Assembly: GCA_947589025.1 (NCBI GenBank) | Contig: CANQAY010000005.1 | Span: 42,684-106,683 of the forward strand | Source of the DNA: an uncultured Clostridia bacterium | Lineage (GTDB): Bacteria; Bacillota; Clostridia; Christensenellales; UBA1242 | DNA: 64,000 bases | Reading direction: 5' to 3' | Shown here: piece after piece, positions 1 to 64,000 of the stretch | Layout: each line of letters begins with the position of its first letter | Numbering within the stretch: the first letter of the stretch is position 1 | The notes under the pieces: model-generated | What the model saw: only the letters and a program-made list of their open reading frames with translations | Database searches by the model: none | What the model was told of the DNA's origin: nothing | Translations under genes and position numbers: made by a program

Positions 1-75
1 ACAGGCGCAAAAGCATTTGGTGTTGGTTTTAAGTTCGGCATGAACTTCAAGCCCAATAACAACGTCGTATTCCAT
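1..75 (-). CDS. gatB: Asp/Glu-tRNA amidotransferase subunit B, N-terminal fragment (runs off window edge)
   Basis: Reverse strand from 75 reads MEYDVVIGLEVHAELKTNTKCFCAC, the conserved GatB N-terminus; ATG directly follows the gatA stop (TAGATG). Confidence 0.93.
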   Translation of the reverse strand, partial: MEYDVVIGLEVHAELKTNTKCFCAC

Positions 76-1497
76 CTATTTGCCCTCCTTATGTTTTTCC
101 ACAAAATCCGCCACCCTATAAAGCCTGCCTTCTTCAAAATGTGGGGCCAAAAATTGCATGCCAACTGGCATATTGTTTTTGCCCATGCAAAATGGCACAC
201 TAATTGCTGGCACACCCGTTATATTTGCGCTAACGGTAAACATATCTTCCATATAGGCGTCAACCGGGTTAACCTTTGCCCCAATTTTAAATGCCTCACC
301 TTTTGTGGATGGCATTAAAATAACATCGCAATTATTAAACGCTTTAAGCATATCTGCCCTAAGTTTTGCTTGCAAGCTGCGTGCCTTGTTGTAATATGCA
401 TCAAAATATCCGCTAGAAAGCACATAGTTGCCAAGCATAATGCGGCGTTTAACTTCTTTGCCAAATCCTTGGGTGCGGCTCTTTCTATAAATTTCTTCCA
501 AATTGCGGGCGTCTTTGTCCCTAAAAGTGTATTTAACGCCGTCATATCTTGCCAAATTGCTGGCAGCCTCGGCAGGTGCAATAATGTAATAAACCGGCAA
601 TGCCAACTCCATATTCTCCACCTCAACGGGCACAAGTTGGGCACCATGCTTAGTTAAAAATTGCTTCATTTTATTGTAATAGGCTTCACAATCCAGCCCT
701 TTCATCATCTTTTCAACCGAACTAATTACGCCAATTTTCATGCCGCGTATATCTTTATTTAAAAATGCGGTGTAGTTGGCAACTGGGGTGATATCGCTAG
801 TTTCGTCATTTTCGTCTCTGCCGGAAAGCACTTCCAACAGAATTGCGTTATCTTCAACCGACTTGGTTATTGGGCCAACTTGGTCTAACGAACTTGCAAA
901 GGCAATAACCCCATAGCGGGAAACCCTGCCGTAGGTTGGCTTAATGCCCACCGCCCCGCAGTAGGATGCCGGCTGACGGATTGACCCGCCCGTATCCGTG
1001 CCCAAAGCGGCGGCGCACAAATTGCCACCCACACTTGCCGCACTGCCACCCGAACTGCCGCCCGGCGAACGGGTTATATCAAACGGATTGAATGTTTTGC
1101 CATAATAACTTGTTTCCGTGCCGCTGCCCATAGCAAATTCGTCCATATTGGCGCGGGCAAACAAAACTGCCCCCTCGTTTAGCATTTTTTGTGCCACGGT
1201 GGAAGTGTACTCAGCAATATAATTTTCTAACATACGGCTGCCCGCACTTGCGTGTTTGCCTTTAACTAAAATATTATCCTTAATAATAATTGGCACGCCG
1301 GCAAGTTTACCGCTAAAACCCGATGCAATTTTTTTATCCATCTCACGCGCTTTAGTTAGTGCGTCAGCAAAAACTTCAACAACCGCGTTTAGTTTGCTGT
1401 TTTTTATTTCGTCAATATACGCTTTGGTTATTTGCTCGCTAGTAAGCTCGTGTTTTAAAATTTTTTCTCTAATCTCTTTAATGCCCAACTCTAACAT
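76..1497 (-). CDS. gatA: Asp-tRNA(Asn)/Glu-tRNA(Gln) amidotransferase subunit A
   Basis: 473 aa; amidase signature GGSSGGSAASV, upstream K in IIIKDNI, DTGGSIRQPASYCG. Confidence 0.98.
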   Translation of the reverse strand: MLELGIKEIREKILKHELTSEQITKAYIDEIKNSKLNAVVEVFADALTKAREMDKKIASGFSGKLAGVPIIIKDNILVKGKHASAGSRMLENYIAEYTSTVAQKMLNEGAVLFARANMDEFAMGSGTETSYYGKTFNPFDITRSPGGSSGGSAASVGGNLCAAALGTDTGGSIRQPASYCGAVGIKPTYGRVSRYGVIAFASSLDQVGPITKSVEDNAILLEVLSGRDENDETSDITPVANYTAFLNKDIRGMKIGVISSVEKMMKGLDCEAYYNKMKQFLTKHGAQLVPVEVENMELALPVYYIIAPAEAASNLARYDGVKYTFRDKDARNLEEIYRKSRTQGFGKEVKRRIMLGNYVLSSGYFDAYYNKARSLQAKLRADMLKAFNNCDVILMPSTKGEAFKIGAKVNPVDAYMEDMFTVSANITGVPAISVPFCMGKNNMPVGMQFLAPHFEEGRLYRVADFVEKHKEGK

Positions 1498-1499
1498 AA

Positions 1500-1784
1500 T
1501 TACTCCATAATTCTAGGCACAGAAAAGCAGCCCTTATTTTTGCTTGGTGCGTTAGATATAACTTCGGCTTGAGTTAGCCCCGGCTTGGCAACATCTTCAC
1601 GCAAGTTTGCCATATTTATAGATTGAATAAAACTTTTATCTTCCCCACTAACTTTTGCATTGTTAATTTGAGATGCAAACGCCACAATGCCGTCAAACTC
1701 GGTTAAAAAATTTTGGCGCTCTTGCTCAGTAAATTCAAGTTTAGATAGATCTTCTAAATGTTTAATTTCTTTAAGCGTAATCAT
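1500..1784 (-). CDS. gatC: Asp/Glu-tRNA amidotransferase subunit C
   Basis: 94 aa GatC-like (HLEDLSKLEFTEQE...LREDVAKPGLTQAEVISNAPSKNKGCFSVPRIME); SD AAAGGAG; directly upstream of gatA. Confidence 0.95.
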   Translation of the reverse strand: MITLKEIKHLEDLSKLEFTEQERQNFLTEFDGIVAFASQINNAKVSGEDKSFIQSINMANLREDVAKPGLTQAEVISNAPSKNKGCFSVPRIME

Positions 1785-1795
1785 AAAACTCCTTT

Positions 1796-1860
1796 AAATA
1801 AAAATCAAGGCGTGCGCCTTGAAACTTAAAAAGCAAAAGGCACACTAAAAATAGTGTTAA
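1796..1860 (-). promoter_or_regulatory. Putative transcription attenuator of gatCAB
   Basis: 1:2 ACACTA/TAGTGT (1857-1852 / 1847-1842); 2:3 antiterminator GTGTGCCTT/AAGGCGCAC (1845-1837 / 820-812 in the 1800s, i.e. 1820-1812; 9 bp, one G-U); 3:4 terminator TCAAGGC-GCAC-GCCTTGA (1822-1805) followed by TTTTTATTT. Confidence 0.7.
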
Positions 1861-1892
1861 ATGTTGTTATTATCATTAACCTTTATTTTCAT
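1857..1892 (-). CDS. Putative leaderless leader peptide MKIKVNDNNNI of gatCAB
   Basis: ATG AAA ATA AAG GTT AAT GAT AAT AAC AAC ATT TAA starts 6 nt after a perfect -10 (TATAAT); 4 Asn codons of 11; followed by attenuator-like hairpins. Confidence 0.6.
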   Translation of the reverse strand: MKIKVNDNNNI

Positions 1893-1898
1893 AATTTA

Positions 1899-1927
1899 AT
1901 TATAAATTAAATTTAACAATTTGTCAA
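1899..1927 (-). promoter_or_regulatory. Sigma-A promoter of gatCAB
   Basis: TTGACA (1927-1922), 17 nt spacer, TATAAT (1904-1899). Confidence 0.9.
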
Positions 1928-1945
1928 TAAAATGCTGCAAATATG

Positions 1946-2416
1946 TTAGCGGGTTGCTTTTATTTTTAAAAGATGCATAAGCAAAACAAACAAAATTAAC
2001 ACAATTATTTTAGAAAAATTAAACAAAATTTTAAAATTTTTGTTAAAAACAAAGCACATTTTGCCCAAAATTGCGTTAAATTTAACAATTTGTTTGTTTT
2101 TGGCGTTATCTCCAACGCAAATGTAAATGTTATCGTCTTTAACTTCCACAATGCGGTGGGTTATTATGCTGCCGCCTAAATTATACGCCACCACATCGCC
2201 CACATTATATTGCTTAGCGGGTTTAATAAGCAAAACATCCCCCACATTTATTGTGGGGGACATGCTTTGCGATTGCACGCTTAAAATTTTAAAATTGTTA
2301 ACTTTAAAAAATATTACAAAAACAATTAAAATAATACAAATTATGGCCAGCAAAATGGAAAACACATTTTTTAAATTAAATTTATTTTTTATGTTTTCCA
2401 TACGCCATTTACCCAT
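1946..2416 (-). CDS. Signal peptidase I, SipW/ER-like (S26)
   Basis: SQSMSPTINVGDVLLIKP (Ser nucleophile), GSIITHRIVEV (His in place of Lys), N- and C-terminal TM segments. Alternative start Met at 2401. Confidence 0.88.
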   Translation of the reverse strand: MGKWRMENIKNKFNLKNVFSILLAIICIILIVFVIFFKVNNFKILSVQSQSMSPTINVGDVLLIKPAKQYNVGDVVAYNLGGSIITHRIVEVKDDNIYICVGDNAKNKQIVKFNAILGKMCFVFNKNFKILFNFSKIIVLILFVLLMHLLKIKATR

Positions 2417-5400
2417 TTAAATAATTTAATTCAACTTGGCAGTTGCCATCCTTATTGCCAACCGCACCAAGGTTAACTTTTGTGCCAGAAATTGATGTTT
2501 GTTCTGCCACATTTTGAATGTTTGTTGTGCAAGCGGTAACCGTGCTGTTGTTGGTTAACTTGCCGGCAACCACACCTAAATATATATTATTTAAATTTAG
2601 CAAATTAAATTCAAAATTAACGTTGCATTTTGTGTTGGAAATTGTAACATTATTGCCAATTGCCACCATTCCGCCAACATTAAGCTCTCGCCCGCTGCGG
2701 CTTTCGGAAATTTTGCCCGTAACGGTGCAGCTTTCTATTGTCAATTTTTCCGCATTTGCCACAATGCCGCCCAAGTTTATTGGGTTAATGCCTTCAAAAT
2801 TGATGGTAACTTCGCAATTTTTAATGCCGTAGCTGTTGTTATCCGCCTTAAAGTGCGCAACTGCGCCGGCAACCGAATTAATTCTGCTTGAGCTGGTGCT
2901 TGTTAACACAAAATTAACCGTGCTGTTTTTAGTGCTAGAACTATCCACATTATAAAGCGTTATGTTGCTGTTAATTGCCTCACCAATTAGGCCGGCAATG
3001 TAAGATGTGCCAATTGTACTTAAGCCGTAATTAACCGTAAAGCCAACATAATCTGCACTGCCCACCAAGGCGCCTTCAATGGTAACATTTTCTGCTTTGC
3101 CGGCAATTGCGCCAAGGTAAATGCTTGGGGCTTCTTGCGTGCTGCCAGCAAGGTTAATAACAACATTGTTAATGTTAACGTTTTTAATTGTGGCATTGTT
3201 AATTTGGGCTGCCAAAACGCCATAAAACATGTTTCCCGTTAAATTGTTTGCGTTAATGGTTATATTTGTTGGTTGGCTGTTTTCTCCAATTGTTAAATCG
3301 CAAACTGTGGCTTGGCTTAACAACTTGTTAAATAAGCCAAATGAATTTACATCGTTTATTTCCATGCTTGGCAACAAAATTGCGTTGTTGTTGCCATAAA
3401 GCGTGCCCGAAAATTCGTTAGCAATTAAATATCCGTTTGCAATGCGGCTAATAATCTCTTCTTGCAAAGAGGCAAAATTTATGGTTTCAATTAATTTAAA
3501 CTTCATGTTTGGCTTTAACGAAACATTTAAAAGCTCTTGTGCGGTTTTAATTAAGTATGGCTCACTATCCGTGCCCTCGCCCGCGCTAAACATGTTAATT
3601 GTTTGGCTGGCGCTAAATGTTTTAATGCTAGAATACACCCCGCCGCGCACAACTTTAACCGAAACGCTTGTGTAAATGCCCATTGTTGTAGGTTCAAAAT
3701 AATAATAGTTGTTATATGTTTTATAACTTGTGGTTTCGCTAACCAGCGCGCTTTCGGTTACAATATCGCCACCCTGCAATTTAAATTTTTGAACGGTGTA
3801 ACTTATAATAAAGCTATCGCCATCTTGGGCGTCGGTTGGCGCCGTCCAATAATACACTGAGTGTGCGGCGTCATAATAAATTTCGCCAATTGGTTGTGGG
3901 CGAACAATTTCGTTTTCAAATTCTGCCTCGTTGCCGTTAAACACAAAGCCTTCTTCGTAGCCCACTGCCCTAATTTTTATTGTAAACGCGCCAGAAAGAT
4001 TATCTGGCAAAACAAGTTGGTTTTCGGTAACGGTTTCAATGTGATTTATTTCGCCGCCATCTGGCCCGGTGTAAACCAAATTAACTTTATAGCCTTGCGC
4101 GCTGTTAACATCCTGCCAAGTTATGCTGTTGCCCTGAACGGAAACCGATTTAACAACATCCAACTTAACAAATTGCCTTGTTGCCAAACTTCTTGCCGAG
4201 GTTAAAACAGAATCGTTGCCATTTGCGGTTATATACACATAATAGTTGCCAACTGGCAAGTCGATATCGTCAAAACTAAATTCCGCTTTGTCGGACAAAT
4301 AAGTTTTGTTGTCCGCACCCTGAATTTCAATTGTGTAATTTTTGGCATTATCAACCGCGGCCCAAGTTAAAACGCCGTTGTATGATACAATGCTGGAATT
4401 TTCAATTCGGTTAAGCCTTATTACCTTAACTGCGTTAGAATAATCACTGCTTACCAAATTTACACTGTTGCCGCGCACCATAATTTGCACCAACAAAGTT
4501 TGGCTGCCGTCCAACGTAATTTGTTCACGCGAGCCAACAACCGAATAAGTATCCAACAATTTATAGCTGCTTTCGTTAGATAGTGGCACTAAAATGGTGT
4601 AAATTTGCCCAACGGTATCTTGTGCAGTAATTTTTAATGTAATGTTAGGGTTTTCGGTTGTGTTAACCCAACTTAAGGCGCCATCTTTAACGGTTATTGC
4701 TGCGCCCTCTTGCTCGCTTAAGCCGTCAATTTTTTGAAAGTTTAAAACAAAATCTTCATCTGCCGTTTTATAATAATCGCCATTAATTAAGTTGGCGTTA
4801 TCGCCACCCATGGCGCGCACTTTTACGCTGTAACTTGCATTAGGTTGCAAGTTAAACCCTGCTGCCGGATTTTTTGGCACAATATAATAAAATTTGTTGC
4901 CTTCCACCCTAACATTTGGGTTAGATTTATCGTTTATATTAATAACGTATTTTGCAAAGGCTGCATCGCCACTTTCCAATGTAATTTCATAATAATTTGC
5001 ATAGTTTGTGCGCCTGTTGTTGGTGTAAGCAACATTTGCGGCAAGCTCGCCATTTTCAAGGGCAAAAATAACATCGCCCAACTTATAGCAAGTGTATTCG
5101 GTTGTTGGGTCTTTAGCGTCAAGCAAATAGTTTGCCTCTTCCGCGCTGCTGCCCGTGCCATAGCCCGCCAAGGTTTTAATTCTTATAACATTATCGCCAA
5201 CATCCAAATAACGAGAAATATCGTAAATTATATAATCGCTAATTTCTTTATTTGTAATTTCCAAATATAAATTGTTTGTGTTGCCCGTTATCTTTTTAGC
5301 CTCTTCCTCTTTGCCGCTATAATACAAATAAATTATGGTTGGGTTGGACATAACCCCGTTTTTATAAATTCGCAATTCGTAAACTGGGTAATCTATAACT

Positions 5401-8400
5401 CCGCCATCTCTGGTTGGTTGCAAATTTCTAAATTTAAGTAAGCCACTTTCCCCCGTGGCGGTAATTTCTTCATAGCGGGTAAAGTTTTCTGCGTTGGAAT
5501 AATCGGACGTTAAATAGCCCAAATTTTCAACCGAATCTCCACCCAAAACGCTTGCCGCCAAACTTATTGTGCCGCCCTGCGCAACCGGTATGGTTGCATA
5601 GTTTGAAGAGCTGTAAGTGTAGCTGCCCGTTTCTTTATTTAATGTGCAATTTATTGGGTAATAGAACACGCTATCACTATTTAAATTAATTGTGTTGTTT
5701 TCAAAAATGTTAAAGAATATTGAACTATCCCCAATTTTGTAAATAAATTTGCCATAAAGGCCGTCAAATTCGTTTAGCACATAATTTTCATTTGCTTTTA
5801 ACAGGCTATTAGGCTTATCAATTTCGCTTTTAAATGCGTAATAATCTAGCGCATAAATTTCATAGTCGTTTTTAGTGTGAGTTGTTGTGTTGGTTATGCT
5901 AACAACAATTTTATAAAAAGGTGCATGATTTAAAAATTCGTTAGTTTCGCCTTTAAAATTATAGTTTAAATCCAACGTGGTGGTTATTGGCGAATTTATG
6001 TTTATATCGTTAGTGTTAATTAAAAATTTAAATTGACCTTTGCCAACCTGCGTTAGGCTGGTTTTTAACTTTGTTGCGGTTAGGCTAGAAAGGTTTGTGG
6101 CTTGGCTTGAAGATATTATTGGCAAGTTGGCGTTATTGTTGCCGCGCAACCTAACGTTAACCGAATAATTGCCACCCTGCAAAAGTGAAAGCACTGCGCT
6201 GTCGTTAATGGTTATAATATATTTTCTTGTTGCGGTTAAAATTGCAATTTCTTTTTCCGTTGCGCTTTTAAATGAAGCTATAGATGAAAGGGTTGTCATT
6301 TGGCTATCGGCAAACTCGGTGTTGTTATATTCAAATTTTGTAATGCGGTTATTTGCGTCCACAAATTCCAATTCGGCATAGTTAAAGAACTTGTTTGCTT
6401 CAATAACAATAGAGCCATCGTCAATTAAAACAGCGTTGGCAGTTTGCATGCGGTAAACATACAGTTTTTCAGTTGTTCGGCTGTTTAAAACGTTAGATTT
6501 TGTGCTTATTGCTTGCACTGTTACTGCATAAAGCCCATCGGTAAAATCTGGGTTAGAAAAGTCAAACAAAGTGGTTTCGGCAGCAAGTGAATATCGGTTA
6601 ATTATGCTGGTAAAATCGTGGTTATAAACGGTAACTTTATAGCTTGTGGCATTGGCCTGGCCATCCCACGCCAAACTGCCCTTAACAACATAAACATTAG
6701 GCTCGTTTAAAATGGTAAATTCATAGCTGTAAGAATAAACTGAGCAAAGCAAGTTAACATCGGTTCTTGCGCTTGGCACCGACCTTACTGCAAACGAATA
6801 CGCCCCCGCTTTAAACACCACTTCGCTATCGTCCACCCTGCCGTTGCCGTCGGCATCGTAGCCATAAGGGAATTTTATTGAATTGTTGGCAATTATTAAA
6901 TTGTAAGAATAATAATTTTCGCCTTCCTTATATTTTAATTTGTCATCGTAAGAATAATAAGTTTCTTCATCGTAAGTTAGCTTAAACACATAGCCGCTGT
7001 TAACATCTTCTTCATTAAGTTTGTTTTGTTCGTTTGGCTGCCAATTAATGCTATCCAAACTTTCGTCATCCTCGGTTGGGGAAGATTGCTTGTTTAAATT
7101 TAAAGGTGCAAACACGCCATATGCTTCATATGCTAGCTCGTTAGAATTTATGAAATAGCTAGAAGTTTCTTCCGCTGGCTCAATTTGAATTGCAAAAGTA
7201 AATTGTTCGCGGCTTAATTGCCCGGCCAAATCGTTATAATTTAACACGCTGGATGGGTCAATTATGTAACTTTCATAATGAGTTTTTTCTCTTAAACTTT
7301 CGCTAGTTAATGCCAATTTAAAAGTTTTATTTGTGGTTACATTTTTAACAATAATATAGCAATTTGCATTGTCATCTTTTAAAAGCGCTTGCACATCGGC
7401 TGGCAAATAAACAACAATTTCACCATTTTCCGTTTTAACATCTGGCTTGCCAATTTTTGTTATGTTAATTGGGGAAGATAAATTAGAATTTGTGTATTTA
7501 ACTGCACCCGCGCTGCCAACGGCAACTGCGCGCACCACAACATTAAAACTGCCCACTTCGTTTTGCAAATCGAATTCGTTAGTTAAAATAAGTTCTTTGT
7601 TAATTTTTTCATACTGCCCCGATTCCAACTGCTTATAAACATCATAGCCGGCAACAAATTCGCTTGCAATGCTAAATGTTAAATTATTTCCGTCCACGCC
7701 AACATTGTTGCAAGTTATAAGTTTTTCTAGTTCAACTTCGTCACTAACAAGGCTATCAAACAATTGCACATCTTCAAAACTTGCGCTAGACAAAAGCTTA
7801 AGTGTAAAGTAAATTATACCTTCATAATCGTTGGCGTCGGTTATGTCGTCCACCCTTATGCTGTTGCTGGCGGTTGTAAATTGCATCGATTTAATTTCGT
7901 TTGTGCTATCCGCCTGTTTTTGATATGCGGTTAAAATATATTTAATGTCCGCCTCAATGCCGTCAAGTTGGGCAGAATAAGATAAAACAACCGAATTGTC
8001 TTCCCCTCCGTTATTTTTGCTGGCAACAAGTTCGGTTTTTGGCAAGCGCCTAAATTTAAACTCGCCAGACATATTTGCAATGGTTAATTTGCCATTTGGC
8101 TCTGGGTTTAAAATTATGGCTTGCAAGCTGTTTTCTTCTAACAAATTGGTTAAGTTATCTATATTAATGCGGATGTAATCGTTGTTAGCAACGCCCTCAA
8201 AACTATCCAAAACTTCGCCGTTTAGCAAAAGTTTGTAATTTTCAATTTTGCGGGTTTCAAGGTTAGAAATTAAAATTTCTTGGTTTTCCCTTAAAACATT
8301 AGGGGCGGAAATTAAGCTAATTTCTTGCTCGGCATCAAAATTGCTAAATGCCACAATGTCGTTGCCGGTGGAGTTGGTTTTATACATAACTTGCACGGTA

Positions 8401-11024
8401 AAATTGTTGGTTATTGGCAAAATGTTTTTATAATTATTTTGCAAGGTTACAACATAGCTGTTGCCGTCATAGCTAAATGGCAACGATATGCCATCCGCCA
8501 CCAAATTGTTTGCGCTTTGCTCAAAATTATAATCCTTGCCATCAATTTTAATTTTTAATGCCAAAATGTATTGTGCGGTGTGATTAAACGGCGTTATTTT
8601 TAATTTATAACTATCCTCAATTTCGTAGTTAGATTTTTCATAAATTTTGTTAATAATAATTGTCTGTTCGTCAGAATTTAAATAAAAATTGTAGCCCTCA
8701 CCAACTTTGGCGTTGGTTATAACGGTTATTGTGTTTTCTCCCGTTCTTTCGTTGGCAATTAAATTTAAGGTAGAGTTAAAATCAACCTCATTGCCGTTTA
8801 GTTTAACCGTGTAAGGCTTAGAAGACAAAACGCCCGCTTCTGCATTTGGGTTGTTGGCGGTTAGTTTGCTTTGCTCGCTGTTATATTTAATTGTGGCACT
8901 TTTTAGTTTGCTAACCGAAATTGCCTCAGACATTTTAGAGTTAAAATAATCCACTCCATCGCCCACCGTTCTGGCTGCAAAATTTAAAGTTTGCCCCTCA
9001 TAAATTTCAATGTTAAAATAGTTGTTGGTAAAATTGTTTTTAAATTCGCCACCGTTTAGGGTGATGTTATAGCCATAAGCGTTACTAATTGCATCAAAGT
9101 TAACTTGCATTGTTGCCGCATCCAAAACTTTTAAAGTTGGGCAATCAAGCACGGTAAATTCGCGCTTTGCCATGGCATCGTTAAACACCGAAAAAGTGTG
9201 CACGCCATCGCCTTCCACCTTAACGCAAATTGAATAGGTTTTGGTTTGGTAAAATTCATCGTCAGTGTCAATATACACGCTATCGCCATCGTAGGTTTTT
9301 GTGTTTTCGCCATCCGAAACAACAAAACTTATTTGTGCCGATTGATTAACCAAAGTTTTTTCAACCGACGCAGTTTGCTCAGCCATGTTAATGTTTAAAA
9401 TTTCTTCAAGTTGGGTAAAGGCTATGCCGCTTGGCTCACTATCAAAACACGCTTGGCCTTCGCCCATTGGTTTGCCCAAATGTTTAACATAAATTGTGTG
9501 CCTGCCCGAAGCAATGTAAAAATCTTTAAACGTTTTAAAATTTACGCTAAATTTATTTTCTTTATTTTCACCCGAAGTTATGGTGTGTGCAATGTCGTCT
9601 ATATAAACTAAATATTCATCTTCTGCTTCGCTATCAAAAGTTAGCACATGGTCTTTTAAATTTGCATAAGTTAGGCTAACTTCTGCCTGCTTTGTAATTT
9701 CAATTTGCGCATTGTCCGATGCTAGGTAATAAATGCCATTATCCTGCCCTGCCATTGCGCTAACGGTTACAACATATTGCCCACTTTCTTTGCCGTCAAA
9801 CTTAATTTGATTGGCGCTAGAAACAGTGGTTGTGGTTTTGCCGTTATGTTGCTCGTTAATTTCATAGTTGTCAGTTCCGTCCCACAAAATTGTGTTGTTT
9901 AGCGTGCTTAAAACTGGGGCGGCTTTTTTGCTAAATTCAACTTCAATTTTTGTTTCGGTTGTGGCGGTGTTAAAAACAAATTCGTCAACAACTGGCTCAA
10001 CTAAAACGGTGTAAACAGCCTCGGCTTCAATTAAATTAAATTTGGTTAAATTGGTTAAATTAAAGCTGTTATTTTCTGCCGTGGCGGTTTCAAAAACGCT
10101 GCCCAAATTTTTTATTGTTATGTTAAAGTTAACATCCGCATCCGCCCAACTAATTACATTGCCCGAAAATTGTGCACTAAACGCAGGCAACACATTTAGC
10201 GGCAAATTAATGCTGTTGCCAAAATAAGTTACGCCCTCGCTTTTGGTTTTAAATTCGCCCGCAATTTTAACATTAACATTTTTGCCGGCAAATTTAGGGT
10301 CAAGTGCGGTTAAATCCACCCCGTCTTGCAGGGTTAAAGTTGGCAAAGTTTCGTCATCTAAACTTATAATGTAATTAACATCATCTCGCACATCAAAACT
10401 AAGTTTGCCCGCTTTAATGCTTGCGTTGGAAATTGCAAAAACACAATATTCGCCCGACCAATCCGAACTTTCAAACACTTTGCTGCCCGCCGCCGCATTT
10501 GCTTTAACTTTTAAGGTTAAAAGGTCGGCAGAAAATCTATTTACCAAACCTTGCAAATCTATTTGAGTTTCTGCAACATTAAATTCATTTTCGTTAACCA
10601 CTAAAGTGTAATCGTTAGCGTAAGGCACTGGGCTTATGTAAATTTGTTGTGTTGCCTCGTTAAAACTTAAGCTTGGGGTTTTAATTTTGCTAGGCTCGTT
10701 TAAAACGGTTACATTAATTGCACTTTCAATTGCTTCATTTTGGGTTGCCCTAACTTTAATTAGCGCATTGCCCTGACTTATTGCCTCAATTTCTTTGCCA
10801 TTAATTTTAACAATGTTTTCGTCGGAAGAAATTAAATAATAATCAGACGAATAGGTTGGGTAAACTTCCACTGTGGGAGTAAAGCGCTCACCAACAAGCA
10901 AATTAATTTCGTCATCTAAAAAATTAATATCTTCAACAATGGGTTTTTGTTCGCACCCAAAAAACATCAGGCCCGCCAAGGCCAAAATTATAAACACAAA
11001 AATTTTAGCTTTTGTTTTAGACAT
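2409..11024 (-). CDS. Giant secreted lipoprotein (2871 aa) with Big2-like domain, many FN3/Ig-like repeats and C-terminal GLUG-like repeats
   Basis: Signal plus lipobox LAGLMFFGCEQ; INLLVGERFTPTVEVYP; recurring SWxxVxxAxxYxVxI units; C-terminal GAIAGKAENVTIEG / GGMVAIGNNVTISN repeats; SD AAGGGGGAA. Confidence 0.85.
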   Translation of the reverse strand: MSKTKAKIFVFIILALAGLMFFGCEQKPIVEDINFLDDEINLLVGERFTPTVEVYPTYSSDYYLISSDENIVKINGKEIEAISQGNALIKVRATQNEAIESAINVTVLNEPSKIKTPSLSFNEATQQIYISPVPYANDYTLVVNENEFNVAETQIDLQGLVNRFSADLLTLKVKANAAAGSKVFESSDWSGEYCVFAISNASIKAGKLSFDVRDDVNYIISLDDETLPTLTLQDGVDLTALDPKFAGKNVNVKIAGEFKTKSEGVTYFGNSINLPLNVLPAFSAQFSGNVISWADADVNFNITIKNLGSVFETATAENNSFNLTNLTKFNLIEAEAVYTVLVEPVVDEFVFNTATTETKIEVEFSKKAAPVLSTLNNTILWDGTDNYEINEQHNGKTTTTVSSANQIKFDGKESGQYVVTVSAMAGQDNGIYYLASDNAQIEITKQAEVSLTYANLKDHVLTFDSEAEDEYLVYIDDIAHTITSGENKENKFSVNFKTFKDFYIASGRHTIYVKHLGKPMGEGQACFDSEPSGIAFTQLEEILNINMAEQTASVEKTLVNQSAQISFVVSDGENTKTYDGDSVYIDTDDEFYQTKTYSICVKVEGDGVHTFSVFNDAMAKREFTVLDCPTLKVLDAATMQVNFDAISNAYGYNITLNGGEFKNNFTNNYFNIEIYEGQTLNFAARTVGDGVDYFNSKMSEAISVSKLKSATIKYNSEQSKLTANNPNAEAGVLSSKPYTVKLNGNEVDFNSTLNLIANERTGENTITVITNAKVGEGYNFYLNSDEQTIIINKIYEKSNYEIEDSYKLKITPFNHTAQYILALKIKIDGKDYNFEQSANNLVADGISLPFSYDGNSYVVTLQNNYKNILPITNNFTVQVMYKTNSTGNDIVAFSNFDAEQEISLISAPNVLRENQEILISNLETRKIENYKLLLNGEVLDSFEGVANNDYIRINIDNLTNLLEENSLQAIILNPEPNGKLTIANMSGEFKFRRLPKTELVASKNNGGEDNSVVLSYSAQLDGIEADIKYILTAYQKQADSTNEIKSMQFTTASNSIRVDDITDANDYEGIIYFTLKLLSSASFEDVQLFDSLVSDEVELEKLITCNNVGVDGNNLTFSIASEFVAGYDVYKQLESGQYEKINKELILTNEFDLQNEVGSFNVVVRAVAVGSAGAVKYTNSNLSSPINITKIGKPDVKTENGEIVVYLPADVQALLKDDNANCYIIVKNVTTNKTFKLALTSESLREKTHYESYIIDPSSVLNYNDLAGQLSREQFTFAIQIEPAEETSSYFINSNELAYEAYGVFAPLNLNKQSSPTEDDESLDSINWQPNEQNKLNEEDVNSGYVFKLTYDEETYYSYDDKLKYKEGENYYSYNLIIANNSIKFPYGYDADGNGRVDDSEVVFKAGAYSFAVRSVPSARTDVNLLCSVYSYSYEFTILNEPNVYVVKGSLAWDGQANATSYKVTVYNHDFTSIINRYSLAAETTLFDFSNPDFTDGLYAVTVQAISTKSNVLNSRTTEKLYVYRMQTANAVLIDDGSIVIEANKFFNYAELEFVDANNRITKFEYNNTEFADSQMTTLSSIASFKSATEKEIAILTATRKYIITINDSAVLSLLQGGNYSVNVRLRGNNNANLPIISSSQATNLSSLTATKLKTSLTQVGKGQFKFLINTNDININSPITTTLDLNYNFKGETNEFLNHAPFYKIVVSITNTTTHTKNDYEIYALDYYAFKSEIDKPNSLLKANENYVLNEFDGLYGKFIYKIGDSSIFFNIFENNTINLNSDSVFYYPINCTLNKETGSYTYSSSNYATIPVAQGGTISLAASVLGGDSVENLGYLTSDYSNAENFTRYEEITATGESGLLKFRNLQPTRDGGVIDYPVYELRIYKNGVMSNPTIIYLYYSGKEEEAKKITGNTNNLYLEITNKEISDYIIYDISRYLDVGDNVIRIKTLAGYGTGSSAEEANYLLDAKDPTTEYTCYKLGDVIFALENGELAANVAYTNNRRTNYANYYEITLESGDAAFAKYVININDKSNPNVRVEGNKFYYIVPKNPAAGFNLQPNASYSVKVRAMGGDNANLINGDYYKTADEDFVLNFQKIDGLSEQEGAAITVKDGALSWVNTTENPNITLKITAQDTVGQIYTILVPLSNESSYKLLDTYSVVGSREQITLDGSQTLLVQIMVRGNSVNLVSSDYSNAVKVIRLNRIENSSIVSYNGVLTWAAVDNAKNYTIEIQGADNKTYLSDKAEFSFDDIDLPVGNYYVYITANGNDSVLTSARSLATRQFVKLDVVKSVSVQGNSITWQDVNSAQGYKVNLVYTGPDGGEINHIETVTENQLVLPDNLSGAFTIKIRAVGYEEGFVFNGNEAEFENEIVRPQPIGEIYYDAAHSVYYWTAPTDAQDGDSFIISYTVQKFKLQGGDIVTESALVSETTSYKTYNNYYYFEPTTMGIYTSVSVKVVRGGVYSSIKTFSASQTINMFSAGEGTDSEPYLIKTAQELLNVSLKPNMKFKLIETINFASLQEEIISRIANGYLIANEFSGTLYGNNNAILLPSMEINDVNSFGLFNKLLSQATVCDLTIGENSQPTNITINANNLTGNMFYGVLAAQINNATIKNVNINNVVINLAGSTQEAPSIYLGAIAGKAENVTIEGALVGSADYVGFTVNYGLSTIGTSYIAGLIGEAINSNITLYNVDSSSTKNSTVNFVLTSTSSSRINSVAGAVAHFKADNNSYGIKNCEVTINFEGINPINLGGIVANAEKLTIESCTVTGKISESRSGRELNVGGMVAIGNNVTISNTKCNVNFEFNLLNLNNIYLGVVAGKLTNNSTVTACTTNIQNVAEQTSISGTKVNLGAVGNKDGNCQVELNYLNG

Positions 11025-11237
11025 ACAATTTCCCCCTTAAAACTGCAATCCAATTTAAATTTATTTAAAAATAGTTTATCACAATAAAAATTTTTTATCA
11101 AATAATTAACACACTTTTTTATAATTTATATTATAAAAATAATAAGCAAATTTGCTGTTTAAAAATTTAAAAAATTTAAGTTTTGGCGCGTTAAAATTGT
11201 TAAAATTTTTAATTTATTTTTATATTTTTGCATTTTG

Positions 11238-11266
11238 TTGACAAAATTTAATAATTGCCCTATAAT
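11238..11266 (+). promoter_or_regulatory. Sigma-A promoter of cysS
   Basis: TTGACA (11238-11243), 17 nt, TATAAT (11261-11266). Confidence 0.9.
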
Positions 11267-11287
11267 AAAACAAATAAAAGGATGTTT

Positions 11288-12679
11288 ATGGAACTTAAAA
11301 TTTACAATTCGCTTACAAGAAAAAAACAGGCGTTAAAGCCAATTAACAACACGGTTAATTATTATTTTTGCGGCCCAACCGTTTATTGGTTTCAGCACAT
11401 TGGCAACATGCGCGCATTTTTTGTTATGGATAGCGTTAGGCGTGCCGTTAAATATTTGGGTTACAACATCAATCAGGTTATGAACATTACCGACGTTGGG
11501 CATATGACAAGCGACGCGGATGAGGGCGAAGATAAAATGGAGCTTGCCAGCAAGCGCGAACATAAAACGCCTGAGCAAGTTGCCGCTTTTTATTGGAATG
11601 TTTGCTTTAACGATATGAAAGAGCTTAATATTGAAACGCCCGAACACATTTGCCCTGCCACAAGCGTAATTAGTGAAATTATTGCCTTTGTTAAGAAAAT
11701 TCTAGATAACGGCTATGGCTATATTACTGAAAACGGCGTGTATTATGACACAAGCAAATGCCCAAATTATGGTGCACTTGGCGGCATGAATCAAAATGAA
11801 AAACAGTTTGGCGCCCGCATTGAAGTGGATAGCTTTAAGCGCAACCCGGCAGATTTTGTGCTGTGGGTTAAGGCAAGGGATAATCACATCCAGCGTTGGG
11901 ATAGCCCTTGGGGTGTTGGTTACCCCGGCTGGCATATAGAATGCAGCGCAATTGGCAACAAATTTTTGGGTGAACATATTGATATTCACGGCGGCGGGGT
12001 TGAACACAAAACCGTGCATCACGAAAATGAAATTGCCCAAAATTATGCCATGTGCGGGCATCAAGTTGTAGATGTTTGGTTCCATTTGGAGCATTTAATG
12101 TTCAATGGCGGCAAAATGAGTAAATCGTCTGGCGGCATTTACACTTTGGCACAAATTAAAGAAAAGGGCTTTAGTCCAATGGATTTGCGCATGTTTTATT
12201 TAACTGCGCACTATTCAAAGCCACAAAATTTCACTTTTGAAGCGCTAAACAATGCAAAAGAAAGTTTAAATAATCTAAAAAAATTGTTAATTAAACACAA
12301 AAATGGGCAAAATAAAATAGAAAAAGCCCAAATTGCCGCATTAAAAGAAAAATTTAGTTCGTTCGTTGCGGATGATGTTAATAGCCCTCTTGCCCTATCT
12401 GTTGTGTGGGATGCATTAAAAAATTATAAAGATAGCAAAGATATTTACAATTTGGTGCTGGATTTTGACCGCTTTTTAGGCCTTAAATTAAATGAGGTAA
12501 GGGAAGAAGAAAAACTAGCCATTCCGCAAACAATAATAGATATCGCCGAACAGCGCAAACTGGCAAGGCTAAATAAAGACTACGCTTTAAGTGACAAATT
12601 GCGCGATGAAATTGCCGCACTTGGCTACACAATTTTAGATAAACCTAAAAATGAATATGAAATAATTAAGAGCAAATAA
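11288..12679 (+). CDS. cysS: Cysteinyl-tRNA synthetase
   Basis: YFCGPTVYWFQHIGNMRAF (HIGH region), WHIECSA, KMSKS. Start placed at 11288 after AAAAGGA; supplied ORF starts 11255. Confidence 0.97.
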   Translation: MELKIYNSLTRKKQALKPINNTVNYYFCGPTVYWFQHIGNMRAFFVMDSVRRAVKYLGYNINQVMNITDVGHMTSDADEGEDKMELASKREHKTPEQVAAFYWNVCFNDMKELNIETPEHICPATSVISEIIAFVKKILDNGYGYITENGVYYDTSKCPNYGALGGMNQNEKQFGARIEVDSFKRNPADFVLWVKARDNHIQRWDSPWGVGYPGWHIECSAIGNKFLGEHIDIHGGGVEHKTVHHENEIAQNYAMCGHQVVDVWFHLEHLMFNGGKMSKSSGGIYTLAQIKEKGFSPMDLRMFYLTAHYSKPQNFTFEALNNAKESLNNLKKLLIKHKNGQNKIEKAQIAALKEKFSSFVADDVNSPLALSVVWDALKNYKDSKDIYNLVLDFDRFLGLKLNEVREEEKLAIPQTIIDIAEQRKLARLNKDYALSDKLRDEIAALGYTILDKPKNEYEIIKSK

Positions 12680-12691
12680 CTGCTCTTTTTT
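12670..12691 (+). terminator. Intrinsic terminator of cysS
   Basis: GAGCA-aataac-TGCTC then T-run; stop codon lies in the hairpin. Confidence 0.8.
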
Positions 12692-12725
12692 ATTCTAGTT
12701 TAAAAAAAATAATCATATATTAATT

Positions 12726-13187
12726 ATGAATTATAACGATTTTCCTATTTTAAATGAAAATGAATATAAATTTTTAGAAAATAAATATAATAATAAAAAA
12801 TATTTTAATAGAGAAGAAAATATTTACATTATTTTTTCCATGCTAAACGACTGCATAAACGCCGCACCCTTTTTGTTGTTGGAAGTGAATGCGCCAATTA
12901 AAGATTGCTTGATTGACGTTAAGGCGCAACTAGAAAAAATAAATGAAAATTTAACCGCAATTTTTAATTTTAAAGAAAATAAAAAAGAAATTAAAAAAAT
13001 AAATTTATTTAATTTTTTAAAAAATATTGCAATTTTACAAAAAAATATAATAAATTGGCATAAAAATGAACAAAAAGAATATTTTAAGCAATTTAGTTAT
13101 GGATTAATTGAAACATTAAACGATATATTTTTAAGGCTAACAACCCAGTTAGAAATCGCTAATTTTAGGCTGTTTAAGTTTATGTAA
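12726..13187 (+). CDS. Hypothetical protein
   Basis: 153 aa ORF, no family recognised; no clear SD. Confidence 0.6.
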   Translation: MNYNDFPILNENEYKFLENKYNNKKYFNREENIYIIFSMLNDCINAAPFLLLEVNAPIKDCLIDVKAQLEKINENLTAIFNFKENKKEIKKINLFNFLKNIAILQKNIINWHKNEQKEYFKQFSYGLIETLNDIFLRLTTQLEIANFRLFKFM

Positions 13188-13262
13188 CGGCTTTTTATTT
13201 ATTAAAAGCAAAAAAATAAATAAAAATAATTTAATTAAATTAAAAAATTTTTATTTTTTTAA

Positions 13263-14066
13263 CTATAAATTAAAAATTAACTTAATTTTTTGTTTTTTAA
13301 ATAAATTTTTAATATATTTAATTAAATTTTCTTTCAATTTATTAATATTGTCAATTTTTTGTTTGCTGCTTAGTGTGGTTTGCTTATCGTTTTCTTCTGC
13401 CAAACTAAGGTTAACAAAATTGAAATGGAATGCCACTGAATTTATTTTATTGTTTTTAACAAAATTTAATAAAAATAATAAATTATTTTTTAAAATATTT
13501 AAAAAATTAATAAAATTAACATCATTTTTTATATTTTTATTATTAAAAATAATTAAATTAAAATATTTTTTATTATAAATTATTTTTGCAATATATTTAC
13601 AATTTAAATTATATGCGGGTGTAATGTATGGCTCATCAAAATTTAGCCTGCCGGCGTTTGCCCTAAAAAGTTTAAGCAAATTTGCCTTAAACTCCAGCCC
13701 CGCTTTTAAAATTATTTCATTATCTATGTTAAAATTTGCAAGCTCGTCAATGTTTTCAAACAAGGTGTTAGATATAATTACAACTAAATCCGCATTTAAA
13801 TTTAAAATATTGTTGCAAAAGGCAATGTTGTTTTTAAATTTTAAATTGTTAATGTCAATTTCGTTTATTTTGTTAACTTTACTTAAAAATTTGTTTTGCG
13901 CAACAAGCAATTTATCTTCCACGCTCTCTTCTGCCCGCATCAAAAATAGGGCGCGAAACAAATTATCTTTTTCTTGTTCGGTTAAATTGGCATTTATTGG
14001 CATTTCCGCATCCTTAATTAATAAAAGCAACAAATCTTGTTTTAATTCATTCAATTCGCTTAACAT
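13263..14066 (-). CDS. Divergent Zn-type macrodomain-like protein (protein-ADP-ribose hydrolase related, degenerate)
   Basis: Start MLSELNELKQD at 14066. N-terminal LTEQEKDNLFRALFLMRAEESV...IDINNLKFKNNI and ITPAYNLNCKYIAKIIY resemble Firmicute zinc macrodomain hydrolases; the expected Zn-ligand CHNCID-type segment is absent. Confidence 0.55.
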   Translation of the reverse strand: MLSELNELKQDLLLLLIKDAEMPINANLTEQEKDNLFRALFLMRAEESVEDKLLVAQNKFLSKVNKINEIDINNLKFKNNIAFCNNILNLNADLVVIISNTLFENIDELANFNIDNEIILKAGLEFKANLLKLFRANAGRLNFDEPYITPAYNLNCKYIAKIIYNKKYFNLIIFNNKNIKNDVNFINFLNILKNNLLFLLNFVKNNKINSVAFHFNFVNLSLAEENDKQTTLSSKQKIDNINKLKENLIKYIKNLFKKQKIKLIFNL

Positions 14067-14101
14067 ATTAAAATTATACAACAAAATGATAATTTTTACA
14101 A
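14066..14101 (-). promoter_or_regulatory. Promoter predicting a leaderless transcript for the 13263-14066 gene
   Basis: TTGTAA, 17 nt, TATAAT, then TTTAAT and ATG (14066); no SD. Confidence 0.65.
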
Positions 14102-14140
14102 ATTTTTAACATTAATTTGCAACTTTTAATATTAAAATAT

Positions 14141-15232
14141 ATGGAAAACAAAATTTGTGTTTACGCAATTTGCAAAAATGAAATTAAGTTTGCCGAGCGC
14201 TTTTTTGCCTCGGTTAAAGAGGCGGATTACGTTTGCGTGTTGGATACTGGCAGCACGGACGGAACTTACGAAAAATTTAAAGAACTTGGTGCAATATGCA
14301 AACAAAAAAAATATAAAAACTTTCGCTTTGACGTTGCCCGAAACGATAGCATGGCACTTATTCCGCCCGACGCCGACATTTGCGTTTGCGTTGATATAGA
14401 CGAATATTTTAACCCGGGCTGGAGCAAAATTTTAAAAGAAAACTGGCGCGCCGGCGTTGGGCGGGCAAGATACAGATACACTTGGAATTTTAACCCGGAT
14501 GGCAGCGAAGGTGTGGTTTTTATGGCGGATAAAATTCACAAGCGGGGCGCATATAAATGGGTTTACCCCGTGCACGAGGTTTTATCCCCCACCACAAAAG
14601 AAAATTTAAAATTTATTGACCTGCCAACCATTCAACTTAACCACAAGGCGGACGACACGAAATCTCGCAAAAGCTATTTGCCACTATTAGAACTCAGCGT
14701 TAAAGAAAACCCAAATGACGACCGCAACATGCACTATTTAGGGCGCGAATATATGTTTAACAAACAATACGATTTGGCAATTGAAACGCTAATCCGCCAC
14801 CTAAACATGCCATCCTCCCGCTGGGATATAGAGCGTTGCGCCAGCCTTAGATACATTGCCAACTGCTATAAGCACAAGGGCGATTTTGAAAATGAAGAAA
14901 GCCACTTGCTTTTAGCCTCACTTGAATGCAACTATGTGCGCGAGCCATATTTTGAACTTGGCGCGTTTTACTTTGAACACAAGCAATATTTAAAAGCCGC
15001 CTTTATGTTTAGCGAAATGTTAAAGATAACCAACCGCTATCTTAATTATATGAGTTCGCCCGCCTGCTGGGGCAGCCTGCCTTACGATTACCTCTCCATT
15101 TGCTATTACGAACTTGGCAACTTAAAATTGGCAATAAAAAATGTGGAAATTGCCATAAGTTTAAGCGCGGACGAACGCCTAAAACAAAACAAGCAAATTT
15201 TTGTTAACAAGTTAAATGAAAATAAAAAATAG
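14141..15232 (+). CDS. Family 2 glycosyltransferase with C-terminal TPR-like region
   Basis: ICVYAICKNEIKFAERFFASVKEADYVCVLDTGSTDGTYE; DADICVCVDIDEYF; TPR-like helices. Supplied ORF starts at 14117 (TTG); ATG at 14141. Confidence 0.88.
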   Translation: MENKICVYAICKNEIKFAERFFASVKEADYVCVLDTGSTDGTYEKFKELGAICKQKKYKNFRFDVARNDSMALIPPDADICVCVDIDEYFNPGWSKILKENWRAGVGRARYRYTWNFNPDGSEGVVFMADKIHKRGAYKWVYPVHEVLSPTTKENLKFIDLPTIQLNHKADDTKSRKSYLPLLELSVKENPNDDRNMHYLGREYMFNKQYDLAIETLIRHLNMPSSRWDIERCASLRYIANCYKHKGDFENEESHLLLASLECNYVREPYFELGAFYFEHKQYLKAAFMFSEMLKITNRYLNYMSSPACWGSLPYDYLSICYYELGNLKLAIKNVEIAISLSADERLKQNKQIFVNKLNENKK

Positions 15233-15253
15233 GGCTTAAAACCCTATTTTTTG
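15227..15253. terminator. Bidirectional terminator between the glycosyltransferase and dut
   Basis: AAAAATAGGG-cttaaaa-CCCTATTTTTT. Confidence 0.85.
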
Positions 15254-15711
15254 TTTGTGCTGCCAAAACCACCTGTGCGCACAACATCTTTGCGCGTTTC
15301 GGCATCGTCATCCGTAACCAAAAATTTAAAAAAGAAAATTTGCCCAATTTTATCCCCCGCCTTAATTTCGTAAGGGGTTTTGTTTAAATTATGCAACAAA
15401 AAGCCAATGTTGCCGTCATTCGTTTCGTTATCCGCATAGTCACTTTCAATAATGCCAATGCCGTTTGCCAAAATAATGCCCCGTTTGCCCAGCCCGCTGG
15501 TGGATGCCAAAATGTAGCCCTCGTCCCTATTGCAATAGGCTTTAAAGTTAATAAACACCAATTTTGTTTGTTCGGGCGGAACGGTAACATCAATTGGAGA
15601 AAAGCAATCGTAACAAACGGCATATTTTGTTGCCCTATAAGGCTTTTTTAGTGTTTTGGGGTCCACCCCATATTGCATAAACTGTGGTTTAACCAATTCA
15701 AACTTTCTCAT
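15244..15711 (-). CDS. dut: dUTP diphosphatase-like protein
   Basis: Ordered dUTPase motifs: ATKYAVCYDCFSP, STSGLGKRGIILANGIGIIESDYA, NDGNIGFLLHN, GDKIGQIFF, RTGGFGSTNK; SD AAGGAGTGAG. Confidence 0.85.
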   Translation of the reverse strand: MRKFELVKPQFMQYGVDPKTLKKPYRATKYAVCYDCFSPIDVTVPPEQTKLVFINFKAYCNRDEGYILASTSGLGKRGIILANGIGIIESDYADNETNDGNIGFLLHNLNKTPYEIKAGDKIGQIFFFKFLVTDDDAETRKDVVRTGGFGSTNKK

Positions 15712-15773
15712 AACTCACTCCTTAATTTATTATAGCAAATTGGCACAAAAAACTCAAGCGCAATGCAACAAAA

Positions 15774-15791
15774 AAACAGCAAAAGCTGTTT
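15774..15791 (-). terminator. Intrinsic terminator
   Basis: AAACAGC-TTTT-GCTGTTT followed by T-run on minus strand. Confidence 0.8.
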
Positions 15792-16185
15792 ATTCTGTAT
15801 AACAAACATTTTCGGTAAACAAATCGGCAAACTTTGCTTGTTTTTCGCTGTTTGGGTTAACAACGTTGCTTGTGTCGTAAATTTCCATAAACATGCCGTT
15901 TGTTAAACGAATGAACATTGTGGGTTTGCTTTTATCTTTAGGGGTGCCAAAAAGTTTGCTAAACTTAACTTCGTTTTGTGGCACAATTTCCCCCACATAA
16001 TATGTGGCAACTTTTTCAAACATTTTAAGCCTGTGCTTGCCAACTTTGTTAAAGTTGCGGTCCCCATAGCCAACAACAAATTTATAGCAATTTTGCAGTG
16101 TAATTTGCTCGGCAGTTAGGTTGCACAAATCCACCAATTCACTTCTTCCGGGGGATAATTTATAAAATTCAATTAATCTTCTCAT
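15790..16185 (-). CDS. Hypothetical protein (MRRLIEFYKLSPG...)
   Basis: Start at 16185 downstream of a strong promoter (supplied ORF 16326 would overlap the upstream gene). Confidence 0.65.
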   Translation of the reverse strand: MRRLIEFYKLSPGRSELVDLCNLTAEQITLQNCYKFVVGYGDRNFNKVGKHRLKMFEKVATYYVGEIVPQNEVKFSKLFGTPKDKSKPTMFIRLTNGMFMEIYDTSNVVNPNSEKQAKFADLFTENVCYTE

Positions 16186-16192
16186 ATTATAT

Positions 16193-16220
16193 ATATTATC
16201 ACAAACGCAAAATTTGTCAA
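16193..16220 (-). promoter_or_regulatory. Promoter predicting a leaderless transcript for the 15790-16185 gene
   Basis: TTGACA (16220-16215), 16 nt, TAATAT (16198-16193), 7 nt, ATG (16185); no SD. Confidence 0.75.
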
Positions 16221-16240
16221 TATTTAGCAAAAATTTTGGG

Positions 16241-16903
16241 TTAATAAAGCCCAAATTTTTTAGAATCCACATGCCCAGTTTTGTCAATGTCGCTAGGCGA
16301 AATAATAATGTCCCCTTCGCTGGCAAAACTTAAGCGAGAGGAAGGCGTTGTGTAAGTTATTGTTCCATTAATGGCATTGGGGTTGTTGCCCAAAAGATAA
16401 GTTCTAACATTTTGCGGCATGGATAAAATGAATGTGTTTTTGCCTTCAACTTTTGCGGTTATATAATAGCAATAAAAGGTTTGCACTTTTTCATTTGCCT
16501 TGTTAAAAACCACATCTTTAATGCTGTCGGAAGAAATTTCTTGCAAATCACTCACTGCATCTAACTCAGGGTGCGAATATTTAAAGTTGCGCTGATAAAA
16601 TTTTGTTTTTATTGGCTGAGCCTCGGCTGAAAATTCTGGCAAGGTTATATGATTAAGCTTTTTAATAATGCTATCAAAAACCGCACTTCTATCTTCAGAT
16701 AAAATTTTATAATGTTTTAAGCCCAGCGGTGCAGAAAAAAGTTCGACATTTTTGCCATTTATTTGCACCTGCTCATACATTCTGTAATAAATATCAAAAG
16801 ATTGCGCGCCCTTGTGCAAGCGCAATTTTTGCATGTTTAAATGTTCTTCAAAAATGTTAGTTTTATCATCATAATAAATTTTTACGCATCTAACAACCTT
16901 CAT
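16241..16903 (-). CDS. Hypothetical protein (MKVVRCVKIYYDD...)
   Basis: Start at 16903 with SD AGAGGTGA; upstream TTGACT-17-TATAAT. Confidence 0.7.
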   Translation of the reverse strand: MKVVRCVKIYYDDKTNIFEEHLNMQKLRLHKGAQSFDIYYRMYEQVQINGKNVELFSAPLGLKHYKILSEDRSAVFDSIIKKLNHITLPEFSAEAQPIKTKFYQRNFKYSHPELDAVSDLQEISSDSIKDVVFNKANEKVQTFYCYYITAKVEGKNTFILSMPQNVRTYLLGNNPNAINGTITYTTPSSRLSFASEGDIIISPSDIDKTGHVDSKKFGLY

Positions 16904-16960
16904 ACTCACCTCTAATTTAATTATAGCATTAAAAAGCCAAATAGTCAATATAAAACAATA

Positions 16961-16990
16961 AAAATGGCATGCGCGCCATTTTTATTTTTC
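16961..16990 (-). terminator. Terminator of rplK-rplA
   Basis: AAAATGGC-gcgcat-GCCATTTT with T-run, overlapping the rplA stop region. Confidence 0.75.
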
Positions 16991-17671
16991 TTGATAATTT
17001 AATTTTACGCTTGGGCCCATGGTGGTTGCAAGATAAACCGATTTTAAATAGGTGCCCTTTGCAGCTGCTGGTTTAGCTTTAATAATGGCATCCATAACGG
17101 TGGTTAGGTTTGTTAAAAGCCTATCTGCACCAAAGCTTACTTTGCCAATGCGCACATGAATGATGTTTTGTTTATCTAGCCTATATTCAACTTTACCAGC
17201 TTTAACATCTTTAACGGCCTTGGTAACATCCATGGTAACCGTTCCGCTTTTAGGGTTTGGCATTAAGCCCTTAGGGCCTAATATACGCGCACATCTACCC
17301 AAAGCGCCCATCATATCTGGGGTGGTGATGCACACGTCAAAGTCTAGCCAGTTGCCAGACATAATTTTTGCAATAATTTCATCATCGCCAACAATATCTG
17401 CGCCTGCTTTTCTGGCCTCTTCAGCCTTATCACCTTTAGCAATAACTAACACGCGCACTGTTTTACCCGTGCCTTCAGGCAAAACCACAACGCCACGCAC
17501 TTGTTGATCGGCATTACGGCCATCAACACCAAGTTTAACGTGAAGTTCAACTGTTTCATCAAACTTTGCCTTGCTGGTGGAAATAACTGTGTTAACTGCT
17601 TCTTTGCTATCGTATTGTTTGGTTTTATCCACAAGTTTAGAAGCCTCTACATAATTTTTACTTCTTTTCAT
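16982..17671 (-). CDS. rplA: 50S ribosomal protein L1
   Basis: [40 protein letters not shown]; start placed at 17671. Confidence 0.98.
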
Positions 17672-18098
17672 TTTTCCAGCCCTCCACAACAACACCCATG
17701 CTTCTGCATGTGCCAGCAATCATGCTCATAGCAGCGTCTAAACTGCTTGCATTTAAATCTGGCATTTTGGTTTCTGCAATCTTTTTAAGTTGATCAACAG
17801 TAATTTTACCAACTTTATTACGGGATTTATCCGTACCTTTTTGCAAGCCTGCTTCTTTTAAAATTAAATCCACTGCAGGTGGTTGCTTTAAGATAAAAGT
17901 AAAACTTCTATCTTCAAAAATTGTGATAACACAAGGGATTGTGTATCCAACCATTTTTGCTGTTCTATCGTTAAATTCTTTAACAAAGCCTGCAATGTTA
18001 ATGCCATGTGGGCCTAATGAACTACCAACTGGTGGGCCCGGAGTGGCTTTAGCGGCAGGAAGTTGAATGTTAACAACAGCCTTAACTTTTTTTGCCAT
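17658..18098 (-). CDS. rplK: 50S ribosomal protein L11
   Basis: [46 protein letters not shown]. Confidence 0.99.
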
Positions 18099-18121
18099 TT
18101 TATCCTCCTTATTATAATGGT

Positions 18122-18147
18122 GTGGTTATAGAGTAAACCTCTCCCAC
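18122..18147 (-). promoter_or_regulatory. Putative L1-binding mRNA site (autogenous control of rplK-rplA)
   Basis: GTGGGAGAGGTTTACTCTATAACCAC: asymmetric-loop hairpin resembling the L1 site of 23S rRNA (GGTGGGAG...GAAATACCACC). A second hairpin GCTAAC-tta-GTTAGC lies at 18156-18170. Confidence 0.75.
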
Positions 18148-18207
18148 AAAAGTTTGCTAACTAAGTTAGCGCAATAAAAAAACCTTTTAAATTTTTTTAC
18201 TGCTGTA

Positions 18208-18236
18208 AGTTTAGCATAAAGAAATTGGTTTGTCAA
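18208..18236 (-). promoter_or_regulatory. Sigma-A promoter of rplK-rplA
   Basis: TTGACA (18236-18231), 17 nt, TAAACT (18213-18208). Confidence 0.85.
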
Positions 18237-18253
18237 TAGATTTTTATAAATAT

Positions 18254-18643
18254 TTAACAATAATATTGTGCATTTTGATAGTTTAAATAGTTATATAATG
18301 CGTTTTTATAACCCTTTCCGCAAATTTCAAGCATGGTTTTTCTAAAGTGTTTTGTTAGCAATTTTAAATTAACTTTTGCGTTTAATTTTTTGTTAATCAT
18401 CAGTTCAAAATCGTTTTTTAGCACAAGTTCAAATTCGTCCAACTCGTGTGCCAAATTAAAAGTGCTCGTTTTATTTACAAACCTAAAAATGCGCACATCA
18501 AAGGCGTCCACCACCACGTAAACATCGTAATTTGCATAAATGGTTTTAAAAACATTTGCCACTTTAAGCAAATTGTCCACCGTGCCAAAAGAGTTCATAA
18601 TAATATGTATGAAAAAAGATTTAGTTAAGCTAAATCTCATCAT
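18254..18643 (-). CDS. Hypothetical protein
   Basis: ORF overlapping the 3' end of the preceding gene; start 18643 or 18640 (supplied ORF 18691). Confidence 0.6.
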   Translation of the reverse strand: MMRFSLTKSFFIHIIMNSFGTVDNLLKVANVFKTIYANYDVYVVVDAFDVRIFRFVNKTSTFNLAHELDEFELVLKNDFELMINKKLNAKVNLKLLTKHFRKTMLEICGKGYKNALYNYLNYQNAQYYC

Positions 18644-19031
18644 TTGCCAAAAAATTAAGCCATGCAGTTTCCTCTTCATTATCTTTAACAAAAGCTGCCA
18701 ATTCGTCGTCGTAAGCCTTGCCTAAATTGTTAGATAAAAAGGTTTGCCAGTCTTTAGTTATTTTATCTTTAACATCGTCAGCCAAATTTGAAGAGCACTC
18801 AAACATATTGAATGATAGTTGAAACATTTCACCATAAAAGCCAACATTAACCTCGTTTGGGGCCAAAATTGTTATTTTAACTTGCTGGCAGTTGGGGCTT
18901 AAGAAAACTAAGCCAATGTGGGCCTGCACAATGTCGGCGTAAAACTTGCTAAACTTATTTGCCGAAATGCTTGCCAATTCCTCCGCAAGTTCCGCATCTT
19001 TATTATATAAATTAACAATTTGCTTTTTCAT
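18630..19031 (-). CDS. Hypothetical protein
   Basis: 133 aa; start overlaps nusG stop (TAATG). Confidence 0.75.
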   Translation of the reverse strand: MKKQIVNLYNKDAELAEELASISANKFSKFYADIVQAHIGLVFLSPNCQQVKITILAPNEVNVGFYGEMFQLSFNMFECSSNLADDVKDKITKDWQTFLSNNLGKAYDDELAAFVKDNEEETAWLNFLANDEI

Positions 19032-19591
19032 TAGTTGTTGCTTACCCTAATTTGATTAAAGCCCAGTTCAACTTCACTAACTCGGCCAAACATTTCCACC
19101 ATAACGGTAACTTTTTGTTCGTTTTCGTTAACGGCTTTAACGGTGCCAACAAAGCTGTTTAGCGAGCCTTCAATAATTTCAACCATATCTCCCACTTTAA
19201 TGTTAAGTTCGGTTTTAATTTGGTTAGATTTTATTCCGTTTAAGCCCATTCTGCGCTCTTCATCATCGCTTAAACAAATTGGCCTGCCGGCTGGGCCAAC
19301 AAAGCTGGAAATGTACATTGTTCGCGTAACGGCGTGCCAAATATCATCACCATAAATCATTTTAACAAAAATGTAGCCCGGCATGGTTTTTTTAGGCACA
19401 AGCACCTTTTTGCCACGCTTTTCTTCCAGCACATCTTCCATAGGAATAACAATATCAAAAATGCGCTGTTCAAGGCCATATTTTTCAATGGTATTTTCCA
19501 AGTTTTGTTTTGCAACATTTTCGTAGCCGGAATAAACTTTAAGTGCATACCATTTTGGTTCGGTATCAATATTTTTATCTACAATTGCCAT
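19031..19591 (-). CDS. nusG: Transcription termination/antitermination factor NusG
   Basis: KWYALKVYSGYENVAKQNLE; MPGYIFVKM; VGDMVEIIEGSLNSFVGTVKAVN. Confidence 0.98.
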   Translation of the reverse strand: MAIVDKNIDTEPKWYALKVYSGYENVAKQNLENTIEKYGLEQRIFDIVIPMEDVLEEKRGKKVLVPKKTMPGYIFVKMIYGDDIWHAVTRTMYISSFVGPAGRPICLSDDEERRMGLNGIKSNQIKTELNIKVGDMVEIIEGSLNSFVGTVKAVNENEQKVTVMVEMFGRVSEVELGFNQIRVSNN

Positions 19592-19610
19592 AAATTCTCC
19601 TTACAATAAA

Positions 19611-20012
19611 TTAAAACAAAAATCCGGTTAGCCAAGCGCACAACCTATCCAAGCCAAAAATTACCAAGGTAAAAACCAAAACAACAACCAAAACTATGCC
19701 GGTTTGTTTAACCACATCTTTAAATTTTGGCCAAGTAACTTTTTTTAGCTCGCCGCCAGTGTCTTTAAGTGATTTTACAAACTTGTTTGGTTTTTTTGTT
19801 TTTTCTTTTTTCTTTTTAACGTCCTTTGCCTTAACTTCAACAACCTTGTTTTTTTCTTTTTTGTCAACTTTAGAACTGTTTTCAGCCTGAGGTTGTGTTT
19901 GTTCTGCCGCTAAATTAGGCTCAACTTTTGCCTCTGCTTCAACATTGTTTTCATCTGTAATTGCGGGGGCAACCGCTTGTTTTTTTGCAGATTTGTTTTT
20001 CTTTTTAGACAT
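19611..20012 (-). CDS. secE: Preprotein translocase subunit SecE with long charged N-terminal extension
   Basis: FVKSLKDTGGELKKVTWPKFKDVVKQTGIVLVVV at the C-terminus; between rpmG and nusG. Confidence 0.95.
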   Translation of the reverse strand: MSKKKNKSAKKQAVAPAITDENNVEAEAKVEPNLAAEQTQPQAENSSKVDKKEKNKVVEVKAKDVKKKKEKTKKPNKFVKSLKDTGGELKKVTWPKFKDVVKQTGIVLVVVLVFTLVIFGLDRLCAWLTGFLF

Positions 20013-20020
20013 ATTCACTC

Positions 20021-20191
20021 CTATTTAGTTTCTTTATGGGTGGTTGTTTTTTTGCAAGTTGGGCAGTATTTTTTTAGTTCCATCCTGTCAGGGTCGTTAG
20101 CCTTGTTTTTGGTGGAAGTGTAATTTCTGTTCTTGCATTCGGTGCATTCAAAAATAACCTTATCTCTTTTAGATTTTTTAGCCTTTGCCAT
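20021..20191 (-). CDS. rpmG: 50S ribosomal protein L33
   Basis: Not in the supplied ORF list; reads [56 protein letters not shown] (56 aa). Confidence 0.96.
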
Positions 20192-20248
20192 AATATCTCC
20201 TTTTATTAACTAGGTATTAAAAAAACACCCGTTTTTAAGTGCAATAGT

Positions 20249-20277
20249 ATATTAACACAAAAACGAGTGGTTGTCAA
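20249..20277 (-). promoter_or_regulatory. Sigma-A promoter of rpmG-secE-nusG
   Basis: TTGACA (20277-20272), 17 nt, TAATAT (20254-20249). Confidence 0.85.
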
Positions 20278-20303
20278 CACAATTTTAAAAATTTTTAAAA
20301 ATT

Positions 20304-20912
20304 TTAATTTTCGCTTTGTTCGTCGTCAGTTTTTGGCAAAAAGTTGGCTTCGTCATTTGGCGCATAATCTTCTGCGGTTAAAATAACGGGTGCTTCAACT
20401 GGCTCTTCTTTAACATTTTCAAAAAGTGATTGCTCGTATGCTTTAGAAGGTTTATCTTGCAAGCTGCCGTTAGAAAGCTCTTTGTTCGTTTTAGGTTTAA
20501 CCCTTTTTTCTTTTTTAGTGTTAAATGCAGCCTCGCCAAAATCTAACTTTTTGCCGTTGCGCTCTAGCACCCACCTAACAACAACATAAACAAAGGCAAA
20601 CAGTGCCAAAACTGTAACCACGCTTTGATAAACCAAAACGCCTTTATCCAAAACAACATCTACCAGCACTTCACCAATAAAGAACAAAACAAATTCAAGC
20701 ACCAAAAATGCTGCGGTTATTATGTAAATGTCTAAAACGCGTTTTCTAATAGATTTATCTTTAAAAAACACATAGCTAATAACCGAAAACAGGCCAAGCA
20801 TTAACACAAACGCAACGCCCACGCCATAAAATAGGCAAAACGACCTAAACGCAAGCGAAATGCCCAAAAGGCACATGCTTAAAATAAAAGTTAATTTTAA
20901 ATTCTTTTCCAT
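20304..20912 (-). CDS. Hypothetical membrane protein with charged C-terminal tail
   Basis: Four or so hydrophobic segments; SD AGGAG. Confidence 0.75.
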   Translation of the reverse strand: MEKNLKLTFILSMCLLGISLAFRSFCLFYGVGVAFVLMLGLFSVISYVFFKDKSIRKRVLDIYIITAAFLVLEFVLFFIGEVLVDVVLDKGVLVYQSVVTVLALFAFVYVVVRWVLERNGKKLDFGEAAFNTKKEKRVKPKTNKELSNGSLQDKPSKAYEQSLFENVKEEPVEAPVILTAEDYAPNDEANFLPKTDDEQSEN

Positions 20913-21073
20913 AAAAACTCCTATTTATATTATATCAATAAAAAATGAATTTGGCAATAAAAATTTTGCCCTTTTGCCGCTTAAAGCGTTAAAAATTGCG
21001 CAAAAAGGCTAAAAATTGTCATAATTTGGATAAATTTTTGTGTTTGCCTTTACAATTAAAGTAGGAGAATGCT

Positions 21074-21289
21074 ATGAACGAATTATTAGATTTAGCCTTA
21101 AAGCGCATTGCCGAACTTGAAAAAAAATTGGAGCGCTATTACAAGATGTTGGACATTACAAATGAGTTAGATTTCATTTTAAATGGCAACTACATTTTAA
21201 ACGAAAATTTATCCGATATTTTAAGCGGAAATTACACTTTGGGAGGTAAAAATGCAAAATATAGAAACACTAAAACAAGAGTTAATTAA
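21074..21289 (+). CDS. Small coiled-coil hypothetical protein
   Basis: 71 aa; SD TAGGAGA; overlaps start of next ORF. Confidence 0.65.
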   Translation: MNELLDLALKRIAELEKKLERYYKMLDITNELDFILNGNYILNENLSDILSGNYTLGGKNAKYRNTKTRVN

Positions 21290-22844
21290 TCAAAAGGCGG
21301 AAATTGAGGCAAAAGGCGGCTCGGTTGAAGTTGCCGGGCTTAACCCTAGCCCAGCCGAAATAACCGAAGGCATTAAAACCATTATTGGGGCGGATTTATC
21401 CGATGCCACGGCAAAAATTTCCGATGTGCTTTCGGGCAAAACATTTTATGCGGGCGGCAGAACAAAAAAGATGGGCACCCTAACCCGGGCAGACACCCAA
21501 ACGGCAACCGCTAAGGCAGACGATGTTGCCGCGGGCAAAACCTTCTTTGCCGGTAACGACACCATTAAAACAGGCAACTATATTAAGCCCGATTATAACC
21601 TAACCACCGCCGAAGAGAGCGATGTTATTGAAGGAAAAACTTTTTACTCTAAAAACAATCAGCTTAAAACGGGCAGCCTAATTAAACTAGATGTTTCGGT
21701 TGCCAACGCTTTAGAGGGTGATGTTTTGGCGGGCAAAACCTTTTTTGCCGGTGACGAAACATTAAAAACCGGCAGTTTAACAAAAGCGGATACTGCCAGT
21801 GCCAACGCAACCGAAAAAGATGTTGCGGCGGGCAAAACTTTCTTTGCAGGAAATGACGAATTAAAAACGGGCAAGTTGGAAGTAATAGACCCATCCAACG
21901 CCACAGCAACCGAACGAGATGTTAAAAAGGGCAAAACATTTTATGCGGGCAACAACACACTAAAAACTGGCACGCTGGAAGAAGGCGGCTCGGGCGGAGG
22001 CAGCGAAGAAGGCGTTCCTATCGAACTTTTTAAAGATTTGTTCTTTTATGAATATAACAAACCACCAGAAAATGTGCACAGCTATAAAATAACCATACCC
22101 GACTATATTAACAATGTTAAGGCCTATCAATTTTACAAGGTGCGCCATGAGCTTGAAGTGGATTTGCACGACCACATAAACGTTTTAGGAGATTTTTGTT
22201 TTAGCGATGGCTATAGCACCAAAGTTAACAATGTGGAAAACAGCAATGTTAAAACGTTGCAACAATATTGTTTTAAAACCGTTGATATGGATGTAAATTC
22301 TTTGCCAGACACGGTAACAAAATTTGGAGATTTCTGCATGCTTAACTGCATAGTAAAACGCAACACAAATGTTATTAACATGCCAAATAGAGATGGCGTT
22401 ACTTATGGGGCTGGGGTTTACAAATGCAACTCGCAAGTTTATGTGGATACATTAAATTTTACCTCTTATTGGAAATATAACTATCTGCCACAATCATTTT
22501 TTGAAAGAATACATTTTAACTGCGACTTTGTTGTGCCAGAAAATGTAACAACCGTTCAGCAAAGCTTTAACAGTTATGGCAGCTTTAACCATGTAACCAT
22601 AACAAAAAATGTTACAAGCTTGGGAGTATTTGCTTTTGGCGGCCCGGCTATTGGCTATGAAGAGTGCATAGACTTTACATTTTTGGGTGATGTTCCACCA
22701 ACATTTGACCTTGGATGCCTGCCTGTTAATAGGGCGGAAATGGGGCTTAAAATTTATGTGCCAGATAACTCGCTAGATATTTACACCAAAAACTTAAAAA
22801 CTGTGGCAAATTTTACAGTTTTGCCATTAAGTCAAAAACCATAG
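21252..22844 (+). CDS. Repeat protein: six ~33-aa GKTFxAGNxxLKTGxL repeats plus BspA/LRR_5-like C-terminal region
   Basis: Repeats such as DVAAGKTFFAGNDTIKTGNY, DVLAGKTFFAGDETLKTGSL; SD GGGAGG. Confidence 0.8.
   Translation: MQNIETLKQELINQKAEIEAKGGSVEVAGLNPSPAEITEGIKTIIGADLSDATAKISDVLSGKTFYAGGRTKKMGTLTRADTQTATAKADDVAAGKTFFAGNDTIKTGNYIKPDYNLTTAEESDVIEGKTFYSKNNQLKTGSLIKLDVSVANALEGDVLAGKTFFAGDETLKTGSLTKADTASANATEKDVAAGKTFFAGNDELKTGKLEVIDPSNATATERDVKKGKTFYAGNNTLKTGTLEEGGSGGGSEEGVPIELFKDLFFYEYNKPPENVHSYKITIPDYINNVKAYQFYKVRHELEVDLHDHINVLGDFCFSDGYSTKVNNVENSNVKTLQQYCFKTVDMDVNSLPDTVTKFGDFCMLNCIVKRNTNVINMPNRDGVTYGAGVYKCNSQVYVDTLNFTSYWKYNYLPQSFFERIHFNCDFVVPENVTTVQQSFNSYGSFNHVTITKNVTSLGVFAFGGPAIGYEECIDFTFLGDVPPTFDLGCLPVNRAEMGLKIYVPDNSLDIYTKNLKTVANFTVLPLSQKP
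21390..21983 (+). repeat. Six in-frame ~99-bp repeats encoding GKTF(Y/F)AG...KTG units
   Basis: Six aligned units in the translated product. Confidence 0.85.
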
Positions 22845-24132
22845 GCGTAAAGCTTTCTGCTTTACGTTTTTTTGTGCCAAAAACTTTAACTGCGTTTTGC
22901 ATTTTATATTTATCCGTGCGCAGCAAGGTTTTTTTAACAAGTTTGCCGTTAACATATTTTTCACGGTAAGATTTCACTTCCATGCCCCTAACGCCCTTTT
23001 TTAAATAAAAGCTTTCGTCTTCATAAATAACTTTATCTTTATATTCACCGTTTGTGTCGTAAACAACATCCTCCCCCGGTTCGGTTAGGCTAACAATTTC
23101 GTTGGTAAGTTTATATTCCGCATCCGGCGCCGCACCAAAAATGCGTATTCTAATTTTATTGGCGCTATAGTTTGTTATAATTGTTAACTTTTCGTTAGTG
23201 TTGTTTTTAAATTTAAGGTCGGAGCTGCCAAAATTAACCATGGCGTCAAACCCATATTTAACATAGCCCACCTGTTTGCTGTGCTTGTTGGCCTCCACAA
23301 TGTTTAGCCCCGCCAAAAGGGCGGAATTATATAGCGTGGTGCTAACTTGGCACACCCCTCCGCCAACGCCATCCACAAATTGATCGTTTACAATAATTTT
23401 TGCCTGCCTATATCCGTTTTCTTTGGTGCGCCTGCCCACCGTTTTGTTAAACGAAAAAACCTCACCGGGCAAAATTTCTAGCTTGTTTAAACTGTTAAGC
23501 GCGTTTTTAATGTTGTGCTTTCTGTCAGCAGAAGAGGTTGCAATGTCGGTTGAAAAATCCGCGCGCAAATTTGTGCTGGTTAAAAAATTTTGCTTTAAAA
23601 TTTGCGGCGTTAGTTTTGTTATGGGCAAATTAAAAATTAATTCTTTATCGTTTAAAAAATTGGTTATAATGTTTTTATAAAGTTTGGGCTTGTTTAACTT
23701 TTGGCCAACCAGCTCGGGGGTTATAAAAAACACTTGCTCGGTTGCCGAATTTATTCTAATTTTTGCATTTTGTGGGGCTAAATACACATTTTTTTCAATT
23801 TTTTCCACAAATTTATTGATATTTGGAAAAATATAATCCAACGCAACATATTCATCAAAGCCCAAATTTAACATTTTTTTTAAAAGGTTTTTGCGCTCCT
23901 CTGCTGTGCCAAAGCGGTTATATTTATTTATTTCATAATTTAAGTCAAAGCGAGGATGCGCTTTTTTGTTTTTGTTAAAGTTATAGTTAAACACTCGGTC
24001 GTTATAACAAAAAACAATGTCGTTTTGCGCGCTTGCCGCACTTAAAACTAAAGTTTTGTTGCCCACAAAGGCAAAAAGGCAAAACAGCAAAACAAAAATT
24101 ACACATATAGGCATTAAAATAACCCTTTTCAT
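22813..24132 (-). CDS. VanW family protein with peptidoglycan-binding-like and G5 domains
   Basis: GYRQAKIIVNDQFVDGVGGGVCQVSTTLYNSALLAGLNIVEANKHS...; G5-like KGVRGMEVKSYREKYVNGKLVKKTLL; signal peptide. Confidence 0.93.
   Translation of the reverse strand: MKRVILMPICVIFVLLFCLFAFVGNKTLVLSAASAQNDIVFCYNDRVFNYNFNKNKKAHPRFDLNYEINKYNRFGTAEERKNLLKKMLNLGFDEYVALDYIFPNINKFVEKIEKNVYLAPQNAKIRINSATEQVFFITPELVGQKLNKPKLYKNIITNFLNDKELIFNLPITKLTPQILKQNFLTSTNLRADFSTDIATSSADRKHNIKNALNSLNKLEILPGEVFSFNKTVGRRTKENGYRQAKIIVNDQFVDGVGGGVCQVSTTLYNSALLAGLNIVEANKHSKQVGYVKYGFDAMVNFGSSDLKFKNNTNEKLTIITNYSANKIRIRIFGAAPDAEYKLTNEIVSLTEPGEDVVYDTNGEYKDKVIYEDESFYLKKGVRGMEVKSYREKYVNGKLVKKTLLRTDKYKMQNAVKVFGTKKRKAESFTPMVFDLMAKL
22846..22873 (+). 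terminator. Intrinsic terminator of the repeat-protein gene, inside the convergent vanW-like CDS
   Basis: CGTAAAGC-tttct-GCTTTACG then TTTTTTT. Confidence 0.85.
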
Positions 24133-24171
24133 ACCCGTATTATGTGTAATTTTGTAAAATTTTATAATTAT

Positions 24172-25428
24172 TTAGCTGTTTTTGTCTTTATCGTCATCCA
24201 AATTAAATTCAATGCCAACAATGTCGCTAACGTTATCCAACTTTTTGGCAATTTTTTGGCTAGATTTTGTTGCCTGCTCAAGCTCGTTTGTGGCCTCACC
24301 CAATTTGGATTGTGATTTTGTTAAAAGTGCCATAAATTTTTCAAATTCTTGCTTTAGGGTGGATAAAAACTGCCAAATTTCACTGCTGCGCTTTTGAATA
24401 TACAACGTTTTAAAGCCCAGTTGCAGGCTGTTTAACAGCGCGGTTAAAGTTGTTGGCCCGCACACAATAACGCGGTATTGGTTGGTAAGTTCGTCAAACA
24501 ATTCCACGTTCCTAACCACCTCGGCGTAAAGGCCTTCAATTGGCAAAAACATTATGGCAAACTCGGTGGTGTTAGGCACCAAGATATATTTTTCTCTAAT
24601 AGATTTTGCCTCTTCCTTAATGCGCTTAAACAGTTGCTTTTGGCACTTTTCAATAAGGTCTTTATTTAAACTGTCGCTCGCTTCAACAAGGCGGGTGTAA
24701 TCTTCAAGCGGAAATTTGCTATCTATTGGCAAATAAACTTCGTGCCCGTCCTTGCCCGGCAGGGTTACAACAAAATCCACCCGCTCTTTGCTGTTGGGCT
24801 TAATTTGCACTTGCGCCATAAACTGATTTGGCGCTAAAATTTGCTCTAACAGTGAGGAAAGCATAACTTCACCCCAGCCGCCGCGAATTTTAACATTGCT
24901 AAGCACCTTTTTTAAATCTCCAACTCCGGTGGCAAGGCTGCGCATTTCACCAAGGCCAAGGTTAACACTTTCCAAACTCTGTTGAATTTTGCTAAAGCTC
25001 TCGTTAAGCCGCTCGGAAAGTGAGGTGTTTAATTTTTCATCCACCGTTTCACGCATTTTTTCAAGCGATTTTTCATTTTCCTGCCTAATGTTGGTTAAGG
25101 TTTGGTTAACCTGAAGGGTAAGTTTTTCAATTTTATCTTCATTTCTAAAGGTAAGTTCGTTAACGCGTTTAGAAATAATTTCAAACTCCTGCTTTTGCAA
25201 AACGCTTAAGTTGTTAATGGTGTTTTGGGTGGCAATTTCGCTGTTTTTAACTGCCTGCATAAGCATGTTGTTAAGCATTTGATTTTGCTCCTTTTGGGCA
25301 GTTAAAAAATCTTTAATTTTGCTTTCGTCCATCGGGGCGGTGCCCTTCTTTTTATAAACCACAACAAAAATTGCGGCAGAAACTAGCCACACAACGCCAA
25401 AAATTACACTTGCAATAATAATTTCCAT
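24172..25428 (-). CDS. rmuC: DNA recombination protein RmuC
   Basis: RGGWGEVMLSSLLEQIL, LPIDSKFPLEDY, ILVPNTTEFAIMFLPIEGLYAEV. Confidence 0.95.
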   Translation of the reverse strand: MEIIIASVIFGVVWLVSAAIFVVVYKKKGTAPMDESKIKDFLTAQKEQNQMLNNMLMQAVKNSEIATQNTINNLSVLQKQEFEIISKRVNELTFRNEDKIEKLTLQVNQTLTNIRQENEKSLEKMRETVDEKLNTSLSERLNESFSKIQQSLESVNLGLGEMRSLATGVGDLKKVLSNVKIRGGWGEVMLSSLLEQILAPNQFMAQVQIKPNSKERVDFVVTLPGKDGHEVYLPIDSKFPLEDYTRLVEASDSLNKDLIEKCQKQLFKRIKEEAKSIREKYILVPNTTEFAIMFLPIEGLYAEVVRNVELFDELTNQYRVIVCGPTTLTALLNSLQLGFKTLYIQKRSSEIWQFLSTLKQEFEKFMALLTKSQSKLGEATNELEQATKSSQKIAKKLDNVSDIVGIEFNLDDDKDKNS

Positions 25429-25434
25429 AAAATA

Positions 25435-25463
25435 ATATTACAAAAAAATTATAATTTTGTCAA
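25435..25463 (-). promoter_or_regulatory. Promoter of rmuC
   Basis: TTGACA-17-TAATAT on minus strand. Confidence 0.75.
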
Positions 25464-25552
25464 TAAAATGCAAAATTTTAAAAAAATATAGAATAAAAAA
25501 GCCAAAATTTTGTTAGTATGTTAAAAAAATTTGCGTTTTTTTTAAAATTGGA

Positions 25553-25567
25553 TATAATAAATATATG
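25553..25567 (+). promoter_or_regulatory. -10 element predicting a leaderless start
   Basis: TATAAT (25553-25558), 6 nt, ATG (25565); no SD; -35 weak (TTGCGT). Confidence 0.5.
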
Positions 25568-26437
25568 CTTAACTTAATTGTTGCACCATATAGCTATTGC
25601 GAAAATGCGGAAAAGTTCACCAAGCGCATTGTGGCTTTTTTAAAGCAAGCCAAGGAAGAATATGCCGTGTTTTTTTCCTCTTCTATTGACGAGGTTGCCA
25701 GCAACACCAAGCAACTTGTTGCTGAAGGCGAAAATGAATTTGTTGTGGTGGGGGACGATGTTATTTTAAGCACCTTTATTAACTCAATAAAGGATGTTTC
25801 TAAAATTAAATTTGGAATTGTGCCAATTAAAAAGTGTGACGATTTTGCAACATTTTTGGGCTTAAGTTTTAACCCAATTCAGGCAATTAAAGATATTTTA
25901 GAAAAAAATGTGGATAGTGTGGACTATCTTATTGCTAACGACATTAAAGTTTTAAACAACATAACAATTGGCGCCAGTGCGGAAATTTTTGATGTTATTA
26001 ACCAATATAAAACCAAAAACGCCATTGCAAAAAAGTTTATTGCCAAGCAAAATTTAAATAAATTTGATGGGGTGGAAATTACTTATTATAGCCGCAACAA
26101 AGCCCCGCAGACTGACACATTTTTTGAAATTAACATTGCCAATGGCGGCCTAAGCCGAGGCAAAAGCGTTAACCCACTAAGCAATGTTAAGGACGGCCTA
26201 TTTAACTTTAACTACGCCACAATTATGGATAAGCGGGAACAAAAAAAATATTTATCCATGCAAAGAAGCGGGCAACAAATTTATGATGACAAAACCAAAC
26301 AACATTGGCTTAACAATTTAAAGCTTTTTAGCCCAAACAAAAAAATTAAGGCAATAATTGATGGCAAACTTGTAACGCTGGAAGATTTATCAATTACAAT
26401 TGTGGAAAATGGGCTAAAAATTTATAAAAATAAATAA
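25565..26437 (+). CDS. Diacylglycerol/lipid kinase (YegS/DgkB-like) family protein, catalytic motifs degenerate
   Basis: Family layout kept (FGIVPIKKCDDFATFLGL, GASAEIFDVI, NVKDGLFNFNYA, IIDGK) but the GGDGT motif is VGDDV. Confidence 0.65.
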   Translation: MLNLIVAPYSYCENAEKFTKRIVAFLKQAKEEYAVFFSSSIDEVASNTKQLVAEGENEFVVVGDDVILSTFINSIKDVSKIKFGIVPIKKCDDFATFLGLSFNPIQAIKDILEKNVDSVDYLIANDIKVLNNITIGASAEIFDVINQYKTKNAIAKKFIAKQNLNKFDGVEITYYSRNKAPQTDTFFEINIANGGLSRGKSVNPLSNVKDGLFNFNYATIMDKREQKKYLSMQRSGQQIYDDKTKQHWLNNLKLFSPNKKIKAIIDGKLVTLEDLSITIVENGLKIYKNK

Positions 26438-26452
26438 AATTTAAAAAAATTA

Positions 26453-26481
26453 ACAAAAAAAGGCCGTGTGGGGCCCTTTTT
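26453..26481. terminator. Bidirectional terminator between the lipid-kinase-like gene and pheT
   Basis: AAAAAAGGCC...GGGCCCTTTTTT imperfect hairpin with A/T tracts. Confidence 0.6.
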
Positions 26482-28862
26482 TATGTTCTTAAATTAATAT
26501 TTTGCATTGCAAATGTTTTTATAAAGCGGGCAGAAAATTTTTCAATGTCCTCACTTGTTAAGGTTTTATCTTTTGGCGTTATGGTAACGTTTATGGTGTA
26601 ACTTGTTTTGTTTAAAAGTTGCTGGTCGTTTTTATACACATCTTTAAGTGAATATTCAAAAATGTAGGCGCATTTAAAGTTTTTAAGCACATTTTCAAGT
26701 TCGGCATAAGGGCGGGTGCTATCCATAACAAAGTTAAAATCCAAACTAACGGGCTGGAACTTGCTTGATGGCACAATTTTTGTTTGAAGTTTTGGCATAT
26801 TTAATAGTGCGTTCACATCAAGCTCAAGGCTAGCAAAATGTTTGCGCTTATCTATTTTGTTTTTTACACTTGGGTGCAACACGCCAAACTGCCCGGCACT
26901 AACCCCTGCCCCAACCACTTCACACGAGTTAACTGGGTGCAGCCAAGCCTGGCAATTTGTGTTGGGCTTAAATTCAATGGCAATATTAAATATGTTTTCT
27001 GCCAAAAATTCTACAATCTGTTTAAGTTTAAAGTAAAGCGCTTTGTCCGTTTCCGTTTCGCTGGCAAGCACAATGCTAAGTTTTTTCTTTTCCTTAACCA
27101 AATTGTTTTGGTCAAGTTCGTCAAAGGTGCGGCCAATTTCAAAAATGGAAATTTCACTAAACTTATTTTTATTTTCGTCCGCAAATTTAAGCAAGGTTGG
27201 CGTTAAATTTATGCGCAAGCCTGCCTGCCCGCTTTTGCTTGAATCCATCAAATGCAGCACGCTGTTTTGCGTTATGCCAATTTGTTTATTAAAATCCAAA
27301 TAATTCCACACATAACTGTGCACTTCGTTCAAGTTAAAGCGGCTAGATAGCGCGTGTTTAATTTCATATTCCACCTCATGCGTGGCAATTTTATCCACTG
27401 GCGTTAGCGGCATGCTCATAGGTGCGCTTTTAATGTTGTCGTAGCCGTACATCCTAAACACTTCTTCCACCAAATCTTCCCTAATTGAAACATCCTTTGT
27501 TGCGCGGAAAGTTGGCACTTCCACCGTTAAGTCGCCGTTTTTGTTTGCAACTTTAAAGTTAAGGCGGGTTAAAATGTTTGTAATTTCATCTACGGTTAAA
27601 TTTACGCCGCCGCGCCTAGATATAAACTCCGCCGTGGTGTTAATTTTTATTTTAGGGTATTTAAAATTGTAAACATCGGTAAAACTGGATGTAACTTTAA
27701 CCCCGCCATCAATCCGCTTTAAAATATACAATAAGCGCGCGCTGGCGGTAAGGCAAAGTTCTGGGTCAAGCGATTTTTCGTACCTCAAACTTGCGTCCGT
27801 AATAAGGCCAATTTTGCGGCTGGTTTTTCTAATGGTGGCGCTATCAAAACAAGCGCTTTCAAGCAGCAGGCTTGTGGTGTTAGATGAAATGCTATCTTTA
27901 AGCCCACCCTTAATGCCGGCAATGGCAATTGGCTCGGCTTTATCATCGCAAATAACAATGCTGTTTGGCGCAATTTCGTGCTTTTCCCCCTCAAGCGTAA
28001 GCATTTCAATTGGCTGCTTGTTTTCAATAACCTTAATGCCCTTAACAATGGCGTTATCAAACGCGTGCATTGGCTGGCCAAGTTCCAACATAATGTAATT
28101 TGTTAAATCGGCAAGCATGTTAATATCCCGCATTCCGCAATAGTTAAGGCGCAACTTTATAAGCGGGGTGGAAACTTTGCGCGCAATGTTTTTAACTGCA
28201 ATGCCGGTGTAGCGGAAGCAGTTTTTTGTTTCCACTTTAATGTTTAATTTTTTAAGGTTGTTGTAAGCGGACAAATCGTCCAATTCAAGCGGCTTTAATT
28301 TTCTGTTAAAAATTGCGGCAAACTCACGCGCTATGCCATAATGCCCCCACAAATCCGGACGGTTGGTTAGCGATTTATTGTCAATTTCAATTAGCACATC
28401 ATCCACTGGCAACATATCGTGAATATCCGTGCCAACAACGGCATCGTCATCCAGTTCCACAATGCCAGAAGTGTCCGCCTCAATGCCAAGTTCGTTGCCG
28501 CCACAGCACATTCCGTTGCTCTCCACGCCCACCATTTTAACCGGCTTAATTTTCATATCCTTAACCTGACCACCCACGCGGCAGAAAAAGGTTTTTAACC
28601 CGACTCTCACATTTGGCGCACCGCACACAACTTGCACGGGCGCGCCGCTGCCGTCATCCACCTTTAAAATGTGCAAATGGTTGCTCTGCGGGTGATTTTC
28701 TACACTTAGAATTTTAGCAACCACAATGTTTTTAAGGTTGTCCCCTACGCGAGTTACAGTTTCAATTTCGGCAGTGGAAAGGCCAAAGCGTTTGGTGAGT
28801 TCGTCCACCTCAATGCCGCTTAGGTCCACAAAATCTTTAATCCAATTTAGTGATATAATCAT
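26481..28862 (-). CDS. pheT: Phenylalanyl-tRNA synthetase beta subunit
   Basis: 793 aa; tRNA-binding domain VVAKILSVENHPQSNHLHILKVDDG, B3/B4, B5, FDX-ACB. Confidence 0.98.
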   Translation of the reverse strand: MIISLNWIKDFVDLSGIEVDELTKRFGLSTAEIETVTRVGDNLKNIVVAKILSVENHPQSNHLHILKVDDGSGAPVQVVCGAPNVRVGLKTFFCRVGGQVKDMKIKPVKMVGVESNGMCCGGNELGIEADTSGIVELDDDAVVGTDIHDMLPVDDVLIEIDNKSLTNRPDLWGHYGIAREFAAIFNRKLKPLELDDLSAYNNLKKLNIKVETKNCFRYTGIAVKNIARKVSTPLIKLRLNYCGMRDINMLADLTNYIMLELGQPMHAFDNAIVKGIKVIENKQPIEMLTLEGEKHEIAPNSIVICDDKAEPIAIAGIKGGLKDSISSNTTSLLLESACFDSATIRKTSRKIGLITDASLRYEKSLDPELCLTASARLLYILKRIDGGVKVTSSFTDVYNFKYPKIKINTTAEFISRRGGVNLTVDEITNILTRLNFKVANKNGDLTVEVPTFRATKDVSIREDLVEEVFRMYGYDNIKSAPMSMPLTPVDKIATHEVEYEIKHALSSRFNLNEVHSYVWNYLDFNKQIGITQNSVLHLMDSSKSGQAGLRINLTPTLLKFADENKNKFSEISIFEIGRTFDELDQNNLVKEKKKLSIVLASETETDKALYFKLKQIVEFLAENIFNIAIEFKPNTNCQAWLHPVNSCEVVGAGVSAGQFGVLHPSVKNKIDKRKHFASLELDVNALLNMPKLQTKIVPSSKFQPVSLDFNFVMDSTRPYAELENVLKNFKCAYIFEYSLKDVYKNDQQLLNKTSYTINVTITPKDKTLTSEDIEKFSARFIKTFAMQNINLRT

Positions 28863-28890
28863 TTATTCATTCTCCTATTTTTATAAAGTT

Positions 28891-29134
28891 GAGATTGCCA
28901 CGCAATGTTCATGGTGAACATTGCTCGCAATGACTGTTCGACCAAGCAAGTTAATAATTTCGCTGGGCAAAAGTATTTGCCCTCGCGTGGGTTTCGCTTG
29001 CAGTCTGCGCTCCCCACTGCGACTCACCCCATTTCGAAAGATTTTCTTATGGGGACCCCGAGCAAGTTCTTGTGGGGTCCCCATAAAATTGTCATTGCGA
29101 AGAATTTTGGGTATCAAAATTCTGTGGCAATCTC
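28891..29134. repeat. MITE/REP-like palindromic element in the pheS-pheT interval
   Basis: Ends GAGATTGCCAC / GTGGCAATCTC; inner GCAATGAC / GTCATTGC; internal hairpins GGGCAAA-agta-TTTGCCC and ATGGGGACCCC-N14-GGGGTCCCCAT (29049-29084). Confidence 0.75.
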
Positions 29135-29140
29135 TACCTT

Positions 29141-30169
29141 TTATTTAATTTTAAATTGCTTTAATAGTTTTAAATTTCCGCTATTAAGTTCGCGTATATC
29201 GTTAAGGTTGGTGGAAAGCATTGTCATCCTATCCAGCCCCAAGCCAAACGCGCAGCCGCTGTAAACTTCGGGGTCTATGCCGCCGTTTTTTAGCACCTGT
29301 GGGTGAATCATTCCGCACGGGCAAAGTTCAATCCAACCGCCATTTTTGCAGGTTGGGCAGCCCTTTCCGTCACAAAATGGGCATTTAACGTCCATTTCAA
29401 AACTTGGCTCGGTAAACGGGAAAAAGCCCGGGCGCAACCTAACTTCAACCGGCTTGTTGAATATTTTACTTAGCATTTCCTTCATAAAATATATAAGGTT
29501 GCCCACTGAAACATCTTTATCCACAATCACGCCCTCTAGTTGGAAAAAGGTGTTTTCGTGGCTGGCGTCCACATCCTCATTTCTAAAGCATCTGCCCGGG
29601 AAAATGGCGCGTATTGGCGGAGCATATTTTTTAAGTATGCGGTTTTGGGAGGCCGATGTGTGCGTCTTTAAAACCTGGCCGTTATCAAGCCAAAAAGTGT
29701 CCTGCATATCGCGCGCGGGGTGGTTTTCCGGCACGTTAACTGCGGTAAAGTTGTTGTACTCCGTTTCAACCTCGTTGCCGTCCTCCACCACAAAGCCCAT
29801 AGAGGTAAAAACCTCTTCAATTTCGCGCTGAATTATGGTGCGTGGGTGCAAACTTCCCGTGCATTTTTCTGCGGGCAGGGTTATATCAATTTTTTCTGCC
29901 GAATTAATTTGTTTGTTTAACTCCTCCTCGCCCATTTTGCGCTCGTTTTCCACAATAAGATTTTCAATTTCCTGCTTGGCGTTGTTCAAAATTTGGCCCA
30001 CCTTGCCCTTTTCCTCAGCGGGGACATCGCGCATAAGTTTAAATAACTCGGTAAATTTGCCCGATTTGCCAAACATTTCAACCCTAAGAGTTTGCCAGTC
30101 TTTTAAATCCTTAATCTGCTTAATTTTGCCTAAAACATATTGTTTAATTTCATTAATTTTATTTTGCAT
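29141..30169 (-). CDS. pheS: Phenylalanyl-tRNA synthetase alpha subunit
   Basis: LHPRTIIQREIEEVFTSMGF, FRNEDVDASHENTFFQLEG, GCAFGLGLDRMTML. Confidence 0.98.
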   Translation of the reverse strand: MQNKINEIKQYVLGKIKQIKDLKDWQTLRVEMFGKSGKFTELFKLMRDVPAEEKGKVGQILNNAKQEIENLIVENERKMGEEELNKQINSAEKIDITLPAEKCTGSLHPRTIIQREIEEVFTSMGFVVEDGNEVETEYNNFTAVNVPENHPARDMQDTFWLDNGQVLKTHTSASQNRILKKYAPPIRAIFPGRCFRNEDVDASHENTFFQLEGVIVDKDVSVGNLIYFMKEMLSKIFNKPVEVRLRPGFFPFTEPSFEMDVKCPFCDGKGCPTCKNGGWIELCPCGMIHPQVLKNGGIDPEVYSGCAFGLGLDRMTMLSTNLNDIRELNSGNLKLLKQFKIK

Positions 30170-30187
30170 AATTCCTCCTTAAATAAA

Positions 30188-30455
30188 AAATTCGCCCAAA
30201 GTAAAATTTACTTATAGGGCGATTTGATTCGCTGTACCACCTAAGATTCGCAGTCTGCGCCATTGCTCATTTGCTAAAATGCGCAAACCACCTCATTACA
30301 TTTTCACAGTTTTGTCTGGCACAAGTTCGCTTGTGCAACTCGGATGCTGAAATTCATTTGCCCGCTGAACATAAGTGTTTTACAGCCACGAACACTTTTC
30401 TCTATCTGAAACGGACAAACTACTGCACACATCGTCACAGTTTTTATTTAGTTAA
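30188..30455 (-). ncRNA. T-box riboswitch, Phe specific
   Basis: T-box AGGTGGTACAGCG; specifier loop ATGTTCA with UUC (30369-30367) beside stem GTTTGTCCGT/GCGGGCAAAT; UGGU bulge; terminator CGCCC...GGGCG then T-run. Confidence 0.92.
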
Positions 30456-30459
30456 TTTT

Positions 30460-30488
30460 ATTTTAGCTCAAAAAATGAATATTGTCAA
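30460..30488 (-). promoter_or_regulatory. Promoter of T-box/pheS
   Basis: TTGACA (30488-30483), 17 nt, TAAAAT (30465-30460). Confidence 0.88.
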
Positions 30489-30537
30489 CAATATTTAGCA
30501 AATTTTTATTAAAATAAGGTTTTATGGGCAAATAAAA

Positions 30538-31767
30538 TTAATATTCGTTTGTAACTTTAACATCAAAAGTAAACTTAACGCCCGACAAAAACTCATCCAC
30601 TGTGGTGGTGCGCATATATTCTTCAAACTTATTAGGCGTTAGTTTGCTAAAATGCTTGTAGGCTTGCAGCATATCAATTTTATTTTGTCTGCAAAAATCC
30701 ACGCAGGCTTGCATATCCTCAATCACTTTTTGCTTAACCTTTTCAATAACGGCGGGGGTTAAAAAATCGTTGTTGCGTTTTAGCATATTTTTTTGCGGCT
30801 CCTTTTCCAGCACTTGTTCAACAAACACCACCAACTCAATGTTGCTTTTAAACACCGGGGTGTTGCCCTCAAAAGATACTGAAATTTTGTTCTTTTTCCT
30901 TACAATATCCATAACCACATTGGCGTGGTTGTAAATTGAATCGGTAACATCCTGCACTTCAATTGTACCTTGCTGGCTGTTGTTAACAAAATAGTTAATT
31001 TTTTTAACCTGTTCGGGGGAAACATCCAGCACGCGTTTGCCCTTTTTAAAAATTGAAACCGAGCCATCGTTAATAAAATATTTTTTTTCTTGGGTACCGG
31101 AGTTTTGCTCACTTCCGCTGCCACTTGTCTGCCCGCTGGCTGCCACCTCAATGGCGTTATCCTCCTCGCTATTTTTTATGCTAACCTTGGGCATAATGCC
31201 AAGCGAAGTGTCGTTAAAATAGCCAATGTAAAAACTTTCAATGTTGCCCTCTTTGGAAAGGATATAGCGTTTGTCGAAATTCATAATAAGTTCCAGTTTT
31301 AAAGATTTTTCTTTATTTAAATTGCTAAGTGCCTCGGAGAAATCGTTAATATCCCCGCCAAAGCAAATTAAAAACGCGTTTCTGCCCACTTTTTTTGTGC
31401 GCGTCATAAAATCCAGCGTGTCCATAATGCCTTCATCACAAAGATTTTCGCCAAAAGCCATAACCTCGCACTGGGCAAAGCCCATCTCCTTGCCAATTGC
31501 AAGCGAAGTGGCCTCCACCGCATCACCCAATGTGTTGCCCGCGCCCGTGAACACCTGATAATTTGCAATATTATCCGGCCCCGGGGAAAGCACGGTGGCG
31601 CTCATAACAATTTTATCTTCCTGTTTGTCCATGCAAAGCATGGTAACAATTGCCTCGGTGTCGCTCATGGCGGGGGCGTTAAGTTTGGGCACGGTTATGC
31701 CCAACACCAAAAGCAGAATAACCACAACAATTTTGCGCGGGCTAAAAAACGATTTTAACTTTTGCAT
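30538..31767 (-). CDS. Spore germination protein GerC family (Ger(x)C)
   Basis: SDTEAIVTMLCMDKQEDKIVMSATVLSPG..., C-terminal FCRQNKIDMLQAYKHFSKLTPNKFEEY; third gene of a gerA-type operon. Confidence 0.85.
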   Translation of the reverse strand: MQKLKSFFSPRKIVVVILLLVLGITVPKLNAPAMSDTEAIVTMLCMDKQEDKIVMSATVLSPGPDNIANYQVFTGAGNTLGDAVEATSLAIGKEMGFAQCEVMAFGENLCDEGIMDTLDFMTRTKKVGRNAFLICFGGDINDFSEALSNLNKEKSLKLELIMNFDKRYILSKEGNIESFYIGYFNDTSLGIMPKVSIKNSEEDNAIEVAASGQTSGSGSEQNSGTQEKKYFINDGSVSIFKKGKRVLDVSPEQVKKINYFVNNSQQGTIEVQDVTDSIYNHANVVMDIVRKKNKISVSFEGNTPVFKSNIELVVFVEQVLEKEPQKNMLKRNNDFLTPAVIEKVKQKVIEDMQACVDFCRQNKIDMLQAYKHFSKLTPNKFEEYMRTTTVDEFLSGVKFTFDVKVTNEY

Positions 31768-32858
31768 TTTGCCCCCTTTTTGCGCTTAACATTGTTAACC
31801 GCATAGCCAATGTAAATTATAATTGGCAAAATATATTGCACCAAAATTGTTATTATTGAAGAAAACGCGCTTAAAAACACCACTTCCAGTCGCACGGTGT
31901 TTTCCCCAATAAAACTCCATGTAAAAATGTAAATTAGCACAAAAAGTATAGGAAAAACATCATTTTTAATGTTAAAAGTGTATTTTATTGCCTGCATCAT
32001 GCAAAAACTGAACAGCGCCAACTGCACCGCCTGCGCGGTAACCCAAAGCGATACAACCAGCCAAGAAAGTTCGTCAATTGAAGAGTGCCCGCTAGAAAAT
32101 TGGCTAATATCACTCAAACAAAAACTGTGGGTTGGGCTGGTTACATCAAACAGGCCGTAAAACACCACGTGCATAAGCATTGTTAGCGCAATGGCAAGAA
32201 AAATGTATTTTAGCATGGTGTATTTTTTGCCGTTTGAAAAATCCACCTTGCCAAACAGCATAAACATAAACCCGGAAGAGCCAAACCAACTTAAATGGTT
32301 AAACCCGCTTGAAAAAAGCGGTGCCACCCCATCTTTAAAAAATGGCAAAAAGTTAAATAAATCCACCCCGGAAATGGATTTTAACGCAATGTAAATGCAA
32401 CCAAACAGCACCGGCCAAACAATAATTTCGTTAACGCGGGCAATGTTTCTTATGCCCTTATAAACCATAAAGTTGGTTAGCAAAATTAGCGGCAGCACAA
32501 ACACCAGCCATTTTAAATCGTTATAAAAATTTTCCACCACAAAAAACTCAAGCCCCTTGGAGATGTTTGCCACCACAAGCGCATATTTAACAACCAAAAC
32601 TGCCATAAATGCGCGCGCAAGCACCGGGCCCAAACAATAGCACAAAAATTCAAAAATGTTTTTTTGCCCGCACTTTTTCATTAAATCCAAAATTAAAAAC
32701 ACATAAATTCCGTCCACAATCATAAGCACAAGGGTAACAAGCCAACTCATGTTTGCGCTGTCCACATACATAAGCCCGGGCAGTGCCAAAAATTTAAGCG
32801 CAATAAAGCTCATAAACACCAAAATGGATAGTTGCCTATAATTAATTTTCATCATCAT
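31755..32858 (-). CDS. Spore germination permease GerB family
   Basis: 367 aa multi-TM; position between GerA and GerC homologues. Confidence 0.85.
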   Translation of the reverse strand: MMMKINYRQLSILVFMSFIALKFLALPGLMYVDSANMSWLVTLVLMIVDGIYVFLILDLMKKCGQKNIFEFLCYCLGPVLARAFMAVLVVKYALVVANISKGLEFFVVENFYNDLKWLVFVLPLILLTNFMVYKGIRNIARVNEIIVWPVLFGCIYIALKSISGVDLFNFLPFFKDGVAPLFSSGFNHLSWFGSSGFMFMLFGKVDFSNGKKYTMLKYIFLAIALTMLMHVVFYGLFDVTSPTHSFCLSDISQFSSGHSSIDELSWLVVSLWVTAQAVQLALFSFCMMQAIKYTFNIKNDVFPILFVLIYIFTWSFIGENTVRLEVVFLSAFSSIITILVQYILPIIIYIGYAVNNVKRKKGAKCKS

Positions 32859-34317
32859 CCTCCCTGCCGCGCCTAGTTAAATTGTGCTTGTTGTTGGCAA
32901 TAGATTTTGGCCGCTTTTTCATCTCTTTAATGTTAACCCGCTTAAATAAATCTTGCTGGTCGTTGTCAATATATGGTGCGGTGGGTGCAAGATATGCAGT
33001 TTTGTAACTATCAAAACTGGATAGATATGAAAGTATAAACACGCAAAAAATTAACATGCCATAAAGCCCCAAGCATGCGCCAATAACCACCGCACACAGC
33101 CTTAGCACGCTAAACTGCGCCGCCTGGCTAGGTATAATGTAAAACGTTATGCCAGATAGTGCCACAATCATAACCGCGGGCGGGCTAACTAGCCCAGCGT
33201 TAACGGTGGTTTCACCCAAAATAAGCGCACCCACAATGCTCATTGCCATACCAAAATATTGCGGCATCCTAAGGTTTGCTTCATACAAAATTTCAAACAG
33301 CACCACCAAAAACAAAATTTCCACAAATGGAGAAAATGGTATGCCCTGCGTGGTGTTCATAATGGTAACTAAAAATTCGGTTGGCAAAATTTTATAATGG
33401 TAAATTTCCAGCGCCACATACACCCCGGGCAGCACCACCGCCATAATAACGCCCAACAGGCGCAAAATTCTAACCAGCATAACGCGTATGGGCTGGCTGT
33501 AATAATCGTCACTGTTTTGCAAATCTTCAATAAGCACAAATGGCACGGTAAGCACAATGGGGCTGCCATCCACCAAAATGCCAATTCTGCCCTCCAACAT
33601 TTTGCCCACTAAAATATCTGGCTTTTCCGCATCGCCAATCTGCTTAAAAAGGGATTTTGGCTTTTTTTGTAAATATGAAATAAGGTAGTGTGCATCCAGC
33701 ACGCCATCAATTTTTATGGCTTTAAGCCGCTTGGTTATCTCTTTAACAATGCTTTTATCCGCCACCGAATCAAAATAAACAACGCCCACCTGTGTTTTGG
33801 TTAGCTCACCAATTTCCATAAGTTGCACAACCAAATCGGGCGTTCTAACACGCTTTCTTATTAGTGCAAGGTTGTTTTTAATGCTCTCGTTAAACCCCTC
33901 ACGCGGGCCCTTAATAACCACGCTGGTGGGCGGCTCCATAACCGGGCGGGTGGTAATAAGTTCAAGGTCGCAACCCAAAATTTTGTTTGCCTTATCCAGC
34001 AAAATAATTGTTTTGCCGGTAAGCACGCCGCTAATTGCCTCATCCACCGTTAAATATTCAATAACCTCTTGGTTTAACAGCACTTTTTGTTTAAGCAGGG
34101 TTATTTTATCTTTATTTTTGCTTTCGTCCGTTTCAAGCGGAAAATTCATAAGCGGAAAAATTAACGTTTGGTTAAAAAGCACGTTGTCAGTAATATCGGC
34201 AATGTACATAATAACACAATTGCTGCCAAAAAACTGCACCGAGCGAGATTTTAAATCGCTGCTGTTGTGCAGTTTGGATTCTATTTGCAATTTTAATTTT
34301 TCTGCATCAACTAACAT
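32842..34317 (-). CDS. Spore germination protein GerA family
   Basis: GPREGFNESIKNNLALIRKRVRTPDLVVQLMEIGELTKTQVGVVYFD; GRIGILVDGSPIVLTVPFVLIED. Confidence 0.95.
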   Translation of the reverse strand: MLVDAEKLKLQIESKLHNSSDLKSRSVQFFGSNCVIMYIADITDNVLFNQTLIFPLMNFPLETDESKNKDKITLLKQKVLLNQEVIEYLTVDEAISGVLTGKTIILLDKANKILGCDLELITTRPVMEPPTSVVIKGPREGFNESIKNNLALIRKRVRTPDLVVQLMEIGELTKTQVGVVYFDSVADKSIVKEITKRLKAIKIDGVLDAHYLISYLQKKPKSLFKQIGDAEKPDILVGKMLEGRIGILVDGSPIVLTVPFVLIEDLQNSDDYYSQPIRVMLVRILRLLGVIMAVVLPGVYVALEIYHYKILPTEFLVTIMNTTQGIPFSPFVEILFLVVLFEILYEANLRMPQYFGMAMSIVGALILGETTVNAGLVSPPAVMIVALSGITFYIIPSQAAQFSVLRLCAVVIGACLGLYGMLIFCVFILSYLSSFDSYKTAYLAPTAPYIDNDQQDLFKRVNIKEMKKRPKSIANNKHNLTRRGREDDDEN

Positions 34318-34355
34318 AGTGTTAGTTTAGCTTGGTTTATAAAATTTATTCAAAA

Positions 34356-36041
34356 TTAGCTTATTTCACCCAAAGTTAGGCTATCGCTGTTGGCATAATT
34401 TAAATAAACATCTGCCACGGCGTAAACGCTAACGGTGTAAGTTTTGCCATCTAAATATTGCGCTAGGTTAATAACAGTGCTGGTAAACACCTTGTTAATT
34501 TTGGTTTGCACCCCGCCCAAGGTTAGCGTTACAACATAGCCAATTGCGTTATCGGTGCCCGTAAACGAAATGGTTTTGTTTTTAACCCCTTGCCCATCTT
34601 CAACTGTTGGGGCGTTTAATTTAATTGGGCTAATTGAATTAAGCGTTACTGTTTTTGGCATTTTGTTGGCATCAATGGCGGTAACTTTAACAAAACTTAT
34701 GCCATGCAAATTTGGCAATGTAAAACTATTTTTTTCGGTTACAAAAACATAATTGTCCGTTTCAACAAAATAGCTTGTGCCAACGCTGTTAATTGCAAAC
34801 TGATTGCCCTGCTGCAAAATTTTAAAACTTTCCACCTCGCCTTCGCATGCTGGGTTAACAACAATGTTGGAAATTGCCCCGCCGCACTCGGCACACACCA
34901 TGCTAAAGTTAATTGGCAGCGGATAGTTAAATTCATTTTTGCCGGTTATGGTTAAATTTTTTGTTTCAATTTTTCCATCGTTAGCAACATATAATGTTAA
35001 GTTTTCAATTTCGTTGTTGCTGGCAATGTTTAAAATGCAATTTGCTGGGTTTAAAGTTAAATTAATTTTGTGGTTTGTTAAACTGCTTTCAATTTTTTTA
35101 GTGTTAGAAAATTGAGAATCTAAATAGGCGCTGTTAGCCCCAATGCTGTTTGCTTGCACGCTTATGCTTGCGCCCGCCAAATTAACGGCATTGCCAAAAA
35201 ATTTTGTAAGGTTAACATCAAGCAAATTATCTTGTTTTGTAAGCCAATCTGCCGCTGCATTAATTTGCTTTTGAACGCTAAACTCGTTTGCATTAATGGT
35301 TAAATAGTTGGCGTTTTCGTCCACCACCACATAAATGTGATAGGCGGTGTCGGGCTCGCAAATCTTGTGCACGTCGGAAACAATTGGTGTTGCAAGTGTA
35401 AGTTTATAAATAAGGCTAGCATCGGCAAAAGCGCTTGCGAAATAGCTGTTATCTTCCGTTGCGGCGCGCACGGCAATTTTATAGCTGCCCGCCATGGTTA
35501 AAGCGCCCTCTTCAAGCAAATTAAAGTTGTTGCCAACGGCAATAAATGTGGCGGTGGTGTTGTTTGGGTAGGTTATTTTAATTTCGTATTGATTTGCATT
35601 TTCCACCAACGCCCAACTTACAACATTGTTTTCTATTTTTAAATTTGAAGGCACGGCTAAAGTTTGTTTATGCTCATATTTTATGGTTGCAGAAAATTCG
35701 CTTGCGCGCTTATCTTTGGCGGCTGCCTGCACTTTAATTTCGTAGCTAATGCCCGGCACAAAAATGTTGTTAAAATTGCACTCTAAATAATGCTTGTTGT
35801 TTTTTTCCACCTGCGTAACAATGCTGTTGCCAGTAAAGTCCGCATCACGCACGTTTATTTTGTTATCGTTAAAACAAATTGTGTAATATTCCGCCCCGCT
35901 AACGCGCAAAAAAGTTATAACCCCCGCGCTAACGCTAACTTCACTGGGCGCAGTAAGCACAATTGTTTCCGCCTGCTCACACCCGCAAAAGGTTAAGGGA
36001 ATTAAAAATATAAACAAAAGTAACAACTTTAATTTTTTCAT
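34356..36041 (-). CDS. Lipoprotein with FN3/Ig-like repeats, related in style to the 2871-aa protein
   Basis: MKKLKLLLLFIFLIPLTFCGCEQ lipobox; SNLKIENNVVSWALVENANQYEIKITY; start placed at 36041. Confidence 0.8.
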   Translation of the reverse strand: MKKLKLLLLFIFLIPLTFCGCEQAETIVLTAPSEVSVSAGVITFLRVSGAEYYTICFNDNKINVRDADFTGNSIVTQVEKNNKHYLECNFNNIFVPGISYEIKVQAAAKDKRASEFSATIKYEHKQTLAVPSNLKIENNVVSWALVENANQYEIKITYPNNTTATFIAVGNNFNLLEEGALTMAGSYKIAVRAATEDNSYFASAFADASLIYKLTLATPIVSDVHKICEPDTAYHIYVVVDENANYLTINANEFSVQKQINAAADWLTKQDNLLDVNLTKFFGNAVNLAGASISVQANSIGANSAYLDSQFSNTKKIESSLTNHKINLTLNPANCILNIASNNEIENLTLYVANDGKIETKNLTITGKNEFNYPLPINFSMVCAECGGAISNIVVNPACEGEVESFKILQQGNQFAINSVGTSYFVETDNYVFVTEKNSFTLPNLHGISFVKVTAIDANKMPKTVTLNSISPIKLNAPTVEDGQGVKNKTISFTGTDNAIGYVVTLTLGGVQTKINKVFTSTVINLAQYLDGKTYTVSVYAVADVYLNYANSDSLTLGEIS

Positions 36042-36177
36042 GTTTACCCCTAGTAAAAATATTATACCCAAAAAAAACACATAAATCAAACAAAATTGAC
36101 ATTTTTTATTTTTAATTAACAATAAACGCAAACATATAAATTTTTGCGGCGAATATATTTTATTAAGAGGTAAAATT

Positions 36178-36906
36178 ATGTTTTATTGTAACGAATTAAA
36201 TGGGTTATCGGTTTTGTCGCTTTACGAAGGCGAGCTGCTTGGCGTGGTGGACAAACTTTATTTTGACAAAAAATTAAAAAAACTTATTGAAATTGAACTT
36301 GTTGGAGAAGATGGTGCCAAACTTATTTTGCCAAGCAAAAACATTTATCACGTGGGCAAAAACGCAATAACGGTTAAAAATAATCAGGCTGTAACCCTAA
36401 AGGTGGAAGAGCAAAATTTGCTTAGTTGCCCAATTTTAAGCAAGGCTTACACAATTAAGGGTGAATTTTTGGGCATTATTAAAGAAATTAGCTTAAACGA
36501 TAAATTTTTAACCGAAAAATTTTCGCTAGACAACAACTCCACCCTAGATGTAAATTTGCTTGCGTCCTCATCAAAAAACACCACAATTTTTTATGAAAAT
36601 AATGACAAAATTAACGTTAAAAAATTTACGCCAGCAAAAAGCCCAAAAATTTTTAAAACACAAAAACAAGTTAGCGTTAGCGCGCAGCCAATTTCACTGG
36701 CCCCAACGCCCGCTGCCGTGCCGGTGGACGAAGCGCCAAAGCCCAATCAAACCGCCGACTTTTTGCTTGGCAGGGTTTGCACAAAAGATATTTTTAACTT
36801 TAACAATGAAATTTTAATTAAGGCGCACGCGGTTATTAACAAAAAGAATTTAAAAGAGGTTAACAAATTTGGCAAATTGCGTGAGTTAATGCTTTATTCA
36901 AAATAA
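36178..36906 (+). CDS. PRC-barrel-like protein (two copies)
   Basis: GLSVLSLYEGELLGVVDKLYFDKKLKKLIEIEL; second AYTIKGEFLGIIKEISLND; SD AGAGGT. Confidence 0.65.
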   Translation: MFYCNELNGLSVLSLYEGELLGVVDKLYFDKKLKKLIEIELVGEDGAKLILPSKNIYHVGKNAITVKNNQAVTLKVEEQNLLSCPILSKAYTIKGEFLGIIKEISLNDKFLTEKFSLDNNSTLDVNLLASSSKNTTIFYENNDKINVKKFTPAKSPKIFKTQKQVSVSAQPISLAPTPAAVPVDEAPKPNQTADFLLGRVCTKDIFNFNNEILIKAHAVINKKNLKEVNKFGKLRELMLYSK

Positions 36907-36930
36907 AAAACCGAGCAAAATCGGTTTTTT
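36905..36930. terminator. Bidirectional terminator
   Basis: AAAAAACCGA-gcaaaa-TCGGTTTTTT. Confidence 0.88.
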
Positions 36931-37442
36931 TAAATGGATAAAAATTGCACGCTATCTTTTAACTTTTTAAAAGTTTCTAGGTGCAGCTGTTCATCCAAAA
37001 TTATGCGGTTAAAAAGCGCCTTTAAACTTTCGTTATCCACTCGACGCACCGCCTCGGTGTATGCGGCAATGGCGTGGCTTTCATCTGCAATGTTGTGCTC
37101 TAACATATCCTTTAATTTGGTGCTATAATTTAAATTTGCGGTGTTAAAATAGCCCGCTTCGGTTTCATATTTTGGTGTGCCGCCAAACATGGTTATTGCA
37201 TGCATAATTAGGTTTAAATGCACCATTTCGGTTATTGCAATTTCTTCAAAAAGTTCGCCCAGTTCGGGCTCGGAAATGTCCGCAATGTTAGATTGAAAAA
37301 TGTAAGTTAAAATGCCGCCAAGTTCCCCCATTTTGCCAAACGCCAAATTTTTTAAAATGCCAACTGTTTGCGGGCTAGAGTTGGCGTTTAAAATTTCTGG
37401 GTAGGGGTCGTTTAATTTTACTTTGTAATTAGATAAATCCAT
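36930..37442 (-). CDS. Ferritin-like/rubrerythrin-like diiron protein
   Basis: EIAITEMVHLNLI and EQLHLETFKKL (ExxH repeats); AYTEAVRRVDNESLKALFNRII. Confidence 0.8.
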   Translation of the reverse strand: MDLSNYKVKLNDPYPEILNANSSPQTVGILKNLAFGKMGELGGILTYIFQSNIADISEPELGELFEEIAITEMVHLNLIMHAITMFGGTPKYETEAGYFNTANLNYSTKLKDMLEHNIADESHAIAAYTEAVRRVDNESLKALFNRIILDEQLHLETFKKLKDSVQFLSI

Positions 37443-37587
37443 AAAAAACTCCTTAAATGTATATTGTTTTTATGGTTTTTTATTGTTTTTTGTTAAAAAT
37501 AAAAAAAATTTAGTTGCGCAACAAATAACAATTTAATTGTAAAATAAAAAAAAGTGTGCTAAAATAAAATTAATTTTAAGGGGAAAT

Positions 37588-39978
37588 ATGAAAAACAATA
37601 AAAGCAAAATTACAACAAAAAAGCCAATATCCCACTTTAACCCAAAGCCAAATGAGGGGTTAAATTTAAAACAGGTGGAGCAGCGCATTAGCGAGGGCCT
37701 TGTTAACGTAAGCAAAATTAAAACAAGCAAAAGTTTGGGCAGCATTTTTGCCAAAAACATTTTAACATTTTTTAATTTAACCTGCTTAGTGGTTGCCATT
37801 GCGCTAATTTGCGTTGGCGCTTATAGTGATATGCTGTTTATGGTTATTGTGGTGCTTAACACAAGCATAGGCATTTTTCAAGAAATTCGCGCCAAAAAAA
37901 CCATGGATAAATTAAGTTTAACCAACTCCAACTTCACCAAAGTTATGCGCGAGGGGGAGGAAGAAGAAATTTATAAAACCGAAGTGGTTATGGACGAAGT
38001 TTTGTGCCTTAACCCCGGCATGCAAATTGCGTGTGATAGCGTTGTGATTGACGGCCAAGTGGAAGTTAATGAAAGTTTGCTTACCGGTGAAAGCCAGCCC
38101 GTTAAAAAGAAAAAAGGTGATGCACTTTTGGGCGGCAGCTTTATATCTTCGGGCAGTTGCAAGGCGCGTGTAACCAAAATTGGGGATGATAACTACATTA
38201 GCCAACTAAGCCAAAAGGCAAAAACATTTAAACAGGCAAAAAGTGAACTTTTAACAAGCTTAAGGGCATTAATTAAAATAATTTCCATTTTTATGGTGCC
38301 AATTGCAATTGTTATGCTTTACAACAACTATAATTATTACATTGCCAACCCGCCAATGAACAACAGCGTAATTTACATGGTTATAACCAAAACGGCAGGC
38401 TGCATAATTGCCATGATACCGGCCGGCATGTTCTTATTAACTTCGGTTGCGCTGGCAGTAAGCGTTATGCGCCTTGCCAAAAAGCGCACGCTGGTGCAAG
38501 ACCTTTACTGCATTGAAATGCTTGCGCGCACAAACGTGCTTTGTTTGGATAAAACCGGCACGCTAACAAGCGGCAGCATGAGTGTTAAAGACGTTGTGCT
38601 TTTGGGCAAAGAAACGCTAAAGGATGTTGACAAAATTGTATCCAGCATGGTAAATAGTTTTCACGATGCTAACCACACTGCCCTTGCGCTTAAAGCGTAT
38701 TTTGGCAAGCCGGTGTATGCGGCGGATAAATCGGTGCCATTTTCAAGTGAAAGAAAGTTTATGGGCTGCAAATTTAAAAGCGTGGGGGCATATAAACTTG
38801 GCGCGTATGAGTATGTTATTGACAAGCCAACCGACGCAATAAAAAAGCAGGCGGAACATTATTCGTTTAGCGGCTATAGGGTGCTGTTGCTTGTTGAGTG
38901 TGACAGTAATTTTAGCAGTGTGGGTAGCAAGCCGGTTGCCATGATTTTGTTGCAAGACAATATTAGAAAAGACGCACCTAAAACCATAGAGTGGTTTAAA
39001 AATAATGGTGTGGACATTAAAATTATTTCGGGTGATAACCCAATTACGGTAAGCGAAGTGGCGCGCCGCGTTGGGGTGGAAAATTATGATAAATACATTA
39101 GCCTTCAGGGCCTAAGCCCAAATCAGGTTATGGAAGCGGCAGACAAATTTGCAATTTTTGGGCGCGTTAGCCCAGAGCAAAAAGCCATTTTGGTTAAGGC
39201 TCTTAAAACCCAAGGCAAAACAGTTGCCATGACGGGTGACGGCGTTAACGACATTTTGGCGCTTAAAGAGGCAGATTGTTCGGTTGCCATTGCCGCGGGA
39301 AGTGACGCCGCGCGCAGCGTTAGTCAACTTGTGCTACTTGATAGCAACTTTAGTTCAATGCCAAGCGTTGTGGCTGAGGGTAGGCGCGTGGTTAACAACA
39401 TTCAAAAGTCCGCTTCACTGTTCCTTATGAAAACAATATTTGCCATTTCAATTGCAATATTTGTGCTTTGCATGAGAAGAACATATCCATTTAGCCCAAT
39501 TCAATTTATTTTGCTTGAAATGTTGGTTATTGGCCTGCCATCGTTCTGCCTGGCGCTGCAGCCTAACATCAGCCCAATTAAAGGTAAATTTATTTTAAAT
39601 TTGGCAAAAAATTCGCTGCCGGCGGGCATATGCATGGTGGGGGTTACAATAACAATGTACATCTATCAAATGTTCACCCACATTTCAACCGAGGTGCTGG
39701 TTACCCTTGCTTCAATTGCCATTCTTGCCGTGGGCTTTATTGCCCTATTTAGGCAGTGCAAGCCGTTTAACTGGTTTAAGGCCATGATGTACATTGCCTG
39801 CCTAACGTTAAGCATTTCGCTAATATTCACCCTGCCGGGGCTGTTTAAATATGTTGCATTTAGCTATGCCGATTTATTATTCTTAATTGTGGTTTGCCAG
39901 TGCGCTTATCCAGTTTATGTAATGTTAATGCGGATATTTAACATGCCATCTTCACATGAGGACGATGTTAGCAATTAG
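37588..39978 (+). CDS. Cation-translocating P-type ATPase (P2/CtpE-like)
   Basis: DKTGTLTSG, LLTGESQPV, GDGVNDILALKEADCSVAIAAGSDAA, multi-TM. Confidence 0.95.
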   Translation: MKNNKSKITTKKPISHFNPKPNEGLNLKQVEQRISEGLVNVSKIKTSKSLGSIFAKNILTFFNLTCLVVAIALICVGAYSDMLFMVIVVLNTSIGIFQEIRAKKTMDKLSLTNSNFTKVMREGEEEEIYKTEVVMDEVLCLNPGMQIACDSVVIDGQVEVNESLLTGESQPVKKKKGDALLGGSFISSGSCKARVTKIGDDNYISQLSQKAKTFKQAKSELLTSLRALIKIISIFMVPIAIVMLYNNYNYYIANPPMNNSVIYMVITKTAGCIIAMIPAGMFLLTSVALAVSVMRLAKKRTLVQDLYCIEMLARTNVLCLDKTGTLTSGSMSVKDVVLLGKETLKDVDKIVSSMVNSFHDANHTALALKAYFGKPVYAADKSVPFSSERKFMGCKFKSVGAYKLGAYEYVIDKPTDAIKKQAEHYSFSGYRVLLLVECDSNFSSVGSKPVAMILLQDNIRKDAPKTIEWFKNNGVDIKIISGDNPITVSEVARRVGVENYDKYISLQGLSPNQVMEAADKFAIFGRVSPEQKAILVKALKTQGKTVAMTGDGVNDILALKEADCSVAIAAGSDAARSVSQLVLLDSNFSSMPSVVAEGRRVVNNIQKSASLFLMKTIFAISIAIFVLCMRRTYPFSPIQFILLEMLVIGLPSFCLALQPNISPIKGKFILNLAKNSLPAGICMVGVTITMYIYQMFTHISTEVLVTLASIAILAVGFIALFRQCKPFNWFKAMMYIACLTLSISLIFTLPGLFKYVAFSYADLLFLIVVCQCAYPVYVMLMRIFNMPSSHEDDVSN

Positions 39979-40800
39979 CCCATTTTCAACTTCAAACTTA
40001 TAAATGCCCACAAGGGCATTTTTTTTAAAGCAAAATGCAAGGTTTTGTTCGGGGTAAAAATAATCAAACTCGTTAAAAAACTTGGCAATGTCTGGCGCAT
40101 TTTTCTGCTTTAAATTTTCGGTAAGAAGGTTGTTACAATATTTATAATTTTGTGCTTTAAGGCAATCTAAAAATGTTAAAAAGCACATTTCGTCTTTTAG
40201 TTTAAGTTCGTTTTCGTCTAAATAGCTTAAATAACTTTCCCACTCTTCAGTTAGGTGATGCACTCTGCCATGATTTAACGCGTCGTTTAGCCTTGTCATT
40301 AAATAAATTTCGTTTTTATCCACATTAATTTCGTCATAATAATCGTGCGCCAAAACTTTATCGTCTTTAATTAACACAAAATAATTTCTTTGCCCGGTAA
40401 AAAACAAAATAATAAAATTGTTAAACGTTTTATAGTGGGAAAAACTAATATTGGCGCACGGGGTGTTTAAAAGCGTTTGCCCATCCTCCGTTATTGTTAA
40501 ATTGTTAAAAACACATATGTTGTAGCATTTGTTGTTAATTTTTGCGCCATAAAAATTAAAGTTGGCGGCCTCATTAAAAAACAAAAAAATATAATCGTTG
40601 CCATTGTAACTAACTTTAACGGCGTTTTTGTGCTGCTTGCCAGCCAAAACGCTGTGCAAATTTATGTATGTGGGCGCATTAAAAGTAAAAAAGGTGTAAA
40701 ACCTATTTTCTAACTCGCTAAGCTTATATTTAACATCGGGCAAAAGGCACAAATTAAGTTCGACAATTTCACACTTTTGCCGAGAAATTAAAAAAATCAT
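39952..40800 (-). CDS. Hypothetical protein
   Basis: 282 aa ORF; convergent overlap of 27 bp with the ATPase gene; no family recognised. Confidence 0.65.
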   Translation of the reverse strand: MIFLISRQKCEIVELNLCLLPDVKYKLSELENRFYTFFTFNAPTYINLHSVLAGKQHKNAVKVSYNGNDYIFLFFNEAANFNFYGAKINNKCYNICVFNNLTITEDGQTLLNTPCANISFSHYKTFNNFIILFFTGQRNYFVLIKDDKVLAHDYYDEINVDKNEIYLMTRLNDALNHGRVHHLTEEWESYLSYLDENELKLKDEMCFLTFLDCLKAQNYKYCNNLLTENLKQKNAPDIAKFFNEFDYFYPEQNLAFCFKKNALVGIYKFEVENGLIANIVLM

Positions 40801-40905
40801 ATATATATTTATGAAAATAGCAAAAATTTAATTACTGTTACAAAAAAACATAAAATCACTCTCCTTTCGCCTAATAATTTAAAATTAAAAGGAAACAATA
40901 GCATT

Positions 40906-41154
40906 ATGAAAGAAAAAAAAGATTGCAACATATATGTTCTTCCGCCCAAAATAACGGACGAAGATATAACCGCGCTGTTTAACGGCATTGTTAACATTGT
41001 AAGGCATAAGCTGGAGTTGGACACAAAAGCCCAAATTTTAAACCTTAACTTTACCAACGAAAAGTTAATTAAAGAGCTTAAAGCCAAAACAAACGAGTGC
41101 AATCGCCTTAAAAACGAAATTATATATTTAAAAAGCCAATTGGGCAAAAATTGA
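40906..41154 (+). CDS. Small coiled-coil hypothetical protein
   Basis: 82 aa; AAAAGGAAA upstream; C-terminal heptad-like helix. Confidence 0.6.
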   Translation: MKEKKDCNIYVLPPKITDEDITALFNGIVNIVRHKLELDTKAQILNLNFTNEKLIKELKAKTNECNRLKNEIIYLKSQLGKN

Positions 41155-41225
41155 TTAAATTTTATAAAAATTTTGCGTTTTTGGTGCCATTTTTAACTTT
41201 TTTAAAAAATTTTTTTAAAAAATAT

Positions 41226-41265
41226 TTGCAATTTTAAAAAATTATTGCTATATTTTTAATAAATG
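41226..41265 (+). promoter_or_regulatory. Promoter predicting a leaderless/ultra-short-leader transcript
   Basis: TTGCAA (41226-41231), 17 nt, TATATT (41249-41254), 8 nt, ATG (41263); no SD. Confidence 0.65.
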
Positions 41266-42501
41266 GACGAAATGATTTTTTTCGATAATGCCAAGGATAG
41301 CATAACAAGTTTTTTTGATAAGGAATTTGCAAATTTTCCGCCGCTTGTTATGAGCCATTTTTTAAACAAATTTAACGATTTGTTAAATTATTCGGAAGAA
41401 GGCACAGTAATCCGCCCAAAATTAGTTTTTACCAGCAGCATTGAAACCATTGTTAAAACCCTGCCAAAAGCGCACGCCATTCCAATTTTTGTGGATAAAG
41501 ATGCATCCGATTTTAACAAGAGGATGAAATCACTTTTTGCAATTGTTGAAAATGATTGGTGCGTGTTTATAGATATTAAGCCCACAGCAATAACTTATGG
41601 CTTGGCAATGTCGTTTAACAGCATTAAAGAAAAAAATTTTTTGCGCGCCCTAGAAGAAAACACCACCCTTAAAGATAAACAAGTTAGTTGCATTGTAACC
41701 CGCCCGCTTAACTTTTACACCATGCAGTTGCATTCGGTTTCGGGCAACAATTTGGTGGTTAACTTTTCGTTAGACAAAACAAAATATAGCCAATTTAGCA
41801 ACGAAATTAAAGAGTTTGTTGATGCAACATTCTCCAAACTGCGCACCACACCGCGCAAGCTTTTAGATGTTAAAAACATGTATTATAACATTTTTGCCAC
41901 CGTGCTTAACGATGTTAACGGTACCATTTGTGTGGTGGTGGATAAAGATTATAAAGATACTGGCATGTTTGAAGATGGCATTTGGCTTAAAGAACCCATT
42001 AGTTTTAGCAAACTTTTTGCGCAAAGCAAAAGTTATAACGAGCGCAAACTGAGGATTTATGCCGAACTATTTATTAAAATGGTTAACTTTGACGGCATTA
42101 CAATTATGGATAATTCGGGCAGAATTTTGGCATATAACGTGTTTGTGGAGCCAAACAGCAAAAAGCTTGGCTACATTGTTGGCGGGGCAAGAAAGCGCGC
42201 CGCTTATCACATAATAAGCACCAAACGAAAAGGCATTGTGGGCGTGTTTTTCCTATCTCACGAAGGTGAAGTTTTTTATCACTCTTTGCACAGTAATAAT
42301 GACGATGTAAAAAAGGCGGCGGCAAAAAAAGCGGAAGCTAAAAAGCTTGAAGTTAAAAAAGAAGAAATTAAAAAAGAGTTTACCCAAACGGTGCAAACAA
42401 TTTCTAAGCGAATTGAAGATAATGTTATGCAACTATCCTTCAATGTGCTAGAAAACAATGTTATTGACGCCAATTTAATAGAAAAAAAGTTTGATAGTTA
42501 A
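41263..42501 (+). CDS. DisA_N/diadenylate-cyclase-like domain protein with non-canonical motifs and Lys/Glu-rich tail
   Basis: DGITIMDNSGRILAYNVFVEPN...GGARKRAAYHIISTKRKGIVGVFFLSHEGEVFYH aligns by eye with the DGA...GTRHRAA...SEE layout of DAC domains. Confidence 0.6.
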   Translation: MDEMIFFDNAKDSITSFFDKEFANFPPLVMSHFLNKFNDLLNYSEEGTVIRPKLVFTSSIETIVKTLPKAHAIPIFVDKDASDFNKRMKSLFAIVENDWCVFIDIKPTAITYGLAMSFNSIKEKNFLRALEENTTLKDKQVSCIVTRPLNFYTMQLHSVSGNNLVVNFSLDKTKYSQFSNEIKEFVDATFSKLRTTPRKLLDVKNMYYNIFATVLNDVNGTICVVVDKDYKDTGMFEDGIWLKEPISFSKLFAQSKSYNERKLRIYAELFIKMVNFDGITIMDNSGRILAYNVFVEPNSKKLGYIVGGARKRAAYHIISTKRKGIVGVFFLSHEGEVFYHSLHSNNDDVKKAAAKKAEAKKLEVKKEEIKKEFTQTVQTISKRIEDNVMQLSFNVLENNVIDANLIEKKFDS

Positions 42502-42532
42502 AAAAATTCATCATTTTGTTGATGAATTTTTA
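42502..42532. terminator. Bidirectional terminator
   Basis: AAAATTCATCA-ttttgt-TGATGAATTTTT. Confidence 0.85.
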
Positions 42533-43260
42533 TTTTTAAACTTAATAACCACCCTAAAAATGGTTTTTTCTTGCGTGGAGCCCTCCACCACATAACAGTT
42601 GCCAAGCTTTTGCTTAAATATGTCAATTTTGTCACCTTCGTGGCTTTCGTTAACAAAATATATTTCATATTCTTTAATGTCCATGCTGTTAAGTTCGTTT
42701 GTGGTAAAGGCATCTAGCGCCATAAAGTTATATTTTAAATTGTTGGTGTGATAATTTAAATCAATATCCGTGGCGCGCACCGTTTTTGTGTAAACAAAAT
42801 GTTTGCTTTCCATTTGCGGTTTTAAATTTGTAAAGGTTAGCTTGTTTTGTGCCTGCTCACACATTTCAAGCTGAGGGTAGCTAACCGAACTTGCCTTGCG
42901 TGGCTTGTGGGTTAAATAATCTAGGCAACACCACTCGCTTGTGCCCTTAACTTTTAGCTCCTTTTGGCTCTTTATTGTGCAGTTACGGTTAAAGCGAATA
43001 AGCCCGGGCGCTTCCGTCCAAGTTTTAACGCTAAGTTTTTCGCCCGATGTTATTGCGCCCTTAATTTGCAATTTAATTTTGCTAACCACCCAAAAGCAGT
43101 TAGATTTTTTTATCATGCTGGCATGGTCAAGCCCAATTAAATCGGAATGATTAAAGGCGGCAATTTCAAACAGACGCATAATTTCATTTATTGGCACAAC
43201 CTCGCCAAAATTTATTTGTGTGTCGTTAATAACAAGTTTTTCAGTGTAAACATTTTTCAT
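42511..43260 (-). CDS. Acyl-ACP thioesterase
   Basis: VRATDIDLNYHTNNLKY (DxNxHxN-type active site), WTEAPGLIRFNRNCTI; start overlaps previous stop (TAATG). Confidence 0.85.
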   Translation of the reverse strand: MKNVYTEKLVINDTQINFGEVVPINEIMRLFEIAAFNHSDLIGLDHASMIKKSNCFWVVSKIKLQIKGAITSGEKLSVKTWTEAPGLIRFNRNCTIKSQKELKVKGTSEWCCLDYLTHKPRKASSVSYPQLEMCEQAQNKLTFTNLKPQMESKHFVYTKTVRATDIDLNYHTNNLKYNFMALDAFTTNELNSMDIKEYEIYFVNESHEGDKIDIFKQKLGNCYVVEGSTQEKTIFRVVIKFKNKNSSTK

Positions 43261-46200
43261 TATCTAATCCTCATTTTATGGCGCAGCACAAATATTAGCA
43301 CAATAACGGTTGTAACAACTGCCACCACAACAACAATAATTATAATTGCCCAAACGTTTAATGGCTCGTTAAGGGTAACTTTATAATAAGTTAATGGCAC
43401 GCCCGAGCTGGAGTAAAGCACAATTAAATAATCCCCCGTGCCGTATTCTGCTTGGCTAAAATATTGCTCCACAACCTCGGTTTGGCTGGCAGAAGTTTTA
43501 TCTATTGTTGCCACAAGCACGTTGTTAATGTAAATGGCACTATCCCCCACTTGGTCATAAATTATGCTTGGGGTGTAACTTATGCTAAACCCAGAAGTGC
43601 TAGATTGCCCATATTCAAGAGAGCAATAAATTATAGGTTGTTCGTTATTTAAAGTTGCGGCAAAGGTAACTTCGCGCGGCTCGTAAATGTCGTTATCCAC
43701 CAAATAGGTTATTTCAAACGTCTGTTTGCCCGAGCTTGTTCTAAATTCTTCACGGTGGGCAAGCAAAGTTTTATAATCTAACATCATGCCGTTTTGCATG
43801 TTAACCACCTGTTTAAAGCCGGCGGTTATATCTTGCCGCGTGCCGTTAACAAGCTTGCTAATTTTGGTAAAGGTAAAGTTGCCCAGTCGGGTTAGGTCTA
43901 ACAGCTCGCTTGCCTCGTTAGGGTTAATAATGCTAAATTCAATTGTTTTTGTTAGCGGTGCGCCAAGTTGCTCAAACAAATCGGTTGCCGTAAAGCTAAC
44001 CCTGTAGTTGCCATATTCGGTGAAAGTGTAGTTATAATTTTGTTGACCAAAGCCGGAATAATCTTGCCAATTTTTTTGCACTTTTATGTTAATAGAATTT
44101 CTTAAATAATAGTTGCCGCCACCCACAACGCTAATTGTAACTGGGGTTGAGTTTTCGGCGTATCTATCAAAGCTATATATTGCTCCATTAATTGGCGAAT
44201 GCCCGTTAACGGTAATTGCCACTTCGCGCAAAATGGTTAGGTGCAAGCGGTTTTCGGTTTCCGAAAATTGGTGCACATTGCCGGCTAGGTCGGCAAACAC
44301 AAATTCGTAATCTCCGCTGCCCAAAATAGAATATTCAAATGCGGCATTGCTGCCCAAAGCGGTTTGCAAATTAAAGCCGTTGTAAATAACTTGCGCGCTA
44401 ACCACATTTTTCTTAACAAAATCGCATTCGGTTAACAAATTTTGTTTTGCCTTTAGGCTCATGTTGGTTTGTTGCGTGCCCACAAACGGATTAAAGTAGG
44501 TAGACTCGCTAACATCCAAACGTGTTGAATTTAATTCAAAATTGTCGCTATCCAAAACCTCGGTTGTTTTTGGCACATAAAGTGTGGCAATAAACTCTGG
44601 CTGTGGCGTGGTTGGAGAGGTTATTTTGTAAATAACAAGCTCGTAGTCGCCAATCTTTTTAGGCGCGTTGCGTGGGTAAGAAGTTATTTGCGCATGCAAT
44701 TCCACTTCTGGCACAACGGTCATTGGTGTGTTGTAAATAAACAACTTCCAGCTGCCCTTAGCAAAATCAAAGTTGTTTTCAAGCCCAAGCACAGTTAACA
44801 GTTCAGCTCGGGTTATATTTAGCACTCCGTCGTTAAGCACATCCTCTTCAAAGTTAAATTGCGCATTGCTTTCCAAAATGTCGTTTCCGCCATGCACGGT
44901 GTAAAGGCGGCTAGATTGCTCGTTAACGGTAAAAGTGTAAACCTTATTGCCCAAATAGTGAGTTGCCCGCTCGTTAGGGGTTATTGCGTTTAAATCTGCA
45001 ATGCCCTTTGCAAAAATTTCCACCACAAAACGATAAACGCCAACGCCGTCAATAGATGGGTTAATTTCCCTGTTGCCCAAGCCGTTAGAGTTAACCGAGC
45101 CGTTTAAATTTTTAATGCTGCCGTCTGGGCAAACAAGGCTGTAAGAATAGTCAAAATATGTGTTTTCGGTTCTGTTCCAGCCCAAATAGGTTGTTCCGCT
45201 TGTGTTGGCGCTAGATTGCGTGCCAAACACATCTGCATTAATGGCTGCCACGTCAAGCGCGGTGCTGTTGCCCATGCTGTTTTTAATGGTTACGCCCGAA
45301 GTGTAGCTATCCACCGTAACATAATAATAATCGGTAAATGGCTCTTGGTCGGTATCCGCATTTTTGGTTAGTTCCACCGTGGCGGTTAAAATTTCACCCG
45401 AAGCATTGCTCAAATATGGGTAAAGCGTAATTTTAATGTAATTATCTTCAATTGGGGTAACTTCAATTATTGTGTAATTGCCCATTTTAACCAATTCGGT
45501 ATCGTTGCAATCAATTTTGTTGCTCATATCGCCAATGCGGTAGGTTAGGCTTGCCCTATAAATAGAAGTATCAAATTGAATGTTGGCTTGGTTAAAGGTG
45601 TAAAATCTGTTTGTGTTGTCCGGCACGGTTGGGTAAACGTTAGAGTTGCCATCTTCACCAAAAGTTATAAAGTAAAGTTCTTTTTCCGTGTTAAACTCAT
45701 AAAAACTTTTTCTGTTTAAGGTGTCAACAACCATAATTTTATATGTGCCAGAAAGTCCGGTCATTCCGGTAGAAACTTGCCCGTTTTCGTCCACATAACG
45801 ATAGCCGTTGTTTGGCTGGCAGGTGTAAGTGTGCGCTGTGCCGTTGTGAGTTATTGTTATTGTTTTTGCGTAAACAATAAGCGAGTTTTGTTCAATTGGC
45901 TTTTGGGTTAGTTGGGCGGCAAAACTTATTGATTGTTTATCTTCACTAACAAGCGACTTTGCCGCAATTTGTGTGCTTGCGTCATCAAGGCTGGCGCGGT
46001 CGTAATAATCTAGGTTATAGCTAATTGTGTTGCTGCGAGATTGCATAACAAGGCTGTAATTGCCCGGGTGGGCATTGGTTATCATGTTGGCAAGGTCACC
46101 AACAAGGCCCGCCGTGCCAAATTGGGTTGTAAAGTTTGTGTTAAGTTCATATTTTTCCCCACTGGCGCGGTTAACAAGTTCAAAGTGATAAAATTTATCA

Positions 46201-49200
46201 AGCGGACTGTTATTTGACTGTGGCTCTATGCCAAAAATTGTAAGCTGGCTAGCCGTAGGCTTAGATAAATCAAAGTTAACAGTTTCGCCCTCGTTTATTT
46301 TAAAGCCAAGCACTAAATTATCTGCCGGGCTGTTGGCGTATAAAACAACATATTGGGTTATGTTGCCCGCCTCATCAAGCTCCAACACTTCGTAATAGCC
46401 ATCCATCTCATTTTCAAACAAATTGCCATAGGTTAAATTTGCGGCGTTGTTGTAATATGGCGTGTAATCGTCAAATGTGGCGGTAGGCATGCTTAAATTT
46501 GTGCCAGTATATTCGCGGTAATAAATTTGGCTGGTTTCGGCATGGTTTAAAATTGTGCTTGCATCCACTTTAAGCGCGTAAACTTCGCTTGCGTCAAGCG
46601 TGCCCCTTGTTGTGCGTTCGTCTTTAACATATGCGCCATATTCGTTAACAAAATATAGCTGACAATAAGAATAGGTTTTGCCGCCAATGTTAACATTGTT
46701 GGTGGTGGAATAAAAATCGTTTTTAAACATTGGGCCGTTGTAATATTTTATTAAATCGTCGTTGCCAACAAGCTCAACAACATTTGCGCTTGGGGCAAGG
46801 CGGTCTATTTTAATAACATAATTAACTTCAAAATATGTGTTTTTAACGCCGTTTACGTAATAATAATATGCGTTTTTATAATATTCGTTATTATTGTTAT
46901 TTAAAAGTCTAAATCTTATTGTAATTTTATAGGTTAAATTTTCATTAATTGCGGCTGGGTTAATGTTACCGCGTTCGTCGCGCAAATCGGTTTGCAAATA
47001 AATTGTGCGCGCGGTAATTGCACCCGCATCGTAAGTGTTTTTAACAAAATCTGGGTCGTTAAGCGTGTGGCTTGCGCTGCCCTCGGTGTATTGATAATTT
47101 ATGTAATATTCCCTATCATTTTTGGTAACAACAATATAGTTAATATCCACCCCTGCCATAACGCTATCGGTGGTGTAAGCTGGCAATTCAATTGCCACAA
47201 ACTCTTCATTTGTGGTTAGGGTGTAGCTGCCGTCAGCATTTCTTTTTGCGCGCTTGCCGTTTGCAACGGTAAAGTCGTAAACTGGCAAATAGTTAGACCT
47301 TTCTTCGCTATAATTAGAAGGCACGGTGTAAACATCGGTGCTTGGCGCGTTAGGGCTTATTCTAAAGCCAAACACCAACTGATGCGTGCCGCCGTTTAGA
47401 TGATTTAATGAACGCACATTATCCGACACAATAACAACATAGTCTCCCGGCAGACAAATCCAATTTGTGCCGTTATCCGCACTAACAAAGCGAGAGGCAA
47501 AGTCGGTGTTAATATAGTTAATATATCTTCTAAAATCTATGGTGTAATATCCGTTTTCGTTGCCCAAAGCCGTGCCAGTAAAAATTAAATATGCGTTGTT
47601 GTTAATGCCGCTAATGCCGTTTAACTGGCCCGCTCTATCCCTATAAATCACTTTAAAGTTAAGCGCCCCAGCGTGATAGCTTGACGAATGTGTGCCATTA
47701 AAATATTTTGCATAAGGAATGTTTAAAACTGCTGGCAATTTGTTGGTGGTGAAATAGATGTTATAGTTAATGCCATCCGCCCCGCCAACATAACTTTGCA
47801 TGCCGTTATCGTTATATATAAGTGCGCCGGATGCGTCCCTATCAATAACGCCCGAAACAGTGTCCGATTCGGTATTAACGCGGGTGAACGAATTAAATAG
47901 TGTTTCGTCCTCTTTAAGGCCAACAGAAATGTTATCCCCCACGCCCGAAGTTTTAACATCGGTTCTATCCACAATTAAAAAGTAGTTAACGGTTTTATGG
48001 TCGTTGCCCGAAGCAACATCGTTTTTGTATGTGCGCGTAATTTTATATAGCCCCTCTTGTGTGGCGCCGTTTATAACGCGAAGGAAGGCAAAAGCTTTGT
48101 TGCCGCCATCCCCAAAGGCAAACGCGCCGTTAGAGTAGCTGTTGTTAGAATAAAGGCTAACATTTTCCGCGGTTGGGGTGTAATAATAGTTATCGTTAGT
48201 AAACACGCTGCCCAAAGCGTAAAAGCTGTAAGTTACACTTTCCACTTCAAAGTTGCCTGTAACATTATCCATTTTATTCCACACAATGCCAACAAAATTT
48301 TCGCTTGTGGCTTGCGCGTTAACAAATGGGTTGTTGTGGCTATCGTTATTGCCAAAAGTGGTGCCGGTGCGCAGCCTAATTATATAGCCGCTATCAAGCC
48401 CGTCAGTTGGAATGTTGCTTGGGTCGGAGTTGGTTGCAAATTGCACATTGCTATAATACGCCATTAGGCGGGAGTTATCCGTGTTAACTTCAATTGTTAT
48501 AAAGCTGTTTGAACTTAGCGCAGAAATGTTGCGCTGGTTTGCGCCCACAATGTAAAGTTCACGATACACAGAAATTTCATTTTCCGCATGGTCAATTTTA
48601 ACATAGCTGCCCCGTAAAATGTTGTTGTTAACTTGCAAGTTGTTAAGGCTGTTGTAAATTATGCTGCCATCGTAATTTTGGTTGCTATCGTATGGGTAAA
48701 TGCGCTCGTTTCTAACGGTTATGTAATATTTATCATTAACTTTTTTAAACAAGGTGTAAAGCGCGTTAATGTTGGTTGGGTTGTAAATGCCGTTAAGCGT
48801 TTCGCCTGCATAATAGTTTGTTGGCACATTGCCCGATGCCAAACTTGTTATTGCATCCAGCATTTCACCGCTTGCGTCATTAATGTCAATTGCCTTGTGC
48901 GTGCTAAGTTCAACGCGGGTGTCGTCATCATAAATTTTGCTTGTGCGGGAGGCAAACTCCTCACCATTGTTAGAAACAATTTTAAAATATGCCTCGGTGT
49001 TATCCAGCACAAACATATAGTTACAGCTGTTGCCAGCCACATCGGTAAATGTAAACAGATAAATGCCTTGGCGAGAAAGCACATTATCCCCAGTTAAATA
49101 GTCGTCTAGGCTGTTTGGCTTGTAAATGTCGGTTAGGCGGCCGGTTGGGTTGCCAAGTTTGTAAGTTGTTCTAAACCAACATTCGTTATCGTTGGCAAAC

Positions 49201-51725
49201 ACTTGAAAATAACTTTTGGCATCGTCATAGCCGCTGTCGTCTTTTTCAAAAGGCAGGTAAATGTAGCTTGCGCTTATTTCTGCCCCGCTAAGTTTTTCGT
49301 TCCAAAACAGGGTTACCATGCCGTTATAAATGGCGTTATCCACCCTAACTGGGCTGCCATCGTTGGCGGTAAGCACGCGGTAATATGCCACCCCGTTGCT
49401 AATAAGGTTAGAGCCCACCGCATAAAGCCCAATGCCGGAAATTGCCGTGCGGTCTATTGTAAACGAGCGGAAGGTTTGCCCCTCACCCGCAAGTTCCACA
49501 ACAATGGATGCGCCGTGCCCGATTGGAATGTCGTTAGTGCTGCCAATAACAGTTTGCCCGTTAATAATTGGCATGCGCCTTGCCTCAGCGATAAGTTGGC
49601 TGCTGGTGTAAGTGCCGGTTAAATATCTATCCAAAATATAATAGTAATAGCCCGCAATTTCACTTTCAAACATGGTTGGCTCTTTCCAACTAACGGTAAC
49701 CGCCTTGTTGGTGTATTCATCATTGCCAAGTTGCCTTGAACTATCTTGCTCAATAATGTTGGCGTTAACCGTTTCGCTAGAATAATTAAACGCAAACACC
49801 TGGTAATATCCACTCGTTGTGCCCACGTTAATAAACACTAAGTAATAGCCCACCTCGTTAAATCGGGTTAAATTGTCGTAATCTTGTTTGCTGCTCTTTA
49901 ACGTGGCTAAATTAATGTCAAAATATGAGCGGTTTACCTCATAACTTGTGGCTTTAACATATTTGTTTTGCTCGGCATCAAAAACGTAGTAGTTAGCATA
50001 ATTTTTCTCACTCACGCTCGATGCCACTGTAAACAAATTTCTTACATAAAGCCTAAACGAGTTTGCGCCCCTATCCACATTGCCTTCCAAATAAATTGGT
50101 GGCTGGTTAATTTTTATAAAGTTAATTTGCCCAATTAAATTTTTAAGATCTTGGTCGTTATCTTCATTTTTCGTGCCCACAAACGAGTTGGCAAGTTCAA
50201 TTAAATTTTCATCCCCAGTTAGCCCGTCAATGCCGTGGGTGGAGATGTTTGCATCAACTGTTTCCACCGTGCTGCCGGCAAGTTTTGTTTGGTTGGCTTG
50301 GCTTGCATCGTAATTAAATTTTGCGGTTAATTTTTGCAAGTTAAGTGCTGGGTTAAGGCTATTTAATTTTTCAATATCGCTTGGCGCAATAACCTCGGCA
50401 TTTGTTGCCGCGTTGGCAAGGTTAATGTACCTTAATTGCGCCTCACGGTAATTATTTTTTGCGTATTTTAACTCAAACCCGTTAATGCTAAGGGCAAGCG
50501 GGTCAAGCGTTAAGTTCATTCCGCTGCTGGATAGTTCAATTGAATTTGCGCTGGTTTGATTTTCGTATAAATAGTTAAAGTTAAAGGTATAATCCCCCAT
50601 TTCGGTTAGCACAAACACAACATAGTTTTGCCCGTTGTAGCTAAACTTTTGCATTGGGTAACTCACTTCCCCCACGCCTGAAATGTTTGCGTTAAGGGCA
50701 ACTGAATAGCTGTTGCCATCCACCCTAATGTTGCTTGGCAAATAGGTGTAAGTTGTGCTGCTGCCGGCAAGTGTGTGCGTAAAACTCATGCTATATTTTG
50801 TGTAATCGTAAATAAGCACTGGGTAGTTAGCGTCCTTGCCTAGGTTATATGTGTAACTGCCGTTTTGCGCGTTAGGGTCTTGCGGGTTAAAAATGGTTGG
50901 CTGCGCGGTGTAAAAGCGGCTAAAGGCATCGTTTTCTACCATTTGTGTTTGCGTGTAAGAGGTTTTAAACAAAATGTTAAAACTAAAACTAAACTCTATT
51001 GGCCCGGGGTAGTTTTTATAAAAATAGTTAAATGTAAAATCATATCTCCCCTCATTGCCCGGTTGTTGCGGAATTATGTAGGCAAAATCGTTATACAAAT
51101 TGTTGTTATATGCCCTTGGGTTGTTAAGTTTCAAAGTTTGTCCGTTGTGGCGCGCGGTAACAAGCAACTGCTCAATTTCCGCACCCGAATTAAAATCGGG
51201 CTGGCCAGCCAAATTTATGCTGCCATTGTTTAAATAATATTGCCCAAACGAAACCATAATTGCTTCCGCCATGTGCACTTGCTCGCCCGCATCATTAAAG
51301 GCAACCGGAATGTTTTGGTTGTAAAGCTCGTTGCCAATATTGTCGTTATTAAGCATAACATATTCGCCATTATTAACAACGTATTTGCTATCCGTGTTGG
51401 CGCTGGATAAATCCCCATAAAGGTCGGTATAATAATATGCTTGTGGGCTATCACTTGTCCCGCCATAAATCATTTTTTTAATGGGGTCACCATTTTGCTC
51501 AACAAGAAGCTTTGTGGTTGCATCACCGGAGGCGTTAATGCCCACCTTTTCCACCGACATAATTAAGCTGCCTTCGTTTGTTCTAAGGCTAAAATCATTA
51601 TCTGCAATCCAAACGGCGTAAATGATGTTGCTGCCCGTCCCGTTAAAAGCAATGCAAACAGCGGCGGCAACTAGCGCCACCAAAATTATAATTGACCTAT
51701 AAATATGTTTAACTTTCCCCTTCAA
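43260..51725 (-). CDS. Giant membrane-anchored surface protein (2821 aa) with Ig-like repeats
   Basis: N-terminal signal/TM, C-terminal TM VWAIIIIVVVVAVVTTVIVLIFVL plus RHKMRIR; recurring FTFTDVAGN / IDRLAPS / VSDNVRSL-type units; TTG start after AAAAGGGGAAG. Confidence 0.82.
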   Translation of the reverse strand: MKGKVKHIYRSIIILVALVAAAVCIAFNGTGSNIIYAVWIADNDFSLRTNEGSLIMSVEKVGINASGDATTKLLVEQNGDPIKKMIYGGTSDSPQAYYYTDLYGDLSSANTDSKYVVNNGEYVMLNNDNIGNELYNQNIPVAFNDAGEQVHMAEAIMVSFGQYYLNNGSINLAGQPDFNSGAEIEQLLVTARHNGQTLKLNNPRAYNNNLYNDFAYIIPQQPGNEGRYDFTFNYFYKNYPGPIEFSFSFNILFKTSYTQTQMVENDAFSRFYTAQPTIFNPQDPNAQNGSYTYNLGKDANYPVLIYDYTKYSMSFTHTLAGSSTTYTYLPSNIRVDGNSYSVALNANISGVGEVSYPMQKFSYNGQNYVVFVLTEMGDYTFNFNYLYENQTSANSIELSSSGMNLTLDPLALSINGFELKYAKNNYREAQLRYINLANAATNAEVIAPSDIEKLNSLNPALNLQKLTAKFNYDASQANQTKLAGSTVETVDANISTHGIDGLTGDENLIELANSFVGTKNEDNDQDLKNLIGQINFIKINQPPIYLEGNVDRGANSFRLYVRNLFTVASSVSEKNYANYYVFDAEQNKYVKATSYEVNRSYFDINLATLKSSKQDYDNLTRFNEVGYYLVFINVGTTSGYYQVFAFNYSSETVNANIIEQDSSRQLGNDEYTNKAVTVSWKEPTMFESEIAGYYYYILDRYLTGTYTSSQLIAEARRMPIINGQTVIGSTNDIPIGHGASIVVELAGEGQTFRSFTIDRTAISGIGLYAVGSNLISNGVAYYRVLTANDGSPVRVDNAIYNGMVTLFWNEKLSGAEISASYIYLPFEKDDSGYDDAKSYFQVFANDNECWFRTTYKLGNPTGRLTDIYKPNSLDDYLTGDNVLSRQGIYLFTFTDVAGNSCNYMFVLDNTEAYFKIVSNNGEEFASRTSKIYDDDTRVELSTHKAIDINDASGEMLDAITSLASGNVPTNYYAGETLNGIYNPTNINALYTLFKKVNDKYYITVRNERIYPYDSNQNYDGSIIYNSLNNLQVNNNILRGSYVKIDHAENEISVYRELYIVGANQRNISALSSNSFITIEVNTDNSRLMAYYSNVQFATNSDPSNIPTDGLDSGYIIRLRTGTTFGNNDSHNNPFVNAQATSENFVGIVWNKMDNVTGNFEVESVTYSFYALGSVFTNDNYYYTPTAENVSLYSNNSYSNGAFAFGDGGNKAFAFLRVINGATQEGLYKITRTYKNDVASGNDHKTVNYFLIVDRTDVKTSGVGDNISVGLKEDETLFNSFTRVNTESDTVSGVIDRDASGALIYNDNGMQSYVGGADGINYNIYFTTNKLPAVLNIPYAKYFNGTHSSSYHAGALNFKVIYRDRAGQLNGISGINNNAYLIFTGTALGNENGYYTIDFRRYINYINTDFASRFVSADNGTNWICLPGDYVVIVSDNVRSLNHLNGGTHQLVFGFRISPNAPSTDVYTVPSNYSEERSNYLPVYDFTVANGKRAKRNADGSYTLTTNEEFVAIELPAYTTDSVMAGVDINYIVVTKNDREYYINYQYTEGSASHTLNDPDFVKNTYDAGAITARTIYLQTDLRDERGNINPAAINENLTYKITIRFRLLNNNNNEYYKNAYYYYVNGVKNTYFEVNYVIKIDRLAPSANVVELVGNDDLIKYYNGPMFKNDFYSTTNNVNIGGKTYSYCQLYFVNEYGAYVKDERTTRGTLDASEVYALKVDASTILNHAETSQIYYREYTGTNLSMPTATFDDYTPYYNNAANLTYGNLFENEMDGYYEVLELDEAGNITQYVVLYANSPADNLVLGFKINEGETVNFDLSKPTASQLTIFGIEPQSNNSPLDKFYHFELVNRASGEKYELNTNFTTQFGTAGLVGDLANMITNAHPGNYSLVMQSRSNTISYNLDYYDRASLDDASTQIAAKSLVSEDKQSISFAAQLTQKPIEQNSLIVYAKTITITHNGTAHTYTCQPNNGYRYVDENGQVSTGMTGLSGTYKIMVVDTLNRKSFYEFNTEKELYFITFGEDGNSNVYPTVPDNTNRFYTFNQANIQFDTSIYRASLTYRIGDMSNKIDCNDTELVKMGNYTIIEVTPIEDNYIKITLYPYLSNASGEILTATVELTKNADTDQEPFTDYYYVTVDSYTSGVTIKNSMGNSTALDVAAINADVFGTQSSANTSGTTYLGWNRTENTYFDYSYSLVCPDGSIKNLNGSVNSNGLGNREINPSIDGVGVYRFVVEIFAKGIADLNAITPNERATHYLGNKVYTFTVNEQSSRLYTVHGGNDILESNAQFNFEEDVLNDGVLNITRAELLTVLGLENNFDFAKGSWKLFIYNTPMTVVPEVELHAQITSYPRNAPKKIGDYELVIYKITSPTTPQPEFIATLYVPKTTEVLDSDNFELNSTRLDVSESTYFNPFVGTQQTNMSLKAKQNLLTECDFVKKNVVSAQVIYNGFNLQTALGSNAAFEYSILGSGDYEFVFADLAGNVHQFSETENRLHLTILREVAITVNGHSPINGAIYSFDRYAENSTPVTISVVGGGNYYLRNSINIKVQKNWQDYSGFGQQNYNYTFTEYGNYRVSFTATDLFEQLGAPLTKTIEFSIINPNEASELLDLTRLGNFTFTKISKLVNGTRQDITAGFKQVVNMQNGMMLDYKTLLAHREEFRTSSGKQTFEITYLVDNDIYEPREVTFAATLNNEQPIIYCSLEYGQSSTSGFSISYTPSIIYDQVGDSAIYINNVLVATIDKTSASQTEVVEQYFSQAEYGTGDYLIVLYSSSGVPLTYYKVTLNEPLNVWAIIIIVVVVAVVTTVIVLIFVLRHKMRIR

Positions 51726-52407
51726 AATGCTTCCCCTTTTATTTTGCGTTTTTTCAACAAAAATATTATTAAGCCCACAAATTGCCGCAAATTATTTTTT
51801 ATTATTACAAATTATAACATATGCAAAAAATAAACACAAATAAATTAAAATTTATTTTAATAAAAATTTAATAAATTTTTTATTTAAAATATAATTATAT
51901 TTTTGCCCACATTTGCCCTAATTAAATTTGGCATTTTGCCTGCCGCAATTACGCTTGTTAAGTGGATGCGTTTTGTTAGTGTTGCTTTTTAATTTAACAA
52001 ACGTTGCTTTTTACTTTTTGTTAATTTTTTTAAATAAAATTTTAAAATTAAATGCAAAAAATTAATTAAAATTAAAAAATAATTAAAAATTTAATAAAAA
52101 TCTATTTTATAGGGCATTAAAAATGTTTTTTTAATAAAATTTTATTTTTTTATTAATTTCATATTGTGTTTTTATTATTTTTTTATTTTTTTATTTGTCA
52201 TTTTTGTTTTGCTTTAATGCGGTTTTTGTTTGCGCCCAACAAATTTTAAATTTCCGCCCACTTAAAAAGCCAAAAAATTTAAACTTAAAAATTGTTTTGC
52301 AAAAAATAAAAAAATAATTAATTTTAATAATGATAAAAATAAAAAAATATTAAAAAAATTATTAAAAATAATTAAAATTTAATAAAAAATGTTAAAAAAA
52401 TTAAAAA

Positions 52408-52426
52408 ATACGCATTTTTTGCGCAT
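52408..52426 (-). terminator. Terminator of spoIIR-sleB-ypeB
   Basis: ATGCGCA-aaaaa-TGCGTAT (one G-U) then T-run on minus strand. Confidence 0.75.
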
Positions 52427-52436
52427 TTTTTAAAAA

Positions 52437-53867
52437 TTAAATTAATTTTTGCACGTCTTTAATTTTAACCAATTTCATTGTTTTTGCAATTTGATTGGTG
52501 TTGGCGTCAATGTAATAATAATACATTCCGTCTATGCGTTCGGTTATAAATTCGTAGCAAGAAATTTCTTTGCCGCTATCCAGCTTAATTATTGCCTTGC
52601 TAACTTTTAGCACGTTGTAGTCAAAGCCCAAGGTCTTTTCCGCCTCGTCTGTTGTTATGTTAAACTCGGGCGCCCTTTCAACATGGTTTAGCGCGTAGTT
52701 AACCGCCTCAAAGCCAATAATGTCCTGCCCGGTTAAATCCACCTTAACTTTAACAAGGTCGGGGTAATTTATAACGCCGCCCTTAACGGGTGCCAAATTT
52801 ACATACGCCACATTTTGGTTAACTTCAAGCCAAACCGCATCCATGCTATCAAAACCAATGTTGTTTGCAAAAGTTTTTGCCATAACGGTGGCTTGTTCGC
52901 CCTTCATAATGGGGTCTCCACCCTCGGCGTAGCTGGAAAGTGTTATCAGCAACCCACCGCGCTTGCTAACTTGCGCAAAATAGTGCTTGCCCTCAATGGT
53001 AATTTTAAAATCGTAAGTAGAAATATCCCCCTCGGTAATTTTGTCGAAATTTATTTCCGCCTTCCTATTTTTATAAACGGTGTTAGCTAAATAATTTTGT
53101 GCATCCGCCTCGCTAATTTCATTTTCGCCAAGGCCTTTAACCACTCTAGTTTCAAGCGCGGTGGAAAATGGTCCATCAAAAATCATGGCTGGGTATTCAA
53201 TTGCCTCTGCACTAACATCGCCAAGGCTAGTTGAAAGCTCGTTCATGCCCGTGTTGTCAAAAATAGCGGCGTCAACAAAATTAAAGTTGGTGTCGTACAT
53301 GCCGGCGTTTTGCTTGTTAAATTTTTCTTTAATTTCGCCCAGCACAATGCCAATTTTGTCGAAAATAAGCTCTTGATCTTGCGATAAATCTTCATTTTTA
53401 TTAAGTTGTGCGGAATATGCCTCGCACACGCCATTAATTTGGTTAAAAAATTTGGTGGCAGCCACCACGTTTTGTTCGTTAATTGGCAACACGCTTAGCC
53501 CGGCAACAATATAGCTGCAATCGGTCATCATATCGTTAAGCGTATTCAACTTGCTCTGCTTGGTGGAAAGGGTGGAATATTTTGCAATATCCACCGCCAA
53601 ATTATTAACGTTATCCACCATAGAATAATAGCTAGAAGTATAAACGCCTTCCAAAATGTTTGCACTCTGTTTGCCCGATTTATACACCTGATAATAAGCA
53701 ATTAGCACGCATGTTAAAATAACCAAAAGGGTTATAATAACCACAATCATAACGGGCATTGCCTTTTGTGCGTTGCTCTTTTGCTTGGTTTGTTTATCTT
53801 TATTAACTTTAGATGTTTTGTTTTGCTTTTCTTGTTCGTAATCTTCACTTACAATTTCGTTTTTCAT
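52437..53867 (-). CDS. ypeB: Germination protein YpeB
   Basis: Follows sleB; PepSY-like repeats (KVKVDLTGQDIIGFEAVNYALNH); N-terminal TM; start placed at 53867. Confidence 0.88.
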   Translation of the reverse strand: MKNEIVSEDYEQEKQNKTSKVNKDKQTKQKSNAQKAMPVMIVVIITLLVILTCVLIAYYQVYKSGKQSANILEGVYTSSYYSMVDNVNNLAVDIAKYSTLSTKQSKLNTLNDMMTDCSYIVAGLSVLPINEQNVVAATKFFNQINGVCEAYSAQLNKNEDLSQDQELIFDKIGIVLGEIKEKFNKQNAGMYDTNFNFVDAAIFDNTGMNELSTSLGDVSAEAIEYPAMIFDGPFSTALETRVVKGLGENEISEADAQNYLANTVYKNRKAEINFDKITEGDISTYDFKITIEGKHYFAQVSKRGGLLITLSSYAEGGDPIMKGEQATVMAKTFANNIGFDSMDAVWLEVNQNVAYVNLAPVKGGVINYPDLVKVKVDLTGQDIIGFEAVNYALNHVERAPEFNITTDEAEKTLGFDYNVLKVSKAIIKLDSGKEISCYEFITERIDGMYYYYIDANTNQIAKTMKLVKIKDVQKLI

Positions 53868-53877
53868 AACTCTCCTT

Positions 53878-54585
53878 TTACACTGCAAACACGTGTTTGC
53901 CAATTTGGGTAACTTTGGTTGTGGTCCAAATCCACTTGCTGGTGGCAGTGGCTGGGTTGTAATAATAAACTGCGCCGTAGGTTGGGTCCCACCCATTTAG
54001 GGCATCGTCCGCCGCCTGATAGGCCGTTTGGTTAGGCTCTAGATTAATTTGGCCATCGTTAACGGCGGTAAACGCCCACGGCTGATAAATTACCCCAGCA
54101 ACCGTGTTAGGGAAGCGGCTATCCCGCACCCGGTTTAGCACCACCGCGCCAATTGCCACCTGCCCGGTGTAACTTTCCCCGCGCGCCTCGGCGTAAATAA
54201 CCTTTGCCAAAAGGTAGCGGTCGTTAGAATTGTAGCTAGACGAACTTTTGCCCGAGCTGACGCTAATGCCCATTTTTGCTGCGGTAAGCGGGCCCACAAT
54301 GCCATCCTGCGTTAGGCCATATTTCTTTTGAAATTTTTTAACGGCTGCAATGGTTAACGGCCCGTTAATGCCATCCACTTTGCCGGTGTAATACCCCCAC
54401 TTTTTAAGCCGGGTTTGCACTTCGGTTATGTTGGCAGTTGCGGCGTCAACATCTTCAATTTCTGCCACGGTGGGCAGGGTGGGTTTTGTGCTGGGCTTGC
54501 TAACAACAAGCGCGTTTAACGAAAACACACTTATTACCCCCAACACGCCAATTAACATAAAAATAAAAAGGTGCTTAATTTTCAT
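53878..54585 (-). CDS. sleB: Spore cortex-lytic enzyme SleB
   Basis: PG_binding repeat VQTRLKKWGYYTGKVDGINGPLTIAAVKKFQ; ANDRYLLAKVIYAEARGESYTGQVAIGAVVLNRVRDSRFP. Confidence 0.95.
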   Translation of the reverse strand: MKIKHLFIFMLIGVLGVISVFSLNALVVSKPSTKPTLPTVAEIEDVDAATANITEVQTRLKKWGYYTGKVDGINGPLTIAAVKKFQKKYGLTQDGIVGPLTAAKMGISVSSGKSSSSYNSNDRYLLAKVIYAEARGESYTGQVAIGAVVLNRVRDSRFPNTVAGVIYQPWAFTAVNDGQINLEPNQTAYQAADDALNGWDPTYGAVYYYNPATATSKWIWTTTKVTQIGKHVFAV

Positions 54586-54594
54586 ACATTTCTC

Positions 54595-55119
54595 CTATAA
54601 GCCAAAAATTGCTTTAAACCACTCCACAATTTTGGATTTATATTTAATTTGTATATCATTTTCATTTTTATTCACAAAACACAAAGGTGGGTACATAACG
54701 CACCACCAATTATCCCCCACTGCCTCGCCCAGCTCAACAATAACGGCATCGTAATAGCCGCTTTCTAGCGTGGTGTTGGCATATGTGCGGGTGGGAAAAT
54801 ATTCGTTGGCAATTTTAATGTTAACCGAATAACTAAAGCCGTTTAACCTTAACGTGTTTTTGCAAATGTTAATTAAATTGTTGTTTTGCGCGGTAATAAT
54901 TTCAATTGCCTGCTGCTTGCTTAAAACGTTACACAAATATGGCGTTAAATATTCCACAATTTTATCTTTAATTTCATATTTAACATTTTGGTCCACCGCG
55001 CTGTTGCTGTTGGCACGGATATGTATGCGCAAATAGTCATAATCTTCCCCTTTTGGTAAAACAAGCGCCACCGCCCCCACAACAACAACTAACAAAAACA
55101 ATGCAACAAATTTTTTCAT
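54595..55119 (-). CDS. spoIIR: Stage II sporulation protein R
   Basis: LRIHIRANSNSAVDQNVKYEIKDKIVEYL; YYDAVIVELGEAVGDNWWCVMYPPLCFV. Confidence 0.95.
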   Translation of the reverse strand: MKKFVALFLLVVVVGAVALVLPKGEDYDYLRIHIRANSNSAVDQNVKYEIKDKIVEYLTPYLCNVLSKQQAIEIITAQNNNLINICKNTLRLNGFSYSVNIKIANEYFPTRTYANTTLESGYYDAVIVELGEAVGDNWWCVMYPPLCFVNKNENDIQIKYKSKIVEWFKAIFGL

Positions 55120-55152
55120 AACCAAATTTTTGCCCGCCCAATGCAAAAAAAA

Positions 55153-55181
55153 CAAAAAAAATGTGGAATTTTTTAATTTCC
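55153..55181 (-). terminator. Terminator of the hisS-HD operon
   Basis: GGAAATT-aaaa-AATTCC then T-rich tract on minus strand. Confidence 0.6.
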
Positions 55182-55223
55182 ATAAATTTTTTTGTCATTA
55201 TTTAAACGCCAAGGCTTAAAAAG

Positions 55224-55808
55224 TTATTTTTCAATTGTTTCGTCAATGTAGCTTGCTTCCAAATCGCTTATGTGGGTTAGCACGGCAATTGGATAGCGCG
55301 CATACGCATCAGATAAATCGCTGCTGCCCTGCACGCGCAAATCAAACCCGCCCATGTGCCAGTTAATTGCAATGGCCTCCTCTCTTGTTAGGCGCATAAA
55401 GCCAGAAATTATATACACGCTCTTTTCCCCGTGGCCGTAAGGCAGGGTGTTATAATATGAATAATATGGCTTTTGCACCCAGTTGTTGTTTTCTTTAACA
55501 TTGCGGTAATCCACCGTGTAGGTGTTAACTTTGCAAATGTCGTGCAACAGGCCAATTATAGCAATGCTTTCGTTAGAAATTTTGCTTAAATAATCCGCGC
55601 CGTATTCAAGTTCCACATTCTTTTTAAGGCGCTTATAAACATTAAGCGAATGCACGGTAAGCCCGCCTTCAAAATTGCTGTGGCGCTTGCCCGATGCGGG
55701 CGCGGTGAAGAAGTCACTTTGATTTTGCAAATAATCAAGCAACTTATCCGCCCCTTCGCGCTTAATGTTGGCTTTAAAAATTTTAATAAATTCGTCTTTT
55801 GCTTCCAT
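55224..55808 (-). CDS. HD-domain phosphohydrolase
   Basis: VHSLNVYKRL...IIGLLHDICKV...INWHMGGFD...LTHISDLEASYIDE. Confidence 0.85.
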   Translation of the reverse strand: MEAKDEFIKIFKANIKREGADKLLDYLQNQSDFFTAPASGKRHSNFEGGLTVHSLNVYKRLKKNVELEYGADYLSKISNESIAIIGLLHDICKVNTYTVDYRNVKENNNWVQKPYYSYYNTLPYGHGEKSVYIISGFMRLTREEAIAINWHMGGFDLRVQGSSDLSDAYARYPIAVLTHISDLEASYIDETIEK

Positions 55809-55814
55809 ATGCTC

Positions 55815-57062
55815 CTACCCTAACTTTTTAATTTGTTTCTTTTGCAAATAGTCTTTATACAAAATAGAATAGTCCGCCACCGACACAATTTTATCATAAA
55901 AACTTTTCATATTTTTAGGCTTTAAATAAAGTGAAACATTATATTCTTTTTTAAGTTTGTTTTTGGCTTTAAACACATCCACAATGTTATCGTCCGGTTC
56001 GTAAATTAGCGCAAGCTGTTTTGTTAAATTTGTTAGCAAATTGTTTTCGTTAATAAGCATGCAAACCGGCTCAAAGCCAAGACCAAAGCCCACGGCTGGG
56101 CAATCTGTGCCCGAAAATTTGCCAAGCATTTTATCATATCTTCCGCCGCCGCCAATTGCCCCCGCAAAGCCAGATGTGTAAACTTCAAACACTGCGCCCG
56201 TGTAATAACCCTGCCCGCGCACAATAGAAATATCAAACATAATATTATATTTATTTAAGGTTATTTTTTTAAGGCTGTCAATTAAAAAGTTAAAGTCGTT
56301 AAACACGGCATCACTCACGCCATATTTTTTTGTTGCGCCAAGGCCGTTTTTCTTAATGTCTTCAATGGCGCTAATTAAAGATGCAATTTTTGTTTTGCCG
56401 TACCCCTTTTCTTCAAGCTCTGCCATCACGCCAGAGGTGGAAATTTTATCAATTTTATCAAGGCTAACGCACACAGATGAAATGTCTTCTTTGCTAAACC
56501 CGGCGTTAAGCACAATGGCGTTTAAAATTTGCCTGTGGTTTATTTTTAATGTTAAATTTGTTAGCCCCACTGCGGAGTACGCCTCCAAAACGGTGGAAAG
56601 CAATTCAAGTTCGGCATTAATTGAAGGGTCGCCAAAAATATCTATATCGCACTGAGTAAACTGTCTATCCCTGCCACGCTGTGGGCGTTCGGCACGAAAA
56701 GAATAGTCCACCTGAACGGATTTAAACGGGCAAGGCAACTTCTCTTTATTGTTGGCATAAAAACGGGTAAGTGGCACGGTTAAATCGTATCTTAACCCCT
56801 CTTCCACAATATCTGCCTCGCACAAATTTGGCTTGGTTAAATCAAGCGCATCGCGGCGCTTAACCGTTTTAAACATAAGGCGCAAATTGTCACCGCCATC
56901 GCTAGAATTTAAAAGTTCCAAATGCTCCAAAATTGGGGTGGAAATTAAATTAAAGCCGTTTTTAGTGTAACAATCCATAATAATGCGCTTAACTCTGTCT
57001 CTCGTTATGGCCACCCTAGGCAGATAGTCGTTAGTGCCGCGGATTGGGTTAAAGTTTTTCAT
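55815..57062 (-). CDS. hisS: Histidyl-tRNA synthetase
   Basis: NPIRGTNDYLP, YDLTVPLTRFYA, QVDYSFRAERPQRGRDRQFTQCDIDIFG, GGGGRYDKM; start at 57062. Confidence 0.97.
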   Translation of the reverse strand: MKNFNPIRGTNDYLPRVAITRDRVKRIIMDCYTKNGFNLISTPILEHLELLNSSDGGDNLRLMFKTVKRRDALDLTKPNLCEADIVEEGLRYDLTVPLTRFYANNKEKLPCPFKSVQVDYSFRAERPQRGRDRQFTQCDIDIFGDPSINAELELLSTVLEAYSAVGLTNLTLKINHRQILNAIVLNAGFSKEDISSVCVSLDKIDKISTSGVMAELEEKGYGKTKIASLISAIEDIKKNGLGATKKYGVSDAVFNDFNFLIDSLKKITLNKYNIMFDISIVRGQGYYTGAVFEVYTSGFAGAIGGGGRYDKMLGKFSGTDCPAVGFGLGFEPVCMLINENNLLTNLTKQLALIYEPDDNIVDVFKAKNKLKKEYNVSLYLKPKNMKSFYDKIVSVADYSILYKDYLQKKQIKKLG

Positions 57063-57078
57063 AAATTCTCCTAGTTTT

Positions 57079-57107
57079 ATTATAAAAAAACCGCTTAAAA
57101 TTGTCAA
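57079..57107 (-). promoter_or_regulatory. Sigma-A promoter of hisS
   Basis: TTGACA (57107-57102), 17 nt, TATAAT (57084-57079). Confidence 0.92.
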
Positions 57108-57207
57108 TAAAATTGCTTGGCTTGTGTTTAAAAAGCCCTTTTTAGGCAAAATTTAATAAATTTGGCGGCAAAATTTTTAAAAAATGCTAAAAATTTTTGA
57201 AAAATAG

Positions 57208-57236
57208 TAGACAAAATTTGTTTTGATAATTATAAT
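57208..57236 (+). promoter_or_regulatory. Promoter of acidic zinc-ribbon gene
   Basis: TAGACA-17-TATAAT. Confidence 0.75.
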
Positions 57237-57276
57237 ATTGTAAGCAATTGAAATTCAGTTGTAAAAGGAGTTTTTT

Positions 57277-57810
57277 ATGCCAAGAAAAGCAAAACCAGTT
57301 TGGATCCTTTGCCCAAGGTGCGAACTTAATTATATTAAAAAGGCAGATAAATATTGCAATGTGTGCAAAAAAGAAATGAAACTTATTGAAGCCAGTGAGG
57401 ATGATATTGGTGACCTTGAGCTGTGCCCAATTTGCAAAATTAACTTTGTGCAGAGTGATCAAGAAATTTGTGATAGCTGCAAGCAAGAGCTTGGCATCAC
57501 TAACGACGACGATGGCGAAGCAAAAGATTTGGAAGATTGGCACCGCTATATTGACGACGATGATGAGGATGAAGATGAGGATGACGAACCTGAAGTTGAC
57601 ACCTCGGACGATTTGTATGATGACGAATTAGAGGATACTTCCGGCCTTGACGACGAAGGCTTTGATTTTGGCGACGACGATAAAGATGCCGACGATGACG
57701 ATGATGACGATGAAGACGACGATGACGACGATGAAGATTATGACGACGAAGATTATGATGACGATTTTGACGATGACGATGATGAGGATGAGGATGAAGA
57801 CGATGAATAA
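57277..57810 (+). CDS. Double zinc-ribbon protein with long poly-Asp/Glu tail
   Basis: CPRC...CNVC and CPIC...CDSC, then about 80 residues almost entirely D/E; SD AAAGGAG. Confidence 0.82.
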   Translation: MPRKAKPVWILCPRCELNYIKKADKYCNVCKKEMKLIEASEDDIGDLELCPICKINFVQSDQEICDSCKQELGITNDDDGEAKDLEDWHRYIDDDDEDEDEDDEPEVDTSDDLYDDELEDTSGLDDEGFDFGDDDKDADDDDDDDEDDDDDDEDYDDEDYDDDFDDDDDEDEDEDDE

Positions 57811-57889
57811 TCGCCTTTATTTTTTGTCGAGTTTTGTTGGGTGTGATTAAAAATAAAAATGTTAAAAAAAATAAGTGTAGGGGGAAAAT

Positions 57890-58120
57890 ATGAAAAAGAT
57901 GCCCAACACTGTGGAAAACATAAAGAAAAAGATTTTGGAACTTAAAGGAAAGGAAGTGGATTTATATATAAACAGAGGCAGGCGCAAAGTTGCAAGCATG
58001 CGCGCCCGCATAGAAAATTGTTATGCCAGCGTGTTCACCGTTAAAACGCTTGAACAGGCGGTTGCCACCTATTCATATAACGACATTTTGTGCGGCGAAG
58101 TAAAAATTTCCATCGTTTAA
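57890..58120 (+). CDS. veg: Veg family protein
   Basis: MPNTVENIKKKILELKGKEVDLYINRGRRKVASMRARIENCYASVFTVKT...YSYNDILCGEVKISI. Confidence 0.9.
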   Translation: MKKMPNTVENIKKKILELKGKEVDLYINRGRRKVASMRARIENCYASVFTVKTLEQAVATYSYNDILCGEVKISIV

Positions 58121-58153
58121 AAAAGACATATATTTATATATATGTTTTTTTCA

Positions 58154-58290
58154 TGTCATTCCGAGCGAACGAAGTGAGCGTGGGAATCTCTTCCTCATGT
58201 CATTGCGAGCGTTGTTCATGTCATTGCGAGACACAAAGTGTCGTGGCAATCTCAGAGATTGCCACGTCGCTATCGCTCCTCGCAATGACA
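58154..58290. repeat. Cluster of REP-like palindromic units (TGTCATTGCGAG...CGTGGCAATCTC)
   Basis: Full copies 58154-58190, 58219-58253 and inverted 58255-58290; truncated copy near 58198-58215. Confidence 0.85.
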
Positions 58291-58378
58291 TAATATGTGT
58301 TCGTTCGCTCAGAATGACATAATATGTGTTCGTTCACTCAGAATGACATAATATGTGTTCGTTCACTCAGAATGACAT
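58284..58378. repeat. Three tandem 29-bp repeats plus partial fourth
   Basis: AATGACATAATATGTGTTCGTTC(G/A)CTCAG at 58284, 58313, 58342; partial AATGACAT at 58371. Confidence 0.92.
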
Positions 58379-58465
58379 GGGGCCCCCGTTAAGAACTTGC
58401 TTCTTAATGGGGCTAAGAGCACAAGAAAAAACAAGGTTGGTTTTAAACCATAATGCCTGTTTTTT

Positions 58466-59212
58466 TTATGCCCCTTCAATTAGCATTTTGTCGGCAACAA
58501 GCGCAATAAATTCTCCGTTGGTTGGTTTTTCGTTGCTAGAATAAACTTTTATGCCAAAAAGGTTGTTAATGTTTTCAATTTTGCCCCTGTTCCAAGCCAC
58601 TTCAATGGCGTGGCGGATGGCGCGCTCCACCTTGCTGGCGCTTGTGTCGTATTTAAGCGCAATGGTTGGATACAATTTTTTGGTTATAGAATTAATAATT
58701 TCTGGTTCGGCAATGGCAAGCTTAATTGCTTCGCGCAAAAATTGATAACCCTTAATGTGGGCAGGTATGCCAACGGTTATAAAAATGTTTGTAATTTTTT
58801 CTTCAAGTTGGTTGGGTGTTTTTGCATTAAAAAAAACATTTGCTTGCGGTTTAACCGAAATTATATCATTAATGCGGTCTTTTAAAGTGGCAATGTCAAA
58901 CGGCTTTATGCAATAATATTTTGCGCCAAGCGAAATTGCCTTGTTAATAAATCCGTCTATAGAAAGTGAAGATTGAATTATTATGTTGGTTTTTTCATCT
59001 TTCACCGATTCAAGCACTTTAAAGCCATCGCACTTTTTAAGCACAATATCCATAATTACAACATCGGGTTTTAAATTTTTAATTAAATCAATAAGCTGTT
59101 CACCATCACTTGTTGTGGCTAAAATTTCATAATTGTCTGAAGTAAAGTTTTTGTTCATCTCGTCCAAATTGTTTTGGTCCTCATCTGCAAGTACAAGTGT
59201 GATTTTTTTCAT
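58466..59212 (-). CDS. spo0A: Stage 0 sporulation protein A
   Basis: Receiver (VVIMDIVLKKCDGFKVLE, CIKPFD) plus Spo0A C-terminus (LYPTIALKYDTSASKVERAIRHAIEVAWNRG); start at 59212. Confidence 0.96.
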   Translation of the reverse strand: MKKITLVLADEDQNNLDEMNKNFTSDNYEILATTSDGEQLIDLIKNLKPDVVIMDIVLKKCDGFKVLESVKDEKTNIIIQSSLSIDGFINKAISLGAKYYCIKPFDIATLKDRINDIISVKPQANVFFNAKTPNQLEEKITNIFITVGIPAHIKGYQFLREAIKLAIAEPEIINSITKKLYPTIALKYDTSASKVERAIRHAIEVAWNRGKIENINNLFGIKVYSSNEKPTNGEFIALVADKMLIEGA

Positions 59213-59336
59213 AATATCCCCTTTTTTAGTGTAATTTTTACACATAAAAATAGTAACAAAAAAAATAATAAAAATAATACAAAATTAATATATAAATTTG
59301 ATTATATTTTGTTTTTTTTCATATTTTACTAATATA

Positions 59337-59347
59337 TTTGTCGAAAC
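59337..59347. promoter_or_regulatory. Spo0A box between spo0A and the SPOCS/LysM gene
   Basis: TTTGTCGAAAC; matches TTTGTCRAA consensus in the intergenic region. Confidence 0.65.
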
Positions 59348-59512
59348 TTATTTTTTAATTTAATTAAAAATAAAATTTTAACTAAATAAAAATAAAAATC
59401 CGTTAAAAATAAGTTAAATTGTGCATTTTAAAATAATATGTAAAAACAAAAAATTTTTTTAATTCAATCATAAATTGCGTTTTTAATTTATACATTAAAG
59501 AGAGGAGATTGT

Positions 59513-61012
59513 ATGGAAGAAAATATTTTTATAACCTACGCAAAAAATTTAACAAAACAAAATTTTAGCACCATGGTTAGCGTGCCAATAGATAATAATG
59601 TTAACATTAAAACTATTTTAAATTTAGATAGTTATCTTTTTGACGTTAAGCTGGAAAACGGCAACGGCAAAGCCATTATGACGGGCAAACTTGGCGTTAA
59701 GGTTTTGTATATTGATGTGGATAACATTTTAAACACAATAACCGACAGCACCAACTTTAGCCAAACTTTTTTAGATGACGCCATTACAAGCGATTGCACC
59801 CTAAACGTGTGCGACACCACACTTGTTAACAACATCATTTCTAGCGATGGCGTGCTAAAAATTAATGTGGAAATTAGCGTTAGCCCAACCCTATATTTAA
59901 ATGTGGGGCTAAACAAAAAATCTAATTACGAAAATATGTTTGTTAAAAAAACCGAAATAGACACCAGCACAATTTCCAACGTTGTGGATGCGGCGTTTGA
60001 GCACACCATTAACATGCAAACTAAGGATAACGTTGCCAAAATTTTAAGTTACAACGCATATTTTAATGCAGAAAATGTAACCGCGGCGGACGAGTGCGCA
60101 CTGGTGGAAGGCAAGTTGTTTTGCAACCTTGTTTACGAAACGAATAAGGAAGACGGCTTTGAAATTAACGAAATTAAAGATTGCTTTAATGTTAAAACCG
60201 AAATTCCTATTGCTGGGCTAACGGGCGATGCTGTGTTGGATTTATCGTTTGTTGTGAATAAATCTAAAAACAACATTTCCACCGAGCTTGAAGACGGCAA
60301 TTGCGAAATAACCATTTTAAACAACATAAAAGTTTTTGGCGTTGCGGTAAGAAAAATTTCAATTGACCTTATTAACGATATGTTTAGCGTGGATAACGAA
60401 ATTGAATTAACCAAAGTTAGCCGCGACTATAATTCAAACATAACTTGCCAGCAGTTAACCGAAACTATAACGGGTGAAGTTAGCCTTGCCGAAAACGAAA
60501 CGGCAATTGAAAAGCTTCTTTGCAACCTTAACATAGAGCCAGAAATTACAAACACTTACATTAAGGATAACACGCTTTACATTGAAGGCATTGTAACCTC
60601 GCACATCAGTTATTTGGACGAAAACAAAACCTGCCAGCACAAGCAAACCGAACTGCCATTTGTTATAAACACAAAAATTGAATTGACATCCATAGATTGC
60701 GTGCACCCAACCGTAAATGTGTGCGATTGCAAAGTTCACGTTAGGCGCGGCACAATTATTGAACTTGAATATCTGCTTAATTTAACGCTTGCAATCTATC
60801 AAAAATCTAGCTGCGAAATGGTGGATAATTTAACCATTGGCAAGGCGGTGGATTTTAGCGATTACGACTATCAAATTTACATTGGCAAGCCAGACGAAAG
60901 CTTGTGGGAACTATCAAAACGCATAAAAATTGCGCCAGACGACCTTGTAAAATATAACAAAGATTTGCCATCCACCCTAGAGGGCGGCGAAAAGATAATA
61001 ATAAAAAGATAG
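59513..61012 (+). CDS. SPOCS (DUF3794)/LysM domain protein
   Basis: DUF3794-like repeats (SHISYLDENKTCQHKQTELPFVI) and C-terminal LysM (DESLWELSKRIKIAPDDLVKYNKDLPSTLEGGEKIIIKR); SD AGAGGAGA. Confidence 0.88.
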   Translation: MEENIFITYAKNLTKQNFSTMVSVPIDNNVNIKTILNLDSYLFDVKLENGNGKAIMTGKLGVKVLYIDVDNILNTITDSTNFSQTFLDDAITSDCTLNVCDTTLVNNIISSDGVLKINVEISVSPTLYLNVGLNKKSNYENMFVKKTEIDTSTISNVVDAAFEHTINMQTKDNVAKILSYNAYFNAENVTAADECALVEGKLFCNLVYETNKEDGFEINEIKDCFNVKTEIPIAGLTGDAVLDLSFVVNKSKNNISTELEDGNCEITILNNIKVFGVAVRKISIDLINDMFSVDNEIELTKVSRDYNSNITCQQLTETITGEVSLAENETAIEKLLCNLNIEPEITNTYIKDNTLYIEGIVTSHISYLDENKTCQHKQTELPFVINTKIELTSIDCVHPTVNVCDCKVHVRRGTIIELEYLLNLTLAIYQKSSCEMVDNLTIGKAVDFSDYDYQIYIGKPDESLWELSKRIKIAPDDLVKYNKDLPSTLEGGEKIIIKR

Positions 61013-61034
61013 GGCAGCCCGCCCCGTCTTTTTT
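61002..61034. terminator. Probable bidirectional terminator
   Basis: AAAAAGATAGGGC-agccc-GCCCCGTCTTTTTT (imperfect). Confidence 0.6.
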
Positions 61035-61036
61035 GT

Positions 61037-62059
61037 TTATAAATTTATTGCTTCGGTTATTTTTTGGCTTAAATATTTGCCCGCACTCTCAAGCGGAATT
61101 TTGCCCGTGGTAATTTCGCACACCGCCTCGGTTATTGGCATTTTAATTTGCAATTCTTCATTAACGCGGGCGTTAAATTCGTCCTTTTTTCTAACAAGGG
61201 CTTGCGCGGTCATAATGCCTTCAACCGACTGAATGTTATAATGCAAAAAGTTGCCAAAAAGCGCATTATTTTCCACAATTGCCTTGCCGTAGGTTAAATT
61301 TTTGCTGTTGTGGTCAAAAAGTGTGGCCTGAAAATCCCCCAAAAAGGCAAGCCCGTGTGCTGTGCTTGGGTGGCCGCCCAACGCACTTATAAACATGCCA
61401 ATTTCCTTAACGCTGGCTGGCATAAGTGGGCCTTTTTTCTGCTCCATATTGCTGCCCTCAAGCACTCCCGCCGCAATGCCAATAACATTTTTTGCTGCCG
61501 CGCCAATTTCGGTGCCAATAATGTCGTTAGAATAGGCAATATCCAACACGTTTGATTTAGAAAAGTTTTTAATTAAAAATTGCGCGTACGCCTCGTGGTA
61601 GGCGGAAATTATCATGTTGGTTGGCTGCCCGGCGTAAATACTCTGCACATGCCCCGGCCCAACCCAAACGGCAATGTTTTCTTTTTTAACGCCGTTATCC
61701 AGCAAAATTTCACTAAGCCTTCTTCCGGTGGAAACTTCCACGCCCTTCATGTTAAGGCAATATTTTTTGTTTTGATATCCCTTAATTTGCTTAATGGATT
61801 GCATAAATTCATCCAACTTTTGGCTAAGAATAGAAATTACAATAACCTCGCCAAAATTAACCGCACGCTCTAAATCGTGCGTAAGTTCAATGCCCTTAGG
61901 CAGAACCATAAATTCATTTTGCCGGTTAACAAAAAGCGGATTTATTTCAACGCCATCAACGGGCGGCAAATCCCACATAAGCACATTGTGTTTGTTTCGG
62001 TTAAGGCAGAAAGCGATGCAACTAGCCCACCTGCCTGCCCCAAGAACGGTAACTTTCAT
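61037..62059 (-). CDS. gpsA: NAD(P)-dependent glycerol-3-phosphate dehydrogenase
   Basis: VTVLGAGRWASCIAFCLNRNKHNVLMW; EIGAAAKNVIGIAAG. Confidence 0.93.
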   Translation of the reverse strand: MKVTVLGAGRWASCIAFCLNRNKHNVLMWDLPPVDGVEINPLFVNRQNEFMVLPKGIELTHDLERAVNFGEVIVISILSQKLDEFMQSIKQIKGYQNKKYCLNMKGVEVSTGRRLSEILLDNGVKKENIAVWVGPGHVQSIYAGQPTNMIISAYHEAYAQFLIKNFSKSNVLDIAYSNDIIGTEIGAAAKNVIGIAAGVLEGSNMEQKKGPLMPASVKEIGMFISALGGHPSTAHGLAFLGDFQATLFDHNSKNLTYGKAIVENNALFGNFLHYNIQSVEGIMTAQALVRKKDEFNARVNEELQIKMPITEAVCEITTGKIPLESAGKYLSQKITEAINL

Positions 62060-62069
62060 AAAACTCCAA

Positions 62070-63596
62070 TTATTCTTTATCCCCTTTATCCGTGTCCGGC
62101 TTCATAATAGGGAACAATATTGTATCTCTTAAACTTGGTAGGTCATAAATCATCATTATAAAGCGGTCAATTCCAAAGCCCAGCCCGGACATTGGTGGCA
62201 TGCCGTGTTCCATAGCAAGCAAAAAGTCTTCATCCAAATCCATAGTTTCGTCATCGCCTTGCGCCTTGTCTTTAAGTTGATCCAAAAGTGCTTGGCGCTG
62301 CTGAATTGGGTTAACCAACTCGCTGTAGGCATTCAAAATTTCCGCCCCATTAACAACAACTTGGAAAACGTCTGTAATTCTATCATCTGCATCGTTGCGG
62401 CGTGCCAATGTTTTTAAGAAAGCTGGGTAGTTATATAAAATAGTAGGGCCTACAATTTTGCTTCTAATCAATTTTTTATAAACATAATCAATAACCGCGC
62501 GGGTAGATTTATATCCGTCCAACTCCGCCCTGCTCATAACTTTGTTGCGGTCAATTTTGTCAATAAGTTCGTTAACGTCGGTAATGTTTAAAAAGTCAAA
62601 GCCCAAAAGTTCGCGCATGCGCTCAACGTAATTAATGCGCTCCCAATTTTCGTTGCCAAAATCAATTTCGTTTCCTGCAACGGTAATTTTTGTTGTGCCA
62701 ATTGTGTAAAGCATAAGCTCTTTAATAAACTTTTTAAAAAAGCGAATGTTATCTTCAAAATCCCAATATGCGGCGTACCACTCCACCTGCGTAAACTCCT
62801 GCAAATGGGTTGGGTCCATGCCCTCGTTTCTAAAATCTTTGCCCAGTTCAAACACCTTGTCAAAGCCGGCGGCAGCGGTCATTTTAAGCCAAGTTTCAAA
62901 CGCAATGCGCAGGTTGCAATCCAAATCTAGCGCGTTGTGGTGGGTAAAGAATGGCTTAGCGCTCGCACCACTAACAGCCACTTGCAACACTGGGGTTTCC
63001 ACTTCAATAAAGCCGTTTTGCTCTAAAAATCTTCGCACAAAGCTAACAGCCCGGCTGCGTGCCATAAACACTTTGCGGCTATCTTCGTTGGAAATTATGT
63101 CAAGATATCTCTGCCTATATCGACTGTCGGTGTCCTGCAGTCCGTGAAATTTTTCAGGCAGGCCCCTAAGCGCCTTAGAAAGCAACTCAAATGTTTCCAC
63201 CTGCACGGTTAATTCGCCCGTTTGGGTGCGCACAAGTTCACCGCTAACGCCAATATGGTCGGCAATATCGCAAAAATCTTTAAAGAATTTTAACCTCTCT
63301 TCTCCCACAATGTTTTGGCTTAAACTAATTTGCACACTGGTGCGGATAGGCTGGGACAAATCGTAATCAAAATTATCCCCAATTGCATAAAGGCGCGCAA
63401 AAATAAGTTTGCCAAAGGTGCGCTTAAAAATCATGCGGCCGGCAACAGAAACGTGCGTGCCTAAATCATATTTTTCAAGGTCGTGAATTTCGTGCGTTTT
63501 GTTAAATTTGGCCTTGTAAGCCTTTTCTCCGCTGGCTTCCAGCCTTTTAACCTTTTCCACCTTAATTTCAAATTCGCTTTGTGCTTCGTTTTCCAT
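62070..63596 (-). CDS. lysS: Lysyl-tRNA synthetase (class II)
   Basis: RYRQRYLDIISNEDSRKVF, FRNEGMDPTHLQEFTQVEWYAAY, GMPPMSGLGFGIDRFIMM. Confidence 0.97.
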   Translation of the reverse strand: MENEAQSEFEIKVEKVKRLEASGEKAYKAKFNKTHEIHDLEKYDLGTHVSVAGRMIFKRTFGKLIFARLYAIGDNFDYDLSQPIRTSVQISLSQNIVGEERLKFFKDFCDIADHIGVSGELVRTQTGELTVQVETFELLSKALRGLPEKFHGLQDTDSRYRQRYLDIISNEDSRKVFMARSRAVSFVRRFLEQNGFIEVETPVLQVAVSGASAKPFFTHHNALDLDCNLRIAFETWLKMTAAAGFDKVFELGKDFRNEGMDPTHLQEFTQVEWYAAYWDFEDNIRFFKKFIKELMLYTIGTTKITVAGNEIDFGNENWERINYVERMRELLGFDFLNITDVNELIDKIDRNKVMSRAELDGYKSTRAVIDYVYKKLIRSKIVGPTILYNYPAFLKTLARRNDADDRITDVFQVVVNGAEILNAYSELVNPIQQRQALLDQLKDKAQGDDETMDLDEDFLLAMEHGMPPMSGLGFGIDRFIMMIYDLPSLRDTILFPIMKPDTDKGDKE

Positions 63597-63628
63597 ATTT
63601 TCTCCTTAAAACAAAATAAAAATTCTAG

Positions 63629-63652
63629 TGATAGTATAACAAAACACTATCA
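63629..63652. promoter_or_regulatory. Inverted repeat TGATAGT-N10-ACTATCA overlapping the lysS promoter
   Basis: Perfect 7-bp arms covering the spacer and -10 (TATACT) of the minus-strand promoter. Confidence 0.6.
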
Positions 63653-63680
63653 AACAAGTCAACAAAAATGCTCTTAAAAC

Positions 63681-63986
63681 TTATTTAAAAGTTTTAATGT
63701 GCCCAACAATTTCGCCAACCTGCTCATCGGTTAAAGAATTTACAAGTTTTTCTATCGCATATCTTTGACTTTTGCTCACCGCGCGCAAATCAACCAAATC
63801 AGCATCGTGCCCGATTAAAGTGTCCACGCTAACATTAAAAAAGTCAGCCAATCTGATAAGCGTTTCAATATTTGGCTCGGCATCTCCTCTTTCATATCTT
63901 GAAATCATTGTCCCTGCAACATTAATTTGCCTTCCCAATTCTCTTTGCGAAATATTCTTTAATTCTCTCAATTTTTTTAAATTCAT
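63681..63986 (-). CDS. XRE-family HTH transcriptional regulator
   Basis: LRELKNISQRELGRQINVAGTMISRYERGDAEPNIETLIRLADFFNVSVDTLIG; TATACT-6 nt-ATG, no SD. Confidence 0.93.
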   Translation of the reverse strand: MNLKKLRELKNISQRELGRQINVAGTMISRYERGDAEPNIETLIRLADFFNVSVDTLIGHDADLVDLRAVSKSQRYAIEKLVNSLTDEQVGEIVGHIKTFK

Positions 63987-64000
63987 ATTTTTAGTATAAA

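Follow-up and report, generated by a model that had tools for sequence, protein, structure and literature searches.

The leader of the gatCAB operon described here is very likely a ribosome-mediated transcription attenuator with asparagine as its regulatory codons. It lies on the minus strand of a 64,000-nucleotide stretch of DNA from an uncultured Clostridia bacterium (the window), and it appears to let the cell raise its Asn-tRNA machinery only when asparaginyl-tRNA is short. Many relatives among the uncultured Clostridia of the gut share it. An earlier note on this DNA had proposed trp/his-type attenuation that senses Asn-tRNA, and comparative data from related leaders (conservation, covariation of the antiterminator helix and codon constraint) argue for that reading. 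All of the evidence is sequence-based and comes mostly from metagenome-assembled genomes.

The operon runs in the order leader-gatC-gatA-gatB-aspS. Its first two genes, both above their NCBIfam cut-offs, lie in the window, and gatB and a bacterial-type aspS (AspRS, TIGR00459, 2.8e-184) come next on the same contig, beyond the window (L235). The elements of the leader and the two genes are as follows.

1899-1927, minus strand: promoter TTGACA-17-TATAAT, its -10 ending 6 nt before the leader ATG
1857-1892, minus strand: leader ORF MKIKVNDNNNI, 11 codons with four Asn and one Asp codon, conserved in relatives
1852-1857, minus strand: segment 1, ACACTA, overlapping the last base of the stop codon
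1837-1847, minus strand: segment 2, TAGTGTGCCTT, partner of segment 1 or segment 3
1812-1822, minus strand: segment 3, TCAAGGCGCAC, partner of segment 2 (antiterminator) or segment 4 (terminator)
1797-1811, minus strand: segment 4, GCCTTGA (1811-1805), with the U tract; intrinsic terminator 3:4
1500-1784, minus strand: gatC, first gene of the operon (TIGR00135, 69.8 bits against a cut-off of 47.1)
76-1497, minus strand: gatA (TIGR00132, 1.4e-165)

The promoter, the 11-codon ORF and the three pairings that the earlier note had described were all found, base for base, in these places. The -35 TTGACA (1927-1922) and the -10 TATAAT (1904-1899), separated by a spacer of 17, match the consensus at 12 of 12 positions, and the ATG at 1892 is the predicted +1. 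The ORF reads ATG AAA ATA AAG GTT AAT GAT AAT AAC AAC ATT TAA, and its stop codon is only about 65 nt from the gatC SD. Downstream of the Asn codons, ACACTA (1857-1852) pairs with TAGTGT (1847-1842) to form 1:2, GTGTGCCTT (1845-1837) pairs with AAGGCGCAC (1820-1812) over 9 bp with one G-U to form 2:3, and TCAAGGC (1822-1816) pairs with GCCTTGA (1811-1805) to form 3:4, which is followed by TTTTTATTT, the SD and gatC. Because they share segments, the three pairings are mutually exclusive. Their predicted folding energies are -6.1, -14.0 and -10.2 kcal/mol, respectively, and the 62-nt leader (segment 1 to U tract) has a folding score of z = -4.4, none of 200 dinucleotide shuffles being equally stable. 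On the other side of the leader, just upstream of the gat operon, lies a gene for an archaeal-type signal peptidase I (1946-2416, TIGR02228), which follows a gene for a 2871-residue repetitive surface-type protein with a lipoprotein-signal-like N-terminus (2409-11024, minus strand).

Ribosome-mediated attenuation is a classical mechanism, of the trp/his/pheST type in enteric bacteria. Like those attenuators, the gatC leader combines a short ORF carrying a run of codons for the regulated amino acid, the 1:2/2:3/3:4 architecture, a U tract and a downstream operon; unlike them, it uses Asn codons and, in part of the family, a leaderless start. Its target is tRNA-dependent amidation (gatCAB, aspS or aspS2) and not amino-acid biosynthesis. 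According to the proposed mechanism, the first base of the RNA would be the A of the leader's ATG, and ribosomes would load directly on this leaderless ORF. With ample Asn-tRNA(Asn), the ribosome would complete the 11 codons and leave, segment 1 would hold segment 2, and the 3:4 terminator would end transcription before gatC. When Asn-tRNA(Asn) is scarce, the ribosome would stall in the NDNNN run with its leading edge blocking the pairing of segment 1; the 2:3 antiterminator would then form and RNA polymerase would read through into gatC-gatA-gatB-aspS, resulting in more Asn-tRNA(Asn) via amidation of Asp-tRNA(Asn). The 3' edge of a ribosome extends about 10 nt beyond the A-site codon, so a stall at the last Asn codons would cover segment 1 and free segment 2, which lies about 16 nt past the last of them. 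A ribosome stalled at the first Asn codons would not extend over segment 1, and the later codons would therefore have to matter most. Since 2:3 is stronger than 1:2, termination under plenty would rely on kinetics, with 1:2 forming first. Translation of the leader ORF, stalling as the trigger and the way in which the operon responds are inferences from sequence.

In an AT-rich genome where Asn is common (about 10% of residues), a simple-sequence Asn tract might arise by chance next to a terminator that is either an ordinary constitutive attenuator or belongs to an upstream gene. We regard such a coincidence as highly improbable. ATG mini-ORFs with at least four Asn in eight codons occur twice in the whole window (both strands, 128 kb of strand), and a terminator follows within 130 nt in one of the two cases, the gatC leader. 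When the same combination of Asn ORF and terminator was sought in the related loci and the window together (995,572 strand-bases), it gave 56 copies at the expected places, a count in which the same locus can appear more than once, and a single unrelated copy elsewhere. Moreover, AAT and AAC are mixed in frame: the runs of 33 distinct leaders hold 156 AAT and 67 AAC codons, plus 14 Asp codons, versus two AAA and no AAG, as expected if the codons of the run are read. Conservation across genera, together with compensatory changes in 2:3, excludes a chance origin of the Asn tract.

GatC and GatA co-occur in the same 9 of the 34 genomes of the window's genus. An Asn-rich leader ORF with a terminator was found in seven of the eight genus members with a readable gatC upstream, the window included (examples are MIILANDNNNNI, MIIKANNNDNNNN, MLILNNNDNNLD and MIITIINNNNNNNLNHI), and the eighth, L007, lacks the ORF as well as the terminator. 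No terminator kept without Asn codons was seen among the related loci examined, the terminator being itself a search criterion in compiling the Asn-leader loci. As to the rest of the genus, 25 of its 34 genomes lack GatCAB, and among these are some, such as G003 (96% complete), in which no GlnRS passes its cut-off either.

Asn leaders with terminators are also present upstream of gatC in many other genera of the family. They further precede the archaeal-type aspS2-gatCAB operon in seven loci (L056, L059, L061, L062, L064, L065 and L068) and aspS2-asnS, clearly in L079 and weakly in L072. The covariance model R1 matched 22 of 310 family genomes, once in each, with gatC-gatA or aspS2 as the next genes in the 21 loci parsed. 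A search of 396 genomes of the order with R1, a model that would miss other leader types, returned matches in family members only; about 30 gatA upstreams from the order, outside the family, and about 60 gatA loci from other phyla revealed no Asn leader. For many of the family's gatC genes the preceding gene is ligA or aspS, and no leader was seen there. Since both L007 and the gatC genes linked to ligA do without an attenuator, it is not essential for gatCAB.

Two further observations concern individual loci of the family. One genome (G054) carries two gatCA copies (L023 and L024), with the Asn leader at the copy at C1:113285 only. In five loci (L059, L061, L064, L068 and L199) a second small ORF lies between the Asn attenuator and aspS2; its motif is [ND]A[VL]AG[EG], as in MVYKMSNALAGEYVMTDAR and SNDAVAGE, and the DNA pattern GCC..GC.GGC is conserved too. 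Rfam searches of this region gave no convincing match, and it is possibly a second regulatory element of aspS2.

In the comparison of related leaders that the earlier note had suggested, Asn-rich mini-ORFs and the terminator are preserved, as is an alternative antiterminator in which compensatory changes occur. Pairing in the 2:3 helix reaches 94.9% across the 15 aligned leaders, and both sides have changed at four pairs. Its covariation of 0.432, versus 0.219 after shuffling, was reached by none of 500 shuffles, and at every slid register the score fell well below the true value. A simple duplex test against shuffled spacers favored 2:3 at p<0.05 in 27 of the 33 distinct leaders and missed that level in six; these leaders share ancestry and their p-values are not independent. 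The 1:2 helix is 86.7% paired in the same 15 leaders, with weak, non-significant covariation and an about equal score when the register is slid by 2. Compensatory change is thus strong for the antiterminator but weak for 1:2.

These comparisons also bear on the notion that a binding protein controls the terminator-antiterminator switch and that the ORF is incidental. No experiment speaks against such a protein; however, the antiterminator sequence varies between genera while its pairing is kept, so that no obvious common site is left except a CCTTTTG stretch, and the Asn codons would go unexplained. We give this reading hardly any credence. A nascent-chain arrest peptide, in which a poly-Asn motif would sense something else, such as an antibiotic or a metabolite, is somewhat better founded and still quite improbable. 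Arrest-peptide regulators use the same anatomy of an ORF plus alternative hairpins, and in some relatives the run reaches up to 9 Asn. Arrest peptides usually retain specific residues, whereas here only Asn (with some Asp) is conserved, the flanking residues vary freely, and the controlled genes make Asn-tRNA.

The start of the leader ORF divides the family. Placing the start by the consensus promoter, we found a distance of 6-7 nt from the -10 to the ATG and no SD in 10 of the 33 leaders (L001-L005, L024, L028, L036, L056 and L197); the window's leader, with 6 nt, and nine others make up this set. The remaining leaders have 15-26 nt and an SD; the exception is L062, which probably starts at a later ATG preceded by an SD of its own. 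This split of spacing and SD into two groups supports a genuine leaderless form in part of the family, the window's subgroup included. The leaderless leader peptide postulated in the earlier note accordingly holds for that genus subgroup but not for the family as a whole, in which nearly all other leaders have an SD.

In the window's genome (G000, 99% complete) the class IIb synthetases found were AspRS and LysRS only; no AsnRS over cut-off and no AsnA were found. AsnB was not found either, the PF00733 matches being confined to small portions of ORFs that fall short of AsnB length. One such match covers about 70 residues (24.5 bits) of a 363-residue ORF, which is probably a tRNA thiolase such as MnmA. 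Without AsnRS or asparagine synthetase found in this genome, Asn-tRNA is probably made only by the AspRS and GatCAB of the leader's own operon. When aligned, the histidine of RDHGG in this AspRS also occurs in the P. aeruginosa enzyme, known from a solved transamidosome (4wj3), while the E. coli enzyme has leucine there; a second position, with Tyr in this AspRS, Gly in the P. aeruginosa one and Lys in that of E. coli, is uninformative. Both are positions that we take to be relevant to discrimination. Since no GlnRS over cut-off was found in this genome, its GatCAB probably also makes Gln-tRNA, a product that the leader does not sense. Three relatives (G008, G010 and G013) possess a GlnRS and carry the Asn leader too.

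Because Asn-tRNA(Asn) in this genome probably comes only from the operon that the leader controls, we lean slightly towards a closed loop, in which the ribosome would gauge the output of tRNA-dependent amidation rather than amino-acid supply. Asp codons are mixed into the run in several leaders and aspS belongs to the same operon, so these codons may add sensing of AspRS output.

T-boxes operate at the same operons. An RF00230 T-box stands in the place of the Asn leader in seven relatives (L066, L067, L073, L075, L076, L078 and L081), ahead of AspRS-gatCAB or aspS2-asnS, and one T-box lies in the window itself.

30212-30447, minus strand: T-box leader (RF00230, 78.8 bits, below gathering), upstream of pheS-pheT
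30169-29141, minus strand: pheS
28862-26481, minus strand: pheT

The T-box before pheS-pheT indicates that T-box and ribosome attenuators coexist in the window's genome. We weighed whether the gatC leader is itself a T-box riboswitch with uncharged tRNA(Asn) as its direct ligand. In relatives, aspS2-gatCAB and aspS2-asnS are under T-box control, and a T-box on the transamidation pathway is known in Clostridium acetobutylicum (Saad et al. 2012, 2013, described in PMC4052509 and cited in PMC4206432). Nevertheless, Rfam gave no T-box match near the window's gatC even at E values up to 1 and none in any Asn-leader locus tested, a T-box core sequence is lacking, and the interval from stop codon to SD is short. 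These scans lead us to reject the T-box reading of the gatC leader, and the chance that it is right seems very small.

Open-licence papers yielded no report of Asn-codon attenuation or of gatCAB as a target of attenuation, and no Rfam family for it was found. The earlier note's view that attenuation of gatCAB is undescribed stands to that extent, but control of the pathway by an Asn-tRNA-responsive T-box is on record for C. acetobutylicum (PMC4052509). That T-box resembles the gatC leader in its signal, tRNA(Asn) charging, in the pathway and in antitermination at low charging; it differs in binding uncharged tRNA directly, without leader ORF or ribosome, and in sensing tRNA(Glu) as well. The sensor of the gatC leader, in contrast, would be the translating ribosome. 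In the set covered by a survey of 2008, no amidotransferase gene was found to have a T-box before it (PMC2494555), and his attenuators have been reported in the Bacillus cereus group, Eubacteriales and Erysipelotrichales (PMC9413887). The closest parallel to the leaderless start comes from mycobacteria (Canestrari et al. 2020, cited in PMC13236596), where leaderless poly-Cys short ORFs likewise combine a mini-ORF and a homopolymeric run with control of a downstream operon. Those ORFs use cysteine and occur in Actinobacteria, whereas the gatC leader uses asparagine and occurs in Clostridia; PMC13236596 places cysteine genes under translation attenuation, and the gatC leader has an intrinsic terminator instead.

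The proposed attenuator would extend ribosome-mediated attenuation to a further amino acid, asparagine, and a further target, the transamidation pathway, and would do so in Clostridia, where T-boxes usually do such work. T-box and leader-peptide control swap at the same operons of relatives, so that replacement of one sensor by the other can be traced directly. The leader of the window would be a compact leaderless case, in which transcription and ribosome loading begin at one base. It may also offer a natural reporter for the level of Asn-tRNA(Asn) in organisms whose only asparagine synthesis takes place on tRNA.
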